From positions 1,488,001 through 1,552,000 of the forward strand of contig NZ_CP150918.1 in assembly GCF_039908635.1 (NCBI RefSeq): a DNA stretch of 64,000 bases, written 5' to 3'. A program made the position numbers and the translations under genes. Below the pieces are notes generated by a model. The model saw nothing but the letters and a program-made list of their open reading frames with translations. It did not search any database and had not been told where the DNA came from. Shown piece by piece: positions 1 through 64,000 of this stretch. How positions within the stretch are numbered: the first letter of the stretch is position 1; each line of letters begins with the position of its first letter. The stretch comes from Pseudomonas purpurea. GTDB lineage: Bacteria > Pseudomonadota > Gammaproteobacteria > Pseudomonadales > Pseudomonadaceae.

Positions 1-340
1 CCTGCCCAAGGTGATTGATGCGATGGTCAAGGTGCCGGATGCCTTGTCGCTGGCGGCCATGCATTACTTGGCGCAGCGTTTGGGGCGGCGAGTGGGCGGC
101 TCCAGCGGGACCAACCTGATCGGCGCCTTGATGGCAGCCCAGCAAATGGTGGCAGCGGGGGAGAGTGGTTCGATTGTGGCAATCCTGTGTGACGGTGGCG
201 AACGCTATGCGACGACCTACTACGATCAGGATTGGCTGAAGGCGCAGGGGTATGAGCTGGAGGGTTTGATCACGGCCGTTGCGGCCAGTGTCGAGCGCGG
301 CGAGCCGCTACCGGCCAGCGTGCTGCGCGCCAATATCTGA
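1..340 (+). CDS. PLP-dependent cysteine synthase family protein, C-terminal part (5' end outside window)
   Basis: The reading frame is open from base 2 (Leu-Pro-Lys-Val-Ile-Asp) and ends with TGA at 338-340, giving the last 112 residues. The segment GGSSGTNLIGAL followed by ILCDGGERYATTYY is typical of the C-terminal half of O-acetylserine sulfhydrylase/cystathionine beta-synthase fold enzymes, where the first stretch lies near the PLP phosphate cup. The catalytic lysine lies upstream of the window, so the exact reaction cannot be judged. The family makes cysteine from an activated serine and sulfide, or acts on related beta-substituted amino acids. A strong terminator hairpin follows at 353-413. 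Confidence 0.85.
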   Translation, partial: LPKVIDAMVKVPDALSLAAMHYLAQRLGRRVGGSSGTNLIGALMAAQQMVAAGESGSIVAILCDGGERYATTYYDQDWLKAQGYELEGLITAVAASVERGEPLPASVLRANI

Positions 341-352
341 CACTGAAACCAA

Positions 353-413
353 TGTGGGAGATTCTATGTTGCAGGGTTGCCCTGCAACATAGAATCTCCC
401 ACAGGTTTTTTTT
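353..413. terminator. Perfect 24-bp inverted repeat with 3-nt loop and T-run
   Basis: Arms 353-376 and 380-403 are exact reverse complements separated by TTG, and a run of eight T follows at 406-413. The outer arm begins TGTGGGAG, like local REP elements, but the inner arm (ATTCTATGTTGCAGGG) is not REP consensus. It lies between two convergent genes, the cysteine-synthase-like gene (+) and the FAD dehydrogenase (-), and the symmetric stem could terminate both transcripts. Confidence 0.85.
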
Positions 414-429
414 GTTCAGGGATTGCCTA

Positions 430-2043
430 TCAGGCTTCCAGGCCGAGAATGTCGCGTACCACCGCTTCGGCGATGCGAATCCCGTCCACGCCTGCCGACA
501 GAATCCCGCCAGCGTAACCGGCACCTTCACCGGCCGGGAACAGACCTTTGACGTTCATGCTCTGCATCGACTCGTTGCGGGTAATGCGCAGTGGCGACGA
601 GGTGCGGGTCTCGATCCCGGTCAGTACCGCGTCGTGCAGCGAGTAACCGCGAATCTGCTTCTCGAAGGCTGGCAAGGCTTCGCGAATGGCTTCGATGGCG
701 AATGCCGGCAAGGCCAGCGCCAAATCACCCAACGCTACGCCCGGCTTGTAGGACGGCTCGACCGTGCCCAGCGCAGTGGACGGCTTGCCCGCGATAAAGT
801 CGCCGACCAGTTGCGCCGGCGCTTCGTAGTTGCTGCCACCCAGGACGAACGCGTGGGACTCCAGACGCTCCTGCAACTCGATCCCGGCCAGTGGGCCGCC
901 CGGGTAATCGACTTCCGGGGTGATTCCTACAACGATGCCGGAGTTGGCGTTGCGCTCGTTACGCGAGTACTGACTCATGCCGTTGGTCACGACGCGGTTC
1001 GGCTCGGAGGTCGCGGCCACCACGGTGCCGCCCGGGCACATGCAGAAGCTGTAGACCGAACGGCCGTTCTTGGCGTGGTGCACCAGTTTGTAGTCGGCGG
1101 CACCGAGTTTCGGGTGACCGGCGTATTTGCCCAGGCGTGCGCTGTCGATCAGCGATTGCGGGTGTTCGATACGGAAACCCACCGAGAACGGCTTGGCCTC
1201 CATGAACACGCCACGGCCGTGAAGCATGCGGAACGTGTCCCGGGCACTGTGGCCGAGGGCCAGAACCACGTGTTTTGAATGGATCTGTTCGCCGCTGGCG
1301 AGTTCGATACCGGTCAGTTGGCCGTCTTCGATCAGCACGTCAGTCACGCGCTGCTGGAAGCGTACTTCACCGCCCAGCGCACGAATCTGCTCACGCATGT
1401 TTTCCACGACGCCCGTCAGACGGAACGTACCGATGTGTGGTTTGCTGACGTAGAGGATTTCTTCCGGCGCACCGGCCTTGACGAACTCGTGCAGCACTTT
1501 GCGGCCGTGGTGTTTCGGGTCCTTGATCTGGCTATAGAGCTTGCCGTCGGAGAAGGTCCCCGCGCCGCCTTCACCGAATTGCACGTTGGACTCGGGGTTG
1601 AGCACGCTTTTGCGCCACAGGCCCCAAGTGTCCTTGGTGCGCTGGCGGACTTCGGTACCGCGTTCGAGGATGATCGGCTTGAAGCCCATCTGTGCCAGCA
1701 GCAGCCCGGCGAAAATCCCGCAGGGGCCGAAACCGACCACGATCGGCCGTTCGCTCAGGTCCTGTGGGGCCTGGCCGACGACTTTGTAGGAGACATCTGG
1801 CGCTGTGTTGACGTTACGGTCATCGGCGAACTTGAGCAGCAGCTCCGCTTCGTCGCGCACGCTGAGGTCGATGGTGTAGATGAAGCACAGTTCGGAAGAC
1901 TTTTTGCGCGCATCGTAGCTGCGCTTGAACAAGGTGAAATCGAGCAGGTCATCGCTGGCGATGCCCAGGCGCTGCACGATGGCAGGGCGCAGGTCTTCTT
2001 CGGGATGGTCGATCGGCAACTTGAGTTCGGTGATTCGTAACAT
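430..2043 (-). CDS. NAD(P)/FAD-dependent dehydrogenase (537 aa)
   Basis: The protein is a FAD-dependent dehydrogenase of the COG2509 type, common in Pseudomonas and without an established physiological substrate. A Rossmann FAD-binding segment (VVGFGPCGIFAGLLLAQ followed by ILERG) lies near residues 90-120. The C-terminus carries the usual flavoprotein segment GLFPAGEGAGYAGGI, in which the chain meets the FAD again. The Met at 2043 (MLRITELKLPID) is preferred over the Met 10 codons upstream because the family begins there and the upstream residues look non-coding. The gene is monocistronic, convergent with the upstream gene and separated from it by the strong hairpin at 353-413. Confidence 0.85.
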   Translation of the reverse strand: MLRITELKLPIDHPEEDLRPAIVQRLGIASDDLLDFTLFKRSYDARKKSSELCFIYTIDLSVRDEAELLLKFADDRNVNTAPDVSYKVVGQAPQDLSERPIVVGFGPCGIFAGLLLAQMGFKPIILERGTEVRQRTKDTWGLWRKSVLNPESNVQFGEGGAGTFSDGKLYSQIKDPKHHGRKVLHEFVKAGAPEEILYVSKPHIGTFRLTGVVENMREQIRALGGEVRFQQRVTDVLIEDGQLTGIELASGEQIHSKHVVLALGHSARDTFRMLHGRGVFMEAKPFSVGFRIEHPQSLIDSARLGKYAGHPKLGAADYKLVHHAKNGRSVYSFCMCPGGTVVAATSEPNRVVTNGMSQYSRNERNANSGIVVGITPEVDYPGGPLAGIELQERLESHAFVLGGSNYEAPAQLVGDFIAGKPSTALGTVEPSYKPGVALGDLALALPAFAIEAIREALPAFEKQIRGYSLHDAVLTGIETRTSSPLRITRNESMQSMNVKGLFPAGEGAGYAGGILSAGVDGIRIAEAVVRDILGLEA

Positions 2044-2154
2044 GACGGGATCCGGTTCGCAGGGGCGCACAAATGCGCCAAAGGCGTTTCACAAACCGGC
2101 GATTATAAGCCTCAAAGGCTTGCTCCCGTCAGGCTAAAACAGCAGCTCGTCGCA

Positions 2155-2814
2155 TCAGTCGTCCCGTGAGCCACCAAAATACGCACAACCGCGTTGCACC
2201 TGGCCGTTGACCCGCAGCTCGGCGCTCATTTGTTGCACGCTGCCGCTGGCACTGTCGACGCAACGTTGGGGCGCGACCCACAGCTCGACTTTTTGGTTAT
2301 TGGCTTCGCTGCTGAGGTTGAAACGACCGTCGCCCAGTTGTTCTTCCAGGTACGGGAGGGCCAATGCAGGCTGGCCGCTACGTTCGATCACCATGCCTTT
2401 GCCACTGACTTTGACGTTCCAGTCCGGGGCATTGCCGCCGGCCCGCAGGATCAACCGTTTGAAGTTGGGGTCATCGCATGCCGCGCCCGAGCGCTCGACG
2501 CGGTAGAGCTGTTGCAGGTTCAGTTGACCGTCGGCCCCGACACGCCCGCGCACATCCGCGAACAGGTTGCCTTGCTGGTCGGCCAGGGTCGCGGCTTCCT
2601 GCCGGATGCTGGTGCCGCCGAGGTCATTGACCACATAACGTTGCGACGACTGGCAGGGCTGGAACAGCAGCTTGCCGTCGGCGGTGGTCAATTCACCCTG
2701 CAAGCGGGTCAGGCCCGCAGTGGACGGTTTTTCGACTTGGCCCTGAATCAGCTGGCAACCGGCAAACACGGGAAGCAGGGCAACAAACAACAAGGAACGG
2801 GCGGCACGCATCAT
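2155..2814 (-). CDS. Lipoprotein of the COG3650 type (219 aa)
   Basis: The sequence begins with a short lipoprotein signal (MMRAARSLLFVALLPVFAGC) whose lipobox FAGC places the acylated Cys near residue 20. The mature part is a predicted beta-rich protein with two regions ending in Cys-containing strands (PCQSS, ACDDPNF, RCVDS, GCAYFGG). These match the repeated META/COG3650-like layout of small Pseudomonas outer-membrane lipoproteins. No enzymatic motif is visible. The start at 2814 follows GGAGA at good spacing. Function is unknown, and cell-envelope location is inferred from the lipobox. Confidence 0.7.
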   Translation of the reverse strand: MMRAARSLLFVALLPVFAGCQLIQGQVEKPSTAGLTRLQGELTTADGKLLFQPCQSSQRYVVNDLGGTSIRQEAATLADQQGNLFADVRGRVGADGQLNLQQLYRVERSGAACDDPNFKRLILRAGGNAPDWNVKVSGKGMVIERSGQPALALPYLEEQLGDGRFNLSSEANNQKVELWVAPQRCVDSASGSVQQMSAELRVNGQVQRGCAYFGGSRDD

Positions 2815-2992
2815 TGGGTCTCCAGACAAGTGCCGCCACGTTACTCAGCCTGACCGTTCATCACAAGGCCGGTGTCTGCTTGAAGGCAGGTTGAAGGGTT
2901 GGCCTGCAACATTCTGTGCATGATTTCTGTTCGGGCAGAGCGGTGTGCATCGGCTAACCTGCGAAGGTTTTTACGAAGGACGAGAGGTGTTC

Positions 2993-3325
2993 ATGTCCAG
3001 GAAAATCTGGATGTTGCTGCTGATATCAGGAGCCGCCTCGGCTCAGGCTGCCGAGATTGATTTTTCGTCCGCCACGGACTTCATCAGGATGGAAGTGCTG
3101 TTGAAGGACACCAGTAAGCCCAACCCCTATGCGATGGAGTTGAACGTCACACTCAGCCCTGAAGCGACTGAGCGTTTGCAAGAGGTGACGCGTGAATCCT
3201 TGGGGCAGCCATTGACCTTGTCGATCAATGGGCGGCCGATTACCACAGCGATCGTGCAGTCCGTCCTTGGGGCGCAGTTCAGGGTTTCCGTGCCCAAGGA
3301 CTTACTGCCGACGTTGATTGAGTGA
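2993..3325 (+). CDS. Small secreted protein with a SecDF P1-head-like fold (110 aa)
   Basis: The protein has a Sec signal peptide (MSRKIWMLLLISGAASAQA, probable cleavage after AQA near residue 19-21) and a mature part of about 90 residues. The motif SINGRPITTAIVQSVLGAQFRVS resembles the head domain of SecD and related small periplasmic proteins of unknown role. ATG at 2993 is chosen over the ATG at 2945 because it follows an AGGACGAGAGG ribosome-binding stretch and starts directly with the signal peptide. Periplasmic location is inferred from the signal; the function is not known. Confidence 0.65.
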   Translation: MSRKIWMLLLISGAASAQAAEIDFSSATDFIRMEVLLKDTSKPNPYAMELNVTLSPEATERLQEVTRESLGQPLTLSINGRPITTAIVQSVLGAQFRVSVPKDLLPTLIE

Positions 3326-3352
3326 CCGATCCTGACATTTCACCGGACGGTC

Positions 3353-3952
3353 TTAACCGACGTGAAACGTCTGGCCGGTCTGCAAGCCTTCCACACTTTT
3401 GGCGTAGGCCAGTGCCACATCGGCACCGGGAACCGGTTTGTAACCCCGGAAGTACGGGGCGTAGCTGCCCATGGCTTCGACCAGCACGTTCGGGCTGACC
3501 GAGTTGACCCGCAGACCGCGCGGCAGTTCGATGGCGGCGGCGCGGACGAAGCTGTCCAGGGCGCCGTTGACCAGTGCCGCCGAGGCGCCGCTGCGAATCG
3601 GATCGTGGCTGAGCACGCCGGAGGTGAAGGTGAACGAGGCACCGTCGTTGGCGAATTCGCGGCCGATCAGCAGCAGGTTGACCTGGCCCATGAGTTTGTC
3701 TTGCAGGCCCAGCGCAAAGCTTTCTTCAGTCATGTCGGCCAGCGGCGCGAAGGTTACGTTGCCCGCAGCGCAGACCAGCGCATCGAACGTGCCGGTCTGT
3801 TCGAACAACCTGCGGATCGATGCGCTGTCGCTGATATCCACCTGGAAATCACCGCTGTTACGGCCGATACGGATGATCTCGTGGCGCTCGGACAGTTCGC
3901 GGTCAATGGCCGAGCCGACGGTGCCGCTGGCGCCAATCAATAGAATTTTCAT
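3353..3952 (-). CDS. Short-chain dehydrogenase/reductase family protein (199 aa)
   Basis: An N-terminal nucleotide-binding glycine motif (LLIGASGTVGSAI, residues 3-16) and an NNAG-equivalent (VCAAGN) place it in the SDR family. The protein is short, and the catalytic Tyr-x3-Lys is not visible: where it is expected, the sequence reads SGASAALVNGA after TSGVLS. It may therefore be a non-classical or inactive SDR. ATG at 3952 begins MKILLIGASG directly. The neighbouring divergent LysR regulator at 4057 starts 104 bp away, so the pair probably share a control region with the regulator acting on this gene. Confidence 0.8.
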   Translation of the reverse strand: MKILLIGASGTVGSAIDRELSERHEIIRIGRNSGDFQVDISDSASIRRLFEQTGTFDALVCAAGNVTFAPLADMTEESFALGLQDKLMGQVNLLLIGREFANDGASFTFTSGVLSHDPIRSGASAALVNGALDSFVRAAAIELPRGLRVNSVSPNVLVEAMGSYAPYFRGYKPVPGADVALAYAKSVEGLQTGQTFHVG

Positions 3953-4056
3953 CGTGCTGTTCCTCAAAGGGGTGGACGAGGTTTCAGTCTAGAGTGGTTT
4001 TTCCTGCCGATAAGCGCGCTAATAGGCAACCTTTGGTTTTCAAATGGAAACAGTCC

Positions 4057-4965
4057 ATGAGCGAAATGGATGATCTGGCGGCGTTCGCGGTTTTGATCGA
4101 GGCGGGGAGCTTCACCTTGGCGGCCCAGCAATTGGGGTGCAGCAAGGGGCAGTTGTCCAAGCGCATCAGCCAGTTGGAGGCGAACTTCGCGGTGGTGCTG
4201 TTGCAGCGCACCACCCGTCGCTTGAGCCTGACGGCAGCCGGCGCCGCGTTATTGCCTCAGGCCCAGGCACTGGTGATCCAGGTCGAGCGCGCGCGTCAGG
4301 CGCTGGCCCGTTTGAAGGACGACATGGCCGGGCCGGTGCGAATAACGGTGCCGGTATCGCTGGGGGAGACCTTCTTCGATGGCGCGTTGCTGGAGTTCTC
4401 GCGGCAGTATCCCGAGGTGCAGATTGAACTGGACCTCAATAACAGCTACCGCGATTTGTCCCGTGATGGCTTTGACCTGGCGATCCGCTCCGAGGTCGCC
4501 AATGACGAACGGCTGGTGGCCAAACCGTTGCTGGCCTGGCATGAGATGACCTGCGCGAGCCCGGCCTATCTCGAGCAACACGGTGAGCCGCACACCCCGG
4601 CCGCACTGGCCGAGCATCGTTGCCTGCTCAACAGCCATTACAGCGGTCGCGAAGAATGGCTGTATCACCAGCAACATGAATTGTTGCGGGTGCGGGTTTC
4701 GGGGCCGTTCGCCAGCAATCACTACAACCTGCTGAAAAAGGCTGCGCTGGCCGGGGCCGGTATCGCCCGTTTGCCGTCGTACTTGTTGCAGGCCGAACTG
4801 GCGGACGGGCGTTTGCGCTGGCTGCTGCGCGACTACCAGACGCGCAGCATGCCGATGTACCTGGTGCATCCGTATCAGGGCGGTTTGCCCAAGCGCACGC
4901 AAGTGCTGGCCGACTACCTGATGGGCTGGTTCAAGCGCAGCGGTGAGGCGCTGGACCGGTTGTAG
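4057..4965 (+). CDS. LysR-family transcriptional regulator (302 aa)
   Basis: The protein has an N-terminal winged helix-turn-helix (residues about 4-62: FAVLIEAGSFTLAAQQLGCS, then LSKRISQLE) and a C-terminal periplasmic-binding-protein-like effector domain, with usual family length. ATG at 4057 (MSEMDDLAAF) fits the family start; the 21 upstream codons of the longer frame have no LysR character. It is divergent from the SDR gene at 3353-3952, the classical arrangement for a LysR regulator and its target. The effector is unknown. Confidence 0.88.
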   Translation: MSEMDDLAAFAVLIEAGSFTLAAQQLGCSKGQLSKRISQLEANFAVVLLQRTTRRLSLTAAGAALLPQAQALVIQVERARQALARLKDDMAGPVRITVPVSLGETFFDGALLEFSRQYPEVQIELDLNNSYRDLSRDGFDLAIRSEVANDERLVAKPLLAWHEMTCASPAYLEQHGEPHTPAALAEHRCLLNSHYSGREEWLYHQQHELLRVRVSGPFASNHYNLLKKAALAGAGIARLPSYLLQAELADGRLRWLLRDYQTRSMPMYLVHPYQGGLPKRTQVLADYLMGWFKRSGEALDRL

Positions 4966-4968
4966 GGG

Positions 4969-5478
4969 TTACACGGCGCGAAAGCGCTTGGCGATCAGGT
5001 GGTCGATCGACAGCACACCCGGGCCTCTGGCCATCAGGTACAGCAGCACGGCTGCCCAGGTGCCGTGGGTCGGGTAGGCGTCCGGGTAGACGAAGGTTTG
5101 AATGATCAGGGTCATGCCCAGCAGGGCCAGCGCCGAGAAGCGGGTAGCGAAGCCGACCAGGATCAGGATCGGAAAGAAGTGTTCGGCGAATGCCGCCATG
5201 TGCGCCGCCAGTTCCGGCGACAGCAGCGGCACAGGGTATTCGCTCTTGAACAAGGGAATGGTCGAGTCTGCAAGCCTCGGTACACCGAGCTGGAACGTAC
5301 CGTCGATCAGGTCGATTGCCAGGCCCTCGACCTTGGTCTGGCCGGACTTCCAGAACACCGCCGCGATGGAAAACCGCGCGATGAATGCGATCAGGCAGTG
5401 AGGGATTTTTTCGAACAGTTCGATGATCCGTTCGATCAGGCGTGCAGCAGCGTCAGGGTGTTCGGTGCGGGTGTTCAT
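4969..5478 (-). CDS. bufD: DoxX-family membrane protein, last gene of the bufferin operon (169 aa)
   Basis: A DoxX-type integral membrane protein with four predicted helices (starting at IAFIARFSIAAVFWKSGQTK, then FFPILILVGFATRFSALALL, LIIQTFVYPD and WAAVLLYLMARGPGVLSID). DoxX proteins are regular partners of DUF692/DUF2063 pairs in metal-responsive bufferin operons, where the role is proposed to be redox or membrane-associated but is not settled. Its ATG overlaps the stop of the upstream DUF2063 gene by 4 bp (ATGA), so the two are translationally coupled. Start at 5478 (MNTRTEH) was chosen for this coupling. Confidence 0.85.
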   Translation of the reverse strand: MNTRTEHPDAAARLIERIIELFEKIPHCLIAFIARFSIAAVFWKSGQTKVEGLAIDLIDGTFQLGVPRLADSTIPLFKSEYPVPLLSPELAAHMAAFAEHFFPILILVGFATRFSALALLGMTLIIQTFVYPDAYPTHGTWAAVLLYLMARGPGVLSIDHLIAKRFRAV

Positions 5479-6248
5479 GGCGATACCTTGTCTGGGTGTA
5501 AGCGGGTGATGGCGTTGTGGCCAATTAAGAGCGCCAGGCATTGGCTGAGGTTGAACGCCGGGGCGGCGTCCTGTGCATCGGCCACGGCAAGTCCCAGCGG
5601 GCGGTTGTCTTGCAGGCTGCGGATGAAGGTCATCGAGCCTGTATCGATGGCGAAAACCTCGACCTCCAGACCGTTGCGCAGCACCAGCGCGGTTTGCGGG
5701 TGATACGGCGCAAGGTCCTGGGGCGGGGTTTCAGCTTGATGGGCTGCCCACAGGGCAACCACGGCGTATGGCGAGTTCAGGGTGAAGGTTGAGGGATGCA
5801 GATCCATGCGTAAGCGGGCGAGGGCTTCCGGGTCACCGATGGCTGCTGCAATCTGCCCGGGCTCGACGGCCTCGGCATCTGCCGCGTGATAGGCCTTGAC
5901 TCGCAGGCGTTCCAACCGCGCTACATCCGCCAGATATGGCACCGTCGCGGCTGGCAAAAAACCTTCGATGAAATCGGCCAGGTCGTTGCCGTAGTCGCTC
6001 ATCAACGGGTTGCCTGGCGGGCATTGCCGTACGTAACACTGGGCCATGCCCCGAAAGAACGCGTCCCCGACCAACTGCACGAGCACCGGGTATCCGTCGA
6101 TCAGGGCGTTGATCAGCGAGCTTTGCACGTTGTTGCGATAAACCGCGAAGCGACTGGCCGGGTCGGCGCCGTTGGCGCTGAACAACCCGCTTGGGCAAAC
6201 CGGTTCCGGGGTGAGCAGGGCCTTACTGAATTCGGATTGAAGGCTCAT
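5475..6248 (-). CDS. bufC: DUF2063 family partner protein of a DUF692/MNIO enzyme (257 aa)
   Basis: The N-terminal third matches the DUF2063 putative DNA-binding-like domain ([18 protein letters not shown], then [13 protein letters not shown] and DLADFIEGF). In MNIO systems this protein is the partner that delivers the precursor peptide to the DUF692 enzyme, in the manner of a RiPP recognition element; HvfC and BufC are examples. Its start codon overlaps the DUF692 stop and its stop overlaps the DoxX start, each by 4 bp, so three genes are tightly coupled. The C-terminal half is less conserved (DDAAP, RLHPDK end). Confidence 0.88.
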
Positions 6249-7138
6249 GGGCGAGCTCCGGCAGACCTGAGCCATTCATCGGCCTGACCCGCTTCGGCCT
6301 GTAACACGCTGAACGCCGGGAGTTGGTTGTCCCGTTCGATCAGCGTAGCCATCGGCCCCACACGTTCGAGCACTTGCCGATACAGCGCCCACACGGCGTT
6401 ATCGATGGGCGCGCCGTGGTCGTCGATCAGCAGTCGATCACCGAGGCTGTCGGTGTCTTCGGCAAAACCTGCCAGATGGATCTCACCGACGGCATACAAC
6501 GGTAGGGCATCGATGTAGGCCAGTGGATCGCGCTGGTGATTGATGCAGGAAACGTAGACGTTGTTGACGTCCAGCAGCAGGCCGCAACCGGTGCGGCGAA
6601 TGACTTCGGTGATGAAAGCGGTTTCGTCGATGCTTGAGCGCTGAAATTGCAGGTAGGTCGCCGGGTTCTCCAGCAGCATCGGACGTTTGAGGCTGTTCTG
6701 AACCTGATCGATGTGCGCGCAGACGCGATTGAGTGTGGGTTCGTCGTACGCCAACGGGAGCAGGTCATTGAGAAACACCGGGCCATGACTGGACCATGCC
6801 AGGTGTTCGGAAAAGGACTGGGGTTGATAGCGCTCGATCAATTGCGCCAGTCGCGCCAGATGCGCTGTGTTGAGCGGCCCTTCGGCGCCAATGGACAGAC
6901 CGACGCCGTGGAGCGACAGCGGGTACTGTTCGCGGATCAATCCCAGGTAATGGTGAAACGGCCCCCCCGCCACCATGTAGTTTTCAGCGTGGACTTCGAA
7001 GAAACCGATGTCCGGGTGTGAACCGAGCACTTCGCGAAAGTGCTCGGTCTTCAGGCCCAGTCCCGCACGGGGCGGGAGCCGGTTCGCGCCTGCCTGGGCA
7101 GCGTGCTGGGTAGGTAGGGCGGGGGAGGTCAGCATCAT
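6245..7138 (-). CDS. bufB: DUF692 multinuclear non-heme iron oxidative enzyme (MNIO) of a bufferin operon (297 aa)
   Basis: A full-length DUF692 TIM-barrel enzyme. Conserved metal-binding motifs are all visible: [50 protein letters not shown] and DDHGAPID. Family knowledge: MNIOs use two or three irons and oxygen to rearrange Cys (or Asp/Asn) side chains in small precursor peptides. BufB and HvfB convert Cys in secreted peptides to thiooxazole-type metal ligands. The likely substrate is the Cys-containing peptide encoded directly upstream (7161-7463), with BufC as its partner. Two consecutive Met codons (7138, 7135) are possible starts. Confidence 0.92.
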
Positions 7139-7160
7139 CGTTGCTCAGGCAGGGGGGCGA

Positions 7161-7463
7161 TTACTTGGCTTTGTAGGCGGCCAGTTGGCCGAAGCCGGTC
7201 GGCGAGGTTGGGCTGGCGGTGGTTTCGCAAGTGCCTTTTGGTACGAGTTTCCAGGCGTTGGCCTGGTGGTCCATTTTCGAGGTGCCGGCGCAGGTGGTGC
7301 CCGCGCCTGCGGCGCAATCGTTTTTACCTTTCATGGCAACGCCAAAGCATTTTTCCATGTCGTCGGCGGCGTGGGCGGTGGTTGGCAGAGCGGCGATGCT
7401 CAAGGCAGAACCGAGGGCCAGGGCGATAGCGGCGGCGGACAGGGTGCGAGTGGTAGCAGTCAT
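7161..7463 (-). CDS. bufA1: Bufferin precursor peptide, DUF2282 family (100 aa)
   Basis: A small secreted precursor with a Sec signal (residues 1-32, cleavage after TTAHA) and four Cys in the mature part: Cys39 (MEKCFG), Cys50 (KNDCAAG), Cys58 (TTCAG) and Cys79 (KGTCE). The motifs EKCxGVAxxGKNDCA, CAG and WKLVPKGTC are diagnostic of DUF2282, the BufA1 type of bufferin. Family knowledge: the Cys are post-translationally modified by the MNIO enzyme and the exported peptide binds copper or related metals. It lacks the EGKCG repeats of HvfA. GGAG lies 7 bases before the ATG. It is the first gene of a four-gene operon; unlike many such operons there is no adjacent ECF sigma/anti-sigma pair. Confidence 0.9.
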
Positions 7464-7602
7464 GATGTTTCTCCAAAAGTGAGCGTGATAAGGAAGCGTT
7501 TGTGCTTGCTTACCCCTCTAGAGAAAGGTCATGCGGATTCGTTACAGCGCAGATGAAAAAAATCGAAATAACTGTAGGGCTTGGCAAGCCAACTCCCGTT
7601 TC

Positions 7603-7670
7603 TGTAGGCGCCGGGCTTGCCAGCGATGGCGTTCGGGAGGTCGCTATCGTCGGCAAGCCGTGCTCCTACA
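7603..7670. repeat. REP pair (inverted)
   Basis: Two inverted copies of a GTAGGNGCNNGGCTTGCCNGCGAT-type REP flank a short spacer, between the buf promoter region and the livF terminator. The variant (CGGCTTGCC core) differs from the GAGCTTGCTC type used elsewhere in the window. REP pairs in Pseudomonas are non-autonomous, transposase (RAYT)-mobilised and often sit at transcript ends. Confidence 0.75.
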
Positions 7671-7686
7671 AGAAAAGCACCAGGCG

Positions 7687-7719
7687 AAAAAAAACGGCCC
7701 GAGGGCCGTTTTCTTCTTT
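7687..7719. terminator. Bidirectional rho-independent terminator after livF
   Basis: Stem AACGGCCC/GGGCCGTT (7693-7710) with a 2-nt loop, flanked by an A-run on the left (T-run on the minus transcript) and a T-rich stretch on the right. It lies 11 bp beyond the livF stop on the minus strand. Confidence 0.85.
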
Positions 7720-7729
7720 GCAGCAGTGC

Positions 7730-8431
7730 TTAACCGCCCAGGTAGGCTTCGCGCACTTTGGGATCGGTCAGCAGGGCTTCACCCGTGCCTTGCATCACCA
7801 CCCGGCCGTTCTCCAGCACGTAGGCGCGGTCGGCGATTTTCAAGGCCTGGTTGGCGTTCTGTTCTACCAGGAACACCGTGACCCCATCCTTGCGCAGTTG
7901 TTCGATGATGTCGAAGATCTGCTGGATGATGATCGGCGCCAGGCCCAGCGACGGCTCGTCGAGCAGCAGCAGCTTGGGTTTGCTCATCAGCGCCCGGCCG
8001 ATGGCGAGCATTTGCTGCTCGCCACCGGACATGGTGCCGCCCCGTTGGCTGAAGCGCTCCTTGAGCCGGGGAAACAGGTGCAGGACCTTGTCCATCTGCT
8101 CCTGGTAGTCGCCCTTGTCGGTGAAGAACCCGCCCATGGCGAGGTTCTCCTCGACGGTCAGGCGAGCGAACACCCGACGACCTTCCGGTACCACTGCGAT
8201 GCTTTTACGCATGATCCGCGCCGAGTCCTGGCCGACCAGTTCCTCGCCCATGTAGCGGATGCTGCCGCTATGGGCTTGCGGTGAACCGCAAAGGGTCATC
8301 AGCAGGGTCGACTTGCCGGCGCCGTTGGCACCGATCAGCGTAACGATCTCGCCCTGGCGGACTTCGACGTTGACGCTGTGCAGGGCCTGGATCTTGCCGT
8401 AGAAGGTGGAAACGTTTTCGAATTGCAGCAT
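7730..8431 (-). CDS. livF: Branched-chain amino-acid ABC transporter ATP-binding protein LivF (BraG)
   Basis: ABC ATPase of 233 aa with Walker A GANGAGKST (residues 34-42), the signature MSGGEQQMLAIGRAL and Walker B LLLLDEPSLGLAP. It is the smaller of the two ATPases that power LivHM-type permeases for leucine, isoleucine and valine (BraG in P. aeruginosa). It follows livG with directly adjacent stop and start codons. It is the last gene of the livHMGF cluster and is followed by a terminator. Confidence 0.95.
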   Translation of the reverse strand: MLQFENVSTFYGKIQALHSVNVEVRQGEIVTLIGANGAGKSTLLMTLCGSPQAHSGSIRYMGEELVGQDSARIMRKSIAVVPEGRRVFARLTVEENLAMGGFFTDKGDYQEQMDKVLHLFPRLKERFSQRGGTMSGGEQQMLAIGRALMSKPKLLLLDEPSLGLAPIIIQQIFDIIEQLRKDGVTVFLVEQNANQALKIADRAYVLENGRVVMQGTGEALLTDPKVREAYLGG

Positions 8432-9199
8432 TTACGCTTCCCCCAGGTAGGCTTTGATCACTTCAGGATTGTCGCGGATCTGCTCCGGCGTGCCGTCGGC
8501 CAGTGGTGTGCCCTGGTTGATCACGACGATGTGGTCGGAAATGCTCATGACCAGTTTCATGTCGTGTTCGATCAGCAGCACGGTGGCGTTGTGTTCTTCA
8601 CGCAGGACGCTGATCAGCGCCTTGAGGTCATCGGTTTCTCGCGGGTTCAGGCCGGCGGCCGGTTCGTCGAGCATGAGGATCCGCGGACGGGTCATCATGC
8701 AGCGGGCGATTTCCAGGCGTCGTTGCTGACCGTAGGCCAACGTCCCGGCAGGGCGGTTGGCGAACTCCCTGAGGTTGACCTTGTCCAGCCAGTACTCGGC
8801 GTACTCCATGGCTTCGCGTTCGCTTTTGCGGAACGCCGGGGTCTTGAACAGACCGGCCAGGAAGTTGGTGTTCAGGTGACGGTGCTGGGCGATCAAGAGG
8901 TTCTCGACCGCCGTCATGTCCTTGAACAAACGCACGTTCTGGAAGGTCCGCACCACGCCCTTGCGGGCAATCTTATGGCCGGGCAGGCCCTGGATCGGCT
9001 CGCCGTCCAGCAGGATGGTGCCGGCGGTGGGCTGGTAGAAACCGGTCAGGCAGTTGAACACGGTGGTCTTGCCGGCGCCGTTCGGGCCGATCATCGACAC
9101 CACCTGCTTTTCCTTTACGGTCAGGGCCACGCCGTTGACCGCCAACAGGCCGCCGAAGCGCATGCTCAGGCCGCTTACTTTCAGGATCTCACGGCTCAT
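8432..9199 (-). CDS. livG: Branched-chain amino-acid ABC transporter ATP-binding protein LivG (BraF)
   Basis: ABC ATPase of 255 aa with Walker [10 protein letters not shown] near residue 38, [13 protein letters not shown] as the signature region and Walker [16 protein letters not shown]; the AAGLN sequence and C-terminal extension ([10 protein letters not shown], then [13 protein letters not shown]) are typical of LivG/BraF. It overlaps the livM stop by 4 bp, which indicates translational coupling. It forms the ATPase heterodimer with LivF. Confidence 0.95.
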
Positions 9200-10452
9200 T
9201 TTCGCAGCTCCATGTGAGGACGTTGCATGGGCAGCAGGCCTTGAGGGCGCCAGATCATCATCAGCACCATCATGGCGCCGAACATCAACATGCGGTACTC
9301 GCTGAACTCACGCATCAGTTCTGGCAACAGGATCATCACGGTGGCGGCGAGCACCACACCCAATTGCGAGCCCATGCCGCCCAGGACCACGATGGCGAGG
9401 ATGGTGGCGGACTCGATAAAGGTGAAGGACTCCGGTGTCACCAGCCCTTGGCGCGCGGCGAAGAAGCTGCCGGCGAAACCGGCGAAGCAGGCACCCAGGG
9501 TGAAGGCCGAAAGCTTGATGATCGTTGGGTTCAGGCCCAGCGCGCGGCACGCGATTTCGTCTTCACGCAGCGCTTCCCAGGCACGCCCCAGTGGCATGCG
9601 CAGCAAGCGGTTGATGACGAACAGGGCAAACAGCGCCAGCAACAGCGCAACCAGGTAAAGGAAAATCACCTTGTTGATCGAGTTGTATTCGAGGCCGAAG
9701 TACTCGTGGAAGGTTTGCAGGCCTTCCGCGGCTTTACGTTCGAAGGTCAGGCCGAAGAACGTCGGTTTCTCGATGTTGCTGATACCGTTCGGACCACCGG
9801 TGAGACCGGTCAGGTTACGCAGGAACAGACGGATGATTTCACCGAAGCCCAGCGTCACGATGGCCAGGTAGTCACCGCGCAGCCGCAATACCGGGAAGCC
9901 CAGGAGAAAGCCGAAAGTGGCGGCCATCATCCCGGCGATCGGCAGGCAGATCCAGAAGCTCAGGCCGTAGTAGTGCGACAGCAGCGCGTAGCTGTAGGCG
10001 CCTACGGCGTAGAAACCGACGTACCCGAGGTCGAGCAGACCGGCCAGGCCGACCACGATGTTCAGGCCCAGGCCGAGCATCACGTAGATCAGCACCAGGG
10101 TGGCGATGTCCACCGCCCCGCGGGAGCCGAAGAACGGCCAGATCAGCGCGCCAGCGATCAACGCGATAATGATCCAGCGCTGAGTGGATGGCAGCGTCAG
10201 GAAGTTACTGGCCTTGGCCGGCATCACCGGCATGCTTGGCGAGGATTTCCAGGCTGCGCTGATCTGGTGGTCGAACAATACCCGCAGGAACATCAGCACC
10301 GAGCACACGGCGATGGTGATCAGTGTTGCATTGCTGGTGCCGTGAACTTCGAGGTTGATGCCGACAATAGTCAGTTTCAGACCGAGTACCGGATACGCCA
10401 CAGCCCAAACCAATAGCGCGCTGAACAGCGCCTGTTTAAGATTCCTAGTCAT
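9196..10452 (-). CDS. livM: Branched-chain amino-acid ABC transporter permease LivM (BraE)
   Basis: Integral membrane permease of 418 aa. The long N-terminal region (residues 1-100, with a membrane segment at [20 protein letters not shown]) is the usual extension of proteobacterial LivM. It is followed by the LivM core with [19 protein letters not shown] and the EAA-like loop ([20 protein letters not shown]) that contacts the ATPases. Both ends overlap neighbours by 4 bp (livH stop upstream, livG start downstream), so the operon is translated as a coupled unit. Confidence 0.94.
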
Positions 10453-11372
10453 ACTTTTTCAACCTCCGGACGGCCCAACAGGCCGGTAGGCCGGAACAAC
10501 AACACTAGAACCAATAGACCGAACGCCACGACATCCTTGTACTGGTCGCCGAAGATATCGGCGCCAAATGCTTCAGCTACCCCCAGGACCAGCCCGCCGA
10601 GCATGGCGCCCGGAATGCTGCCAATGCCGCCCAGTACCGCAGCGGTAAAAGCCTTGAGACCGACGAGGAAGCCGGCGTTCGGGTTGATCACGCCGTATTG
10701 CATGCTCAGCAGCACGGCCGCAATGGCCGCCAGCGCCGCACCAATGACGAAGGTCAGGGCGATGATGTTGTTGGTGTTGATGCCCAACAGGTTGGCCATC
10801 TTGATGTCTTCGGCGCAGGCGCGGCAGGCGCGGCCCAGGCGAGAACGGGAGATGAACAGCGTCAGGCCGAGCATGGCGACCAGGGTCACCACGAACACCA
10901 CGATTTGCATGTAGGAAATCAGCACTTCATGTGCGCCACCTGGCCCGATGGAGAAGTTGCCGGGGATCAGGTTGGGGATGGATTTGTCCTTGGAGTCTTG
11001 CGCCAGCAGAACGGTGTTCTGCAGGAAGATCGACATGCCGATGGCGGAAATCAGCGGGATCAGACGGTTGCTGCCGCGCAAGGGGCGGTAGGCGATCCGT
11101 TCGATGCTGTAGCCGTAGGCACTGGTAACGACGATGGTCGCGATGAAAGCAGCGGTCATCAATAGCGGGACACTGTCGAGTCCCATCATGGACAGGCCCG
11201 CAATGGCGATGAACGCCACGTAGGAACCAATCATGTACACCTCGCCGTGGGCGAAGTTGATCATTCCAATGATGCCGTAGACCATCGTATAGCCGATGGC
11301 GATCAAGGCATACGTGCTGCCAACGGTCAGGCCGTTAACCAGCTGTTGGAAGAAGTGATAGATGTCAGGCAT
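10449..11372 (-). CDS. livH: Branched-chain amino-acid ABC transporter permease LivH (BraD)
   Basis: Integral membrane permease of 307 aa starting with the family hallmark [21 protein letters not shown]. The EAA-like loop [20 protein letters not shown] is near residue 200. It forms the transmembrane pore with LivM. It is the first gene of livHMGF and is separated from the upstream binding-protein gene by a 230-bp gap holding a terminator or attenuator, which would lower expression of the membrane components relative to the binding protein. Confidence 0.94.
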
Positions 11373-11552
11373 TACAGCGCTCCTAAAAACCTGATACGCA
11401 TTTCACTGGTGGAGTCATTTTCCCGCTCAGGCCCCATGGATCTGCATCCACTTCGGACATGAGGTTTGCCAGCGAACCGCTGATGACGGTTTTGAGATTT
11501 TCAGGTGGGCAGACTGCGGATCACGCAAGTGCGGCCCATTACCTCGTAAAAC

Positions 11553-11579
11553 AAAGCCCACGGCACGCCGCGGGCTTTA
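11553..11579. terminator. Terminator/attenuator between livK and livHMGF
   Basis: A GC-rich hairpin with arms AAAGCCC and GGGCTTT, 24 bp beyond the livK stop on the minus strand and followed there by a T-rich stretch. It probably terminates most livK transcripts, leaving partial read-through to livH. Confidence 0.75.
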
Positions 11580-11602
11580 TTGGCAGTCAGTCAGGGCACG
11601 CC

Positions 11603-12730
11603 TTACTGAGGCGAAACTTCGGTTTTAGGTTTGCCGAAGTGCCACTCGTAGACCACAAATTTGAAGTCTTTGAGGTCGCCCTTGGCGTCGAAGCTCAGGT
11701 CGCCAGTCGGGGTCTTGAAGGTCCCGGTGTGGATGGCTTCGGCCACTTTGGCTGCGTCTTCGCTCTTGGCGGCAGTGATACCACCGGCGATGACTTCAAC
11801 GGCGGAGTAGGAAGGGAACACGAACGGGCCGCTCGGGTCTTCTTTCTTGGCTTTGAACGCGTCAGCCAGGGCAACGTTCGCCGGGTCCTGGTCGAAGGAC
11901 TTCGGCAGGGTCACCAGCAGGCCTTCGGAAGCGTCCTTGGCGATCTGCGAGATCGAGTCGTTGCCCACGCCTTCCGGCCCCATGAACTTGGCTTTCAGGC
12001 CTTTTTCCTGGGATTGACGCAGGATCAGGCCCAGCTCCGGGTGGTAGCCGCCGTAGTAGACGAAGTCGACGTTGGCTTGCTTGAGCTTGGAGATCATCGA
12101 GGAGAAATCTTTGTCGCCGGCGTTGATGCCTTCGAACACGGCAACCTTGACGCCTTTGCCTTCGAGGGTTTTCTTCACGGCAGTGGCGATGCCTTCGCCG
12201 TATTGCTGCTTGTCGTGCAATACCGCAACGATTTTCGGTTTCACGTGGTCGGCAATGTAGTTACCGGCGGCAGGGCCCTGGGCGCTGTCCAGACCGATGG
12301 TACGGAAGACCATCTTGTAACCACGGTTGGTGATGTCCGGGCTGGTGGCAGCCGGGGTGATCATGACCACGCCTTCGTCTTCGTAGATGTCGGACGCCGG
12401 TTGAGTGGAGCTGGAGCACAGGTGACCGACTACAAACTTGACGCCGTCGTTGACGACTTTGTTGGCTACTGCAACGGCTTGTTTCGGGTCGCACGCATCG
12501 TCGTATTCAACGGCTTCGAGCTTCTTGCCGTTGACGCCGCCCTTGGCGTTGATTTGTTCGATGGCCATTTTTGCGCCACTGAACTGCATGTCGCCGTATT
12601 GGGCTACAGGGCCGGTTTTAGGGCCGGTGATGCCGATCTTGATGGTGTCAGCTGCGAACGAATGGCTGGCAACTCCGGCCAGAACCATAGCGGCAAACAG
12701 TTTGGAAATCTGCTTAGTAGCCTTATTCAT
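11603..12730 (-). CDS. livK: Branched-chain amino-acid ABC transporter substrate-binding protein (BraC/LivK)
   Basis: Periplasmic binding protein of 375 aa. A Sec signal peptide (residues 1-26, MNKATKQISKLFAAMVLAGV, then ASHSFA) is followed by the family N-terminus DTIKIGITGPKTGPVAQYGD. Conserved segments include VVGHLCSSSTQPASDIYEDE, RTIGLDSAQGPAAGNYI and DFVYYGGYHPELGLILRQ. It binds leucine, isoleucine and valine (and alanine in P. aeruginosa BraC) and feeds LivHMGF encoded downstream. Abundant expression is expected from its separate transcript. Confidence 0.95.
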   Translation of the reverse strand: MNKATKQISKLFAAMVLAGVASHSFAADTIKIGITGPKTGPVAQYGDMQFSGAKMAIEQINAKGGVNGKKLEAVEYDDACDPKQAVAVANKVVNDGVKFVVGHLCSSSTQPASDIYEDEGVVMITPAATSPDITNRGYKMVFRTIGLDSAQGPAAGNYIADHVKPKIVAVLHDKQQYGEGIATAVKKTLEGKGVKVAVFEGINAGDKDFSSMISKLKQANVDFVYYGGYHPELGLILRQSQEKGLKAKFMGPEGVGNDSISQIAKDASEGLLVTLPKSFDQDPANVALADAFKAKKEDPSGPFVFPSYSAVEVIAGGITAAKSEDAAKVAEAIHTGTFKTPTGDLSFDAKGDLKDFKFVVYEWHFGKPKTEVSPQ

Positions 12731-13066
12731 AGTGCTCCACTCTTGCTGTTGTAATTTTTATAGTTCTAGAAGCCAAGGCCACAGAACCGGATCGATATCT
12801 TGGATATCCCCCGGAAATGCCCCCGGCAACTGTACCGGTACAGTGTAGAGCGCCAATTGTTCGCTTGGAAAGCTGGCGCCTACGGGCAAAACCTGAGGGT
12901 GTCGCCTTATTGAAAGAAAAAGACAGAATTGCGGCGTGGGTTCAGCCCGATTCGGCGGCTATCCTTGGCTTTCCTGCAGTTCTCGATCAATCACACTTTT
13001 GCATCCGGGTTTTTCTGCCCGACCACCGACGTTATGATTGCGTCGATTTCATTTCTGGACAGGCCC
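12731..13066. other. Intergenic region between livK and the DUF2288 gene
   Basis: A 336-bp divergent gap that must hold the promoters of livK (minus strand) and the DUF2288 gene (plus strand). I see no convincing conserved small gene or structured RNA in it. Confidence 0.5.
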
Positions 13067-13372
13067 ATGACTCAAGAACCTAGCACCCTCTATGCCAAGC
13101 TGCTTGGTGAAACCGCATCTATTACCTGGAAGGAGCTGGAACCGTTCTTTGCCAAGGGTGCCCTATTGTGGGTCGACGCCGGCCTGGATTTGATCGAGGC
13201 GGCCGAAGCCGTTGCCCAGGATGAGGGCGAGAAAGTGGCAGCCTGGCTGGCTGCCGAGAAGCTGGGCAAGGTGTCTGAAACGCGGGCGCTGGATCTGGTA
13301 GAGCGCGATCCACAGCTCTGGGCGGTGGTGGTTTCACCGTGGATTCTGATCCAGGAAAGGGCGTCGGTTTGA
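13067..13372 (+). CDS. DUF2288 family protein (101 aa)
   Basis: A small acidic cytoplasmic protein matching DUF2288 (LYAKLLGETASITWKELEPF, then GALLWVDAGLDLIEAAEAVA and VVVSPWILIQE). The family is conserved in Gammaproteobacteria but has no assigned function. ATG at 13067 begins MTQEPSTLYAKL, the family start; the longer upstream frame is intergenic sequence. The gene is followed by a hairpin terminator at 13509-13528. Confidence 0.85.
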   Translation: MTQEPSTLYAKLLGETASITWKELEPFFAKGALLWVDAGLDLIEAAEAVAQDEGEKVAAWLAAEKLGKVSETRALDLVERDPQLWAVVVSPWILIQERASV

Positions 13373-13508
13373 GCGACCGCACCAACGTGGTGCTTGCTGC
13401 TCCCGTGCAAAAGTGTGTAGCCGAGTAGCGTGATGGCAGGTTGCCGTAGAGAAACGCCACAGGCCGGCCGGGGGGAAGGTGACGTAAACGTAACGGGAAC
13501 AGTTTAGT

Positions 13509-13535
13509 AAGCAGCCGAACGGCTGCTTAATTGTT
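13509..13535 (+). terminator. Rho-independent terminator downstream of the DUF2288 gene
   Basis: Eight-bp stem AAGCAGCC/GGCTGCTT with loop GAAC, followed by TTAATTGTTT. Confidence 0.65.
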
Positions 13536-13580
13536 TCTGGATGTTGGAAAGTCTGATGCCGTCAGTGGCTTTCAGGGCCC

Positions 13581-13671
13581 CATCGCGGGCAAGCCCGCTC
13601 CCGCAGGTTTTGTTGTGTACACGATATCTGTGTTCACACGGACACTGTGGGAGCGGGCTTGCTCGCGAATG
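13581..13671. repeat. REP pair (inverted)
   Basis: Left copy 13581-13605 (CGCGGGCAAGCCCGCTCCCGC) and right copy 13646-13671 (TGTGGGAGCGGGCTTGCTCG) face each other across about 40 bp. They are at the 3' end of the tubulin-like gene. Confidence 0.8.
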
Positions 13672-13689
13672 AAGCGACTCGGTCCTGGG

Positions 13690-15870
13690 TCAGACCGAGA
13701 AAGATTTGCCGGTGTGGTTATTGAGGGAAATAACCTTGGTCTTGCCGATGCGGTGACGGTAGATCTCGCGCAGGTACTTGATGGCCTTCTTCACGCAATC
13801 GCGGGACAGGCGGATGTCGTTGATCGACACGAACTTGTCCTTGTCGTTGATCAGCTCGCGGTACTTCTTCTCGTACATCGGCTTGATCGCGTACCAGTTG
13901 GTGTCGAGGATCTTGGCCGGGTTTTCGAACTCGTTGAGCAGGTCATCGATCAGGCCTTCGTCGAATTCCTCATGGATGATGAAGTCCAGGATCGAGTTGT
14001 CCAGGGTCTCGTCGAAGCGGTACGGGTTTTTCGCAAAGCAACGCTTGATGAAGGCCACGATCAACGTCAGGAAATCGTCCGACAGGCATGGGCTCTTGGC
14101 GATCAGGGTGGTCAGCGACAGGTTGGCCGACGCACCGATCACCAGCGCATAGCGCTTGAGCGTGGTGTTGGGGAACAGGCTGTTGAGGTGAGTCTTCAGC
14201 CGGTTCAGGTCCATGTAGGACAGCTTGTAGTCCTTGGGCAGGGACACGATCGAGACCACCGACGAGCAGTTCTTGAAGAAGTGCAGGTCGTGCAGTGCGG
14301 CGGCGTCGTAGCCCGAGTTCTTGTACTGTTCCAGCGATGCGCGATAGCGCTTGGACTCGATCGGCAACAGGCTGATGCCTTCAATGGCCTGGGTGACCTT
14401 GTTGAAGTGCGGCAAGTCGATGGAGCGGAAGAACAGGTCGTCGATGTTCAGGCGCTGTGGCTCTTTATCGAACACCTTGAATTTGTCGCTGGTCGGCGCC
14501 GGTTGTTCAGGCACTACGGATTCGGCGTAGGCAATCGCCACCGGGCCGGCGAGACTCATGAATAGGTCGTTGGCGTCCAGGCGAATGGTTTCGCCGATGT
14601 CGATGCCCGCACGACGGAAGTAGTTCTGGTCGTAGTCGGTGGTCACCGCCTGCGCGGTCAGAATGTTGAAGATCTGCTGCGAGATGTATTGGTTGGCGTG
14701 TTTTTCCATGGCATTGACGTCAATGTTCTGGATGTTGCCGTCATCGCTCTCTTCGGCATAACGCATGATGTCGTTGGAGATCAGCATCATGGCGTTCCAT
14801 GGGCGGATACGGCCCATGACGCTGGCTTCGCTGCTGTCTTCATTGTCGAAGTTGTATGAGAAGTCCCATTCTTCCGACAGGTATTTGCACAGCAGGCGAC
14901 CGGCGTTGATGTGCAGGGCTTCGGACATTTCGCTGCGGTGATCGGAAATGTTCGGCAGTACGCAAATGCCGCTGGTGAAGATCGGTTCGAAGACGAAGGA
15001 GTGGCCAGCCTTGCTGTCGTGTTCGTCCACCGGTTTGGTGTCGAATGTCTTGTTCATGTACGAGTACTGTTGCGCCAGGCCGAATTCCGAGGCCATGCCC
15101 GAACCCGTACCACCGCCGGCACTGAAGATCGAGAAGTACAGGCGCGACTGGTTGGCCTTGATGCCGCAACTGTCGATCAGGTACGAGTGGATCATTTTCC
15201 AGTCCGGGCTGGAGAACCGCTGGGTGTCCTTGTTCAGGATGATCTTGGCCAGGTACTGGCCGAGGATCGGCGCGTTACCGGCGCCACCGGCGTGGACTTC
15301 CGAGAGGTCCATGATCTTCATTTTGCTGTAGTCGCGCAGAAAGCCGCTTTTTTCGCCCTTGCGCGAGAAGCGGATACGCCCGGCGATGTCCTTGTCCAGG
15401 TCGCCGAGCATCACCAGCGGCTCTACCAGAAACACCGGTTTGGTGGCCTTGTTCGGCCCCAGGCGCAGGTTGGTGCGGATCCACTGCGCCGGGCTGTAGC
15501 CCTTGTCGGCGTAAGGTTTGTCTTCGTTGTTGAATTCGTTGAGGTAGAACTTGCGCGCGTTGTAGACCAGTTCGGCAACATCCAGCGCAATGTTCGAACC
15601 GCAGCGCCCCAGGCCGATCAGGCAAACCGACGGAAACTCCTGGTCGCGACGGATTTCGCTGTCGTCTTCCAGGTGCGGCGGACGCGGGAACACCATGTCA
15701 CGCAGGCCATCGAGGTTGTCGAGGATGCGGTCGGTATTGGTCTCGGTGAAGTACAGGTATTGCTGGGTCGCAAGCGGGCGCGAGCTGGTCAATGGCTTCG
15801 AGGGTCTTTCCGAAAGAACGGTGGGCGTCAGATCGGATACTGCGTTGGCAGGGTTGTTTTTAGAAGTCAT
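13690..15870 (-). CDS. Divergent tubulin/FtsZ-superfamily GTPase, stand-alone chromosomal gene (726 aa)
   Basis: Two tubulin/FtsZ nucleotide-binding signatures are visible. The first is a glycine-rich loop after a hydrophobic strand (VCLIGLGRCGSNIALD, residues 82-97), equivalent to T1 of FtsZ. The second is the hallmark GGGTGSG (residues 252-258, in FSAGGGTGSGMASEFG), equivalent to T4. A glycine-rich EVHAGGAGNAP lies at 191-201. At 726 aa it is far longer than FtsZ (about 390), with a C-terminal half of unknown fold that ends in a basic tail. It fits the bacterial tubulin-like (Tubulin_2-type) group rather than cell-division FtsZ. No ftsA, tubR or phage genes are adjacent. The Met at 15870 (MTSKNNPANA) is favoured over one 15 codons upstream. 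Whether it polymerises is unknown. Confidence 0.8.
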   Translation of the reverse strand: MTSKNNPANAVSDLTPTVLSERPSKPLTSSRPLATQQYLYFTETNTDRILDNLDGLRDMVFPRPPHLEDDSEIRRDQEFPSVCLIGLGRCGSNIALDVAELVYNARKFYLNEFNNEDKPYADKGYSPAQWIRTNLRLGPNKATKPVFLVEPLVMLGDLDKDIAGRIRFSRKGEKSGFLRDYSKMKIMDLSEVHAGGAGNAPILGQYLAKIILNKDTQRFSSPDWKMIHSYLIDSCGIKANQSRLYFSIFSAGGGTGSGMASEFGLAQQYSYMNKTFDTKPVDEHDSKAGHSFVFEPIFTSGICVLPNISDHRSEMSEALHINAGRLLCKYLSEEWDFSYNFDNEDSSEASVMGRIRPWNAMMLISNDIMRYAEESDDGNIQNIDVNAMEKHANQYISQQIFNILTAQAVTTDYDQNYFRRAGIDIGETIRLDANDLFMSLAGPVAIAYAESVVPEQPAPTSDKFKVFDKEPQRLNIDDLFFRSIDLPHFNKVTQAIEGISLLPIESKRYRASLEQYKNSGYDAAALHDLHFFKNCSSVVSIVSLPKDYKLSYMDLNRLKTHLNSLFPNTTLKRYALVIGASANLSLTTLIAKSPCLSDDFLTLIVAFIKRCFAKNPYRFDETLDNSILDFIIHEEFDEGLIDDLLNEFENPAKILDTNWYAIKPMYEKKYRELINDKDKFVSINDIRLSRDCVKKAIKYLREIYRHRIGKTKVISLNNHTGKSFSV

Positions 15871-16062
15871 TGTGCGCCATGGCCTGGACTGGTGGGCTCG
15901 ACAAAAGGATGTCATCGAGCCATCACGGGTGGGGTCTCGCGACTTTACAGTGCGATATTGGCCCCAGCGATAGGGTTAAACCTTAGTTTCGCTAGGGGGA
16001 ATCCTTTCCTAGTCATGATGAATCGGCCAACATCCGGCGATCTTTAATCGAACGCAGGCAAG

Positions 16063-16248
16063 ATGATGGCAACGTTGCCTTCTCTGGCGTTTGCCGACAT
16101 TGGGCTGATGGGGCTGGCGATGTGCCGACGCCCGCTGGCGGCGGGCTATCAGCTGACGGTGCGGAACCGCAACCCGGCCACATGCGCGCCGTTGGTCGAG
16201 GCCGGGGCGCGACAACGGGCCACACCTGCCGAACTGTGGCAGCGCGTC
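16063..16248 (+). pseudogene. Remnant of an NAD-binding beta-hydroxyacid dehydrogenase (3-hydroxyisobutyrate dehydrogenase family)
   Basis: About 60 codons retain the N-terminal NAD(P)-binding domain of this family: IGLMGLAMCRRPLAAGYQLT, then RNRNPATCAPLVEAGA and TPAELWQ. The normal GFIGLGxMG is degraded (FADIGLMG). The frame stops where a functional enzyme needs about 230 more residues, and the remainder is not found in any frame because the MucR-like gene begins to overlap on the other strand. This is a true deletion remnant, not one of the GGCC-associated frameshifts. Confidence 0.7.
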
Positions 16249-16250
16249 GA

Positions 16251-18536
16251 TCAGCGGATTGGCTGCACCGTTGATGCGCCTGCATGGTAGCCAGGGTTTT
16301 CTGGCAAAAGATCTTCCGACGTTAGTCCATCTGTACCGCGGGCCAGGCTTGGCGGATTGAGAGTGTGGGCGTGTTTACGCTGGTTGATTTCGTCCAGCAC
16401 CGGGCGCAGTTCCGCCAGTGGCACCGGGCGGCTGAGCAAGTAGCCCTGAACGAAATCGCAGCCGTAGCGGTTGAGGAACTCGTACTGTTCGACGGTTTCG
16501 ACGCCTTCGGTGACCACCTGCAAGTGCAGGGTATGAGCCATGACGATAATGGCCTGGACGATCTCCATGTCCTGGGTCGACTTGGGAATATCGAGGATGA
16601 ACGAGCGGTCGATTTTCAGGGTGTTGAGCGGCAAGCGCTTGAGGTAGGCCAGAGAAGAATAGCCGGTGCCGAAATCGTCGATCGACAGTGAAACGCCGAG
16701 GGCGCGGATCTGGCGCAGCAGCACCAGGGTGTTGGCGATGTTGCCCATCAGCGCGTTTTCGGTGACTTCCAGTTCCAGGCGTTGCGGCGCGACGCCCGCG
16801 CTGCGCAAGGCACTTTCGATTTCATCGGCCAGCTCTTCACGGGCCAGGTTGAGCGGCGAGCAGTTCACCGCGATTTTCAGCGCTTCGCAGCCGTGGCGCG
16901 ACAGTTCGCTCAAGTCCTGGCAGGCCTTGCGCAGCACCCAGTTGTCGAGTTCTGCGATCAAGCCGTTGGCTTCGGCAATCGCGATAAAACGGTCGGGCGC
17001 CAGCAGGCCATGCACCGGGTGTTGCCAGCGAATCAAGGCTTCAAGCTTGGTGACCTGGCCGGTTTTGAGGTCGTAGATCGGCTGGTAATAGAGCATCAAC
17101 CCGGCGTTATCGCGTAAGGCGTTGCGTAACTCTTCCTCAAGCTGCAATTCAAGGGTGGCGCGGGTTTTCAGGTTGGAGCTGAAAAAGTGCAGGCCATTGC
17201 GGCCATTGCCCTTGGACTGATACAGCGCCAGGTCTGCGTTCTTGAGCAACTCTTCGCAGGTCTTGCCGTCGTCAGGGAAAATGCTGATGCCGATGCTGGT
17301 GGTCATCACCATTCGTCGTCCGGCCAGCTCGATAGGTTCTTTCATCTTCTGCATGATGCGTTGCGCCATGTGCCGCGCTTCGTCGCGGTCATGCAGGCCG
17401 ATGAGGATGCAGAACTCGTCACCGCCGAAGCGTGCGACCACATCATCGTGACCGCGGGTCGACTGCTTGATGTGTGTCGCCAGGACTTTGAGCAGTTCAT
17501 CGCCGGCATCATGGCCGAGGCTGTCGTTGATGCGCTTGAAGTGGTCGATGTCCAGAAACATCACCGCGAGCATGCCGCCCTGGGTGGTTTTTTCCATGAG
17601 CTTTTCGGCGAAGATCTGGTTGAAGCCACGGCGGTTGATCAGGTTGGTCAGGGCATCGTAATGAGCCACCTGTTGCAGCGACATCCGGGCCTGGTCCAGT
17701 TGGCTGAGCAGGGCGTTGACCCGTCGCAGGTCGTGCTCCTTGTTTTGCAACTTCTTGTCGGCCAGCGCGGCACTGATGCTGCTGCCGATAATCAGCAGCG
17801 TAATGACCGCGACGGTCAGGCCCAGTTGCATGGGGTTGTTTTCGGTGGGGGGAAGTTGTGGCAGGGCCCCGGTGGGCAGCACCAGGTGCAGTGACCACAT
17901 ACCCGTGAAGTGCATGCAGACGATGCCAGCCCCCAGCACCAGGCTGGCGGTGTATTTGAGCAACTGGTGGAACATCCCACTGCCATTGCGCAGGTGGTTG
18001 GACAGCAGCAATGCGGTGAAGCTGGCGACGATGGCAATCACAATCGATAAAACGAACAGCGACGGCTGGTAGTACGCCACCGCGTGACTGCGCATCGCGG
18101 CCATGCCCACGTAGTGCATGGTGGCAATGCCCAGGCCCATCCAGATCGAGGCCAGCACGTAACGGCCCAGGCGCAATTGCGGGTGGCTGAGGGTGTCCAT
18201 CGCCAGAAACGAGGCAATCAGTGCAATCAGCAGAGAAAGCAGGGTGACGAGGAGGTCGTAGTGAATTTCGACCGGTGCCTGGAAGGCCAGCATGCCAATG
18301 AAGTGCATCGCCCAGATGCCGCCGGCCAGGCAACAGGCTCCGACCCAGCGCCAGCGCCGTTGCGCCGAGGGGTTCTCGACATGGCTGACGCGCTCGGCCA
18401 TGTCCAGGGTGGCGAAACTGGCCACACAGGCCACCATGTATGCCAGCAGCACCAGAAAGGGGTTATGAGTGCAGTTGAGTACGATCTGCCCGCTATCCGG
18501 CAGCTCGGTAATAAAGTGCAAACCAAGCCACTCCAT
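16251..18536 (-). CDS. MHYT-GGDEF-EAL membrane protein, MucR-like c-di-GMP enzyme (761 aa)
   Basis: An integral-membrane sensor with three MHYT repeats (AMHFIGM 76-82, MHYVGM 140-145, CMHFTGMW 207-214) across about seven helices (residues 20-260). A GGDEF diguanylate cyclase domain has intact FGGDEF at 370-375, and an EAL phosphodiesterase domain has KLEALIRW at 498-504. Both output domains keep their catalytic motifs. The RxxD inhibitory site is not at its usual spacing (RGHDD precedes GGDEF). The architecture is that of P. aeruginosa MucR, which modulates alginate-related c-di-GMP; MHYT repeats are proposed to bind copper and sense diatomic gas. Start at 18536 (MEWLGLHF) follows family alignment. 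Confidence 0.9.
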   Translation of the reverse strand: MEWLGLHFITELPDSGQIVLNCTHNPFLVLLAYMVACVASFATLDMAERVSHVENPSAQRRWRWVGACCLAGGIWAMHFIGMLAFQAPVEIHYDLLVTLLSLLIALIASFLAMDTLSHPQLRLGRYVLASIWMGLGIATMHYVGMAAMRSHAVAYYQPSLFVLSIVIAIVASFTALLLSNHLRNGSGMFHQLLKYTASLVLGAGIVCMHFTGMWSLHLVLPTGALPQLPPTENNPMQLGLTVAVITLLIIGSSISAALADKKLQNKEHDLRRVNALLSQLDQARMSLQQVAHYDALTNLINRRGFNQIFAEKLMEKTTQGGMLAVMFLDIDHFKRINDSLGHDAGDELLKVLATHIKQSTRGHDDVVARFGGDEFCILIGLHDRDEARHMAQRIMQKMKEPIELAGRRMVMTTSIGISIFPDDGKTCEELLKNADLALYQSKGNGRNGLHFFSSNLKTRATLELQLEEELRNALRDNAGLMLYYQPIYDLKTGQVTKLEALIRWQHPVHGLLAPDRFIAIAEANGLIAELDNWVLRKACQDLSELSRHGCEALKIAVNCSPLNLAREELADEIESALRSAGVAPQRLELEVTENALMGNIANTLVLLRQIRALGVSLSIDDFGTGYSSLAYLKRLPLNTLKIDRSFILDIPKSTQDMEIVQAIIVMAHTLHLQVVTEGVETVEQYEFLNRYGCDFVQGYLLSRPVPLAELRPVLDEINQRKHAHTLNPPSLARGTDGLTSEDLLPENPGYHAGASTVQPIR

Positions 18537-18821
18537 AGCATGCCCCGTTTCTGAGTCATCCTGCGCCCGCGCCATGAACGCTGGCGAATGGCATGAGTAT
18601 AGAGGCCGTTCACAGACCGCAAGGAGTGCTGGCACCTTGATGCCGATGATTTCGAAATGAGCACTAGAGCCTTTTGAAATAAGGCGCGCGCAGCCCTTCG
18701 ACAGGCAGGTGCCCGACTTACGAATCGTTACAGACAGTTGGGGTGGCGCTGACTAAATTGCTGATTCCGGGCTCGGATGCTGCGGCAGTGAAGCCCATAT
18801 AACAATAAAAGAGACGGACCC

Positions 18822-20171
18822 ATGCAGAACTCGACCCAAGCGGCGAATGCCTGGCGCATTCTGTTCCTGCTGTTCCTGGCCAACCTGTTCAACTTCTTCG
18901 ACCGCACCATTCCCGCGATCATCATGGAGCCGATCCGCATGGAATGGCACCTGAGCGATTTCCAGATCGGCATCATCGGCACCGCATTCACCCTCGTTTA
19001 CGCGATTGCCGGTTTACCGCTGGGACGTATGGCGGACACCGGTTCGCGCAGCAAACTGATGGGCTGGGGGCTGGCGACATGGAGCGGGCTGACGGCGGTC
19101 AACGGGCTGGTCGGCAGCTTCTGGGGGTTCCTGCTGGTGCGCATGGGGGTGGGCATTGGTGAGGCGAGCTATGCACCCGCGGCCAATTCGCTGATCGGCG
19201 ATCTGTTCCCGGCCCATCGACGGGCGCGGGCCATGGGCATTTTTATGCTGGGTCTGCCGCTGGGGCTGCTGCTGGCGTTCTTCACCATCGGGGCGATGGT
19301 CAAGGCGTTCGACAGTTGGCGTGCGCCGTTCTTCATCGCCGCAGTGCCGGGGCTGTTGCTGGCGGTGTTCATGTTTTTCATCAAGGAGCCCAAGCGCGGC
19401 GCGGCGGAAGCCGTGCAGATCTCCCAGGAACCGGTCGACCGGCCGGTTCGCCGGGTGTTGGCGATCCCGACATTCCTCTGGCTGGTGCTGGCGGGGCTGT
19501 GCTTCAACTTCGCGTCGTATGCCTGTAACTCCTTCATGGTGCCGATGTTGCAGCGTTACTTCCTGCTGCCCTTGCAGGACGCCGCCGTGGCGACGGGGGT
19601 GATCGTGGGCGTGACCGGGTTGATCGGCTTGACGGCCGGCGGCTGGATTGCCGACAAACTCCATCAGCGCTTTGCCAACGGTCGGCTGTTGTTTGCGGGG
19701 GCCAGTCTGCTCATTTCGACCCTGTGTACGGCGTGGGCCTTGCACGCCGGGCGTGTCGAAATCGGTGTGTTCGTCGCGGCTTTCAGTGTCGGTTGGTTGT
19801 TTGCGTACAATTTCTATACGTGCGTCTACACGGCGATTCAGGACGTGATCGAGCCGCGTTTGCGGGCCACGGCGATGGCGTTGTTCTTTGCCGGCCTGTA
19901 CTTGCTGGGCGGTGGTTTGGGGCCAGTGGTGGTCGGCGCGTTATCAGACCACTTTGCCCACACGGCGATGTATGCCGCGGGTGCCGAACAGATGACCGAG
20001 GCTTTTAAAGCGGTAGGTCTGCACGATGCGATGTACCTGATCCCGGTGGCGCTGTTGTTGACCATGGTGTTTCTGTTCCAGGCTTCGCGGTGTTTTGTCC
20101 GCGATGCCAAGCGGATGAAGGAAGGATTGATAACCGTGGTTGAACCGGGGATTGCTACAGCGACTACATGA
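18822..20171 (+). CDS. MFS transporter, spinster-like (449 aa)
   Basis: Twelve predicted transmembrane helices. The N-terminus LFNFFDRTIPAIIMEPI and the following FQIGIIGTAFTLVYAIAGLP are typical of the spinster/GlpT-distant MFS group. The loop 2-3 motif is GRMADTGSRSKLMGWGLATW, followed by VGIGEASYAPAANSLIGDLF. These proteins transport unidentified anionic or sugar substrates, often on the same strand as catabolic genes; here it stands alone, with a terminator at 20293-20320. Confidence 0.85.
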   Translation: MQNSTQAANAWRILFLLFLANLFNFFDRTIPAIIMEPIRMEWHLSDFQIGIIGTAFTLVYAIAGLPLGRMADTGSRSKLMGWGLATWSGLTAVNGLVGSFWGFLLVRMGVGIGEASYAPAANSLIGDLFPAHRRARAMGIFMLGLPLGLLLAFFTIGAMVKAFDSWRAPFFIAAVPGLLLAVFMFFIKEPKRGAAEAVQISQEPVDRPVRRVLAIPTFLWLVLAGLCFNFASYACNSFMVPMLQRYFLLPLQDAAVATGVIVGVTGLIGLTAGGWIADKLHQRFANGRLLFAGASLLISTLCTAWALHAGRVEIGVFVAAFSVGWLFAYNFYTCVYTAIQDVIEPRLRATAMALFFAGLYLLGGGLGPVVVGALSDHFAHTAMYAAGAEQMTEAFKAVGLHDAMYLIPVALLLTMVFLFQASRCFVRDAKRMKEGLITVVEPGIATATT

Positions 20172-20231
20172 TCGCCATCGCGAGCAGGGGGATTGTGGTC
20201 GAACACTGATCTAGCATTCACTGGCGATCAT

Positions 20232-20258
20232 TGTGGGAGCGAGCTTGCTCGCGATGGG
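20232..20258. repeat. Single REP element
   Basis: One copy of the GTGGGAGCGAGCTTGCTCGCG-type REP between the MFS gene and its terminator. A degenerate partner (CGCCATCGCGAGCAGGGGG) lies near 20173-20191. Confidence 0.7.
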
Positions 20259-20292
20259 GTAATCGTGAACGCCATAAAAACCAGCTAAACAA

Positions 20293-20326
20293 AAAAGGCC
20301 CGCATCGCTGCGGGCCTTTTGTTTTA
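20293..20326. terminator. Bidirectional rho-independent terminator between the MFS gene and rapA
   Basis: Twelve-bp stem AAAAGGCCCGCA/TGCGGGCCTTTT with a short loop and T- or A-rich flanks on both sides. It lies between convergent genes (the MFS gene ends at 20171, rapA ends at 20345). Confidence 0.9.
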
Positions 20327-20344
20327 ACGGAGGTAGAGGGGGGA

Positions 20345-23193
20345 TTAACCCGCCACCAACACCCGGATCGCTTCCAGTCGCAGTGCCGCTTTGTCGAGCA
20401 TAGCCAGGCCTTGCTCGCGCTGCTGGCGCAGGGCAACCAGTTCGCTGTCGCGCACGGTCGGGTTGACCGCTTGCAGGGCGGTCAGGCGTGCCAGTTCTTC
20501 GTCGGTATCGGCGGCGAGGCGGCGTTGCGCTTCGGCCACGCGTTCGGCGTGGCGCGGGGTGATCTTCTGTTCACCGGCGTTGATACGCGGTGTCAGTTGA
20601 TCACGCTGGGCCTGCACAAACTTGTTGGCGCTGGCGCGTGGCACGCTTTCGAGCTGATCGTTGAGGGTTTCGAACGACACCCGGCTCGACAGGTCGTTAC
20701 CGTTGGTGTCCAGCAGGCAGCGCAGGGCGGCCGGTGGCAGGTAACGGCCCAGTTGCAGCGAACGCGGGGCAACCACTTCGCTGACGTAGAGCAGTTCCAG
20801 CAACACGGTGCCTGGCTTGAGGGCCTTGTTCTTGATCAGCGCGACGGCGGTGTTACCCATCGAACCGGACAGCACCAGGTCCATGCCACCCTGAACCATC
20901 GGGTGTTCCCAGGTGATGAACTGCATGTCTTCGCGAGACAGCGCCTGGTTGCGGTCGTACGTGATGGTCACGCCTTCGTCGTCGCCCAGCGGGAAGCTGG
21001 CGTCGAGCATTTTTTCGCTCGGCTTGAGGATCAGGGCGTTTTCCGAATGGTCTTCGCTGTCGATGCCGAACGCATCGAACAGGGTTTCCATGTAGATCGG
21101 CAGGGCGAACTGATCGTCTTGCTCAAGGATCGCCTCGACCAGCGCATCACCTTCGCCAGCGCCACCGGAATTGAGCTCCAGCAGGCGGTCGCGACCGCTG
21201 TGCAGCTCGGCTTCCAGGCCTTCGCGGGCGGTACGGGCTTCGTCGATCAGCGCTTGCCACTCGCCGTCGTCGGCGTTTTCCAGCAACGGCAGCAGGCGTG
21301 GGCCGAACTGGTGCTGCAAGGCGTTGCCGGTCGGGCAGGTGTTGAGGAACGCGTTCAGTGCTTCGTGATACCACTGGAACAAGCGCTCTTGCGGGCTGGT
21401 TTCCAGGTACGGCACATGCAGTTCGATGATGTGCTTCTGGCCGATCCGGTCCAGACGACCGATACGCTGTTCCAGCAGGTCCGGGTGCGACGGCAGGTCG
21501 AACAGCACCAAGTGGTGGGAGAACTGGAAGTTGCGACCTTCACTGCCGATTTCCGAGCAGATCAGCACTTGGGCGCCAAACTCTTCGTCCGCGAAGTAGG
21601 CGGCCGCGCGGTCACGCTCAAGGATGTTCATGCCTTCGTGGAACACCGTGGCCGGAATCCCGGAGCGCACGCGCAGGGCGTCTTCCAGGTCCATGGCGGT
21701 TTCGGCGTGGGCGCAGATCACCAGCACCTTGGTGCGCTTGAGCATTTTCAACTGGTCGATCAGCCACTCGACGCGAGGGTCGAAACGCCACCAGCGTTGT
21801 TCTTCATCTATATCCGGTTGCGCCTGGAAGCTGACTTCCGGGTACAGCTCGGCGTGTTCGCCCAGCGGTAACTCCAGGTATTCGTCAGGGCACGGCAGCG
21901 GGTAGGGGTGCAGTTTGCGCTCCGGGAAGCCTTGCACCGCCGCGCGGGTGTTGCGGAACAGCACGCGGCCAGTGCCGTGGCGGTCCAGCAGTTCACGCAC
22001 CAGGCGGGCGCTGGCTTCGGCGTCGCCAGCGTTGACGGCGCTCAGCAGCGTTTCGCCTTCGTCACCGAGGAAACCCTGGATGGTTTTGTGGGCGGCCGGG
22101 GACAGGCGACCCTGGTCCATCAGCTCCTGAACGGCTTCGGCCACCGGGCGATAGTTTTCGCTCTCGGCGCGGAAGGCTTTCAGGTCATGGAAACGGTTTG
22201 GATCGAGCAGGCGCAGGCGCGCGAAGTGGCTGTCCTGGCCCAATTGCTCAGGTGTTGCGGTCAGCAGCAGGACGCCAGGAATGGTTTCTGCGAGTTGCTC
22301 GACCAGCGAGTACTCGGGGCTGACCTGATCTTCGTGCCACACCAGGTGGTGCGCTTCATCGACCACCATCAAGTCCCAACCGGCCGCAAACAGCGCGTCC
22401 TGGGCCTTTTCGTCTTCTACCAGCCATTCCAGGGCGACCAGCGCGAGCTGGGTGTCTTCGAACGGGTTGGTGGCATCGCTTTCGATGAAGCGTTCTTCGT
22501 CGAACAGCGCGACCTGCAGGTTGAAGCGACGACGCATCTCCACCAGCCACTGGTGCTGGAGGTTTTCCGGGACCAGGATCAGTACGCGGTTGGCGCGGCC
22601 CGACAGCAGTTGGCGATGGATCACCAGGCCGGCTTCGATGGTTTTACCCAGGGCCCCACTTCGTCCGCCAGCAGAACCCGTGGCGCGATACGGTCAGCGA
22701 CTTCACGGGCAATGTGCAATTGGTGCGCGATTGGCTGTGCACGCACGCCACCCAGGCCCCAAAGCGAGGACTGCAACTGGCGGCTGGTGTGTTCCAGGGT
22801 GTGGTAACGCAGGGAGAACCAGGCCAATGGGTCGATCTGCCCGGCGAACAAACGGTCGCTGGCCAGACGGAACTGGATGAAGTTCGAGAGTTGGGTCTCG
22901 GGCAAGGTCACCGCTTCGTTCTGCGCGTTGAGCCCGTGGTAGACCAGCAGGCCGTCGACGTCGTCGACTTCGCGCACGGTCATTTTCCAGCCTTCGAAGT
23001 GAGTGATCATGTCACCCGGCGAAAACCTCACTCGCGTGAGGGGCGCATTCCGTAGCGCATACTGGCGAGTGTCGCCAGTGGCCGGATAGAGCACGGTCAG
23101 CAAGCGACCGTCCTGTGCCAGAACGGTGCCTAAACCCAGCTCGGCTTCGCTGTCACTAATCCAGCGTTGCCCCGGTTGATACTGCTGCGCCAT
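20345..23193 (-). pseudogene. rapA: RNA polymerase-associated ATPase RapA (HepA), frameshifted within Walker A
   Basis: Two adjacent frames together encode a full-length RapA of about 948 residues, a Swi2/Snf2 ATPase that recycles stalled RNA polymerase. The first part (22621-23193, [20 protein letters not shown]) is the N-terminal domain and ends just before the P-loop. The second (20345-22624) begins with [20 protein letters not shown] and contains DEAHHLVW and the C-terminal helicase domain. The frame breaks at 22651-22657: expected LLADEVGLGKT reads [12 protein letters not shown] because two bases are added at a GGCC site. Removing them restores the P-loop. If real, the ATPase would be dead; see the GGCC finding for why an artefact is likelier. 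Confidence 0.88.
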
Positions 23194-23411
23194 GCTGCCT
23201 GACTCCCGCCTTGAAAAAGCCGACTATCTTAACGGAATGAGGCCTTCAGAGCCAAAGGACTCTCATAAAATCTACAGGTTTGACGTTAGCCCAACGGTGA
23301 GCTCATCGGGGCCGAGGCCACTTGAGAGTGTCAACCGGGTCACAAGTTTGCGACCGGTGGCTCAAGTCGTCACCCCCTCAGCCGACAGCCTGCTGACAGG
23401 AGACCCACACT

Positions 23412-23753
23412 ATGCTGCCACCGATGCTCCCTTTGAGCGCCGTGCCGATCACATCCCAGCAGGATCCGATCCGCCAACGCCCGGATATTCCCCCGGTGGT
23501 GCCGGTAGAAGCCAGCTCCAATGAAAGCACGATCGACCTGCAAAAACGCGATGCCGAAGAGTCGGCCCTGCTGCTGCGTGAAGAACAGCGCCGCCAGCAA
23601 GAGCGCGACAAGCGCCGTCGTGAAGCCGAAGACGACCCGGAAGAACACCTGGCGGTGCCCGGCGATGAACTGAATGCGGACAACACCGTGCCGGTGGTGC
23701 CGTTGATGGAAGCACAGCCACGCCAGGGCCTGTGGGTGGATGTCGAGGTTTAG
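23412..23753 (+). CDS. Conserved Pseudomonas hypothetical protein, basic/acidic-rich (113 aa)
   Basis: A charged protein with a Pro-rich N-terminus (residues 1-35), a central coiled-coil-like stretch of Arg/Glu/Gln residues (LLLREEQRRQQERDKRRREA, residues 53-72) and an acidic C-terminus. There is no signal peptide or membrane segment. AGGAG lies 8 bases before the ATG. Similar proteins in Pseudomonas are sometimes labelled aspartate-semialdehyde dehydrogenase, which this sequence does not support. Function unknown. Confidence 0.6.
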   Translation: MLPPMLPLSAVPITSQQDPIRQRPDIPPVVPVEASSNESTIDLQKRDAEESALLLREEQRRQQERDKRRREAEDDPEEHLAVPGDELNADNTVPVVPLMEAQPRQGLWVDVEV

Positions 23754-23920
23754 ATGGGCCCGTGCCTCACATTTGGCAACCGTTCGCCGGGTCACGTCGA
23801 TACCCGCACTGGTCAGCATCGATCCCTGACCGCATTATGATGGGCAAACCCTGAGCGGGCAGGGTGGCTGATGCCGACTTGCCACGCCTGTATTCGCCCC
23901 ACGACGACGTACTTCATGCC

Positions 23921-24082
23921 ATGAGCCAAGACGACAAGCTGATCGACCTCAACACCGAGCGCGCCAAGCGCGTGCACGACCTCAATGAAAAGCGCCTCAA
24001 CGAAGTGCGCCAGGCTTTCGAGCAGGCCATGCCGCTTGGAAAAGCCAGGAAAAAACCGAAAAACAAACCGAAAAAGCGTTGA
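23921..24082 (+). CDS. Small basic conserved protein (53 aa)
   Basis: The product (DDKLIDLNTERAKRVHDLNE, then LNEVRQAFEQA) is helical, with a lysine-rich tail (KARKKPKNKPKKR) that suggests nucleic-acid or membrane association. ATG at 23921 is preferred over the GTG at 23864 because conservation appears to start at MSQDDKL. The ribosome-binding site is weak. No function is known. Confidence 0.5.
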   Translation: MSQDDKLIDLNTERAKRVHDLNEKRLNEVRQAFEQAMPLGKARKKPKNKPKKR

Positions 24083-24226
24083 ACCCCCCTGCGTCCGTTG
24101 ATACAGGTCAGTTATTTTCCCTCCCTTACGCCCAGTCTCGGGCGGCATTGATCCCGGTCAATTTTCTCCTGCGTCCAATTGGGTAACTTAGCCCCATCGC
24201 AACAAGGCGAACGCAGGAGGCCAGTC

Positions 24227-24343
24227 ATGTTTTTCGATAATGTGGTGATCGCCGGAGTGCTGACAGTCGGCCTCATGGTTCTGTTTTTCGCAGGATTTGG
24301 ATTCTTCATCTGGAAAGACGCGAATAAGCGTAAAAAACCTTAG
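24227..24343 (+). CDS. ccoM: CcoM-like cbb3-type cytochrome oxidase single-helix subunit (38 aa)
   Basis: A micro-gene too short for most gene callers. The product starts MFFDNVVIAGVLTVGLMV and consists of one transmembrane helix (residues 6-28) followed by a basic end (WKDANKRKKP). This matches the CcoM subunit described for Pseudomonas cbb3 oxidase, where a single-helix peptide stabilises the complex. A strong GCAGGAGG Shine-Dalgarno lies 6 bases before the ATG. It is monocistronic and closed by a rho-independent terminator at 24378-24403. No other cbb3 genes are in the window, as is usual for ccoM in Pseudomonas. Confidence 0.8.
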   Translation: MFFDNVVIAGVLTVGLMVLFFAGFGFFIWKDANKRKKP

Positions 24344-24377
24344 GTCTTTTCAGAAACACGAGCACGCAAGGCATTTT

Positions 24378-24403
24378 GGGCGACTTCGGTCGCCCTTTTT
24401 TTT
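24378..24403 (+). terminator. Rho-independent terminator after ccoM
   Basis: Stem GGGCGAC/GTCGCCC with a stable TTCG tetraloop, followed by eight T. Confidence 0.93.
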
Positions 24404-24435
24404 GTGCGCGCTTTTCCTGCGGCGACCGATTAACC

Positions 24436-24591
24436 GTAGGAGCCGAGCTTGCTCGCGATAGCGGCCGGATAGCCGACCTGTTTTTTTCGTACACACCGCC
24501 CTCCTGTGGGAGCGAGCTTGCTCGCGATAGCGGTGGGCCAGTCGCCTTCAAGCTTGAATGTTAAATAGCCTTCGCGAGCAGGCTCCCACAG
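24436..24591. repeat. Cluster of three REP elements
   Basis: Copies at 24436-24463 (GTAGGAGCCGAGCTTGCTCG), 24505-24533 (TGTGGGAGCGAGCTTGCTCG) and an inverted, shorter copy at 24571-24590 (TTCGCGAGCAGGCTCCCACA). The cluster sits between the ccoM terminator and the Pit transporter. Confidence 0.8.
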
Positions 24592-24620
24592 TGGGTTTTT
24601 GGTGCCTGGAAGCAAGCAAT

Positions 24621-24657
24621 AAAAAAGGCGCGAACCTTACGGAACGCGCCTTTTTTG
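24621..24657 (-). terminator. Rho-independent terminator after the Pit transporter
   Basis: Stem AAAAAAGGCGCG/CGCGCCTTTTTT with a 12-nt loop, 14 bp beyond the stop on the minus strand. Symmetric A/T flanks make it effective in both directions. Confidence 0.88.
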
Positions 24658-24670
24658 CTGCAGCGGTGTA

Positions 24671-26146
24671 TCAGCTCGCGAGTGCCTTGGACGCCAGCCA
24701 GAACAGGCCGGCCGACAGGCCCACGGTTGCCGGCAGGGTCAGGACCCAGGCCAGCAGGATGGTTTTCACGGTGCCGCCTTGCAGGCCGCTTTTGTTGGCG
24801 ACCATGGTCCCGGCCACGCCCGAAGACAGGACGTGGGTGGTCGACACCGGCAGGCTGAAGATGTTCGCCAGGCCGATCATGCACGCGGTGGTGATCTGCG
24901 CCGACATGCCCTGAGCGTAGGTCATGCCCTGCTTGCCGATCTTCTCGCCGATGGTCAGCACCACACGTTTCCAGCCCACCATGGTGCCCAGGCCCAAGGC
25001 CAGGGCAACTGCCAGAATCACCCAGAACGGCGCGTATTCAGTGGTGGCGGTCAGGTCTTTGCGCAGCTTGTCCAGGTCCGCCTTTTCACGCGGCGCGAGG
25101 CCAGGCAACTTGCCGACTTTCTTCGCGGTGTCGTCCAGGCAGAGCAGGTAACGACGCACTTCGATGCGGTTGTCCGACGACAGCGAATGGTAGTCCGATA
25201 CGCCTTTGAGAGTGCCCAACAGTGCCTTTATGGTCGGCTCGGTCTGTTGCGGATTGCAGCGGAATTTCTCCGGCAAGTCGTCTTCGACACTTTTACCCAA
25301 GGCAAGGAACTCGCCCAGGGTCTCGTTATTGCGCTGATAGAACTGGCTCAGGTGCAAGGTCGCATCGCGAGTACGTTCGATCTGATAGGTGGTGCTGTTC
25401 AGGTCGAGCACGAACTGCGCCGGCACAATACCAATCAACACCAGCATGATCAGGCCGATGCCTTTCTGGCCATCGTTGGAGCCGTGAACAAAGCTCACCG
25501 CCATCGCCGAGATCACCAGAACCAGACGGTTCCAGAACGGCGGGTGCTTTTTGTCATCAAGCTTGCGGCGCTGGTCCGGGGTCTTGTGCATCTTGGACAG
25601 TGGACGCCACCATTTAAGGCCAATCAACACCAACGCTGCCACGAGGAAACCGGCCATTGGCGAGAACACCAGGGAGGCACCGATATCGATCGCTTTCTGC
25701 CAGTTCACACCATCGGCCAACGGAATATCGTTGATCAGGGCATTCGCCAGGCCTACACCGAGGATCGAACCGATCAGGGTGTGCGAGCTCGACGCCGGGA
25801 TACCGAAGTACCAAGTGCCCAGGTTCCAGGTGATTGCCGCGGCGAGCAGCGAGAACACCATGGCCAACCCGTGGCCGGTGTTCACGTTGATCAGCAGCTC
25901 TACCGGCAGCAGGTGGACGATGGCATACGCCACGCCAACGCCGCCCAGCAACACGCCGAGGAAGTTGAACACACCGGAAAAGAACACGGCCAGATGAGGC
26001 GGCATGGCTTTGGTGTAGATAACAGTGGCAACCGCGTTAGCGGTGTCATGAAAGCCGTTGATGAACTCGAAGGCGAGGACAAAGGCCAGGGCGAGCAAGA
26101 GGCTCACAAGCACCCAAGCATCCAGTCCGCTGAATAAATCGATCAT
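24671..26146 (-). CDS. Inorganic phosphate transporter, Pit family (491 aa)
   Basis: Low-affinity phosphate permease of the PiT family, driven by proton symport of metal-phosphate. Both PiT signature repeats are present: FEFINGFHDTANAVATVIYT near residue 27, and the second GMSAQITTACMIGLANIFSL with VSTTHVLSSGVAGTMVA near residue 425. About ten predicted helices surround a central hydrophilic region (residues 240-355, ERTRDATLHLSQFYQRN). It is monocistronic with its own terminator. This is similar to E. coli PitA in architecture; no Pho-box was searched. Confidence 0.9.
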   Translation of the reverse strand: MIDLFSGLDAWVLVSLLLALAFVLAFEFINGFHDTANAVATVIYTKAMPPHLAVFFSGVFNFLGVLLGGVGVAYAIVHLLPVELLINVNTGHGLAMVFSLLAAAITWNLGTWYFGIPASSSHTLIGSILGVGLANALINDIPLADGVNWQKAIDIGASLVFSPMAGFLVAALVLIGLKWWRPLSKMHKTPDQRRKLDDKKHPPFWNRLVLVISAMAVSFVHGSNDGQKGIGLIMLVLIGIVPAQFVLDLNSTTYQIERTRDATLHLSQFYQRNNETLGEFLALGKSVEDDLPEKFRCNPQQTEPTIKALLGTLKGVSDYHSLSSDNRIEVRRYLLCLDDTAKKVGKLPGLAPREKADLDKLRKDLTATTEYAPFWVILAVALALGLGTMVGWKRVVLTIGEKIGKQGMTYAQGMSAQITTACMIGLANIFSLPVSTTHVLSSGVAGTMVANKSGLQGGTVKTILLAWVLTLPATVGLSAGLFWLASKALAS

Positions 26147-26521
26147 GAAGGTTTTCTGACCCGGTCATAAGGGGGCGCGATTATGCCAGAAAAGACTGGT
26201 AATCGATGCACTAGCTGCTCATCGGTAACATTCTTCAACGATTTAGTTTGGAGTAACACCCAAAGCCCCAGGATGGCGCTTGGTTTTACAACTCATTGAT
26301 TTTGCTGGAGGTCTGCCCGTAGGGCGCGTACCTGGCGGTGTCAGCGGAGGCCTGAAACCGGCGTGCGAAATATCTGAAAGCAGGGCCAGTCATAAGCCAG
26401 ATGCCTCATCCGTTCGGGTTGAGGTGGCAGCCGCCCGCTCATGGCGGGCGCGATATGGAGCAGTGATCCAGTCAGCGTGTTGCCAACAGGATACCGGCCC
26501 TTGGAACTCAAGCCGCGGCGA
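26147..26521. other. Intergenic region upstream of the Pit gene
   Basis: A 375-bp region with an inverted repeat at about 26434-26450 (GCCCGC/GCGGGC around TCATG) but no T-run. Possible open frames here lack recognisable coding signal. It must hold the Pit promoter. Confidence 0.4.
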
Positions 26522-26722
26522 TCATGGCTCTTCGGCTTTGAGTTCCTTTTCCATCTTTTGCAGTTCCTGGGTAAAAGCCTGATCGAGAATGCTGGCGCGT
26601 TTACGCCACGGTTTGCGTTCCGGTTCGGGCTGAGCGGCGTAGGTGGTGACTTCCCCGCCGTAAACATCCTTGTAACGTTGTTCCTGGCGCTCAAGTTCCG
26701 CGCGCAGTTCGTCTTTCGTCAC
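26522..26722 (-). CDS. Small conserved hypothetical protein (66 aa), probable GTG start
   Basis: A charged helical protein ([20 protein letters not shown], then [20 protein letters not shown], then [20 protein letters not shown]) without signal or membrane segments. The GTG at 26722, reading [11 protein letters not shown], is chosen because the 17 upstream codons look non-coding and an AGGT stretch lies 6 bases before it. If the upstream ATG is used the protein is 83 aa. Function unknown. Confidence 0.55.
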
Positions 26723-26773
26723 AGTGCTACCTAATTGAGTTGAGATAAATTCTGGTGATACACACTGCAACAA

Positions 26774-27847
26774 GCGTGTTCACCGCGCCGACAAGACACT
26801 TGCCCGTGTTGCGGTATACAGCGTCCTTGTTGCAGGTGGCCACGGCACCAGAGAAGAGCAGTCGACGTAGCATCAGTTATAGTTTGGCGAGCGCATCTAA
26901 AGCGTCATGAAATGGGCGCCAGGCGCTTGCCACAGGAAGCATCGATGGACCGTCGTGCTGCCTGAGTGATTGGATCCGATAGTCATGAAAAACGTGACCC
27001 TCACTGAGGTGCATTATAGCGGCCGATCCGAATAAGACTATCTCGAAGAAGTTAAATGTGGTTCACGTTGTGTGATCGTTTTGTTACACCCAAATTTTTC
27101 CCGCGCTGACACTCTTCACGCAGACCGTTTCTGTCGGTCTTTGCGATGCCACTAAGGCACACACATTAAATGGACAAGGCGCGAATAAAAGGAAGAGTAA
27201 GCAAACTTGCTGTTCCTGATAATGAAGGAAAAATACCAAACGGGTCGAAAGGGAAACCGGTTAACGGCCCAAGGCTAGTGCGGGGCACTGTAGGGCGATG
27301 GTCAATTGAATGCGAATACCGGTCGACGGTTCGATAATCGCTCAATCCTCACGGTCGGTCGCGTGTGCAGCCATTGCGCAGCCGCTTGTAACAACCGCCG
27401 ATCTCTGTGGGAAAGGGCCTGACGCGTCCGGCCAAGTGCTGGCGGCCCTGAATGTCAGCATCCACGCCGGACGAGTCCGTCGGGGCGAGCTGGAAAAGCG
27501 TTTTTTGCCCGTCGTGCTGAGTGCCAGCCGTGACCTTGAGTACCCAGTTATTTGCGTAAGCCATTCGATAATCGCACAAAGTTGCATTTATGGAATTGAC
27601 GCTGTTTCCCTTGCCTCATTAATGTCGCGGCAGCGTTAGCCGAGCTGCTCATGATCTGACAGCGTTCGGCTGGTACCCCCAGTCATCATGAAGAGACCAG
27701 TCCCCATGCCGATGCTCTGCACCTGCAGCTGTCCCGTGTGACGGCGTTGCGGACCCTGGACCAACTGATCCGGGCACGATCTCTTTTATGACATGGCGGG
27801 TACTTGCCAGCCTCTGTTTGTCTGCGTTTATTGCATGGAATAAAAAA
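26774..27847. other. Gene-poor region of about 1.07 kb
   Basis: No convincing gene is seen on either strand. AT-rich stretches occur near 27040-27240 (ATTAAATGGACAAGG, AATAAAAGGAAGAG). A frame at 27310-27639 (+) and opposing frames at 27342-27587 and 27349-27579 (-) have no recognisable domain or ribosome-binding site. An unplaced piece at 27700-27780 might be the relic of a regulator upstream of pcaK, but I could not identify it. The region looks like a decayed or regulatory segment. Confidence 0.4.
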
Positions 27848-29195
27848 ATGAACCAGCCTCAATCCGCTGTGGGGAATTGCCTTGATGTGCAGTCCTTCAT
27901 CAATGACCAACCACTGTCACGCTACCAATGGCGAGTGGTGATCCTGTGTTTTCTGATTGTTTTCCTTGATGGTCTGGACACGGCGGCCATGGGGTTCATC
28001 GCGCCGGCCCTTGTCCCTGGACTGGGGCATAGAACGCGCCAGCCTGGGCCCGGTGATGAGTGCCGCGCTGATCGGCATGGTGTTCGGTGCTCTGGGTTCA
28101 GGGCCGTTGGCCGACCGCTTCGGGCGAAAAGTCGTACTGGTGGGCGCCGTGCTGTTGTTCGGTGCGTTCAGCCTGGCTTCGGCGTACAGCACCAATGTCG
28201 ACCAATTACTGGTGCTGCGTTTCCTCACCGGCCTGGGCCTGGGCGCCGGCATGCCGAACGCCACCACGTTGCTGTCCGAATACACCCCGGAGCGCCACAA
28301 GTCGCTGTTGGTGACCAGCATGTTTTGCGGCTTCAACCTGGGCATGGCCGGTGGTGGTTTCATTTCGGCCACGCTGATCCCGGCGTTCGGCTGGCACAGC
28401 CTGTTGCTGATCGGCGGGGTTCTGCCGTTGATCCTCGCGGTGGTGTTGTTGTTTTGGCTGCCGGAGTCGGCGCGGTATCTGGTGGTGCGCAATCGGGGCA
28501 CGGACAAGGTGCGTCAGGTGTTAGCGCCGATTGACCCGATCACGGTCGCCCGGGCGTCGAGCTTCAGTGTGCCGGAGCAGAAAACCGTCAAGGCCCGTAA
28601 TGTGTTCGCAGTGATCTTCTGCGGGACCTACAGCACCGGCACACTGTTGTTGTGGCTCACTTACTTCATGGGCCTGGTGATCGTGTACCTGCTGACCAGT
28701 TGGTTGCCGACGCTGATGCGTGACAGTGGCGCGAGCATGGAGCAGGCCGCGTTCATTGGCGCGCTGTTCCAGTTCGGAGGGGTGTTGAGTGCGGTCGCCG
28801 TGGGCTGGGCGATGGATCGGTTCAATCCGCACAAAGTGATCGGCATTTTCTATCTGTTGGCCGGGGTGTTTGCCTACGCGGTGGGGCAGAGCCTGGGGAA
28901 CATGACGTTGTTGGCGACCCTGGTGCTGGTCGCCGGGATGTGCGTCAACGGTGCGCAATCGGCGATGCCCTCCCTGGCGGCGCGTTTTTACCCGACCCAG
29001 GCCCGCGCCACCGGGGTTTCGTGGATGTTGGGGATGGGCCGTTTCGGCGCAATTCTCGGCGCGTGGATGGGCGCCACGTTGCTGGGTCTTGGCTGGAACT
29101 TCGAGCAGGTGCTCACAGCACTGGTGATTCCGGCGGCCCTGGCCACCACGGCCGTGCTGATCAAGGGCATGGTCAGTCATGCGGATGCGACCTGA
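27848..29195 (+). pseudogene. pcaK: 4-hydroxybenzoate/aromatic acid MFS transporter PcaK, frameshifted
   Basis: The protein matches the aromatic-acid:H+ symporter PcaK throughout: MNQPQSAVGNCLDVQSFIND at the start, LIVFLDGLDTAAMGFIAPAL in helix 1, then in a second frame RASLGPVMSAALIGMVFG, GPLADRFGRK and the C-terminus MVSHADAT. Twelve helices and family length (about 448 aa) result if one base is removed. The break lies in the first periplasmic loop: dropping one T from CCCTTGTCC at 28008-28015 gives ALSLDWGIERASLG, matching the family's ALSQ(D/E)WGIDRASLG. The extra base directly follows a GGCC tetramer at 28006-28009. PcaK imports 4-hydroxybenzoate and protocatechuate for the beta-ketoadipate pathway; no pca genes are adjacent. 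Confidence 0.85.
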
Positions 29196-29231
29196 AGCCA
29201 GGCTTCAGATTGCCTGGCGATTTCAGGGGCC

Positions 29232-30132
29232 TCAATGCGAGTCGCTGTCCCAGATCCAGTTCCACACGCCAGGCAACCGGACCGGTTGGGAGGCATCGCG
29301 AACAGTGCGGGCCATGGCGGCGGTCAGCAGGGCTGATTGATCGTCGTAAAACGGTTTGGCGGCGGTGGTCAGGCCTGTCTCGCGTGCGCTGTCGAGCAGG
29401 ATTTGCAGGTATTCCTGCATGTGCCGGGCGGTGTAGCGATTGAGGTCGTGAAAGGTCACGACGATGGGAATCACGTTATCCACTGTCGGCAGTTCTCCTG
29501 CGACGATACGTTCGCGTACTTCGGACAGTTGCCGCACCAGGTTGGAACGCCGGCGGGGGCTGGCCGTGATTCCCCACACCTTGCCGTCATTGGCGCTCAG
29601 GTCGGTCAGCAATACGTGCAAGCCATGTTGCTGATACGCCGCGAAGGTGCGTTTGTCGTAGTTCCAGAAGGGTGGGCGCACCAATACCGGTGCACTGCCG
29701 GTGATCGAGGCAATGTCTGCGCTGCCTTGGGTGAGTGACCGTTCAAGTTCTTCGGGGGACAGCGAGCGGTGGTTGGTGTGCCACGGCGTGGCGGTGTGGA
29801 AGCCCAGCAGATGGCCCGCCGCGTTTTCGCGCTGCATGGTTTTGCGGCCTCGTTCGCTGCCGCCGGCCCCGCGGCGCTTGGGTCTGCACGAAGAACACCG
29901 CCTTGATGCCCGGTTGCATCGGGTTGCTGGCCAGCACAGCAAGAATTGCCCGCGTTGGATTGGCATACCCGGACGCGCTCGGCCCGTCGTCGAAGGTCAG
30001 CAGAAAGCGGATCGGCGGCGATGAGCGCAGCAGATTGACAGTGTGCGGCGTCAGGGGAATCGGCGGGCCGATACAGCCACTAAGGCTGACCGTCAGCGTG
30101 AGGGCCAATAAAAAAGCGGCGATCAGTTTCAT
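29232..30132 (-). pseudogene. Polysaccharide deacetylase family lipoprotein (NodB homology), frameshifted
   Basis: Two overlapping frames make one protein of about 299 residues. The start (MKLIAAFLLALTLTVSLSGC, lipobox LSGC near residue 20) predicts outer- or inner-membrane anchoring. The NodB domain follows with RFLLTFDDGPSASGY (metal-binding Asp-Asp), then, in the second frame, LGFHTATPWHTNHRSLS (equivalent of the HxxxH metal ligands), VRPPFWNYDKRT and IVVTFHDLNRYT. The break is at 29865-29870, where one extra base expands GGCCC to GGCCCC; removing it reads QAPRAGGSERGRK. Family members remove acetyl groups from N-acetylglucosamine polymers. Confidence 0.82.
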
Positions 30133-30799
30133 CTGTTTGACGTGGCCCACGACTGCTCAGGATGGGCGCAGGCGTGCGGCGCGTGGTCATTGACCACACC
30201 GCACGTCCATTGCTCCCGGGGATATGTCCATAGGAACGTTGCGCCGGTAAACGGTTCAGGGAGCAGCGGGTTATTCGTCGGATCGGCACCGGCTGATCGG
30301 GTAACGGATGATCAGGGGATTTTCGTCAAACCTCTTGCTATTGGCCTTTGCAGGTGCGGCGGATCGGTCGGGGTATTCAATGCGATGAACGGAGTGACAG
30401 GGGATTAACCAACACTGATCAGGTATCGATTCAATCGCCGGTACAGGCGCATTTCCAATTAAAACGCGAAGTTATCGGGGGCGATGCAGGTGTGCCTGAT
30501 GGGTGTTCTATTTATGACGTTTACAATTAATTGTTTATTGTTTGCAGGAAGTGTTTATTACGTTGGTGCACGAGCTCTCTTTCAGGTTTAACGGTTGTGA
30601 AAGGTCTATCAATTATTATGGATTTAATTTAAGAATCGGCATTATCGATTATCGTGAAACGGTTTAAGGGAAGCCTTTGCTATGGCTGGAAAAGCAAAGA
30701 GGCGTTGCTATATTCAACACTCTCAGGGCGGGCAAGGAACGCTTCATGTCACGTCAGGGGTTTTGTTTTCGTCATGCCGAAATAACAAGGAGAAGTGCG
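30133..30799. other. AT-rich leader region of the RiPP cluster
   Basis: A 667-bp gap. Its right half (30490-30800) is clearly AT-rich relative to the window (GTTTACAATTAATTGTTTAT). A weak sigma70-like promoter can be drawn with TGGAAA (30687-30692) and TATATT (30709-30714), spacing 16. The ribosome-binding sequence AAGGAGA (30790-30796) precedes the precursor ATG. No gene is recognised in the region. Confidence 0.45.
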
Positions 30800-31072
30800 A
30801 TGAGTGCTAATGGTAATAGAGTCAATCAGGAACGCTTGGCTTCGGTTCTCGGACGTGCGGTGCTGGATGAGAAATTTGCCAGCGACCTTCATAAAGATCC
30901 GGCCGGCACTGCTAAAGGTATTGGTGTGCATTTAAGCACTGACGAGATTGCGGCGGTTAAAGGTCTCGATGCTGCAAAACTGACGGCGGCTTCTTCCGGT
31001 ATTCGAAGCAACCTGGGTATTCGCGCGGTGTTTGATACACAGAACCAGCAGCAACAGGCACGTATGGACTAA
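30800..31072 (+). CDS. RiPP precursor peptide with NHLP/Os1348-type leader (90 aa)
   Basis: The N-terminal 60 residues follow the nitrile-hydratase-like leader-peptide pattern: ERLASVLGRAVLDEKFASDL (11-30), HKDPAGTAKGIGVHLSTDEI (31-50) and AVKGLDAAKLTAASS (52-66). The candidate core is the C-terminal 24 residues (67-90) with GIRSNLGIRAVFDTQN then QQQQARMD. It has no Cys, three Asp/Asn that could be hydroxylated, a repeated GIR and a C-terminal Asp90. ATG at 30800 follows AAGGAGA at ideal spacing; longer upstream frames are non-coding. It is the first gene of a four-gene cluster with three modification enzymes. The family role is recognised by pattern, the product is unknown. Confidence 0.85.
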   Translation: MSANGNRVNQERLASVLGRAVLDEKFASDLHKDPAGTAKGIGVHLSTDEIAAVKGLDAAKLTAASSGIRSNLGIRAVFDTQNQQQQARMD

Positions 31073-31122
31073 GGGTCGGTGATGCCGTTTGGCGTACCAC
31101 GGAAGGCGGGTTGATTTCTGCG

Positions 31123-31158
31123 GTGCGTCGAATGGCCCGGTTCAGTGCCATGACGCAC
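31123..31158 (+). promoter_or_regulatory. Stem-loop between the RiPP precursor and its modification genes
   Basis: Arms GTGCGTC (31123-31129) and GACGCAC (31152-31158), with an inner TGGC/GCCA pairing and no T-run, lie in the 113-bp gap between precursor and acetyltransferase. Such intercistronic hairpins often stabilise the upstream message so that the precursor exceeds the enzymes. This role is an inference. Confidence 0.5.
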
Positions 31159-31185
31159 AGTGGTCGATCACGGAGTGAATGACGG

Positions 31186-31662
31186 ATGTCTGTCACCTTG
31201 GCTCCAATGGATAACGCGGACTTTGTTGCGTTCGCCCCAAGAGCCGTTGCCGAGTATGGCGACGGCATGGTGACGGCGGGCGAATGGGCGCAGGAGGAGG
31301 CCTCGCAAAAGGCCCGGAATGTCTTTGAACAATTACTGCCGCAAGGGCGATTGACCGAAAACAATCAACTCTGGGTGATCAAGGATCAAACGCACCGTGT
31401 GGGTGAGTTGTGGGTCGCGCAGCGACACGTTGCTGCCAGGAAGATCGCCTTCATTCTGGATATTTACATTGACCCCGAGGCGCGTCGCCAGGGGTATGCC
31501 AAACAGTCCTTGCTGGCCGTCGAGTCATGGGCGCGGCAGTCAGGGTGCGAGGAAGTACGGTTGCATGTCTTTGGTCGCAACGGTGCGGCTCGTCGTCTTT
31601 ATGAACAATCAGGTTATGGGGTCGCCAGTCTGACGATGGCGAAGCCGTTGCCGCCAACCTAA
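31186..31662 (+). CDS. GNAT-family N-acetyltransferase in the RiPP cluster (158 aa)
   Basis: The acetyl-CoA pyrophosphate-binding motif of GNAT enzymes is present as RRQGYAKQSL (residues about 102-111) after the strand IAFILDIYIDPEA, with the C-terminal helix-strand GRNGAARRLYEQSGYGVASL. The N-terminal 60 residues are typical of GNATs but lack a recognisable substrate-specificity signature. Context, with a precursor upstream and two oxidative enzymes downstream and 15-bp gaps, makes acetylation of the peptide or of its N-terminus, or self-protection against the product, the likeliest roles. Whether it modifies the peptide is not shown by the sequence. Confidence 0.85.
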   Translation: MSVTLAPMDNADFVAFAPRAVAEYGDGMVTAGEWAQEEASQKARNVFEQLLPQGRLTENNQLWVIKDQTHRVGELWVAQRHVAARKIAFILDIYIDPEARRQGYAKQSLLAVESWARQSGCEEVRLHVFGRNGAARRLYEQSGYGVASLTMAKPLPPT

Positions 31663-31677
31663 GGGAAGGTTGAGAAC

Positions 31678-32838
31678 ATGGATATCGGGAGCAGTGGTCA
31701 GCGTGAGCTTACCGTCGACGAGTTGTTTCAGGGCACGACCTTTCTGCCGGATTCGGAGCCCTCACGATTTGAAGCATTGCTGGAGCGAGTCAGTCGAAAT
31801 CGCTACACGTGCTTTGCTGCGCTGTACACCGAACTTTTTCAAATGTTTAAAGACGCCCCGCATTTGGCGGAGTTCTTTGAACAGGCCTTTAACCTTATTG
31901 TGCCGCCGACTCGTGAACAGCGTTTGATTATCAATGATCCGGTATTTCAAATATGGAACCTGTTGGCGTCCCATCATGCGAACCAGGTGATAACGAACAA
32001 GGCTACGAATACTAAAGAGCTGGAAAAAATGCTCGTCGAGTTTCCAGAGATGTTGGCGCGTGTGAAAACTCCAGACACGGCGCGGCTGAATGAGTATTGC
32101 CCGCCGGTGTATCGGTTCAATGTCGACCCGCTGTTGGCGATAGCCGCGCCTCCCAGTTATGAGTTTCCGAAAGATGAGGCCACCCGCAAACAGTTGGAGC
32201 GAAACGGTTATTCCGTGAATTTCTTTTGCGATGTCATGAATATTGCCTTGTTGCGAATAGAACATAGCTGGCCGGCCTGCCATGAGCAGTTCAGACGGCT
32301 GGTCAAGTCGGTGTGTTATTTGCCCGATGGTTCATTTCGCAGCTGTTCGGCTTCGCGCTTCACCGGGATCATTCTGTTATCGAGCCGGGATGATTCGATA
32401 CTCGATATGGAAGAGTCACTGGTGCATGAGGCCACTCATCAACTGCTCTATCACATTGTCGAAGTGTGCCCGGTGATTAACGAAGACGCCTCGCGTGAGG
32501 CGATCTGCACTTTGCCGTGGTCGGGGCAGAAACGTGATGTGTATGGCTATTTCCATGCGTTTTTCGTGTATGTCGCCTTGGTCAAGTACCTGGGGCGGGT
32601 TCGCTCGCGCTCGTCCCGCGAACTGCAACGGGCGCAAAACCGTCTGGTGTTCATCCTGCAAGGCTTGATCAAGGCGTTGCCGGACTTTGAGGGCAGCACG
32701 GATTTCACGCCTCAGGGGCGCCAGCTTCTGGAAAACCTGATCAAGGAGGTCAGGGTTCTGGAAAGCCAGTACGCCGGGCTGTTGGCGATATCGGGGAGGG
32801 CGACTGGGCCGGAGCGCTTGCTGGGTTTGACCGCTTGA
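31678..32838 (+). CDS. HExxH-motif peptide-modification protein (386 aa)
   Basis: The sequence contains HEATH (residues 250-254, in SLVHEATHQLLYHIVEV), with a candidate third ligand His293 in GYFHAFFVYVAL. This arrangement matches the HExxH family found beside RiPP precursors. Some members are now regarded as iron- and 2-oxoglutarate-dependent peptide beta-hydroxylases rather than proteases; that assignment is family-based inference. There is no signal peptide or membrane segment, so it acts in the cytoplasm. The N-terminal 230 residues resemble other RiPP-cluster proteins only in general helical character. It sits 15 bp after the GNAT gene and 15 bp before the MNIO-SagB gene. Confidence 0.82.
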   Translation: MDIGSSGQRELTVDELFQGTTFLPDSEPSRFEALLERVSRNRYTCFAALYTELFQMFKDAPHLAEFFEQAFNLIVPPTREQRLIINDPVFQIWNLLASHHANQVITNKATNTKELEKMLVEFPEMLARVKTPDTARLNEYCPPVYRFNVDPLLAIAAPPSYEFPKDEATRKQLERNGYSVNFFCDVMNIALLRIEHSWPACHEQFRRLVKSVCYLPDGSFRSCSASRFTGIILLSSRDDSILDMEESLVHEATHQLLYHIVEVCPVINEDASREAICTLPWSGQKRDVYGYFHAFFVYVALVKYLGRVRSRSSRELQRAQNRLVFILQGLIKALPDFEGSTDFTPQGRQLLENLIKEVRVLESQYAGLLAISGRATGPERLLGLTA

Positions 32839-32853
32839 GCCTGGGAGGCGGGC

Positions 32854-34821
32854 ATGACGATGTTTGATGCTGCGCAGTTTCCCGAGGCGGGCGTCGGGTT
32901 GGAATACCATTTACCCGCCCATAGCCCTCAGGCTGTCCTTTCGCAGGAGGGGCTCGACCCGACGGTCGAGCGGATTCTGGCGGAGGGGTTGCCGCACTTC
33001 GATTACGTCGAGTTCCAGCCGACCCACTGCATTCTGGAGCCGCGCCTGCTTGAACTCGGCGCTCAGGTCCCGAGTTTGCTGCATTCGTCCAGTTTGTCCC
33101 TGGGCAGCGTGGGGATTGCGATGGACCGCGAGTTCCTGAACATGACGCGGCGCCTGTGTGACAAAACCCGTTCGCCCTGGCTGGCCGAGCATATTTCCTG
33201 GTCGCGGTTTCACGGTGGCGACACCCAGCACTTCATTTTGCCGACCCTGGCCCAGGAGGTGGCTGACACGGTGGTGGCCAATGCCCTCGAACTGCGTGAG
33301 TTCAGTGCGACCTTGCTGGTGCTGGAGAACGCACCGCGCCTGTTTTCATTGCACGATGCCCAGGAGCAGTCCGAAGGCGAGTTCATCTCACGGGTGGTGG
33401 AGCGCAGCGGTTCGGGTTTTCTGCTGGACCTCGACAGTGCGATCACGACCGCCAGGACTCAGGGGTACGACCTGAACGACTATTTGCGTTCATTGCCGTT
33501 GGATCGATTGATTGAAATTCACACTGCAGACCCGCAGCGGGATTGGGACATCCTGCGTCAGTTGTGCGACTCATCGCCGGTGAAAGCCATCACCCTGGAG
33601 TGGGATATTTCTCGCAAGAGCGAGGACGCAACGCTGTTGGCGTTGATCAGGGCGATCAAATCCCTGCGGCCTCACGCCTTGTTCTGGCAGGGTGCTGACC
33701 GGCAGGTACGGCCAACGCCGACCGAGCAGGGCGCACAGACACTGTTGAAGCTCAGGGAAAGCACCTGGATCAGTGTTGGCTCGGCCTCGTTTTTTATCCG
33801 TGATCAACAGCATGACCTGAGCCTGGAATTTTGCGTGGCGCTGTTGCCGTTGCTGCGCCACTTCCTGACGCCCCAGACGCTGGGCAGTGCCTTGTTGCTG
33901 CCGGGGGTTTTGCAGAGCCCCGAACAGGATGACAACCTGGCGTTCCTGCGGGAACTGGTCCACCACGGTGTCCTGCTGCCCCATCCATCGGACGCTGCCA
34001 CCGGCGAGGCGTGTACCCCCCCGGTCAACCTTTGGGCTCATTGGGATGCGGCACTGGCGTTTTACCTGAGTACCCGGACCGGGTCGCACACGCCTTACAT
34101 CAGCGTCAGTGACCTGGAAACGGAGCTGGAGCAAAAGGCCACGGCGCGACGTCAGCCGTCGGCGTTCAAGGATTATTTCTCCCATCCGTTCGTGGCCCTG
34201 GAAAACCCGCTGTTGCTGGCTTCCAGCGCGATGGCTCAATCGACGTTGCTCGATTCGTTGTGCAATCGCCGCACGTCGCGAACTTTCAGTGAGCAGCCGT
34301 TGAGTTCGCAGCAGTTGTCGGCGTTGCTTTACTACACCTGGGGCGCGACCGTCATGGAACAGAACCGCATGGGGGATTATTTCCTGAAGAAGACCTCGGC
34401 GGCCGGAGGCTCGCTGCACGGCACCGAGGTCTATGCGGTGTTGATGAATGTGCAAGGTCTGGAACGCGGTGTTTACCACTATTCGGTACGCCGCCATGGG
34501 CTTGAGCTGCTTGCCCGGGAAGACCCGCACACCTGGATCTGTGAGGCCTGTGGCGAGCAGGCATGGATCAAAGGGGCGGCGGCGGTGTTTGTGTCCACGG
34601 CGCGGGTCGAACGAATGGCCTGGAAGTACGAGTTCAGCCGGGCGCTGCGGGTGGCGTTGATGGATGCCGGGCATGTGAGTCAGACTTTTTCGCTGGTGGC
34701 CACTGCCCTGGGCCTCGGCAGCTTCACCACGGCGGCCTTGCGCGACGAAGTGTTCGAAAACCGCCTGGGCCTCAACTACCTGGAGGAGCCGGTGTTTTTG
34801 GTCAATGGGGTGGGAGGTTGA
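32854..34821 (+). CDS. DUF692/MNIO domain fused to a SagB-type FMN dehydrogenase domain (655 aa)
   Basis: A single chain with two oxidative modules. Residues about 10-285 are DUF692-like: LLHSSSLSLGSVGIAMD, LAEHISWSRFHGGDTQHFIL, VLENAPRLFSL, GFLLDLDSAITTA and LIEIHTADPQRD correspond to metal-binding segments of MNIO enzymes. The canonical DVNN is replaced by DLDS, and the terminal DDHGAPI segment is not seen (TLEWDIS in its place). Residues about 285-400 are a linker. Residues about 410-655 are a SagB/nitroreductase dehydrogenase with RRTSRTF (472-478), SAAGGSLHGTEVYAVLM and GVYHYSVRRHGLELL. MNIOs oxidise Cys, Asp or Asn in peptides; SagB-type enzymes oxidise azolines or related intermediates using FMN. 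The 2-kb frame is intact. Confidence 0.88.
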   Translation: MTMFDAAQFPEAGVGLEYHLPAHSPQAVLSQEGLDPTVERILAEGLPHFDYVEFQPTHCILEPRLLELGAQVPSLLHSSSLSLGSVGIAMDREFLNMTRRLCDKTRSPWLAEHISWSRFHGGDTQHFILPTLAQEVADTVVANALELREFSATLLVLENAPRLFSLHDAQEQSEGEFISRVVERSGSGFLLDLDSAITTARTQGYDLNDYLRSLPLDRLIEIHTADPQRDWDILRQLCDSSPVKAITLEWDISRKSEDATLLALIRAIKSLRPHALFWQGADRQVRPTPTEQGAQTLLKLRESTWISVGSASFFIRDQQHDLSLEFCVALLPLLRHFLTPQTLGSALLLPGVLQSPEQDDNLAFLRELVHHGVLLPHPSDAATGEACTPPVNLWAHWDAALAFYLSTRTGSHTPYISVSDLETELEQKATARRQPSAFKDYFSHPFVALENPLLLASSAMAQSTLLDSLCNRRTSRTFSEQPLSSQQLSALLYYTWGATVMEQNRMGDYFLKKTSAAGGSLHGTEVYAVLMNVQGLERGVYHYSVRRHGLELLAREDPHTWICEACGEQAWIKGAAAVFVSTARVERMAWKYEFSRALRVALMDAGHVSQTFSLVATALGLGSFTTAALRDEVFENRLGLNYLEEPVFLVNGVGG

Positions 34822-34850
34822 TAGCGGTGTGCGGGTTTTCCCGAGGCAAC

Positions 34851-34881
34851 AAAAAGCCCACCAAAGGTGGGCTTCGTTTTT
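34851..34881. terminator. Rho-independent terminator between the RiPP cluster and ttgC
   Basis: Stem GCCCACC/GGTGGGC (34856-34862/34866-34872), AAA loop, T-run on the plus strand and A-run on the left for the minus strand. It lies 30 bp after the MNIO-SagB stop and 10 bp before the ttgC stop, so it probably serves both. Confidence 0.85.
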
Positions 34882-34890
34882 ACGCGCTGA

Positions 34891-36349
34891 TCAGAACATC
34901 TTCAGCTTCGGTGCTTCTTCTTTCACAGGTTCGTTCTTCGCGGTCTGTGCGTTCCAGCCGCCACCCAGGGCCTTGTACAGGTTGACCTCGCTGGTCAGCT
35001 GGGACAGGCGGTCAGTGATCAACGCTTGTTGCGCGCTGAACAACTGACGTTGGGCGTCGAGGAAGGTCAGGTTGCTGTCGACGCCAATGCGATAGCGACG
35101 CTCGGCCAGACGGTAGTAGTCCTGGTTCGCGCTAACGAAGTCACGCTGGGCCTGCAACTGTTGGTTGAAGGTCTGGCGTGCGGCGAGGCCGTCGGAGACT
35201 TCCTGGAAAGCGGTCTGAATCGACTTCTCATACTGCGCGACGGTGATGTCTTTCTGGATTTTCGAGTAATCCAGGCTGGCACGCAGGGAACCGGCATTGA
35301 AGATCGGCAGGTTGATTTGCGGCTGGAACAACCAGGTCCCCGAACCGCCCTTGAACAGACCGGACAGGTCCGTGCTGAGGGAGCCGGCATTGGCGGTCAG
35401 GCTGATGCTCGGGAAGAACGCCGCACGCGCCGCGCCAATGTTGGCGTTGGCGGACTTGAGCTTGTGCTCTGCCTCAAGGATGTCCGGGCGACGTTGCAGC
35501 AGGTCCGAAGGCAGACCGGCCGGTACTTCGCTGAGCAGGTCATCGGACAACGGCTGGCTGGCCAGGTTGGCTGGCAGGCCGGTGCCAAGCAGCAGGGTCA
35601 GGCTGTTTTCATCCTGGGCGACCTGGCGGGTATAACGCGCCAGTTGTACCCGGGCGCTTTCCACGGAGGTGCGCGACTGGCTCAGGTCCAGCGCCGAGGC
35701 CACGCCCACTTCGTTGCTGCGCGCAGTGAGCTTGTAGCTCTCCTCGAAGGCCGCGAGAGTGTCCTGGGTCAGCTTCAGCAGTTCCTTGTCGGCCCTGCCA
35801 GGTCAGGTAGGCATTGGCCACGCTGGCCACCAGGCTGATCTGGGTGCTGCGGCGTGCTTCTTCAGTGGCGAAGTACGATTGCAGCGCTTGCTCGTTCAGG
35901 CTGCGAACGCGACCAAAGAGGTCGAGTTCGTATGCGCTGACGCCCAGGGTTGCCGAGTAGGAACTGGTGATGCCGGACTCGCCTGTCGGCGAGGCCCGCT
36001 GCGAAATACGCTGGCGACTGCCGCTGCCGTTGGCCGATACGGCCGGGAACAGGTCGGCGCGCGAAATGCGGTACTGGGCCGCATAGGCGTCGATGTTCAG
36101 GGCTGCGACGCGCAGGTCACGGTTGTTTTCCAGCGCGGTCTGAATCAGTTGTTGCAGTGCCGGGTCATGGAAAAACTGCTTCCAGCCTTGTTCGGCAGCG
36201 GCCTGGCTCGCCGCCTGGGCCGGCGAGTAGGCCGGTCCTTGCGGGTATTGCCCGGCAACGGGTGCTTCAGGCTGCTGATACTCCGGTATCAGCGAGCAGC
36301 CACCGAGCACGAACGCGGCGATGGCTAGGGAGAGTAGCGACTTGCTCAT
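34891..36349 (-). pseudogene. ttgC: RND efflux outer-membrane channel TtgC/EmhC/OprM, frameshifted
   Basis: Two frames make a full outer-membrane factor of about 485 aa. The first (35609-36349) has a lipoprotein signal (lipobox LGGC) and the first half of the TolC-like repeat, ending at VANAYLTWQ. The second (34891-35709) continues with [40 protein letters not shown] and ends in [10 protein letters not shown]. The break is at 35791-35795: CAGGCCGAC is read as CAGGGCCGAC on the coding strand, one extra base at a GGCC site. Removal gives [14 protein letters not shown], matching the family. It exports solvents and antibiotics across the outer membrane with TtgA and TtgB, and is the third gene of the operon. 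Confidence 0.9.
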
Positions 36350-39300
36350 TGGCCAGCCTCTTTAAGGGTTTCAGTTGCGTCATCCTGATCCACGTTCTTG
36401 CGTTGACCCATCGACGACACGGTGACAAAGAATAGCGGCACCCAGAAAATTGCCAGAATCGTGGCCGTCAGCATCCCGCCGATCACCCCGGTACCGATGG
36501 CGTGCTGGCTGCCCGAGCCTGCACCGGTGGAGATGGCCAGTGGTACTACGCCGAGGACGAACGCCAGCGAGGTCATGATGATCGGGCGCAGACGCATCCG
36601 GCAGGCTTCGATGGCCGCGTCCCTCAGGCTGCGTCCCTGTTCATGCAGTTCCTTGGCGAATTCGACGATCAGAATGGCGTTTTTCGCCGCCAGGCCGATG
36701 GTCGTCAACAGGCCTACCTGGAAGTACACGTCGTTGGACAAACCGCGCAGGCTGGTGGCGAGCAGGGCACCGATGATCCCCAGCGGTACAACCAACATCA
36801 CCGCGATCGGAATCGACCAGCTTTCGTACAGCGCCGCGAGGCAGAGGAACACCATCAGCAGCGACAGCGCGTACAAGGCCGGCGCTTGCGAGCCGGACAA
36901 ACGTTCCTCATAGGACAGGCCAGTCCAGGAAATACCGACACCGGCCGGCAGTTTCTTGGCAATGGCTTCGACTTCGGCCATGGCTTCACCGGTGGAGTAG
37001 CCCGGTGCTGGAGCCCCGAGGATTTCCATCGCTTCGACGCCGTTGTAACGGGCCAGTTTCGGCGAGCCGTAGATCCATTGCCCCTTGGCGAAGGAGGAGA
37101 ACGGCACCATGGTTCCGGCACTGTTGCGCACGTACCACTTCTTCAGGTCTTCAGGGCTCATGCGAGCGCCGGGCAGACCTTGTACGTAAACCTTTTTCAC
37201 CCGACCACGGTCAATGAAGTCGTTGACGTAGCTACTGCCCAAGGCAATCGACAGGGTGCTGTTGATGTCGGTCAGTGTCACGCCCAGGGCGCTGGCCTTC
37301 TCGTCATCGATTTCGAGCTGGTATTGCGGTTCGTCGTTCAGGCCGTTCGGACGCACCTGCGACAGCACCTTGCTCTGGGCTGCCATGCCGAGGAACTGGT
37401 TACGCGCAGCCATCAGCTTGTCGTGACCGATACCGGCACGGTCTTGCAGGAACACGTCGAAACCGGTGGCGTTACCCAGCTCCAGTACCGCCGGTGGTGC
37501 GAAAGCAAACACCATGGCGTCACGGAAGGTGAAGAAGTGCTGTTGGGCACGGGCCGCCACCTTGAACACGCTGTTGTCGGCGTTACGCTGATCCCACGGC
37601 TTGAGCATGATGAACGCCATGCCCGAACTCTGGCCACGACCGGCGAAGTTGAAACCGGTCACGGTAAACACCGAGTTCACGGCATCGCCTTCACCGCCAT
37701 CCTTGCCGGGACGCAGCAGGAATTCACGCATCTCGTCGACCACCACCTGGGTGCGTTCGGCACTGGAACCGGCCGGCGTCTGGACCTGAGCGAACAGAAC
37801 GCCCTGGTCTTCTTCCGGAAGGAACGCTGTCGGGATACGGGTGAACAGCCAGATCATGCCGACCACGATGATCAGGTAAGCCAGCAGGTACGGAGCCTTG
37901 TACTTGAGCATGTTGCCCACGCCGCGCTCGTAGCTGCGTACACCCCGGTCGAAGTTACGGTTGAACCAGCCGAAGAAGCCGCGTTTCGGTACGCCGTGCT
38001 CGCCCTTGGGAATGGCCTTGAGCATGGTGGCGCACAGCGCCGGGGTGAAGATCAGGGCAACCAGCACCGACAGGGCCATGGCCGAGACGATGGTGATCGA
38101 GAACTGCTTGTAGATCACACCGGTCGAGCCGCTGAAGAACGCCATCGGCAGCAGTACCGCCGACAGTACCAGCGCGATACCGACCAGTGCGCCCTGGATC
38201 TGGCCCATGGATTTTTTGGTGGCTTCCTTGGGCGACAGGCCTTCCTCGCTCATCACCCGCTCGACGTTTTCCACCACGACGATGGCGTCGTCCACCAGCA
38301 AGCCGATGGCCAGCACCATGCCGAACATGGTCAGGGTGTTGATGCTGAAACCGAAGGCCGCGAGGATCCCGAACGTACCCAGCAGAACCACGGGCACGGT
38401 CATCGTGGTGATGACGGTGGCGCGGAAGTTTTGCAGGAACAGGAACATCACCAGGAACACCAGCACGATCGCTTCGACCAGGGTTTCAACCACGCCCTTG
38501 ATCGACTCGGTCACCACTGGCGTGGTGTCGTACGGGAACACCACTTCCATGCCTTCCGGGAAGAACGGCTTGAGGTCGTCGATGGTTTTGCGCAGTGCCT
38601 TGGCGGTGTCGAGGGCGTTGGCACCGTTGGCCAGTTTTACTGCCAGACCGGATGCCGGGCTGCCGTTGAACTGGGCGCTGATGCTGTAGTTTTCACCACC
38701 AAGGCCCACATCGGCGACGTCGGCCAGGCGAACCTGCGAGCCGTCCTTGTTGACCTTGAGCAGGATTTCCTTGAACTGCTCGGCCGTTTGCAGACGGGTC
38801 TTGCCAATGATGGTGGCGTTCAGTTGCTGGCCGGGAGCGGCGGGCAGGCCGCCGAGCTGGCCGGATGAGACCTGGACGTTCTGGGCGGCGATGGCCGTTT
38901 TGACGTCTACCGGGGTCAGGTTGTAGTTGTTCAACCTGGCCGGGTCGAGCCAGATACGCATCGCATACTGGGCACCGAACACCTGGAAGTCACCCACACC
39001 CGCGGTCCGCGAGATCGGGTCCTGCATGTTGGACACGATGTAGTTGGACAGGTCGTCCTTGGTCATGCTGCCGTCGCGCGAAACCACGCCGATCACCAGC
39101 AGGAAGTTCTTCACGGCCTTGGTGACGCGGATGCCCTGTTGCTGCACTTCTTGCGGCAGCAGCGGGGTGGCCAGGTTCAGTTTGTTTTGGACCTGAACCT
39201 GTGCGGTGTCGGAGTTGGTACCTTGCTCGAAGGTCGCGGTGATGGTCATGCTGCCGTCGGAGTTACTTTCCGAGGACACATAACGCAGGTTGTCGATACC

Positions 39301-39510
39301 GTTGAGCTGCTGCTCGATGACCTGCACCACGGTGTCCTGCACGGTTTGTGCGGACGCGCCTGGGTAGGTCACGGAGATGGCGATCGCCGGAGGGGCGATG
39401 CTCGGGTATTGGTTGATCGGCAGTTTGAGGATCGATAGAGCCCCGACCAACATGATCACCAGGGCAATTACCCAGGCGAAAATCGGACGGTCGATAAAAA
39501 ATTTCGACAT
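36346..39510 (-). CDS. ttgB: RND efflux pump inner-membrane transporter TtgB/EmhB/MexB (1054 aa)
   Basis: A proton-driven multidrug pump of the HAE1 family with twelve helices and two large periplasmic loops. The start [20 protein letters not shown] and the proton-relay segment [16 protein letters not shown] (conserved Asp-Asp) are diagnostic, as is the C-terminal segment [20 protein letters not shown]. Homologues in solvent-tolerant Pseudomonas extrude toluene, chloramphenicol, tetracycline and polycyclic aromatics. The stop overlaps the ttgC start by 4 bp, and ttgA lies 2 bp upstream, so the operon is ttgA-ttgB-ttgC. Confidence 0.95.
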
Positions 39511-39512
39511 GG

Positions 39513-40670
39513 TTACTCCCCTTTGCCGCCGGAGGCTTTAGCTGCTGCCTGTGCCGGGGCCGGGTTCTTCGCTGCAACGTTAGTCGCTTCGCTGGCCTTG
39601 ACTTCAACGCCAGGTCGGACGAATTGCAGTCCTTCAGTGATCAGGCGGTCGCCAGCCTTCAGGCCGTCTTCGACCAGCCATTGGCTGCCAACGGTGCGGC
39701 TGGCTTTGAGTTGACGCAGCTCGACCTTGTTGTCCGGCCCGACCACCAGTGCGGTTGGCGTGCCTTTGAGGTCGCGGGTCACGCCTTGTTGTGGCGCCAG
39801 AATCGCCGAGTCGTTCACGCCGGCTTGCAGCTGTGCATGCACGAACATGCCTGGCAGCAGGGTGTGATCCGGGTTCGGGAACACGGCACGCAAGGTCACG
39901 GAGCCGGTAGTTTCATCCACCGAGACTTCCGAGAACTCCAGTTTGCCATGTTGCTTGTACTGGCTGCCGTCTTCGAGGGTCAGCTTGACCATGGCTGCGT
40001 TTTCGCCAGCCTTTTGCAGGCGACCGCTTTCCAGTTCGCGGCGCAGTTCCAGCAGCTCGACCGAGGACTGCGTCACGTCGACGTAGATCGGGTCCAGTTG
40101 CTGGATCACGGCCATGGCGTCGGTCTGGCCATTGTTGACCAGTGCGCCTTCGGTGACGTTGGAGCGACCGATGCGGCCGGTCAGCGGTGCAAACACCTTG
40201 GTGTAGCGCACGTTGATCTGTGCGCTTTGCAGCGCCGCTTCCGATTGCAGGCGGTTGGCGACAGCAGTGTCGTATTCCTGACGGCTGACGGCTTGCTCGT
40301 TGACCAGTTGCTGGTAGCGATCGGAAACCGATTTGGTCGATTGCAGGTTGGCCTGAGCGCTTTTCAAGGTGGCGTCATAGACCGACGGATCGATCTGATA
40401 CAGCTGCTGACCTTCCTTGACTTCGCCGCCTTCCTTGAAGAGGCGCTTGAGAATAATGCCGTTGACCTGTGGGCGAACTTCCGCGATGCGGTAAGCCGTC
40501 GTACGGCCTGGGAGCTCGGACGTCAGGGTAAAGGCTTGAGGTTGCAGGGTAACGACGCCGACCTGAGGTGCTGGGGCGACCGGGGCCGCCTCTTCCTTTT
40601 TACATCCGCTGAGCAGCGATGCCAGGGCGACGGCAGTGACCAGAGCGGTAACAGCTGGCTTTAATTGCAT
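39513..40670 (-). CDS. ttgA: RND efflux periplasmic adaptor TtgA/EmhA/MexA (385 aa)
   Basis: A membrane-fusion protein linking TtgB to TtgC. The lipoprotein signal ([20 protein letters not shown] then SGC at the lipobox) predicts acylation near residue 23. The lipoyl halves ([20 protein letters not shown] and [20 protein letters not shown]) flank a helical hairpin (residues about 100-165), followed by beta-barrel segments ([20 protein letters not shown]). It is the first gene of ttgABC, divergent from ttgR across a 266-bp region holding the operator. Confidence 0.95.
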
Positions 40671-40750
40671 GAAGATCCTCGGGTCAGGCGCGCAAAATGC
40701 GCACTCGAAAAGTGGAAAAGTAAAAAAATGGAGCCGGGTGGATAAGTAGC

Positions 40751-40797
40751 TTGCTAAGGAATATACTTACGTTCATGGTTGTTTGTAAATACCTTGG
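40751..40797. promoter_or_regulatory. TtgR/EmhR operator in the ttgA-ttgR divergent region
   Basis: The segment includes GGAATATACTTACGTTCATG and GGTTGTTTGTAAATACC. As I recall it, this matches the P. putida ttgABC operator, read on the opposite strand, with an imperfect inverted repeat around GTAAG...TTTAC. It lies between the divergent ttgA and ttgR starts and overlaps the expected promoters, so TtgR would repress both. Confidence 0.8.
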
Positions 40798-40936
40798 CTG
40801 CGTACTCATACCGTTACAAAAGCCGTTTCAAGGTAAGAATTGTAGGCAGGGAATGAGCCCCCAGAGCGCTCGTCCCACATTTGTTCAGATGATCGTCAAA
40901 CGTCGCTGAAGCATTCCTGATTGAGGTTTTACTGCC

Positions 40937-41576
40937 ATGGTCCGTCGTACCAAAGAGGAAGCTCAAGAAACCCGAAGCCAGATACTCGAAGCGGCAGAGA
41001 AAGCCTTTTATGAGCGGGGCGTAGCGCGCACAACGCTGGCGGATATTGCCACCCTGGCGGGCGTCACTCGTGGCGCCATTTACTGGCATTTCAGCAACAA
41101 GGCGGATCTGGTCCAGGCCATGCTCGACAGCCTGCATGAACCGCTGGATGAGATGGCCAGGGCGAGCGAAAGTGAAGAGGAAGTCGATCCGCTGGGATGC
41201 ATGCGCAAACTGCTGATTCATTTGTTTCATCAAGTTGCCCTGGACCCGAAGACCCGACGCATCAATGAGATTCTGTTTCACAAGTGCGAATTCACTGATG
41301 AAATGTGTGACCTGCGCCAGCAGCGCCGTACGGTCAGCCTGGATTGCAATGTGCGTATCGAACTGGCGTTGCGCAATGCGATGAAACGGGGCCAGCTCCC
41401 GGAAACACTCGACGCGGCCCCGTGCGGCGATCAGCATTCATGCCTACATCGACGGCATTCTGTATCAATGGCTGCTGGCGCCTGACAGCTTCTTGCTGCA
41501 CGCCGAAGCCGAGCGTTGGGTCGATACCGGGCTGGACATGCTGCGCTTCAGCCCAAGCCTTCGACAAAATGCGTAA
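40937..41576 (+). pseudogene. ttgR: TetR-family repressor TtgR/EmhR of the efflux operon, frameshifted near its C-terminus
   Basis: The N-terminus [20 protein letters not shown] and the helix-turn-helix [20 protein letters not shown] identify TtgR, the drug-responsive repressor of ttgABC. The ligand-binding domain follows ([17 protein letters not shown]). At 41416-41421 one extra C turns GGCCC into GGCCCC and shifts the frame. Removing it continues [20 protein letters not shown] and ends LRFSPSLRQNA at 41576, giving about 212 aa as in homologues. The uncorrected frame ends at 41485 with a nonsense tail. If real, the repressor would lose its last 60 residues and derepress efflux; artefact is likelier. 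Confidence 0.9.
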
Positions 41577-41774
41577 TTGGATCCGGTTGTGTCAACACTT
41601 TAGGCGAGTAGAGGTTCATTCCTTTGCTCGCCTTTTCGTCATGGGCTGCTTTTATATACGGATGCTGATTCGGTTGAAAGCTGGCGAGCTACGTATTTTG
41701 TAGGGGATTTGTTGCGAGTCTGTGAACGAGTGTGAGCGACCTGTTTTGAGGTGCCGACCCCACGTGCGGAGCGC

Positions 41775-42422
41775 TTAGCCGATCTGGATGTTGAGCAGGT
41801 AGCTATAGGGGGCCTCCTCCAATGAGTGTTCCAGCGTAGAGGTGCACTCGACAGGTGTGTGCCCGACCGACGCGATCTTATGGTTCCAGGCTTTGATATC
41901 AGATGTGTGATAGCCGGATTTGGTTTTAAGTTTGAAATCTGTTTCGATCAGAAAAACGCAGTCGCCGACGTGGTTGACGTAAATAAAGAATCGGTCCGCA
42001 TGAACTCTATTGTTTGGGCGGATGGAATCAATACCTTTGAAGTTGGTTAGCGTTCTTTCGCAAAAATAGGTGGTTTGATAAGCCGGGAGGAGTTTTACGT
42101 GTGAGGGAGCAGCTTTTAAGTTGGTGTTGGTGCTGGCGAGTTTTAACTGTTGGTGGGTGTTGTTGGTGATGCAGTAGATTACGTTAATGATGTTTTCATC
42201 TTCGTTGTTTTGGTCAAGAAATAAACCCTCTTTGAACTGCTCCGGGTTCGCTGTATACCACGGTAGATACCCTGAGTCACTGAACGTGATGCTGTGCTCT
42301 AGCCAGTTTTGCCGGGCTCGATTCACTTGGTCGTCTGATTCGCGCAGCACCTTGTCCACGGTGTCGGTAACAGTGTCGAGAGGGATGGATTTTAGAAGTT
42401 CTTTCAAGTGATGTGCAAACAT
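41775..42422 (-). CDS. Uncharacterised AT-rich protein, paralogue A (215 aa)
   Basis: No known family recognised. There is no signal peptide or clear membrane segment. The first 45 residues are amphipathic and helical (LKELLKSIPLDTVTDTVDKV). The remainder looks beta-rich and resembles the protein at 42522-43154: shared features include ITNNTHQQLKLASTNTNLKA, a late Trp-x-His, Cys-Thr-Ser-Thr-Leu, and the C-terminal EAPYSYLLNIQIG. Codon use is more AT-rich than in neighbours. GGAAG precedes the ATG. A beta-sandwich, possibly lipid- or partner-binding protein is a weak guess based only on pattern. Confidence 0.75.
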   Translation of the reverse strand: MFAHHLKELLKSIPLDTVTDTVDKVLRESDDQVNRARQNWLEHSITFSDSGYLPWYTANPEQFKEGLFLDQNNEDENIINVIYCITNNTHQQLKLASTNTNLKAAPSHVKLLPAYQTTYFCERTLTNFKGIDSIRPNNRVHADRFFIYVNHVGDCVFLIETDFKLKTKSGYHTSDIKAWNHKIASVGHTPVECTSTLEHSLEEAPYSYLLNIQIG

Positions 42423-42521
42423 GGTACTTCCATTTGTATTAGGCGTGATGAGTGATTTTGAAAGTTGGATGTTGTCAAGGCTTTACTGGGTGTATAAAGG
42501 TAGGCGCTGTGACTGGATGAA

Positions 42522-43154
42522 CTACGACTCTTCTCCAATATGGACGTCGAGGCAGTAGCTGTAAGGCGCTTCGGATTTATACGCTCTTAGTCGAGATGAA
42601 CAAACCAGTGTGTCCCGGCCTATGGATTTTGCCCGGTGCTCCCAAACCGGCGTGCGGGTGGGCTCAAGAAAGCCGAACGAGGATTTCACCATCATGCGTG
42701 TTTCAAAACGACACTGTTTGTTGCCGGCGCCATAGTTGAAGAAATTCTCGATGAACGTTTTGTTACCGGGGTTGACCACTCCGAGTTTACGGTGGTCAAA
42801 ATAACTGCTTTCGTCCAATGTGGCGATTTCGTAGGGGGGGATGTCGCAGTCTGATATGTCTTTGATGTTGAAGTTTGTGTTGAATAGCTTGAGGGTTTCA
42901 GGCGTGTTGTTGTGGATAAAGATTAATAATTTTGTCTCATTTTTGTATGAGTTTACTTCTCCCCATAGCGTGTCTTTATATGCTTCACGTTCGGCTTTTA
43001 TTTGTTCTTGTTGTGAACGCTTTTTGGCAGACTCTTTTGTTGCGTCGATGAGCGATTGGATCTCCGGAATCTTGGCGAACTCCCCGAGCAGGGCCCACGA
43101 AAGATTTATGAAAGGCAGGGTGCTGGCGAAGGTGTTGTTTTTTTCATTGTTCAT
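42522..43154 (-). CDS. Uncharacterised AT-rich protein, paralogue B (210 aa)
   Basis: No known family recognised. It pairs with the protein at 41775-42422: LLIFIHNNTPETLKLFNTNF, then YFDHRKLG, WEHRAKSIGRDTLVCSSRL and the C-terminal EAPYSYCLDVHIG align with it, while the N-terminal 55 residues differ (an Arg/Lys/Gln-rich helix AKKRSQQEQIKAEREAYKDT). The tandem arrangement (99-bp gap, same strand) suggests duplication and possibly a two-component product. No signal peptide or transmembrane segment. Codon use is AT-rich, consistent with horizontal origin. Confidence 0.75.
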   Translation of the reverse strand: MNNEKNNTFASTLPFINLSWALLGEFAKIPEIQSLIDATKESAKKRSQQEQIKAEREAYKDTLWGEVNSYKNETKLLIFIHNNTPETLKLFNTNFNIKDISDCDIPPYEIATLDESSYFDHRKLGVVNPGNKTFIENFFNYGAGNKQCRFETRMMVKSSFGFLEPTRTPVWEHRAKSIGRDTLVCSSRLRAYKSEAPYSYCLDVHIGEES

Positions 43155-43386
43155 GGCTTTTGTCTCTGTTTGCGGTGGATTGATATGGGCGCTTTTAATG
43201 CTTTTCTACTTGAGGCAGATAGCATCTGTCGGTTGAATGGATAATGATTGGCAGCGGGTTGTCTAGCAAGTTCTTGGGGCTGGATATTGTTTTCTGAATA
43301 TTTTAATTGTGTGGTGGATGTGTTTCTTGTTTGAGCCTGTAGTGTGTGTTTGTAGGTGGTTTTGCAAATGGGTAGTTGCTGGCAAT

Positions 43387-43423
43387 AAAAAAAGCCCCGA
43401 CTCTTTCGAGTCGGGGCTTTTTT
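43387..43423. terminator. Bidirectional rho-independent terminator downstream of xenB
   Basis: Stem AAGCCCCGACTC/GAGTCGGGGCTT with loop TTTC and A/T runs on both sides, 18 bp beyond the xenB stop on the minus strand. Confidence 0.92.
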
Positions 43424-43440
43424 ATTTGAGTTGTTGAAAC

Positions 43441-44490
43441 TTACATGGCTGGGTAGTCGATATAACCGACCGGCCCTTTGCCGTAGAACAGTTCCGGACG
43501 CGCTTCGTTCAACGGCGCATCGGCCTGCAAACGCGCTGGCAGGTCCGGGTTGGCAATGAACGGCACGCCGAAGGCGACAGCATCAGCCTTGCCGCTGGCC
43601 AGCCAGGCGTTGGCGCTGTCTTTGGTGAAGCGTTCGTTGGCGATGTACGGGCCGCCGAAGGCTTCTTTCAGGCGTGGGCCCAGGCTGTCGCCCGCGTCTT
43701 TTTCACGGGAGCAGATGAAAGCGATGCCACGTTTGCCCAGTTCGCGAGCGACGTAGGTGAAGGTTTCGGCCAGGTTGTCGTCGCCCATGTCATGGGAGTC
43801 GGCACGCGGTGCCAGGTGCACACCGACGCGACCCGCGCCCCAGACTTCGATTGCGGCGTCGGTCACTTCCAGCAACAGGCGAGCGCGGTTTTCAAGGGAG
43901 CCACCGTAGTTGTCCGTACGCTGGTTGGTGCTGCTTTGCAGGAACTGGTCGAGCAGGTAACCGTTGGCGCCGTGAATTTCCACGCCGTCGAAACCGGCGG
44001 CTTTGGCGTTTTCCGCGCCAACGCGGTAAGCGTCGACGATGTCGGCGATTTCAGCGGTTTCCAGGGCGCGCGGCGTCGGGTAGTCGGCCAGTGGGCGAAC
44101 CAGGCTGACATGGCCTTTTGGCTGGATGGCACTCGGCGCAACCGGGGCTTCGCCGTTCAGGTAGGACGGGTGGGACACCCGGCCGACGTGCCACAGTTGC
44201 AGGAAGATTTTACCGCCCGCACCGTGGATGGCTTTGGTCACGTTGCTCCAGCCACGCACCTGATCGTTGGACCAGATGCCGGGGGTGTCGGGGTAGCCAA
44301 CGCCCATCGGCGTGACCGACGTGGCTTCGCTGAGAATCAGGCCTGCGGAGGCACGCTGTACGTAGTACTCGGCCATCAGGGCGTTCGGCACACGGCCTTC
44401 ATCGGCGCGGCAGCGGGTGAGTGGCGCCATGATGATGCGGTTTGCAAGCGTAAGGTCGCCCAGTGTGATCGGATCGAAAATAGTCGTCAT
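43441..44490 (-). CDS. xenB: Old yellow enzyme ene-reductase XenB-like (349 aa)
   Basis: FMN-dependent (beta/alpha)8 barrel of the OYE family. Conserved segments are visible: NRIIMAPLTRCRADEGRVPN, QLWHVGRVSH, the substrate-binding HGANGYLLDQFL (His-x2-Asn), and NQRTDNYGGSLENRARLLLE. The length equals XenB of P. fluorescens, which reduces nitroglycerin, TNT and alpha,beta-unsaturated carbonyls with NADPH. Start at 44490 (MTTIFDPITLG) fits the family. The gene is third in an arsR-MFS-xenB set with gaps of about 22 bp, which points to a co-regulated electrophile-detoxification operon. Confidence 0.92.
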   Translation of the reverse strand: MTTIFDPITLGDLTLANRIIMAPLTRCRADEGRVPNALMAEYYVQRASAGLILSEATSVTPMGVGYPDTPGIWSNDQVRGWSNVTKAIHGAGGKIFLQLWHVGRVSHPSYLNGEAPVAPSAIQPKGHVSLVRPLADYPTPRALETAEIADIVDAYRVGAENAKAAGFDGVEIHGANGYLLDQFLQSSTNQRTDNYGGSLENRARLLLEVTDAAIEVWGAGRVGVHLAPRADSHDMGDDNLAETFTYVARELGKRGIAFICSREKDAGDSLGPRLKEAFGGPYIANERFTKDSANAWLASGKADAVAFGVPFIANPDLPARLQADAPLNEARPELFYGKGPVGYIDYPAM

Positions 44491-44512
44491 GAGATACAAC
44501 CCTCGTTAGTGA

Positions 44513-45679
44513 TCAGTTCGTAGCAGGGGCCAGCTCGGCATTGCCGCTCTGACGGAAAGTAATCAGGGTCACCAGCAGCGCCATGACCGCCAGCGCCGCT
44601 GCCGCGAGGGGCACGCTGGTCAGGCCGAAACCGTGGGCGATGACGCTGCCGCCGACCCAGGCACCCAAGGCGTTGCCCAGGTTGAAAGCGCCAATGTTCA
44701 GGGTCGACACCAGGTTGGGCGCGGCCTTGCCGAACGCCACCACGTTGACTTGCAACGCCGGTACGGCGGCGAAGGAGGCGGCGGCCCAGAGGAACAGGGT
44801 GATTTCGGTTGGAATCACCGCGACGCTGGTCCAGCTCAGGACGGTCGAGACCACGGCCATGGAAATGAACACGCCAATCAAGGTCGCGGCCAGGCGTTTG
44901 TCCGCCAGTTTGCCGCCGATGATGTTGCCCACGGTCAGACCGAGGCCGATCAGCAACAGCGTCCAGGTCACGCCTTTTGGCGAGACGCCGGTGACGTCGC
45001 CCAGCAGCGGCGCGACGTAAGTGAAGAGGGTGAACATCGACGCCGAGAACAGCACCGTCATACTCAGCGACAGCCAGATACCGGCACCTGTGAGGGCCGC
45101 CAGTTCGGCGCGCATGTCGAGTTTCTCTTCATCGCGTTTGGCCGGCAGGAAACGGATCAGGCCGATCAGCGCGATCACGCCAATCACGGTCACGGCCCAG
45201 AAGGTCGAACGCCAGCCGGCTTCCTGACCCAGCGCAGTGCCCAGCGGCACGCCGAGGACGTTGGCCAGGGTCAACCCGGTGAACATCAACGCCACCGCCG
45301 AAGCCCGTTTGTTGGCCGGCACCAGGCTGGCCGCCACCACCGAACCGATACCGAAGAACGCGCCGTGGCACAGGGCGGTGACGACACGGGCGAACATCAA
45401 TACGTTGTAGTCACTGGCCATTGCACAGAGCAGGTTGCCGACGATGAAAATCCCCATCAATGCGACCAGTGCAGCCTTGCGAGGCAGCCTGGCGGTGGCC
45501 AGTGCCATGAACGGCGCACCGATGGCCACGCCCAGGGCGTAACCGGTCACCAGCCAGCCGGCGCCGGGAATCGATACACCGAGGTCGGCCGCCACATCGG
45601 GCAGCAAGCCCATGATGACGAACTCGGTGGTGCCGATGGCGAAGGCGCTCAAGGCCAGGATGAGGAGCGAGAGGGGCAT
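44513..45679 (-). CDS. MFS transporter of the arabinose-efflux/drug:H+ antiporter type (388 aa)
   Basis: Twelve predicted helices starting with LLILALSAFAIGTTEFVIMG and the DHA1-like LPDVAADLGVSIPGAGWLVT. The loop 2-3 and helix 4-5 regions (ARVVTALCHGAFFGIGSVVA) fit the NepI/AraJ-like export group. It lies 23 bp after the arsR gene and 22 bp before xenB, and is presumably co-transcribed. It is expected to export a compound related to the stress sensed by the regulator; the substrate is unknown. Confidence 0.88.
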   Translation of the reverse strand: MPLSLLILALSAFAIGTTEFVIMGLLPDVAADLGVSIPGAGWLVTGYALGVAIGAPFMALATARLPRKAALVALMGIFIVGNLLCAMASDYNVLMFARVVTALCHGAFFGIGSVVAASLVPANKRASAVALMFTGLTLANVLGVPLGTALGQEAGWRSTFWAVTVIGVIALIGLIRFLPAKRDEEKLDMRAELAALTGAGIWLSLSMTVLFSASMFTLFTYVAPLLGDVTGVSPKGVTWTLLLIGLGLTVGNIIGGKLADKRLAATLIGVFISMAVVSTVLSWTSVAVIPTEITLFLWAAASFAAVPALQVNVVAFGKAAPNLVSTLNIGAFNLGNALGAWVGGSVIAHGFGLTSVPLAAAALAVMALLVTLITFRQSGNAELAPATN

Positions 45680-45702
45680 GGTTGAAATCCTTTTTGAGCT
45701 CG

Positions 45703-46008
45703 TCAGAGCTCTTTACCTAAGGTGTCGAGGAACGCCTGAATGGTGTCCTCGTTGCGTTTGTAGAAGTGCCATTGACCGACTTTCTGGCTGCGGATCAGGC
45801 CCGCGCGGTGCAGGGTTGCCAGGTGTGCGGAAACGGTCGACTGCGACAGGCCGCAGCGTTGATCGATTTGTCCGCAGCAGACGCCGTAGTCGGTGCTGTG
45901 CTCTTGATCGGGAAATTGGGTCGCGGGGTCTTTCAGCCAGTTGAGGATGTCTCGCCGTACTGGGTGTGCCAGGGCTTTTATTATTTCGTCGAGGTCAATG
46001 GTGGACAT
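45703..46008 (-). CDS. ArsR-family transcriptional regulator with a Cys cluster (101 aa)
   Basis: A winged-helix repressor with the ArsR fold: IKALAHPVRRDILNWLKDPA, then RCGLSQSTVSAHLATLHRAG (recognition helix) and LIRSQKVGQWHFYKRNE. Three Cys (44, 45, 52) lie immediately before the DNA-recognition helix (GVCCGQIDQRCG). They could sense thiol-reactive compounds or metals. The start at 46008 (MSTIDLDEIIKALAHP) is well supported; the longer upstream frame is intergenic. It is the first gene of the arsR-MFS-xenB operon. A 12-bp sequence repeated exactly upstream is the candidate operator. Confidence 0.88.
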   Translation of the reverse strand: MSTIDLDEIIKALAHPVRRDILNWLKDPATQFPDQEHSTDYGVCCGQIDQRCGLSQSTVSAHLATLHRAGLIRSQKVGQWHFYKRNEDTIQAFLDTLGKEL

Positions 46009-46029
46009 GGCAGTGCTCGTGTTGGGTAA

Positions 46030-46135
46030 AACGTTATATCGCGATGAGGCGAACTTTAAATCGGTATTTCGCGATACACCAATATGATTTTGATCTGATG
46101 CCAGCTTAAATCGGTATATCGAGTTATAACGATAC
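46030..46135. promoter_or_regulatory. Candidate ArsR operators: direct repeats of TTAAATCGGTAT
   Basis: The 12-mer TTAAATCGGTAT occurs exactly at 46056-46067 and 46106-46117, 50 bp apart (about five helical turns), each followed by NTCG. A related ATATCGCGAT palindrome lies at 46036-46045. The set is in the 154-bp divergent region between arsR and acpH, as expected for a site that represses its own operon. Confidence 0.6.
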
Positions 46136-46162
46136 GTGGTGCGCAGTGCTAAGCTACGCGGC

Positions 46163-46747
46163 ATGAACTATCTCGCACATCTTCACCTCGGTGGCCAGCG
46201 TCCCGGTCAATTGCTCGGCAGTTTGTATGGCGATTTCGTCAAGGGACGGCTGCAAGGGCAGTACGCGCCGGAGATCGAAGCAGCTATTGCGCTGCATCGC
46301 AGCATTGATGTGTTTACCGACCGCCATCCTCTGGTGGACACCGCGCTATCGCGGTTTTCCATCACCCGCCGGCGTTATGCCGGGATCGTGCTCGACGTGT
46401 TTTTCGATCACTGCCTGGCGCGGGACTGGACGCTTTACGCCGACCGGCCGCTTGTGCTGTTCACCTCGGATGTCTACCGGGTGCTGGCCGCCGAGCCGCA
46501 ATTGCCAGGGCGACTGGCGCAGATCGCCCCGCACATGGCCGCGAATGACTGGCTGGGTTCCTATCGGGAATTTGCGGTGCTGGACCAGGTATTGCGAGGC
46601 ATCTCACGGCGCCTGTCGCGGCCAGAAGAACTGGCCGCCGCGATGGAGGAATTGCGACGGTTGTATGAACCGTTGAGTGATGATTTCCGGTTGTTCTATC
46701 CAGAGCTGCAACGGTTTGCGCATGACTATCTGACTGCGCAAATCTAA
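46163..46747 (+). CDS. acpH: ACP phosphodiesterase AcpH-like (DUF479, 194 aa)
   Basis: Family features are NYLAHLHLGGQRPGQLLGSL at the start, GDFVKGRL, LHRSIDVFTDRHPLVDTALS and IVLDVFFDHCLARDW; the Asp/His residues form the metal site of an HD-like hydrolase. The enzyme removes the 4'-phosphopantetheine group from acyl carrier protein, in competition with holo-ACP synthase. ATG at 46163 (MNYLAHLHLG) is the family start. It is divergent from the arsR operon and followed by an inverted REP pair at 46749-46838. Confidence 0.9.
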   Translation: MNYLAHLHLGGQRPGQLLGSLYGDFVKGRLQGQYAPEIEAAIALHRSIDVFTDRHPLVDTALSRFSITRRRYAGIVLDVFFDHCLARDWTLYADRPLVLFTSDVYRVLAAEPQLPGRLAQIAPHMAANDWLGSYREFAVLDQVLRGISRRLSRPEELAAAMEELRRLYEPLSDDFRLFYPELQRFAHDYLTAQI

Positions 46748-46748
46748 T

Positions 46749-46838
46749 GTGGGAGCGAGCTTGCTCGCGATTGCGTTTTAACATTCAACGATGATGTTGA
46801 CTGACACACCGCTATCGCGAGCAAGCTCGCTCCCACAG
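46749..46838. repeat. REP pair (inverted)
   Basis: GTGGGAGCGAGCTTGCTCGC at 46749-46774 and its reverse complement at 46812-46838 flank an AT-rich spacer. It lies between convergent acpH and olsA. Confidence 0.85.
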
Positions 46839-46867
46839 GGGATTTTTGTTCCTTCAGGGGATTTTCG

Positions 46868-47659
46868 TCAGGCCGCAATCGCAGGACGCAAAGGGCGTTG
46901 CTGTGTTTCCGGGGTTGTCCCAAACAACGCCTTCTGCACCGCCTGTTGCGCCGCAAACGCCAGTGCCGCACGTTCCTGGCCGTGGCTGGCAATCGGCTTA
47001 AGCAGGTGAACTTCCACGTCGCCCTGATCGTTGGCAAACAGGCGCATCAGGTGCGAGAGCAAGTCGTCGTCCCCAATGAACGGTGCCAGCGAGTCGATCT
47101 GACCGTCGCGCAGGTAACGGATCGCCACCGGTTGCAACGCCACCTCCGCGTCGATGGCAGCGGACAGCAAGCGGCCGTGAAAGGTGCGCAGGGCGCGGCC
47201 ATCAGTGGTTGTGCCTTCGGGAAACATCAGCAGTGGATGGTCTTGTTCAAGGTGACGGCTCATTTGTTTACGGATCAACTGGCTATCACCCGAACCGCGA
47301 CGGATGAACAAGCTGCCGGCCTTGGCCGCCAACCAGCCTGCTACCGGCCAGGTCCGCACTTCGGCCTTGGACAGGAACGACAGCGGCGTGAGCATGCCCA
47401 GCAGCGGGATGTCGGTCCAGGACACGTGGTTGCTGATCCAGAGCATCGGTTGGGTGGGCAGTTCTCCGTGAACCGTCACGCGAAACGGCAAGGCGTTGCC
47501 CAGGCGCGCCATGAAAAAACGCGACCAGCGCTGACGCCGCACCATCGAATGGGCGATCCCCATGCGTTCGAACAGCCCGAACACGCAGGCCATGCTCAAG
47601 CCCAGCGCCACCACCACCAGCACTCGCGCGATCCGCGCGTACACCCGCAGCCGGCTCAT
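46868..47659 (-). CDS. olsA: 1-acyl-glycerol-3-phosphate-type acyltransferase OlsA (263 aa)
   Basis: A lyso-phospholipid/lyso-ornithine-lipid acyltransferase with the HX4D catalytic motif (SNHVSWTDIPLLG), FPEGTTTDG for acceptor binding and a preceding membrane helix (VLVVVALGLSMACVFGLFER). In the ols pair it adds the second acyl chain to lyso-ornithine lipid. ATG at 47659 overlaps the olsB stop by 1 bp, which supports coupled translation. Confidence 0.88.
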   Translation of the reverse strand: MSRLRVYARIARVLVVVALGLSMACVFGLFERMGIAHSMVRRQRWSRFFMARLGNALPFRVTVHGELPTQPMLWISNHVSWTDIPLLGMLTPLSFLSKAEVRTWPVAGWLAAKAGSLFIRRGSGDSQLIRKQMSRHLEQDHPLLMFPEGTTTDGRALRTFHGRLLSAAIDAEVALQPVAIRYLRDGQIDSLAPFIGDDDLLSHLMRLFANDQGDVEVHLLKPIASHGQERAALAFAAQQAVQKALFGTTPETQQRPLRPAIAA

Positions 47660-48415
47660 TACACCGCCGCCTTGAAGTGCCTGGCGTAACGCGGGCAGAG
47701 TTCGTCGCGCTTGAGCAGGATGAACACGTCGGCAACCTGAAAGTCTTCGTCCCAGCACGGTTCGCCGCAGATCTTCGCGCCCAGGCGCATGTAAGCCTTG
47801 AGCAGCGGCGGCATTTCAGCGATCACGTTGGACGGTACGTCGAGGGAGGGCAGCGGTTTCTTCGGCTCGGCGCGCAGGTGTTCGGTGCACAGGTAGCGTT
47901 CGCGCAGACGCTGCATGATCGCCTGGGCCTGAATCCCGCCGTCCTGCATCGGGATGCTCGCGCAACCCATCAAGTAGCTGTAGCCGCCCTGATTCAGGAC
48001 TTCGGCCAGTTCGCCCCAGAGCACGGCAATGGTGCCGCCGTTGCGGTAGGGCCGGGTCGACGCAGGTACGGCCGATTTCCAGGATCGGGCCTTTGAGGTG
48101 CACCAGCCCGTGCAGGCTGAATTCTTCTTCACTGTAAAAACGCCCCAGGCTGCTGGCGGCCTGGTGGTCGAGCAAGCGAGTCGTGGCAACCAGACGTCCG
48201 GTGTTCAGATCGCGTACGCCGATATGGGCGCAGTGAACATCATAGTCGTCCATGTCCAGGCCCAGCTCCGCGCCCTTCAGTTTGGCGTTGAACTCGCCAC
48301 TGAACACGTTGAAGCGCAGGGCCTGGGCTTCCTGCAGGGCTCTGGCGCCGATCAGGCGTTCGGCTTGCAGGCGGCGTTCATTGCCGGTTTCGCTGATGCG
48401 GGCGATCTGAGTCAT
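47659..48415 (-). pseudogene. olsB: L-ornithine N(alpha)-acyltransferase OlsB, frameshifted
   Basis: Two frames make one GNAT-like acyltransferase of about 251 residues. The first (start [20 protein letters not shown]) includes [13 protein letters not shown] and [20 protein letters not shown]. The second continues [37 protein letters not shown] and ends with the typical [17 protein letters not shown]. At 48049-48053 one extra base turns GGCC into GGGCC (plus strand); removing it joins RTCVDPA to YRNGG. OlsB starts ornithine-lipid synthesis by acylating ornithine, and olsA follows with a 1-bp overlap. These lipids replace phospholipids under phosphate limitation. Confidence 0.88.
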
Positions 48416-48555
48416 GGCGAATCTCCGTACGGGCTGCTTACCCGTCGTGGGTTGCAGTCGATCGACTTTGTTGTGCAAAGTCAGGCTATGTAGGCCCGGT
48501 GTCATCGCCATGAAGCTTTGGTGATGCTTGTGTGACAGCCCTTGAGGACCCGTTT

Positions 48556-49443
48556 ATGCCATGGCAAGCCCTGTTGAATCGCGACCCGCATCTGCCTGAA
48601 AACCCTGACCTGGCGGAGGGTTACGCCACATTGCTGCAGACGCTGGGTGCGGTCACGCCGTTCGAACTGGCGGTGCGTGGCGGGCGAATGATGACAACGC
48701 CGGGCCTGGCCTTTCTGGTGGGCTACCAGGCGGCATTGCGCATGTTATGGCCCAGTGCGCCGCTCAGCCTGGGGGCATTGTGTGCGACCGAACAGCGCAG
48801 CCTGCGCCCGGCAGACATGCAAACTCGCCTCGCCGCGTTGCGTGTGAGCGGGCGCAAGGACTTCGTCACCGCAGGCGATGCGGCGGACTGGCTGTTGATC
48901 GCGGCGCGCAGCGAGGAGGAGGGCCAGTCACCCCGATTGCAGTTGGCGGTGGTGTATGCCGGTGAGCCGGGTGTGCGGGTGGAAAAACTGCCGGCGATCC
49001 CGTTGATGCCGGACATCAGCCACGGTCGCTTGTTGCTCGACAACGCCCAGTGCGAGCTGCTGGCCGGGGACGGCTGGGACGCGTACGTCAAACCGTTCCG
49101 TACCCTTGAAGACATCTATGTGCTCAGTGCCATGACGGCCTGGTTGTACGGCATCGGCCAGGACAGCGACTGGCCGCAAAACCTGCAACTCAAGCTTCTG
49201 GGGTTGCTGGCCGGGTGCGCGGAGGTCAGCCGCCAACCACCGAACCATGGCGCCGGCCATGTGCTGCTGGGTGGTTTGTTTGCGCAGTTTGACGCGCTCA
49301 AGGCCGAACTCAACCAGACCTTTGCCGATGGCCCGCCGCAGTGGGCGGCACTGTGGGCACGCGATCAGGCAGTGCTGGAGCTGGCGGCAGGGGCGCGCGC
49401 CAAGCGGTTGGCCAAGGCGTTGGCGGGATCTTCGCTGAACTGA
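48556..49443 (+). CDS. Conserved Pseudomonas hypothetical protein, possibly acyl-CoA dehydrogenase-like (295 aa)
   Basis: No clear functional motif. The N-terminus MPWQALLNRDPHLPENPDLA, then FELAVRGGRMMTTPGLAFLV, resembles parts of acyl-CoA dehydrogenase-like proteins, but flavin-binding signatures are not obvious. The C-terminus is Ala-rich and helical. ATG at 48556 follows TTGAGGA at good spacing; the ATG at 48532 is an alternative. It is divergent from olsBA, with start codons 140 bp apart, so a shared control region with lipid-synthesis genes is possible. Confidence 0.6.
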   Translation: MPWQALLNRDPHLPENPDLAEGYATLLQTLGAVTPFELAVRGGRMMTTPGLAFLVGYQAALRMLWPSAPLSLGALCATEQRSLRPADMQTRLAALRVSGRKDFVTAGDAADWLLIAARSEEEGQSPRLQLAVVYAGEPGVRVEKLPAIPLMPDISHGRLLLDNAQCELLAGDGWDAYVKPFRTLEDIYVLSAMTAWLYGIGQDSDWPQNLQLKLLGLLAGCAEVSRQPPNHGAGHVLLGGLFAQFDALKAELNQTFADGPPQWAALWARDQAVLELAAGARAKRLAKALAGSSLN

Positions 49444-49529
49444 AGGGGCTCTTCGCGAGCAGCGACGCAACTTTCGACTGTCATTTATCTCGACTAGGCT
49501 CGCAGGGGTAATCCCTATGAGCATCTGCC

Positions 49530-50624
49530 GTGTTCAAACACCTGCCTCTGCTGTTCATGTTGCTGATCAGCCTTCCTGTTCCGGCAGAAAACTGGCCCGC
49601 CGAGCAATGGACGCCGGGCCCACCCATCAGCAGCCCGGCACGTGAGGCGTTGGAAGACTACGCCTTCACGTCACGCGACGACGCCACCCGCAAAGGCATC
49701 CGCACCGACGCCTTGCTGGTGATCCGCGACGGGCAACTGATTTACGAACGCTACGCCGGACCGACCACAGCCGATACGCCGCACCTGACCTGGTCCATCA
49801 GCAAGAGCCTGATGGCCACAGTACTCGGCGTGGCTTATGGCGAAGGCTTGTTCTCCCTTCAGGACCCGGCGATGAAGTTCTATTCGGCGCTGGAAAAACA
49901 CCCGGCCGTCACCCTGGCCGACCTGCTGCACTGGGCCTCGGGGTTGGACTGGCAGGAGGACTATGAGTACGCGCCGTTGAATTCTTCGGTGGTGGCCATG
50001 CTTTACACCCGTGGCCGTCGCGACATGGCCGGGTTCACTGCCGCGCAGGGCGAGTTCAGCGCGCCGGGCCGGGCGTTTCGTTATTCCAGCGGCGACAGCA
50101 ACCTGCTGGCGGCGGCGTTGAAAAATATCGTCGGCGCGCAACGCTATCCCGATTACCCCTGGACAGCGCTGTTCGACCCCTTGGGCGTTCGCCATGCCGT
50201 GTGGGAAACCGACGCCAACGGGACGTTTGTCGCCTCGTCCTATGCTTATTTGACCGCCCGTGACCTGGCGCGCATCGGTTTGCTGATGCAGCGCGACGGT
50301 CGCTGGGGCGAGCGGCAGTTGCTGCCCCGTGACTGGGTGGCGTTCAACCGCCAGCCATTCGCCCGCTATCAGGCCCATCAGGATGACGCCGTACCGGGTG
50401 GCCATTGGTGGCTCAACCGGGCAGTCGACGGTGCGCCAAAACCTTGGCCGGATGCCCCCGACGACACTTTTGCCGCGCTCGGGCATTGGGGGCAGGCGCT
50501 GTATGTGATCCCCAGCGAAAAACTGGTCATCGTGCGCTATGGCGACGACCGCGACGGCACCTATCAGCACAACGAATTGCTCAGGCGCGCGATGTCGGCG
50601 TTCGCTTCGAAGGTGCAGCCATGA
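49530..50624 (+). CDS. Serine hydrolase of the class C beta-lactamase family, exported (364 aa)
   Basis: A Sec signal peptide (MFKHLPLLFMLLISLPVPAE, cleavage near residue 19) is followed by the beta-lactamase fold. The nucleophile motif SxxK is Ser89-Ile-Ser-Lys92 (LTWSISKSLMATVLGV). The Tyr-containing motif reads RYSSGDSNLLAAALKN (YSS in place of YxN) and HWGQ stands at the KTG position. Such proteins are often esterases or D-aminopeptidases rather than true beta-lactamases. The start codon is GTG at 49530. Its stop overlaps the next gene by 4 bp (ATGA). Confidence 0.85.
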   Translation: MFKHLPLLFMLLISLPVPAENWPAEQWTPGPPISSPAREALEDYAFTSRDDATRKGIRTDALLVIRDGQLIYERYAGPTTADTPHLTWSISKSLMATVLGVAYGEGLFSLQDPAMKFYSALEKHPAVTLADLLHWASGLDWQEDYEYAPLNSSVVAMLYTRGRRDMAGFTAAQGEFSAPGRAFRYSSGDSNLLAAALKNIVGAQRYPDYPWTALFDPLGVRHAVWETDANGTFVASSYAYLTARDLARIGLLMQRDGRWGERQLLPRDWVAFNRQPFARYQAHQDDAVPGGHWWLNRAVDGAPKPWPDAPDDTFAALGHWGQALYVIPSEKLVIVRYGDDRDGTYQHNELLRRAMSAFASKVQP

Positions 50625-50935
50625 ACGTGCGTAACGCCCTGCGACAGCTGTTGCTGGTGCTGATGGTGGTGCTGCTGGGCTGGATCTGGCTGAAACGAGT
50701 CGAGTTGAGGGCCTTTCCCGATATCCTCGGTGCCTACACCGCCAAGGAATATTGTTCGTGCCGGTATGTGGCGCGCAGCCCGGCGGACTATTGCCGGGGC
50801 TACGTGAAGCAGTATTTGCCCATCAGTCATTTTGTCGATGAGGCGTCAGGCCAACGAGTGACCGTCACCGCGCTGGGCCGCAGCAGTACGGCGGCGTGGC
50901 TCGGCGAACGGCAGGGCTGTCGTTTGCTGCCCTGA
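50621..50935 (+). CDS. Small membrane-anchored conserved protein with Cys pairs (104 aa)
   Basis: A single N-terminal hydrophobic helix (QLLLVLMVVLLGWIWL, residues 8-23) is followed by a predicted periplasmic domain with a conserved Cys pattern (KEYCSCRYVARSPADYCRGY) and a late Cys (RQGCRLLP). Similar Pseudomonas proteins are sometimes labelled amidase, without visible support here. It overlaps the serine hydrolase stop by 4 bp and is translationally coupled to it. Confidence 0.7.
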   Translation: MNVRNALRQLLLVLMVVLLGWIWLKRVELRAFPDILGAYTAKEYCSCRYVARSPADYCRGYVKQYLPISHFVDEASGQRVTVTALGRSSTAAWLGERQGCRLLP

Positions 50936-51015
50936 TACGCCCGATCAATCGAAGGTTTGCAACGGCTCTGACTCAGGCTAAGGTTCGGCTCAGGTTTATT
51001 TGTCCATGAGTGTGT

Positions 51016-51606
51016 ATGTTCAGCCCGTTTCGTTCCAAAGCCTTCGCCTTCCTGCTGCTGGCCTGTGGTGCCGTGCCGGCCCACGCCGATTGGTATCTGG
51101 ACGGCGAGTCTTCGCGCCTGTCCTTCGTCACCACCAAAAACGCCCATGTCGCCGAGGTTCAGCGCTTCCTGGTGCTGCACGGCAAGGTCGACGCCAAGGG
51201 CCTGGCGCAGGTGCAAATCGAGCTGGAGTCGATCAACAGCGGCATTCCGCTACGCGATGAGCGCATGCGCAAAGCGCTGTTCGAGATCAAGACTTTCCCT
51301 GAGGCATTGATCAGTGCGCAGATCGATCTGCGGCCAATCAACGACCTGGCGTCCGGCGCTCAGTTGGAACTGCGTTTGCCGCTCACCGTCAGCCTTCACG
51401 GCAAGCAACACGATTACAGCGCCGAGTTGCTGGCGACGCGGCTGGATGACCGGCGTTTTCAAGTGGTGACCCTGGAACCGCTGGTGCTCAACGCCAAGGA
51501 TTTCGACCTGGCGCCTGGGGTGGAAACGCTGCGCACGCTGGCCGCAGTCTCGGCCATCAGCCTGTCGGTACCGGTGGGTGCGGTACTGATTTTCACGGCG
51601 CGCTGA
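51016..51606 (+). CDS. YceI-family periplasmic lipocalin-like protein (196 aa)
   Basis: A Sec signal (FRSKAFAFLLLACGAVPAHA, cleavage after AHA) precedes a single YceI domain, starting ADWYLDGESSRLSFVTTKNA and continuing ALFEIKTFPEALISAQIDLR and LTVSLHGKQHDYSAELLATR. YceI proteins bind long polyisoprenoids in an extended barrel and have no known catalytic role. ATG at 51016 is preferred over 51010 for the signal-peptide start. The clsB ATG follows by 1 bp. Confidence 0.85.
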   Translation: MFSPFRSKAFAFLLLACGAVPAHADWYLDGESSRLSFVTTKNAHVAEVQRFLVLHGKVDAKGLAQVQIELESINSGIPLRDERMRKALFEIKTFPEALISAQIDLRPINDLASGAQLELRLPLTVSLHGKQHDYSAELLATRLDDRRFQVVTLEPLVLNAKDFDLAPGVETLRTLAAVSAISLSVPVGAVLIFTAR

Positions 51607-51607
51607 G

Positions 51608-52765
51608 ATGGCCGGGGCGGTGTTTGCGTGGCGTGAAGGCAACCGCTTCGAGCTGATGATCGACGGTCCGCAATTCTTCCCACGCATGCTGGTGGCGATT
51701 GCGCGGGCACAAGAACAGGTTGAGCTGGAGCTGTACCTGGTGGAAGCGGGGGCCTGCGCCGAAGCCATGGTTCAGGCGCTGGTGCAGGCGGCCGAGCGCG
51801 GGGTGCGGGTGCGTTGCCTGTTCGATGATTACGGCAGCCTGGCGTTTACCCTGAGCCTGCGGCAGCGGTTGATGGCGGCGGGTGTCGAGCTGCGCTTCTA
51901 CAATCGCCTGAGCTGGCGGCGCTGGGTGCGCAACCTTTATCGCGATCACCGCAAATTGCTGTTGGTCGATCAGGAACTGGCGGTCGTCGGTGGCACGGGA
52001 GTGACGGACGAGTTCTGGACGCCCGGCCAGGACACCAGTGAGTGGCACGAAGTAATGGTGGAAATCGTCGGCCCGCTGGTGCTCGACTGGCAGTTGCTGT
52101 TCGACCGCCAATGGATCGCCAACCGCCATCGCCGCGCCTGGAAACCCTTCGCGAACTTCGGCTTGCCGCGCCTGCCACGAGTGCCAACGATGGGCGAGGG
52201 CATGGGCCGGGTGGCCTATGCCGACGCCCGTCAGCACCGGGACATCCTGCAATCGTTGTTTCGGGCGATCAACAGCGGCCAGCGGCGGATCTGGCTGGCT
52301 ACGCCGTACTTTCTGCCGACCTGGAAAGTCCGCCGCTCATTGCGTAAGGCCGCCCTGCGAGGCATCGACGTGCGCCTGTTGTTGACCGGGCCGCGTACCG
52401 ATCATCCGTCGGTGCGTTACGCCGGGCACCGTTATTACCCACGCCTGCTCAAGGCCGGGGTGAAAATCTTTGAGTACCAGCCGTGTTTCCTGCACCTGAA
52501 AATGGTCCTGGTCGATGACTGGGTGAGCATCGGCTCGTGCAATTTCGATCACTGGAATTTGCGCTTCAATCTCGAGGCCAACCTGGAAGCCCTCGACCCT
52601 GCGCTGACGCGGGCGGTGGCGGCGAGTTTCGAGCATGATTTTGCCTTGAGCCAGCTCGTCAGCCTGGAAGAATGGCAACGTCGGCCGTTGTGGCGGCGGG
52701 TCAAGCAGCGGGTGTGGGGATGGGTGGATCGGGTGGTGGTGAATGTGCTGGATCGGCGGGGCTGA
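51608..52765 (+). CDS. clsB: Cardiolipin synthase ClsB-like phospholipase D protein (385 aa)
   Basis: Both HKD motifs of the phospholipase D superfamily are visible: HRKLLLVDQELAVVGG (residues about 117-132) and HLKMVLVDDWVSIGSCNFDH (about 299-318). The ClsB type lacks N-terminal membrane helices, as here. It joins phosphatidyl groups to form cardiolipin. The start lies 1 bp after the YceI stop. It is followed by an inverted REP pair and converges on bglX. Confidence 0.9.
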   Translation: MAGAVFAWREGNRFELMIDGPQFFPRMLVAIARAQEQVELELYLVEAGACAEAMVQALVQAAERGVRVRCLFDDYGSLAFTLSLRQRLMAAGVELRFYNRLSWRRWVRNLYRDHRKLLLVDQELAVVGGTGVTDEFWTPGQDTSEWHEVMVEIVGPLVLDWQLLFDRQWIANRHRRAWKPFANFGLPRLPRVPTMGEGMGRVAYADARQHRDILQSLFRAINSGQRRIWLATPYFLPTWKVRRSLRKAALRGIDVRLLLTGPRTDHPSVRYAGHRYYPRLLKAGVKIFEYQPCFLHLKMVLVDDWVSIGSCNFDHWNLRFNLEANLEALDPALTRAVAASFEHDFALSQLVSLEEWQRRPLWRRVKQRVWGWVDRVVVNVLDRRG

Positions 52766-52793
52766 ACACCATTCTCTAAGCACCAAAAAACAA

Positions 52794-52884
52794 TGTGGGA
52801 GCGAGCTTGCTCGCGATGAGGCCATAACATTCAACCTCTGTGTTGACTGTTATATCGCCATCGCGAGCAAGCTCGCTCCCACAG
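52794..52884. repeat. REP pair (inverted)
   Basis: TGTGGGAGCGAGCTTGCTCG on the left and its reverse complement on the right, with an AT-rich spacer that shares the word AACATTCAAC with the pair at 46749-46838. It is at the junction of convergent clsB and bglX. Confidence 0.85.
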
Positions 52885-52906
52885 GTACTTCATGTAACTT
52901 CAGGGT

Positions 52907-55198
52907 TTAGAGCAACTCAAAACTCTGCTGCGTCACGTCCTGGGAGTCCAGGCCGATCTGCACGTTGAACTTGCCGGGCTCTGCTGCGTACTTGAGCTGG
53001 GTGTTGTAGAACTTCAGGTCGTCCTCTTCAAGGGTGAAGTGGATGACTTTCTGTTCGCCAGCCTTGAGCATCACTTTCTGGAAATTCTTCAGTTCCTTGA
53101 GTGGGCGAATCATCGAGCCGGTGACGTCCTGGACGTACAACTGCACCACGGTTTCGCCGTCACGCTTGCCGGTGTTTTTAACCGTCACGCTGGCGTCGAG
53201 TTTGCCGCTCTTGTTCAGCGTGGTCGACGACAGCGCCATGTCCGACAGGCTGAACGTGGTGTAACTCAGGCCGTAGCCGAACGGATACAGGGGACCGGTG
53301 GTGTCATCGAAGTACTGCGATGTGTAGTTGCCCGGTTTGCCCGGCGTGAATGGCCGGCCGATACTCAGGTGGTTGTAGTAGGTCGGAATCTGCCCGACCG
53401 AACGCGGGAAGGTGATTGGCAGTTTGCCCGACGGGTTGTAGTCGCCGAACAGCACGTCGGCAATCGCGTTGCCGCCTTCGGTGCCGCTGAACCAGGTTTC
53501 GAGGATCGCGTCAGCCTGTTCGTTCTCTTCGAGAATCGACAGCGGACGGCCGTTCATCAGCACCAGCACCAACGGTTTGCCGGTGGCCTTGAGGGCCTTG
53601 ATCAGTTCGCGCTGGTTGGCCGGGATGTTCAGGTCGGTACGGCTCGACGATTCGTGGGACATGCCCCGCGACTCGCCGACGGCCGCCACGACCACATCGG
53701 CCTGCTGCGCAGCTTTCACCGCTTCATCGATCAGGGTTTGCGCAGGGCGCGGGTCATCCACCACTTCCGGGGCATCGAAGTTGAGGAAGTTTAGGTAGCC
53801 GAGAATCTTCGGGTCCGAGGTGATGTTGGCGCCACGGGCGTAGATCAGCGTGGACTGCGCGCCCAGGGCGTTGGTCATGCCGTCGAACAGCGTGACCGAC
53901 TGCGCCGGTTTACCGGCCGCGGCCCAACTGCCCATCATGTCGATCGGCGCCTTGGCCAGCGGGCCGACCAGGGCGATTTTCGCGGACTTCTTCAGCGGCA
54001 GGGTTTCACCCTGGTTCTTCAGCAACACCAGGCTGCGACGGGCAACGTCACGGGCTTCGGTGCGGTGCAAACGGCTGTCGGCGTAGGTGTCGGCCGGATC
54101 ATCCTCGGCTTTGCCGATCCGCACGTACGGGTCCTTGAACAGGCCCATGTCGTACTTGGCGCCGAGCACTTCACGCACGGCGTTGTCGATATCGCTTTGC
54201 TGGATCTCACCGGACTTCAATAGCCCCGGCAGTTCCTGGCCGTACAGGGTGTCGTTCATGCTCATGTCGATGCCAGCCTTGATGGCCAGTTTCGCGGCTT
54301 CGCGACCGTCGCGGGCGACACCGTGCTTGATCAGCTCGAAAATCGCACCGTGATCACTGACAGCCAGGCCCTTGAACCCCCATTCCTTGCGCAACAGGTC
54401 TTGCATCAACCAGAGGTTGGCAGTGGCCGGTATGCCGTTGATCGAGTTCAGCGCAACCATCACCCCGCCGGCACCGGCATCAATGGCGGCGCGGTACGGA
54501 GGCAGGTAGTCCTGGTACATTTTTACCGGGCTCATGTCGACGGTGTTGTAGTCGCGTCCACCCTCGACAGCGCCATACAGGGCGAAGTGCTTGACGCTGG
54601 CCATGATGTTCTCGGCTGCAATCGCGCCAGGGCCCTGGTAGGCCTTGACCATCACTTTGGCGATACGCGAAACCAGGTAGGTGTCTTCGCCAAAACCTTC
54701 GGAGGTGCGGCCCCAGCGTGGGTCGCGGGAGATGTCGACCATCGGCGCGAAGGTGAGGTCGAGGCTGTCAGACGCGGCTTCCTTGGCGGCAATGCGCCCG
54801 CTCAGGCCAATGGCGTCCATGTCCCAGCTCGAAGCCAGGGCCAGGGGAATCGGGAAAATGGTCCGGTGGCCGTGGATCACGTCATAGGCGAAGAACATCG
54901 GGATCTTCAACCGGCTGCGCATGGCCGCGTCCTGCATCGGACGGTTTTCCGGACGGGTGATGGAGTTGAACGTGCCACCGATCCGACCGGCGGCGATTTC
55001 CTTGCGGATCATTTCGCGAGGCATTTCCGGGCCGATGCTGATCAGGCGCAACTGGCCGATCTTTTCATCGAGGGTCATCTGCTTCATCAGGTTGCTGACG
55101 AAAGCGTCCTTGTTCTCAATCGGTGCGGGCGTGGCGGCGGCCAATACAGAGTGACTGGCCAGACCCATGGCAAGGCCCAGCAAACACAGCTTCTTCAT
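52907..55198 (-). CDS. bglX: Periplasmic beta-glucosidase BglX, GH3 family (763 aa)
   Basis: A Sec signal peptide (MKKLCLLGLAMGLASHSVLA) precedes GH3 domain 1 (KQMTLDEKIGQLRLISIGPE, the nucleophile segment GLAVSDHGAIFELIKHG). The GH3 C-terminal domain (MMGSWAAAGKPAQSVTLFDG, then VVVAAVGESRGMSHESSSRT) and a fibronectin III-like domain at the end (YPFGYGLSYTTFSLSDMALS) follow. It hydrolyses beta-linked glucosides in the periplasm. Start at 55198 (MKKLC) is chosen over 55213 because it begins the signal peptide. The gene is monocistronic. Confidence 0.93.
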   Translation of the reverse strand: MKKLCLLGLAMGLASHSVLAAATPAPIENKDAFVSNLMKQMTLDEKIGQLRLISIGPEMPREMIRKEIAAGRIGGTFNSITRPENRPMQDAAMRSRLKIPMFFAYDVIHGHRTIFPIPLALASSWDMDAIGLSGRIAAKEAASDSLDLTFAPMVDISRDPRWGRTSEGFGEDTYLVSRIAKVMVKAYQGPGAIAAENIMASVKHFALYGAVEGGRDYNTVDMSPVKMYQDYLPPYRAAIDAGAGGVMVALNSINGIPATANLWLMQDLLRKEWGFKGLAVSDHGAIFELIKHGVARDGREAAKLAIKAGIDMSMNDTLYGQELPGLLKSGEIQQSDIDNAVREVLGAKYDMGLFKDPYVRIGKAEDDPADTYADSRLHRTEARDVARRSLVLLKNQGETLPLKKSAKIALVGPLAKAPIDMMGSWAAAGKPAQSVTLFDGMTNALGAQSTLIYARGANITSDPKILGYLNFLNFDAPEVVDDPRPAQTLIDEAVKAAQQADVVVAAVGESRGMSHESSSRTDLNIPANQRELIKALKATGKPLVLVLMNGRPLSILEENEQADAILETWFSGTEGGNAIADVLFGDYNPSGKLPITFPRSVGQIPTYYNHLSIGRPFTPGKPGNYTSQYFDDTTGPLYPFGYGLSYTTFSLSDMALSSTTLNKSGKLDASVTVKNTGKRDGETVVQLYVQDVTGSMIRPLKELKNFQKVMLKAGEQKVIHFTLEEDDLKFYNTQLKYAAEPGKFNVQIGLDSQDVTQQSFELL

Positions 55199-55471
55199 GA
55201 ATAGTGATCTCAAAAGCCTTAACGGACGCCGTGGTTACGCGCCGGTCAGCCAAAAATTAGGGAGCGTCTGTTGTTGTTCGTATAAATGCAGCAAACTTCT
55301 GAACGTTTTTCGCGCTGGCATCTTTTAGCCGATTGGTTCGATGCAATCCAGTGGCGGGGGCAGATTATGCCCCAAACGCTCAAGGGGCATACACCTGCGA
55401 GGGCCAAGGACTTGGGGCGCGTGTTTTCAAAGGCAGCAGACGATAACAATAATGAATGAGCATTCCTGATC

Positions 55472-56089
55472 ATGGCGTTACTGGCAGAACACGAACAACG
55501 CAAGGTCGCCGAGGCCATTGCACGGGTCGAGCGCGATACCGACGCCGAGCTGGTCACGGTGCTGGCCGCGCGGGCTGACGACTACGCCTACATCCCGCTG
55601 CTGTGGGCCAGCCTGCTGGCGCTGGTGGTACCGGGCTTGGTGCATATCGCCACCGGCTGGATGAGCCTGCACCTGTTGCTGCTGGTGCAATGGATCAGCT
55701 TCATCGTGCTGTGCCTGGTATTGCGTATCCCGAGCGTCACCACGCACCTGATTCCACGCTCGGTGCGCCATTGGCGCGCTTCGAACCTGGCGCGTCGGCA
55801 GTTTCTGGAGCAGAACCTGCACCACACCGTGGGCGGAACCGGCCTGCTGATTTTTGTCTGTGAAGCCGAGCGCTACGTGGAGATCCTGGCAGATGAAGGC
55901 ATATCCCGACGCGTGGACAACACCTGCTGGGTTCCGATCGTTGCCCACTTCACCCAGCAGGTGAAGCAGGGCCAGACGTTGCAGGGCTTTGTGACGTGCA
56001 TCGAGGCCTGTGGCGAGCTGCTCAAGGTGCATGTGCCGGTGACCCATGTGCGCAATGAGTTGCCGAACCGGTTGGTGGTGTTGGGCTGA
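55472..56089 (+). CDS. TPM-domain membrane protein (205 aa)
   Basis: A TPM-type domain is split by a membrane hairpin: ALLAEHEQRKVAEAIARVER, then DTDAELVTVLAARADDYAYI, two helices (LLWASLLALVVPGLVHIATG and LLLLVQWISFIVLCLVLRIP), and the conserved GGTGLLIFVCEAERYVEILA. Such proteins act in membrane-complex assembly or as phosphatase-like factors. It is usually paired with another TPM gene, which is not seen here, so it stands alone. Confidence 0.8.
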   Translation: MALLAEHEQRKVAEAIARVERDTDAELVTVLAARADDYAYIPLLWASLLALVVPGLVHIATGWMSLHLLLLVQWISFIVLCLVLRIPSVTTHLIPRSVRHWRASNLARRQFLEQNLHHTVGGTGLLIFVCEAERYVEILADEGISRRVDNTCWVPIVAHFTQQVKQGQTLQGFVTCIEACGELLKVHVPVTHVRNELPNRLVVLG

Positions 56090-56120
56090 CTCGATCCTGG
56101 GATTTAGAGCCGGGAACTCT

Positions 56121-56254
56121 AGTGGCGAGGGAGCTTGCTCCCGCTGGGGCACGAAGCGACCCTAAAACCAGCAAACATGGTCCATCAGGTAATCGCGGTT
56201 GCCTGCCTTGCGGCTGCTTCGCAACCGAACGGGAGCAAGCTCCCTCGCCACAGG
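56121..56254. repeat. REP pair of the GGGAGCTTGCTCCC type
   Basis: AGTGGCGAGGGAGCTTGCTC at the left and its reverse complement at the right around a spacer of about 80 bp. The core (GGGAGCTTGCTCCC) is a second REP family, different from the CGAGCTTGCTCG type at 20, 24, 46 and 52 kb; the 58676-58807 pair belongs to the same family. Confidence 0.8.
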
Positions 56255-56350
56255 ATGTGCACCGTTCGTAAATAACTGCGTGTCCCGACGCCCCATCCCC
56301 CCTAAAATACCCGCCATTCCCCGATCCGCATCGCCCGAGGCGTTTTTTAC

Positions 56351-57565
56351 ATGTCCGTTACCGCAACTCCCGCCAGCCTCACGCCGGATCATCACGCGCA
56401 GTTCATCGACCTGCTGCAAGGCAGCCTGGCCGAGAACGCCTTCATCAAACTGGTGCTGGCCAAGTACGTCGGTGCCGAAGCGGATTTGCAGCGCATCATC
56501 ATCAAGCAACTGACGGTCAAGGAGCAGGCGTGCCTGTCCTTCGTCTACCGTTACAAGACGCGCGACATCACCAAGAATTTCCCGCTTGAAGACGGCGTGG
56601 CGACGATTGCCGCGCTGTTGCCGCAGCAGTTCAAGAACGCCCACCTGCTGTCGCTGACTGATGAAGCGCAACTTGAGTACAGCAAGAAGGGCAAGAGTTC
56701 GCTGTTCAAGAGCAAGCCACAGCAACTGCGTGAAGTGCCGTCCGCCGAGCACAACCGCGAGAAGAACCGCTTCCTGGACCTGACCCGGCCGTTCCTCGCC
56801 GACCTGGGCGTGACCAACAAGCAGCATGAGCTGATCCCGGCGATGTCGCGCAAGTGGAAGCAGATCAACAAGTTCATTGAAGTCTTCAGCCATGCGCTGA
56901 CGTCTTCACCGCTGGCGCTGGATAAACCGGTGCGGGTGGCGGACTTCGGTTCGGGCAAGGGTTACCTGACCTTCGCCATTCACGATTACCTGCGCAACAC
57001 CTTGAAGGCTGAGGGCATGGTCACCGGCGTCGAACTGCGTGAAGACATGGTCACCCTGTGCAACACCGCGGCTGCGCGGCTGGAGCATCCAGGGCTGGTG
57101 TTCAAATGCGGGGATGTGCGCAGCGTGGCACCGAGCGAGCTGGACGTGATGATCGCCCTGCACGCCTGTGACATCGCCACTGACTATGCGATCCACACCG
57201 GCATTCGTTCCGGCGCTGCGATCATCATGTGCTCGCCGTGCTGCCACAAGCAGATCCGCCTGCAAATCCAGAGCCCGGCGTTGCTCAAACCGATGCTGCA
57301 ATACGGTTTGCACCTCGGCCAGCAGGCTGAAATGGTCACCGACAGTTTGCGGGCGCTGTTCCTTGAAGCTTGCGGTTATGACACCAAGGTGTTCGAGTTC
57401 ATCTCCCTGGACCACACCAACAAGAACAAGATGATTCTGGCGGTCAAACGCGCCGAGCCGGTGGACCCGGCCCAGTTGCTGGTGAAGATTCAGGAACTGA
57501 AGGATTTCTACCACATCAGTGAACATTGCCTGGAAACCCTGTTGCGGGCTGACGGTTACCTCTGA
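56351..57565 (+). CDS. SAM-dependent methyltransferase (METTL25/RRNAD1-like, 404 aa)
   Basis: The class I methyltransferase motif I (VADFGSGKGYLTFAIHDYLR, residues about 195-214) is followed by motif II region VTGVELREDMVTLC and the distinctive HACDIATDYAI and IIMCSPCCHKQIR segments that this family shares with eukaryotic METTL25-like proteins. An N-terminal 180-residue domain (AENAFIKLVLAKYVGAEADL, then LLSLTDEAQLEYSKKGKSSL) precedes it. The substrate is unknown; RNA or protein methylation are both possible. Confidence 0.82.
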   Translation: MSVTATPASLTPDHHAQFIDLLQGSLAENAFIKLVLAKYVGAEADLQRIIIKQLTVKEQACLSFVYRYKTRDITKNFPLEDGVATIAALLPQQFKNAHLLSLTDEAQLEYSKKGKSSLFKSKPQQLREVPSAEHNREKNRFLDLTRPFLADLGVTNKQHELIPAMSRKWKQINKFIEVFSHALTSSPLALDKPVRVADFGSGKGYLTFAIHDYLRNTLKAEGMVTGVELREDMVTLCNTAAARLEHPGLVFKCGDVRSVAPSELDVMIALHACDIATDYAIHTGIRSGAAIIMCSPCCHKQIRLQIQSPALLKPMLQYGLHLGQQAEMVTDSLRALFLEACGYDTKVFEFISLDHTNKNKMILAVKRAEPVDPAQLLVKIQELKDFYHISEHCLETLLRADGYL

Positions 57566-57597
57566 TCCTGTCGCGGGCTGTCGGTTGATGCTGCCCT

Positions 57598-57660
57598 GTA
57601 GGAGCCGAGCTTGCTCGCGATGGCGATTTCGATGACGCCATCGCAGGCAAGCCCGTACAA
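57598..57660. repeat. Degenerate REP pair
   Basis: TGTAGGAGCCGAGCTTGCTC faces a diverged copy (GCCATCGCAGGCAAGCCCGT), between convergent methyltransferase and EamA genes. Confidence 0.65.
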
Positions 57661-57663
57661 GGT

Positions 57664-58554
57664 TTATGCCGTGGCAACACGCGTCGGCTTGACCGCCGTC
57701 TTGCGCCCGAGCATCACCGTGACGATCACCCCGGCGGCGAACAGCCAGGTGATCGGCTCGATGTGTTCACCGAAGAACAACGCCGAGAACGCGATGGTGA
57801 AGAAGATTTGCAGCAACTGGATCTGACTCACCCGGGCGATGCCACCCATGGCCAACCCGGCGTACCAGGCGAAGAAACCGATGAACTGCGAAAACAACGA
57901 CACGTAGCCGAAGGCCCACCAGGTTTTCGCCGAAATCTCGCCTTGGTGCTGCAGCGCCAGGTAGATCACCGGGCCGATCAACAATGGCGTCGACAGCACC
58001 AGCGCCCAGCAAATCACCTGCCAGCCGCCCATCTCCCTGGCCAACCGGCCACCTTCGGCGTACCCCAGGCCGCCCACGGCAATCGCCCCGAGCATCAGCA
58101 AGTCACCGACCTGAATGCTGCCGGCACCGCTGATCAGCGCGTACCCCAGCACCAACGCACTGCCCAACGCGGCGCAGGCCCAGAAGGCTTTCGACGGTCG
58201 CTCATGGGACAACCACGCGGCATACAGCGCGACGCACAGCGGCTGCAAACCGTTGACCAGCGCGCCATGGGACGCGGGGAGGGTTTGCATGGCCCAGGCC
58301 GAGAGCACCGGGAAACCGAGAATGACCCCGGCGATCACCAGCGTCAGGCCTTTGATTTGTTTCCAGGTCGGCCATTTCTCCCGGCGCCAGAGCAGCAACA
58401 TCGCTGCCGGAATCGCCGCGAACAAGGCGCGGCCGAGGCCGTTGAGCAACGGGTGGATTTCCTGCACGACGATCCGTGTGAAGGGCAGGGTCAGGCTGAA
58501 AATGACGACGCCGATCAGGCCGAGGGCCATGCCGGTGTTTTCGCGCGAGGACAT
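57664..58554 (-). CDS. DMT/EamA-family permease (296 aa)
   Basis: Ten predicted helices in two EamA repeats (MALGLIGVVIFSLTLPFTRI at the start, LMLGAIAVGGLGYAEGGRLA at the second). Conserved segments include LGFPVLSAWAMQTLPASHGA and GFFAWYAGLAMGGIARVSQI. The family exports metabolites or amino acids; the substrate is not predictable. ATG at 58554 (MSSREN) is one of two candidates with 58563. It converges on the methyltransferase gene. Confidence 0.82.
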   Translation of the reverse strand: MSSRENTGMALGLIGVVIFSLTLPFTRIVVQEIHPLLNGLGRALFAAIPAAMLLLWRREKWPTWKQIKGLTLVIAGVILGFPVLSAWAMQTLPASHGALVNGLQPLCVALYAAWLSHERPSKAFWACAALGSALVLGYALISGAGSIQVGDLLMLGAIAVGGLGYAEGGRLAREMGGWQVICWALVLSTPLLIGPVIYLALQHQGEISAKTWWAFGYVSLFSQFIGFFAWYAGLAMGGIARVSQIQLLQIFFTIAFSALFFGEHIEPITWLFAAGVIVTVMLGRKTAVKPTRVATA

Positions 58555-58563
58555 AAACGGCAA

Positions 58564-58931
58564 CCAGAATTCAGGGTGGCGGGAGTGTTTTCATCTAGCC
58601 ATAAACTTTGGGCGCAGCGCTGCTACAGCTAGACACAGAGTTACACGTACAGTTATGAAGTACACCACCAACCCCGTGGCGAGGGAGCTTGCTCCCGCTC
58701 GGCTGCGAAGCAGTCGTAAGCAGCTTGACGCAGTTTGTCTGAAGAAAAGCAGTGCATGGTTTTGGGGCCGCTACGCGACCCAGCGGGAGCAAGCTCCCTC
58801 GCCACAGAAATACCTCCGGGCCACAAATCGTGCTCGGCTCTACGTAGTAGGCGGTTATTACCCGGCCATCCGGATTCGGACTACCTTGAATACTCTTGCT
58901 TGCCCACGTATTTCTCAGAGGAGTCATCCCC
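58564..58931. other. Intergenic region with REP pair and DJ-1 promoter
   Basis: A 368-bp divergent gap. It holds the inverted REP pair 58676-58807 and, to its right, the probable promoter and ribosome-binding site (AGAGGAG) of the DJ-1-like gene. No gene is seen. Confidence 0.6.
58676..58807. repeat. REP pair of the GGGAGCTTGCTCCC type
   Basis: GTGGCGAGGGAGCTTGCTCC at the left and its reverse complement at the right, with a spacer of about 80 bp. It is the same family as the pair at 56121-56254. Confidence 0.8.
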
Positions 58932-59513
58932 ATGGCCGCGAAAAAGATTCTGATGCTGGTTGGCGATTACGTCGAAGACTACGAAGTGATGGTGCCGTTT
59001 CAGGCACTGCTGATGGTCGGCCACACGGTGCACGCGGTGTGCCCGGGCAAAACTGCCGGGCAAACGGTACGTACCGCCATCCATGACTTCGAAGGCGACC
59101 AGACCTACAGTGAAAAACCCGGTCACCTGTTCGCCCTGAATTTCGATTTCGCCAAGGTCGATGCCGCAGATTATGACGCGCTGCTGGTGCCGGGCGGTCG
59201 TGCGCCGGAGTACCTGCGGTTGAACGAAAACGTCCTGCAACTTGTGCAAGCCTTCGACAAGGCCGGCAAGCCGATTGCGGCCGTCTGCCATGGCGCGCAG
59301 TTGCTGGCGGCGGCGGGGATTCTTGAGGGGCGCGAATGCAGCGCTTACCCGGCCTGTGCGCCGGAAGTGCGTCTGGCCGGTGGCACGTTCATCGATATTC
59401 CGGTGACGCAAGGTCACGTTCAGGGCAATCTGGCGACCGCGCCGGCGTGGCCCGCGCACCCGCATTGGCTGGCCGGTTTTCTCGGTTTGCTGGGTACCAA
59501 AATCACTTTGTAA
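58932..59513 (+). CDS. DJ-1/PfpI-family protein (193 aa)
   Basis: The DJ-1/PfpI fold is clear: [20 protein letters not shown] at the start, [17 protein letters not shown], and the nucleophile elbow [16 protein letters not shown], whose Cys follows the VCHGA pattern. Members are glyoxalase-type hydrolases, chaperones or amidases. Start at 58932 (MAAKKILML) is preceded by AGAGGAG. It lies 14 bp upstream of an RHH protein on the same strand and is probably co-transcribed with it. Confidence 0.88.
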
Positions 59514-59527
59514 ACGCAGGCCTGCCC

Positions 59528-59833
59528 ATGTGCGAACTCTACGTCAAAGCCGACCCGATTCTGTACGAGTCACGCTCGCGCTCGCTGCGCATTTGCGGGG
59601 TGGTGACGACCTTGCGCCTGGAAAATCAGTTCTGGGACATCCTCAGCGAAATCGCCGAAGTCGACGGCATGACCACCAATCAACTGGTGGCCAAGCTCTA
59701 TGAAGAGGTGATGGACTATCGCGGGGAAGTGGTGAATTTCGCCTCGTTCCTGCGGGTCAGTTGCACCCGTTACCTGAGTCAGCGGCGGGTGATTGAACCG
59801 CAATTGTCGGTGGTGCGGGCTGCGGCAAAGTAG
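59528..59833 (+). CDS. Ribbon-helix-helix domain protein (101 aa)
   Basis: A short DNA-binding-like protein. The pattern SRSLRICGVVTTLRLENQFW, then DILSEIAEVDGMTTNQLVAK, is a ribbon-helix-helix motif of the RHH_4 type. The C-terminal half (VNFASFLRVSCTRYLSQRRV) is helical. It follows the DJ-1-like gene by 14 bp. It may regulate the cluster or an unlinked target; no partner toxin gene is adjacent. Confidence 0.75.
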   Translation: MCELYVKADPILYESRSRSLRICGVVTTLRLENQFWDILSEIAEVDGMTTNQLVAKLYEEVMDYRGEVVNFASFLRVSCTRYLSQRRVIEPQLSVVRAAAK

Positions 59834-59847
59834 GGACGTGCGCATCG

Positions 59848-59895
59848 ACCCCTTCGTCGGAGCGCCGCCCGGAGCAGGCGTTCCGACGAGGGGGG
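59848..59895. repeat. Imperfect inverted repeat, REP- or terminator-like
   Basis: Arms CCCCTTCGTCGGAGCGCC and GGCGTTCCGACGAGGGG surround a GC-rich loop, between convergent RHH and TonB-receptor genes. A T-run is absent, so a transcription-end role is uncertain. Confidence 0.5.
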
Positions 59896-59904
59896 CGGAC
59901 CGGA

Positions 59905-62467
59905 TCAGAAGAACCGTGTCACGCTGACCTTGGCATTTCGGCCCTGAGTGTAGGCGCGGTCGCCGCTGAGGGCCGGGCGGAATTCACTGTTGAACAGGTT
60001 ATCGACCGTCAGGTTGACCTCGGTGCCCTTGAGGTACGGCTGCTGCGGCTTCCAGTTGGCGAACAGGCCCTGGGTGTTGTAGCTGTCGTTGGGGTACTGG
60101 TCGTAGAACACGTCGCCGACGGTGTTTTTACCCGAGCCATAGTGGTCGCTCGGCAGGCGATCGGTCTTGCGTACGAACTCGCCCTGCCAGCCGACCTGGG
60201 CATCCCACGTCGGGATTTTCACGCCCAGTACGGCAATCCATTTCGCGGGCGGAATGTCCCGCGCCCAGACGTCCGGCCCCCATGGATTGGTGTAGGCACC
60301 TTCGTGCTTGCCGCTGATCCACGAGTAGGACAGCGAGCCGAACAGGTAGGTCGAGTCGTAGAAGCTCTCGACCTCGAAGCCCTTGATGGTCAGCGAACCG
60401 ATGTTGCGGTAGTTGCCCATCGGCCCCATGCCCTTGCAGTCCGAGGCGATGGTGCCGCCCTTGATGGCCTGGTTCTGGCAGCCAACGCCGGTGGCCTTGA
60501 AGATTTCGTCGTCGATCTTGTTACGGAACAGCGTGGTGCGGATCTGCACACTGTCACGGTCGGTGAAGACGTTGGCGAAACTGGTGATGTTACCGGCCCG
60601 CAACGCGGTGATGCGCTCGGGGTCCAGGTCGGTGCTGGTGGCGGTGCGGCTGCCCAGGCCCTGGACTTCGTACTGCTCGTCGATGACCGGCGCACGCCAG
60701 GTTTTGCTGTAGTCGGCGAACAGCGCGACATTCGGTGTCACTTTCCAGAACGCTGACAGACGCGGCGACCAACCGGCGTAGGTCTGGTCGCTGTAGTCGT
60801 GACCGAAGCTCGGTTTGGGGTTGTTGTAATACGGCGCCTCGTTGGCCTCGCCACGGTTGCGTACGTGGTCGTAGCGCAGGGACGGGGTCAGGGTGAAGTC
60901 ACCCAGGGTGATGGCGTCCTGAATATAGAAGGCGTTGGCGTCGACCTTGCCCTGCGGCATGAAGCTTGGCTGGAAGTGGCCGTAGTTGTACTTGGGGGTG
61001 TCGTAGGTCTTGCCCGGCATCCACATTTCGGTTTCACGCTGGTGCTTGCGGATCTGCACGCCGGTGGTTACCGCGTGCTCCAGCGGGCCGGTGGCAAACA
61101 GGCTGATGTTGCGCAGTTCGAGGATACGGTCCTTGTAGGCCGTGTCCATTTTGCGGCCGCCGGTGGCGGTCTGGTAAAACGCCGTTTCGCCGCGCTCGTC
61201 GGTCTGATCGGTGTTGGACTCCGAGTAGCTGATCTTGAAGTCCACCAACGGGTTGTCCAGCGGCTGGTACAGGTATTTGCTCGACCAGGTGGTGTCGGTC
61301 GTCTGACGGTTGGCGAGGAAACGCTTCAGCGCGTTTTTGTAGCCATAACGGTCGATGGCGTACTGATTGGGTGGTGTCGGGAAGCTGGCGGACGAAAACG
61401 GCGTCCAGCGTTCGCTTTGCGAGCGCGAGTAAGAGACACCGACGCTGTGCTCATCGTTGAGGTGAAAGTTGAGCTTGAACAGTTGGCCGTCCAGGTCCTG
61501 GGCACTGTTGGGCAGGCGCTGCGGATTGACCGGGTATTCATGGTCCGGGTCGTCGATTTTCGCAGCCAGTTTCATGTCGTCGCCATCGCGCTTGGTCAGG
61601 TACACCAATGCATCGGCGCGGCCATCGTCGGTGCGCCCGTACAACGCCGAGCTGTAGACCTGCTGATGGTCGTTGCTGGAGTAGCCATATTTGACCATCG
61701 CCCCGGTGTTGCGACCGTCCTTGAGCATGTCCGGCGCGTCTTTGGTTTCCATGTGCACGGTGCCGCCGAAACCGCCGTTACCGCTGGAGGCCGAGTGCGG
61801 GCCTTTTTCGACTTCGATGCTTTTGATCAGCTCCGGCTCGATGAAGATCGTGCCTTGCTGATAGCGCTCGAAACCGCTTTTGGTCGCGCCGTCGACGGTC
61901 AGCGGCACGTCTTCCGCGTCGCCCAGGCCCCAGATGTTGATGGTCTGGCCACCGGGTTTCATCGAGCCGCCCATGGACACGCCGGGCAGGGTCGCCAGCA
62001 GGCTGGGGATGTTGTTCGGCTGGTGACGGTCGATGTCGGCCCTGGCTCAGCGTCGAGCGGCCGACGGTGCTGGAATCGACTTCGGTGCCGGTGCCGATCA
62101 CGCTTTGGGCGTCGAGTTGCAGGGCGCCGCCGCTGCTGGTGGTGCTGTCTTCCTGTGGGCGTACGACGTAGGTCTGGTCGATTTTGATCAGGCTGAAATT
62201 GCTCTTGTCCAGCAACTGGCGGATCGCCGTTTCAGGGCTGAAGTTGCCGTCGATGGCCGGGGCCTTGATGTTGCGCAGCAATTCTTCATCGAACAGCAAC
62301 TGGATCTTCGCCTGCTGGGCGATCTGGCTCAGCGAGCTGGCCAGCGGTTGGGCGGGCAGGTGCAGGCTGATCGATTCGGCATGGGCGTTGAGGCTGAACG
62401 CCAGGCAGGTGGCGATCAGGGTCGGTCGGATGCAGAGGTGCTGGAAATGATGAGACGCGCGAAACAT
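59905..62467 (-). pseudogene. TonB-dependent heme/siderophore receptor with N-terminal signalling (STN) domain, frameshifted
   Basis: Two frames make one receptor of about 853 aa. The signal peptide and STN domain come first (LHLPAQPLASSLSQIAQQAK, ELLRNIKAPAIDGNFSPETA), then in the second frame the plug (IEVEKGPHSASSGNGGFGGT) and barrel, ending in a C-terminal Phe (VSVTRFF). The frame breaks at 62039-62043, where one extra base makes GGCC into GGCCC; removing it gives STLSQADIDRHQPNNIPSLL. The barrel segment KTWRAPVIDEQYEVQG resembles heme receptors of the HasR/HxuA group. No hasA or hasDE genes are adjacent and the order sigma-FecR-receptor matches hxuIRA of P. aeruginosa, so heme uptake is likely but unproven. 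Confidence 0.85.
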
Positions 62468-62540
62468 TAAATCCCCCAGGGCGGCCAAAGGCCAAAAAGG
62501 CGTACGTGAACAACGCAGACGGGAGGAAGACGCGGCAGAG

Positions 62541-62580
62541 AAAAAAAACCTCACATGCAAATGAAAAATATTCGCATGTG
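62541..62580 (-). terminator. Terminator between fecR-like gene and TonB receptor gene
   Basis: Stem CACATGC/GCATGTG (62552-62558/62574-62580, extended by AAT/ATT pairs) with a T-run of eight on the minus strand (62541-62548). It lies 6 bp beyond the FecR-like stop and 74 bp before the receptor start, so the receptor is probably expressed from its own sigma-dependent promoter. Confidence 0.75.
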
Positions 62581-62585
62581 GGTGT

Positions 62586-63557
62586 TTAGCGGCGGGCTTC
62601 GATCCGCAGTTGCCCGTCGGCCAGCGTCACGGTTTTTACCGGGATCAGTGCTGGCAACGCTTTGATCAGCGCGTCCGGGTCGTTCACATCGAGATTGCCC
62701 GAGACCTTGAAACGCCCCAGCGGACCGTCGGCCAGCAGCACCGGTTTGGCGCGGTAGAGGTTCAATTCGTCGACCAGGCTGGCCAGTTCACGGTTGCGAA
62801 ACGCCAGGTGGCCGCTGCGCCAGTCCGCCACTGCGCCTTCGCCCAGGGTTTGCTGTTGCAGCGTGCCCTTGAGGTAGTCGTAACTGGCCTGTTGCTGCGC
62901 GCCGAGCAAGGTCGACGTCGCGGTTTTGTTGTCTGGAGTGAACGCGACCTGACCGTGAGCGACGCTGACCACCAGTTGCTTTTGACCCCGACGCACATCG
63001 AACCCGGTGCCGACCACTCGCACATTGGCTTCACCGGCGTGCACCCACAGCGGGCGTTCCTTGTCCGGGGCGACCTCCAGGTAGACCTGGCCCAGTTCGA
63101 GGTAAATGTTGCGTTGATGGTTGTTGAAGTCGATGCGCAGCCGGGTGTTGGCGTTGACGTACAAGGTGGTGCCGTCGGGCAGGCTGAAGGTGCGCGAGCC
63201 TTTGGCCTGCGCCGCGACCTGCTGTTCATAAGCGGCATGGGGCGTACCGAGGTTGAGCGTCAACACGGCGCACACCAGTGCTGCGGCAATCGCCAGGGTC
63301 GGGCGCCAGGACGGTTTTTTTCGCACAGGCAGCGGCACCGGTTTGTCGAGTTGCTGCAACTCGGCGAGGTCGGCCCACAACTGTTCGAACTCGGCATAGG
63401 CCTTGGCGTGCGCAGGCTCGGTCATCCAGCGACCGAACGCTTTACGGGTATCGCGGTGGTGGTCGTTGCGGTTGCGGGCGAACCAGCTGGCGGCCTGGGC
63501 ATCGACGCTGCTGCTGTCGATGTCGTTGTCGCGCTCGATGCCGGGATGGCGGGTCAT
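62586..63557 (-). CDS. FecR-family anti-sigma/sensor protein (323 aa)
   Basis: An N-terminal DUF4880-like domain (DAQAASWFARNRNDHHRDTR, then AFGRWMTEPAHAKAYAEFEQ) is followed by a single transmembrane helix (TLAIAAALVCAVLTLNLG), the FecR domain (SRTFSLPDGTTLYVNANTRL, then NVRVVGTGFDVRRGQKQLVV) and a C-terminal STN-binding part (GRFKVSGNLDVNDPDALIKA). It holds the ECF sigma factor encoded upstream and relays the receptor signal across the periplasm. Start at 63557 overlaps the sigma-factor stop by 4 bp. Confidence 0.92.
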   Translation of the reverse strand: MTRHPGIERDNDIDSSSVDAQAASWFARNRNDHHRDTRKAFGRWMTEPAHAKAYAEFEQLWADLAELQQLDKPVPLPVRKKPSWRPTLAIAAALVCAVLTLNLGTPHAAYEQQVAAQAKGSRTFSLPDGTTLYVNANTRLRIDFNNHQRNIYLELGQVYLEVAPDKERPLWVHAGEANVRVVGTGFDVRRGQKQLVVSVAHGQVAFTPDNKTATSTLLGAQQQASYDYLKGTLQQQTLGEGAVADWRSGHLAFRNRELASLVDELNLYRAKPVLLADGPLGRFKVSGNLDVNDPDALIKALPALIPVKTVTLADGQLRIEARR

Positions 63558-64000
63558 TCTGGCTGCTCCATGCCGTTTTCTCGTTGTAGGCGCTGCTTGC
63601 AATGCAACAGGGCAAAGGCAATGTGTTTTTCCACCATGCTGATGGAAATCCCCATGCGCGCAGCAATCTGCGCCTGGCTCAAGCCTTCGAAGCGGTGCAG
63701 CATAAGGGCTTCGCGGCGTCGGGGCGAGAGTTCGGCAAGGACTTCTTTCAACTGTTCGAGGCGTTGCAGGTGTTGAGCGGCGGCCATGGGGTCGTTTTTT
63801 CCGTCACAGGCAGGTTCCGCGTCGCTTTGGGCTTGCTCGTCGTGAACCCCATGGCGGACTTTTTGCCGGCGCCAGTGATCACGCAACACGTTGCGCGCCA
63901 TCTGGAACAAAAAGGCGCGCGGCTGTTCGACCTTGGCCCGGTCGCGGTAATCGAGCCATTGGGTGAAGACGTCCTGGGTCATGTCTGCCGCATCACTGGC
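63554..64000 (-). CDS. ECF sigma factor of the FecI type, C-terminal part (5' end outside window)
   Basis: The frame is open to the window end and reads ASDAADMTQDVFTQWLDYRD at its N-terminal side, so the start lies beyond 64000. Region 2 is visible (PRAFLFQMARNVLRDHWRRQ), and region 4 with its helix-turn-helix (LSPRRREALMLHRFEGLSQA, then QIAARMGISISMVEKHIAFA). It directs RNA polymerase to the receptor promoter when the FecR-like protein releases it. It overlaps the fecR-like gene by 4 bp. Confidence 0.92.
   Translation of the reverse strand, partial: ASDAADMTQDVFTQWLDYRDRAKVEQPRAFLFQMARNVLRDHWRRQKVRHGVHDEQAQSDAEPACDGKNDPMAAAQHLQRLEQLKEVLAELSPRRREALMLHRFEGLSQAQIAARMGISISMVEKHIAFALLHCKQRLQRENGMEQPE

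What the first reader, a model, noticed from the sequence alone, without database searches (positions are those of the whole stretch)
30800..34821. Compact RiPP gene cluster: NHLP-like precursor + GNAT + HExxH protein + MNIO-SagB fusion
Seen: four same-strand genes with short gaps. They encode a 90-aa leader-peptide-like protein, a GNAT acetyltransferase, an HExxH-motif protein and one chain joining a DUF692/MNIO-like domain to a SagB-type FMN dehydrogenase domain, ended by a terminator. Known: each of these folds modifies peptides in RiPP pathways. Inference: together they form a modification pathway for a peptide that has no Cys, so classical MNIO or azoline chemistry on Cys is excluded, and Asp, Asn, Ser, Thr or Arg must be the targets. 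I do not know of a characterised product for this combination. No dedicated transporter or protease is present.
Basis: partly seen in the sequence, partly recalled or inferred. Interest (0 to 1): 0.92.

Follow-up and report, generated by a model that had tools for sequence, protein, structure and literature searches.

The report
Known-type Pseudomonas peptide-modifying gene cluster
This is a four-gene set in a Pseudomonas chromosome that makes and chemically trims a small peptide; the same set has already been studied in two related strains, so it is a new copy of a known system.

Summary
In detail: precursor 30800-31072, GNAT 31186-31662, HExxH 31678-32838, MNIO-SagB fusion 32854-34821. The system is not new. 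It is an ortholog, in the same place beside emhC/emhB, of cluster OS3 of Pseudomonas sp. Os17 (PMC7726476; precursor structure PDB 6LK7) and of the pfl/pos clusters, whose enzymes were worked out by co-expression (PMC12636437). By that precedent HExxH beta-hydroxylates the Gln run and cuts oxidatively before ARMD, leaving an amide; SagB makes Z-dehydroPhe; MNIO hydroxylates the next Asp. Our precursor ends FDTQNQQQQ-ARMD, so these steps are predicted, not measured, here. Added here: a RiPP recognition element lies between the MNIO and SagB domains (residues 293-382). A sister type pairs a precursor ending mostly in V/I-RxD with HExxH alone. A third lineage, without a precursor found, has lost two conserved histidines (H250 to R, H293 to Q) yet looks selected to be kept.

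The parts
30687..30714 (+). promoter-like site with extended -10 (TGGAAA, 16 nt, TATATT, TG before)
   Evidence: one found, shuffle mean 1.7; the TTGCTATATT block is conserved in the 7 upstream regions aligned, of 13 loci given, and in the 6 type-2 relatives.
30788..30792 (+). AGGAG ribosome-binding site of the precursor
   Evidence: Read from sequence; GGAG conserved in the 7 rows.
30800..31072 (+). precursor peptide (A), 90 aa, Os1348-family NHLP leader plus C-terminal core
   Evidence: PDB 6LK7 (Os1348), E 1.4e-30.
31031..31057 (+). core residues F78-D79-T80-Q81-N82-Q83..Q86: predicted dehydroPhe78, hydroxyAsp79, beta-hydroxylated Gln and perhaps Asn
   Evidence: Sequence and numbering; modification assigned by analogy with PflA/PosA (PMC12636437).
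31058..31069 (+). ARMD tail (A87-D90), predicted to be cut off oxidatively before A87, leaving an amide on Q86
   Evidence: Sequence; motif conserved except AQMD in one relative; chemistry from PMC12636437.
31186..31662 (+). GNAT acetyltransferase (B), 158 aa; substrate unproved
   Evidence: PF00583, 61.1 bits.
31678..32838 (+). alpha-ketoglutarate-type HExxH peptide hydroxylase (C), 386 aa
   Evidence: TIGR04267, 108 bits; ChlH 8S5F match.
32425..32439 (+). HEATH metal motif (H250-H254) of C
32854..34821 (+). fusion enzyme (D), 655 aa: MNIO - RRE - SagB
32881..33678 (+). MNIO domain of D (about residues 10-275); H77 invariant in the 14 proteins aligned
33730..33999 (+). RiPP recognition element of D (residues 293-382)
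   Evidence: AF2 pLDDT 85.4; best structural matches TigE, MccB, ThcOx, BmdC, TbiB1, PbtF RRE.
34309..34815 (+). SagB/nitroreductase FMN dehydrogenase domain of D (residues 486-654)
   Evidence: TIGR03605, 120.2 bits; 3EO7 and ThcOx by sequence.
34854..34874 (+). intrinsic-terminator-like hairpin between D and convergent emhC

Best explanation
The locus is a member of the pfl/pos (Os17 OS3) RiPP family. The NHLP leader presents the C-terminal core to the enzymes; an RRE inside D probably binds the leader. The SagB domain of D oxidises Phe78 to Z-dehydrophenylalanine and the MNIO domain hydroxylates Asp79. The aKG/Fe HExxH enzyme C hydroxylates the beta-carbons of the Gln residues in Q81-Q86 and probably of N82, then attacks the alpha-carbon of Ala87, so that ARMD leaves and Gln86 ends as an amide. 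Predicted mass shifts are -378.2 Da with C alone (six hydroxylations; -394.2 if N82 is spared) and -364.2 or -380.2 with C and D. The GNAT probably acetylates the new N-terminus after a housekeeping protease has removed the leader. Shown here: gene order, families, motifs, conservation, predicted RRE fold. Inferred from orthologs: every chemical step. Speculative: leader removal, acetylation, export by EmhABC.
For: A, B, C and D are 65%, 61%, 58% and 64% identical to those of the G061 genome (L035). The G061 match positions lie within 6 bases of the Os17 OS3 gene ends in Table 1 of PMC7726476, and its precursor equals the PDB 6LK7 sequence over the stretch aligned. The precursor ends in FD, a Q/N run and ARMD, as PflA and PosA do. 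The GM50 precursor (L031) ends LGTAAIFDQQQQIQARMD, as printed for PflA, and the D of GM50 is 84% identical to ours. emhC lies downstream in 10 of 11 named loci and in 10 of the 11 sampled genomes with this precursor type; at least three genomes are in both sets, judged by equal contig lengths. NF038399, TIGR04267, PF05114 and TIGR03605 pass their cut-offs. HEATH is intact. dN/dS of C is 0.17, 0.16 and 0.25 against three relatives.
Against: No chemistry was measured on this strain. The precursor has Asn in the run and six candidate sites, against four or five in the studied peptides, so the count of hydroxylations may differ. PosD was inactive in E. coli and PflB showed no activity in the paper, so the D steps rest on PflD alone and the B step on nothing. 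The full-length model of D is weak (mean pLDDT 64.7, pTM 0.47), with the SagB part poorly modelled. In Os17, deletion of the C ortholog did not lower antibiotic activity while deletion of A or D did. PflC and PosC worked only in part on each other's precursor, so recognition is not freely transferable.
Confidence: 0.9

Rival explanations
1. An uncharacterised pathway in which MNIO, SagB and HExxH act on Asp, Asn, Ser, Thr or Arg.
For: No Cys in the precursor; Asp is a real target in PflA; an engineered Asn was hydroxylated by PosC.
Against: Orthologous enzymes with conserved core residues act on Phe, Asp, Gln and Ala (PMC12636437).
Confidence: 0.04
2. The product is the near-full-length, C-terminally trimmed small protein: the leader stays on and the folded NHLP domain (a dimer in 6LK7) is part of the active or signalling molecule.
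For: Os1348 protein of about full size was seen in Os17 cells by Western blot and its crystal structure suggested a dimer; none of the four genes is a dedicated leader protease.
Against: Leaders are normally removed; a GNAT in the cluster suggests a new N-terminus; leader conservation is also explained by enzyme recognition (PMC12636437). Full-length recombinant, unmodified Os1348 had no antibiotic activity.
Confidence: 0.25
3. The HExxH protein is a plain metallopeptidase that processes the precursor (the early suggestion for Os1350).
For: HExxH motif; higher Os1348 level in the Os1350 mutant; PflC hydrolyses leaderless peptide.
Against: Membership of TIGR04267, match to ChlH, and aKG-dependent hydroxylation and amidation by PflC/PosC with the leader present.
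Confidence: 0.03

Closest known systems
pfl (P. fluorescens CH267) and pos (Pseudomonas sp. Os17) BGCs, Ouyang et al., PMC12636437 (listed elsewhere as JACS 2026, 148, 3551, not held)
   Same: Gene order A-B-C-D, NHLP leader, FD then Gln run then ARMD, MNIO-nitroreductase fusion.
   Different: Our core is FDTQNQQQQARMD: Asn inside the run and six candidate hydroxylation sites. An RRE inside D is not mentioned in the preprint's main text (term search); its supplement was not read.
Cluster OS3 (Os1348-Os1351), Takeuchi et al. 2020, PMC7726476 (abstract and passages seen)
   Same: Same four genes in the same place beside emhABC/emhR; precursor solved as 6LK7.
   Different: 58-65% protein identity; the biology (GacA control, antibiotic effect) was tested there, not here.
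adjamnio-III group, PMC12452194 (passages seen)
   Same: HExxH protein next to an MNIO/nitroreductase fusion (11 sequences).
   Different: That paper identified no precursor gene for this group.
pes cluster (nitrilobacillins), PMC13060819 (passages seen)
   Same: MNIO hydroxylates Asp, aKG-HExxH hydroxylates a core residue (Pro).
   Different: MNIO with a separate partner protein; nitrile-forming enzyme instead of oxidative cleavage; from Peribacillus.
ChlH, aKG-HExxH hydroxylase (PDB 8S5F)
   Same: Same catalytic domain (E 2.4e-9, residues 235-354).
ThcOx (PDB 5LQ4)
   Same: RRE plus SagB-type FMN domain; both parts match ours.
   Different: Oxidase of the cyanobactin pathway (title); azoline substrate and lack of an MNIO domain are from recall.

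Membership tests
pfl/pos (Os17 OS3) RiPP clusters | NHLP-type (Os1348 family) precursor | tested here: met
   NF038399 70.7 bits, cut-off 40; 6LK7 match.
pfl/pos (Os17 OS3) RiPP clusters | C-terminal Phe-Asp, consecutive Gln, ARMD | tested here: met
   FDTQNQQQQARMD, with one Asn in the run; one relative, A-RE-19/G609, ends AQMD instead.
pfl/pos (Os17 OS3) RiPP clusters | GNAT, HExxH and MNIO-nitroreductase fusion, in this order | tested here: met
   conserved in 11 of 11 named loci and in all 11 sampled genomes with this precursor type, of 16 with any precursor match and 398 searched; in one of the 11, G764, D lies in two frames.
pfl/pos (Os17 OS3) RiPP clusters | emhABC efflux genes downstream | tested here: met
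   emhC/emhB at 34891-39510 of the window; emhC in 10 of 11 named loci; not found near the P. batumici copy.
pfl/pos (Os17 OS3) RiPP clusters | Gln beta-hydroxylation, oxidative cut before Ala, dehydroPhe, hydroxyAsp | not testable with these tools
   Needs co-expression and MS.
aKG-HExxH peptide beta-hydroxylases (TIGR04267) | profile match and intact HExxH | tested here: met
   108 bits, cut-off 40; HEATH at 250-254.
MNIO (PF05114) | profile match and barrel fold | tested here: met
MNIO (PF05114) | iron ligands, including the third-iron HxD motif | not tested
   H77 is invariant in 14 proteins, but ligands were not mapped. PMC13060819 states that HxD is missing in PflD.
SagB-type dehydrogenases (TIGR03605) | profile match | tested here: met
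   120.2 bits, cut-off 78.4.
SagB_rel_DH_2 (TIGR04511) | score above curated cut-off | tested here: not met
   158.5 bits, cut-off 240.
RiPP recognition element (RRE) | winged-helix RRE fold | tested here: met
RiPP recognition element (RRE) | binds the leader peptide | not testable with these tools
   Needs binding assay or structure.

The most novel reading that the evidence does not exclude
The HExxH family of this cluster has split in Pseudomonas into three states. (1) Cut-and-amidate, the window's type. (2) A minimal precursor plus HExxH pair whose core ends mostly FDQQQ-VRTD (Val or Ile at the scission residue in five of six). Since the A91V variant of PosA is hydroxylated but not cut, it may make an uncut, poly-hydroxylated peptide. 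(3) A lineage without a precursor found, in which two histidines conserved in the other members examined are lost (H250 to R, H293 to Q) but the protein is kept under purifying selection. That would be a RiPP oxygenase turned into a pseudoenzyme.
Probability: 0.45. Interest if true: 0.55.

Novelty: new member of a known kind. Interest (0 to 1): 0.33.

Why it matters
The system's chemistry is unusual (dehydroPhe, oxidative amidation by a HExxH enzyme) but published. This copy offers a natural test of the Gln-run rule (Asn inside, six sites). The RRE predicted in the fusion suggests how one chain could deliver one peptide to two oxidative active sites. The sister lineages give ready-made natural variants for asking which residue decides between cutting and hydroxylating, and what remains of a RiPP enzyme after its metal site is lost. 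The function of the natural product remains open.

Tried and rejected
Mobile or plasmid origin: no match of the cluster DNA in 72,556 plasmid records, no precursor match there, and no viral-contig relative of the precursor.

Spread outside Pseudomonas: 0 hits outside the genus in 398 Pseudomonadota genomes at E 1e-60 (2 hits, both in the genus). One protein hit named as an Allosphingosinicella MAG (P0070, 51%) and an unnamed one (P0071, 46%) exist; their neighbourhoods were not fetched.

RNA structure of the precursor's 5' leader (for Gac/Rsm control): no signal, z 0.60.

SOS control of the type-2 pair next to lexA2: a palindrome GGAGTACATTTGTACTCC lies beside lexA2, roughly 280 to 300 bases from the precursor start, so no support.

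H293 as third metal ligand: kept in 21 of 29 retrieved relatives plus ours and lost in the same 8 that lost H250. But the rSAM-protein relative 22NU shows Q in the aligned position, so the ligand role is unproved.

Full-length fold searches were mostly filled by the MNIO barrel; the RRE matches came when its stretch was folded alone.

Literature: full-text searches. They led to the papers cited. I made no search aimed at the type-2 and type-3 loci beyond a term search of the preprint's main text, so I do not claim that they are absent from print.
Full report
Searches give four intact same-strand ORFs: precursor 30800-31072 (90 aa), GNAT 31186-31662, HExxH 31678-32838, fusion 32854-34821, with gaps of 113, 15 and 15 bases. 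name them: Os1348-family NHLP precursor (NF038399, 70.7 bits, cut-off 40), GNAT (PF00583), aKG-HExxH peptide beta-hydroxylase (TIGR04267, 108 bits, cut-off 40), and MNIO (PF05114) joined to SagB (TIGR03605). The fusion's SagB part falls below the cut-off of the more specific TIGR04511 (158.5 against 240). A promoter-like site with an extended -10 (30687-30714) and a terminator-like hairpin (34854-34874) bracket the genes. The promoter scan found no more than shuffles give and the hairpin scan little more, but the -10 block is conserved in the 7 upstream regions aligned.

It is a known system. Pseudomonas sp. Os17 cluster OS3 (PMC7726476; abstract and passages seen) has the same four genes upstream of emhABC/emhR. 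There the precursor gene depends on GacA, loss of the precursor or of the SagB gene lowers activity against B. subtilis, loss of the GNAT or HExxH gene does not, and the precursor's structure was solved (PDB 6LK7, matched here at E 1.4e-30). Genome G061 carries this cluster within 6 bases of the positions printed for Os17. PMC12636437 (parts 1-4 of 6 and legends read) worked out the orthologous pfl and pos enzymes by co-expression and in vitro. PflC/PosC beta-hydroxylate the Gln run and cut oxidatively before ARMD to an amide. PflD makes Z-dehydroPhe (nitroreductase domain) and hydroxyAsp (MNIO domain). PflB showed no activity, and PosD was inactive in E. coli. The final natural product is not known. 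PMC12452194 had noted HExxH proteins beside MNIO/nitroreductase fusions (passages). PMC13174530 lists the journal version, JACS 2026 (not held).

Conservation. Eleven named Pseudomonas loci hold a full-length D and all 11 have A, B, C and D; emhC lies downstream in 10 of 11 (the exception is P. batumici UCM B-321). In 398 sampled genomes of the genus, 16 have a precursor match. Eleven of the 16 are of the window's type and all 11 have A-B-C-D; in one of them (G764, L058) D lies in two frames. At least three genomes are in both sets of 11. Full-length D was found in 4 of 149 genomes, own included. In the protein collection 67 of 69 hits to D (query included; only the 7,997 best candidates were scored) carry both Pfam domains; the other two are shorter proteins with one domain each. 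Cores of the window's type vary: QQQQ, QQQQQ, QNQQQQ, QQQQIQ, QQQQVQ and QQQNVQ, with AQMD instead of ARMD in the last. One distant precursor (P0090) ends LLDQQQNQQQARMD, without the Phe. Outside the genus only protein hits were found (P0070, named Allosphingosinicella MAG); P0071 is unnamed.

(3) Sister lineages. Six of the 398 genomes carry a second type of locus, divergent from a lexA2-like gene and its neighbours (imuA, imuB, dnaE2: names from recall, read from ORFs). It has an Os1348-family precursor (57.1 bits in the one tested) and an HExxH gene 54.6-56.7% identical to ours, with no match to the GNAT or the fusion in the 11-17 kb read. One of the six, G079, has the window's type as well. 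Their cores end FDQQQVRTD (4), FDQQRIRMD (1) and VDPQQARTN (1; its enzyme reads HETTQ, so the second motif His is lost). In PosA the Ala to Val change stops cutting but not hydroxylation, hence the prediction of an uncut product. Four further genomes carry the HExxH relative with no precursor recognised in the flank read. In all four the motif reads RExxH and H293 is Q. Among 29 relatives retrieved with one of these as query, 8 (the query's own record included) show both changes, with source names P. gingeri, agarici, vanderleydeniana and asplenii where given; the other 21 keep H250, E251, H254 and H293. dN/dS between pairs of these orphans is 0.24, 0.24 and 0.27, close to the 0.12-0.26 of the eight other pairs, so the genes appear maintained. 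One split of the tree, supported 100/100, puts types 2 and 3 on one side and the window's type on the other (midpoint root, so direction of change is not shown). In three of the four orphans (L089, L091, L092) the gene begins 383-385 bases from the lexA2-like gene, near where the type-2 precursor begins (345-358), which fits loss of the precursor. By L090 no lexA2-like gene was found in the 12 kb read, so it sits elsewhere.

Mechanism and limits. All chemistry for this strain is inferred from orthologs: 58-65% identity to the pos-type genome. The pfl proteins were not at hand; GM50, whose precursor tail equals the printed PflA tail, has D 84% identical to ours. Leader removal, the GNAT's substrate and export remain open. 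The rival that the near-full-length small protein is the product is not excluded.

Judgement. The finding is a correct reading of a real cluster but of a published kind; its novelty lies in details (Asn-containing run, RRE inside the fusion) and in relatives elsewhere.

Noticed in passing
L062-L067 (six Pseudomonas genomes): A second Os1348-family precursor ending FDQQQVRTD, FDQQRIRMD or VDPQQARTN with an HExxH gene but no GNAT or fusion, divergent from a lexA2-like gene.
   Followed up: partly
L089-L092; proteins P0091-P0098: HExxH relatives (no precursor found beside the four loci read) that have lost H250 (R) and H293 (Q) yet show dN/dS 0.24-0.27: candidate RiPP pseudoenzymes.
   Followed up: partly
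window 4969-7463, - strand: A separate bufferin-like cluster (ORFs): Cys-containing precursor with signal peptide (7161-7463), MNIO (6245-7138), a probable DUF2063-type partner (5475-6275) and a DoxX-like protein (4969-5541); names from recall except the MNIO match.
   Followed up: no
window about 28.0 kb (MFS-like), 29.9 kb (deacetylase-like), 35.65 kb (emhC): Three neighbouring genes appear split between two frames; for emhC and the deacetylase the match positions in relative L024 are in one frame. Sequencing error or decay; the four cluster genes are intact.
   Followed up: partly
L027 9947-11993: Between D and emhC of P. brassicacearum 48H11 lie an extra emhC end and a piece like the D C-terminus (57%), suggesting past recombination at this junction.
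   Followed up: no
G000:C1:5500842-5501438 (L002): A stand-alone SagB-type protein (382-aa frame, 35%) elsewhere in the genome, with similar partial matches in many of the 149 genus genomes.
   Followed up: no
P0090 (83 aa; no source name): A distant precursor ending ALLDQQQNQQQARMD, with Leu where Phe is dehydrogenated in PflA.
   Followed up: no
L058 5083-7019 (G764): The fusion gene D lies in two reading frames in this relative; described only.
   Followed up: no
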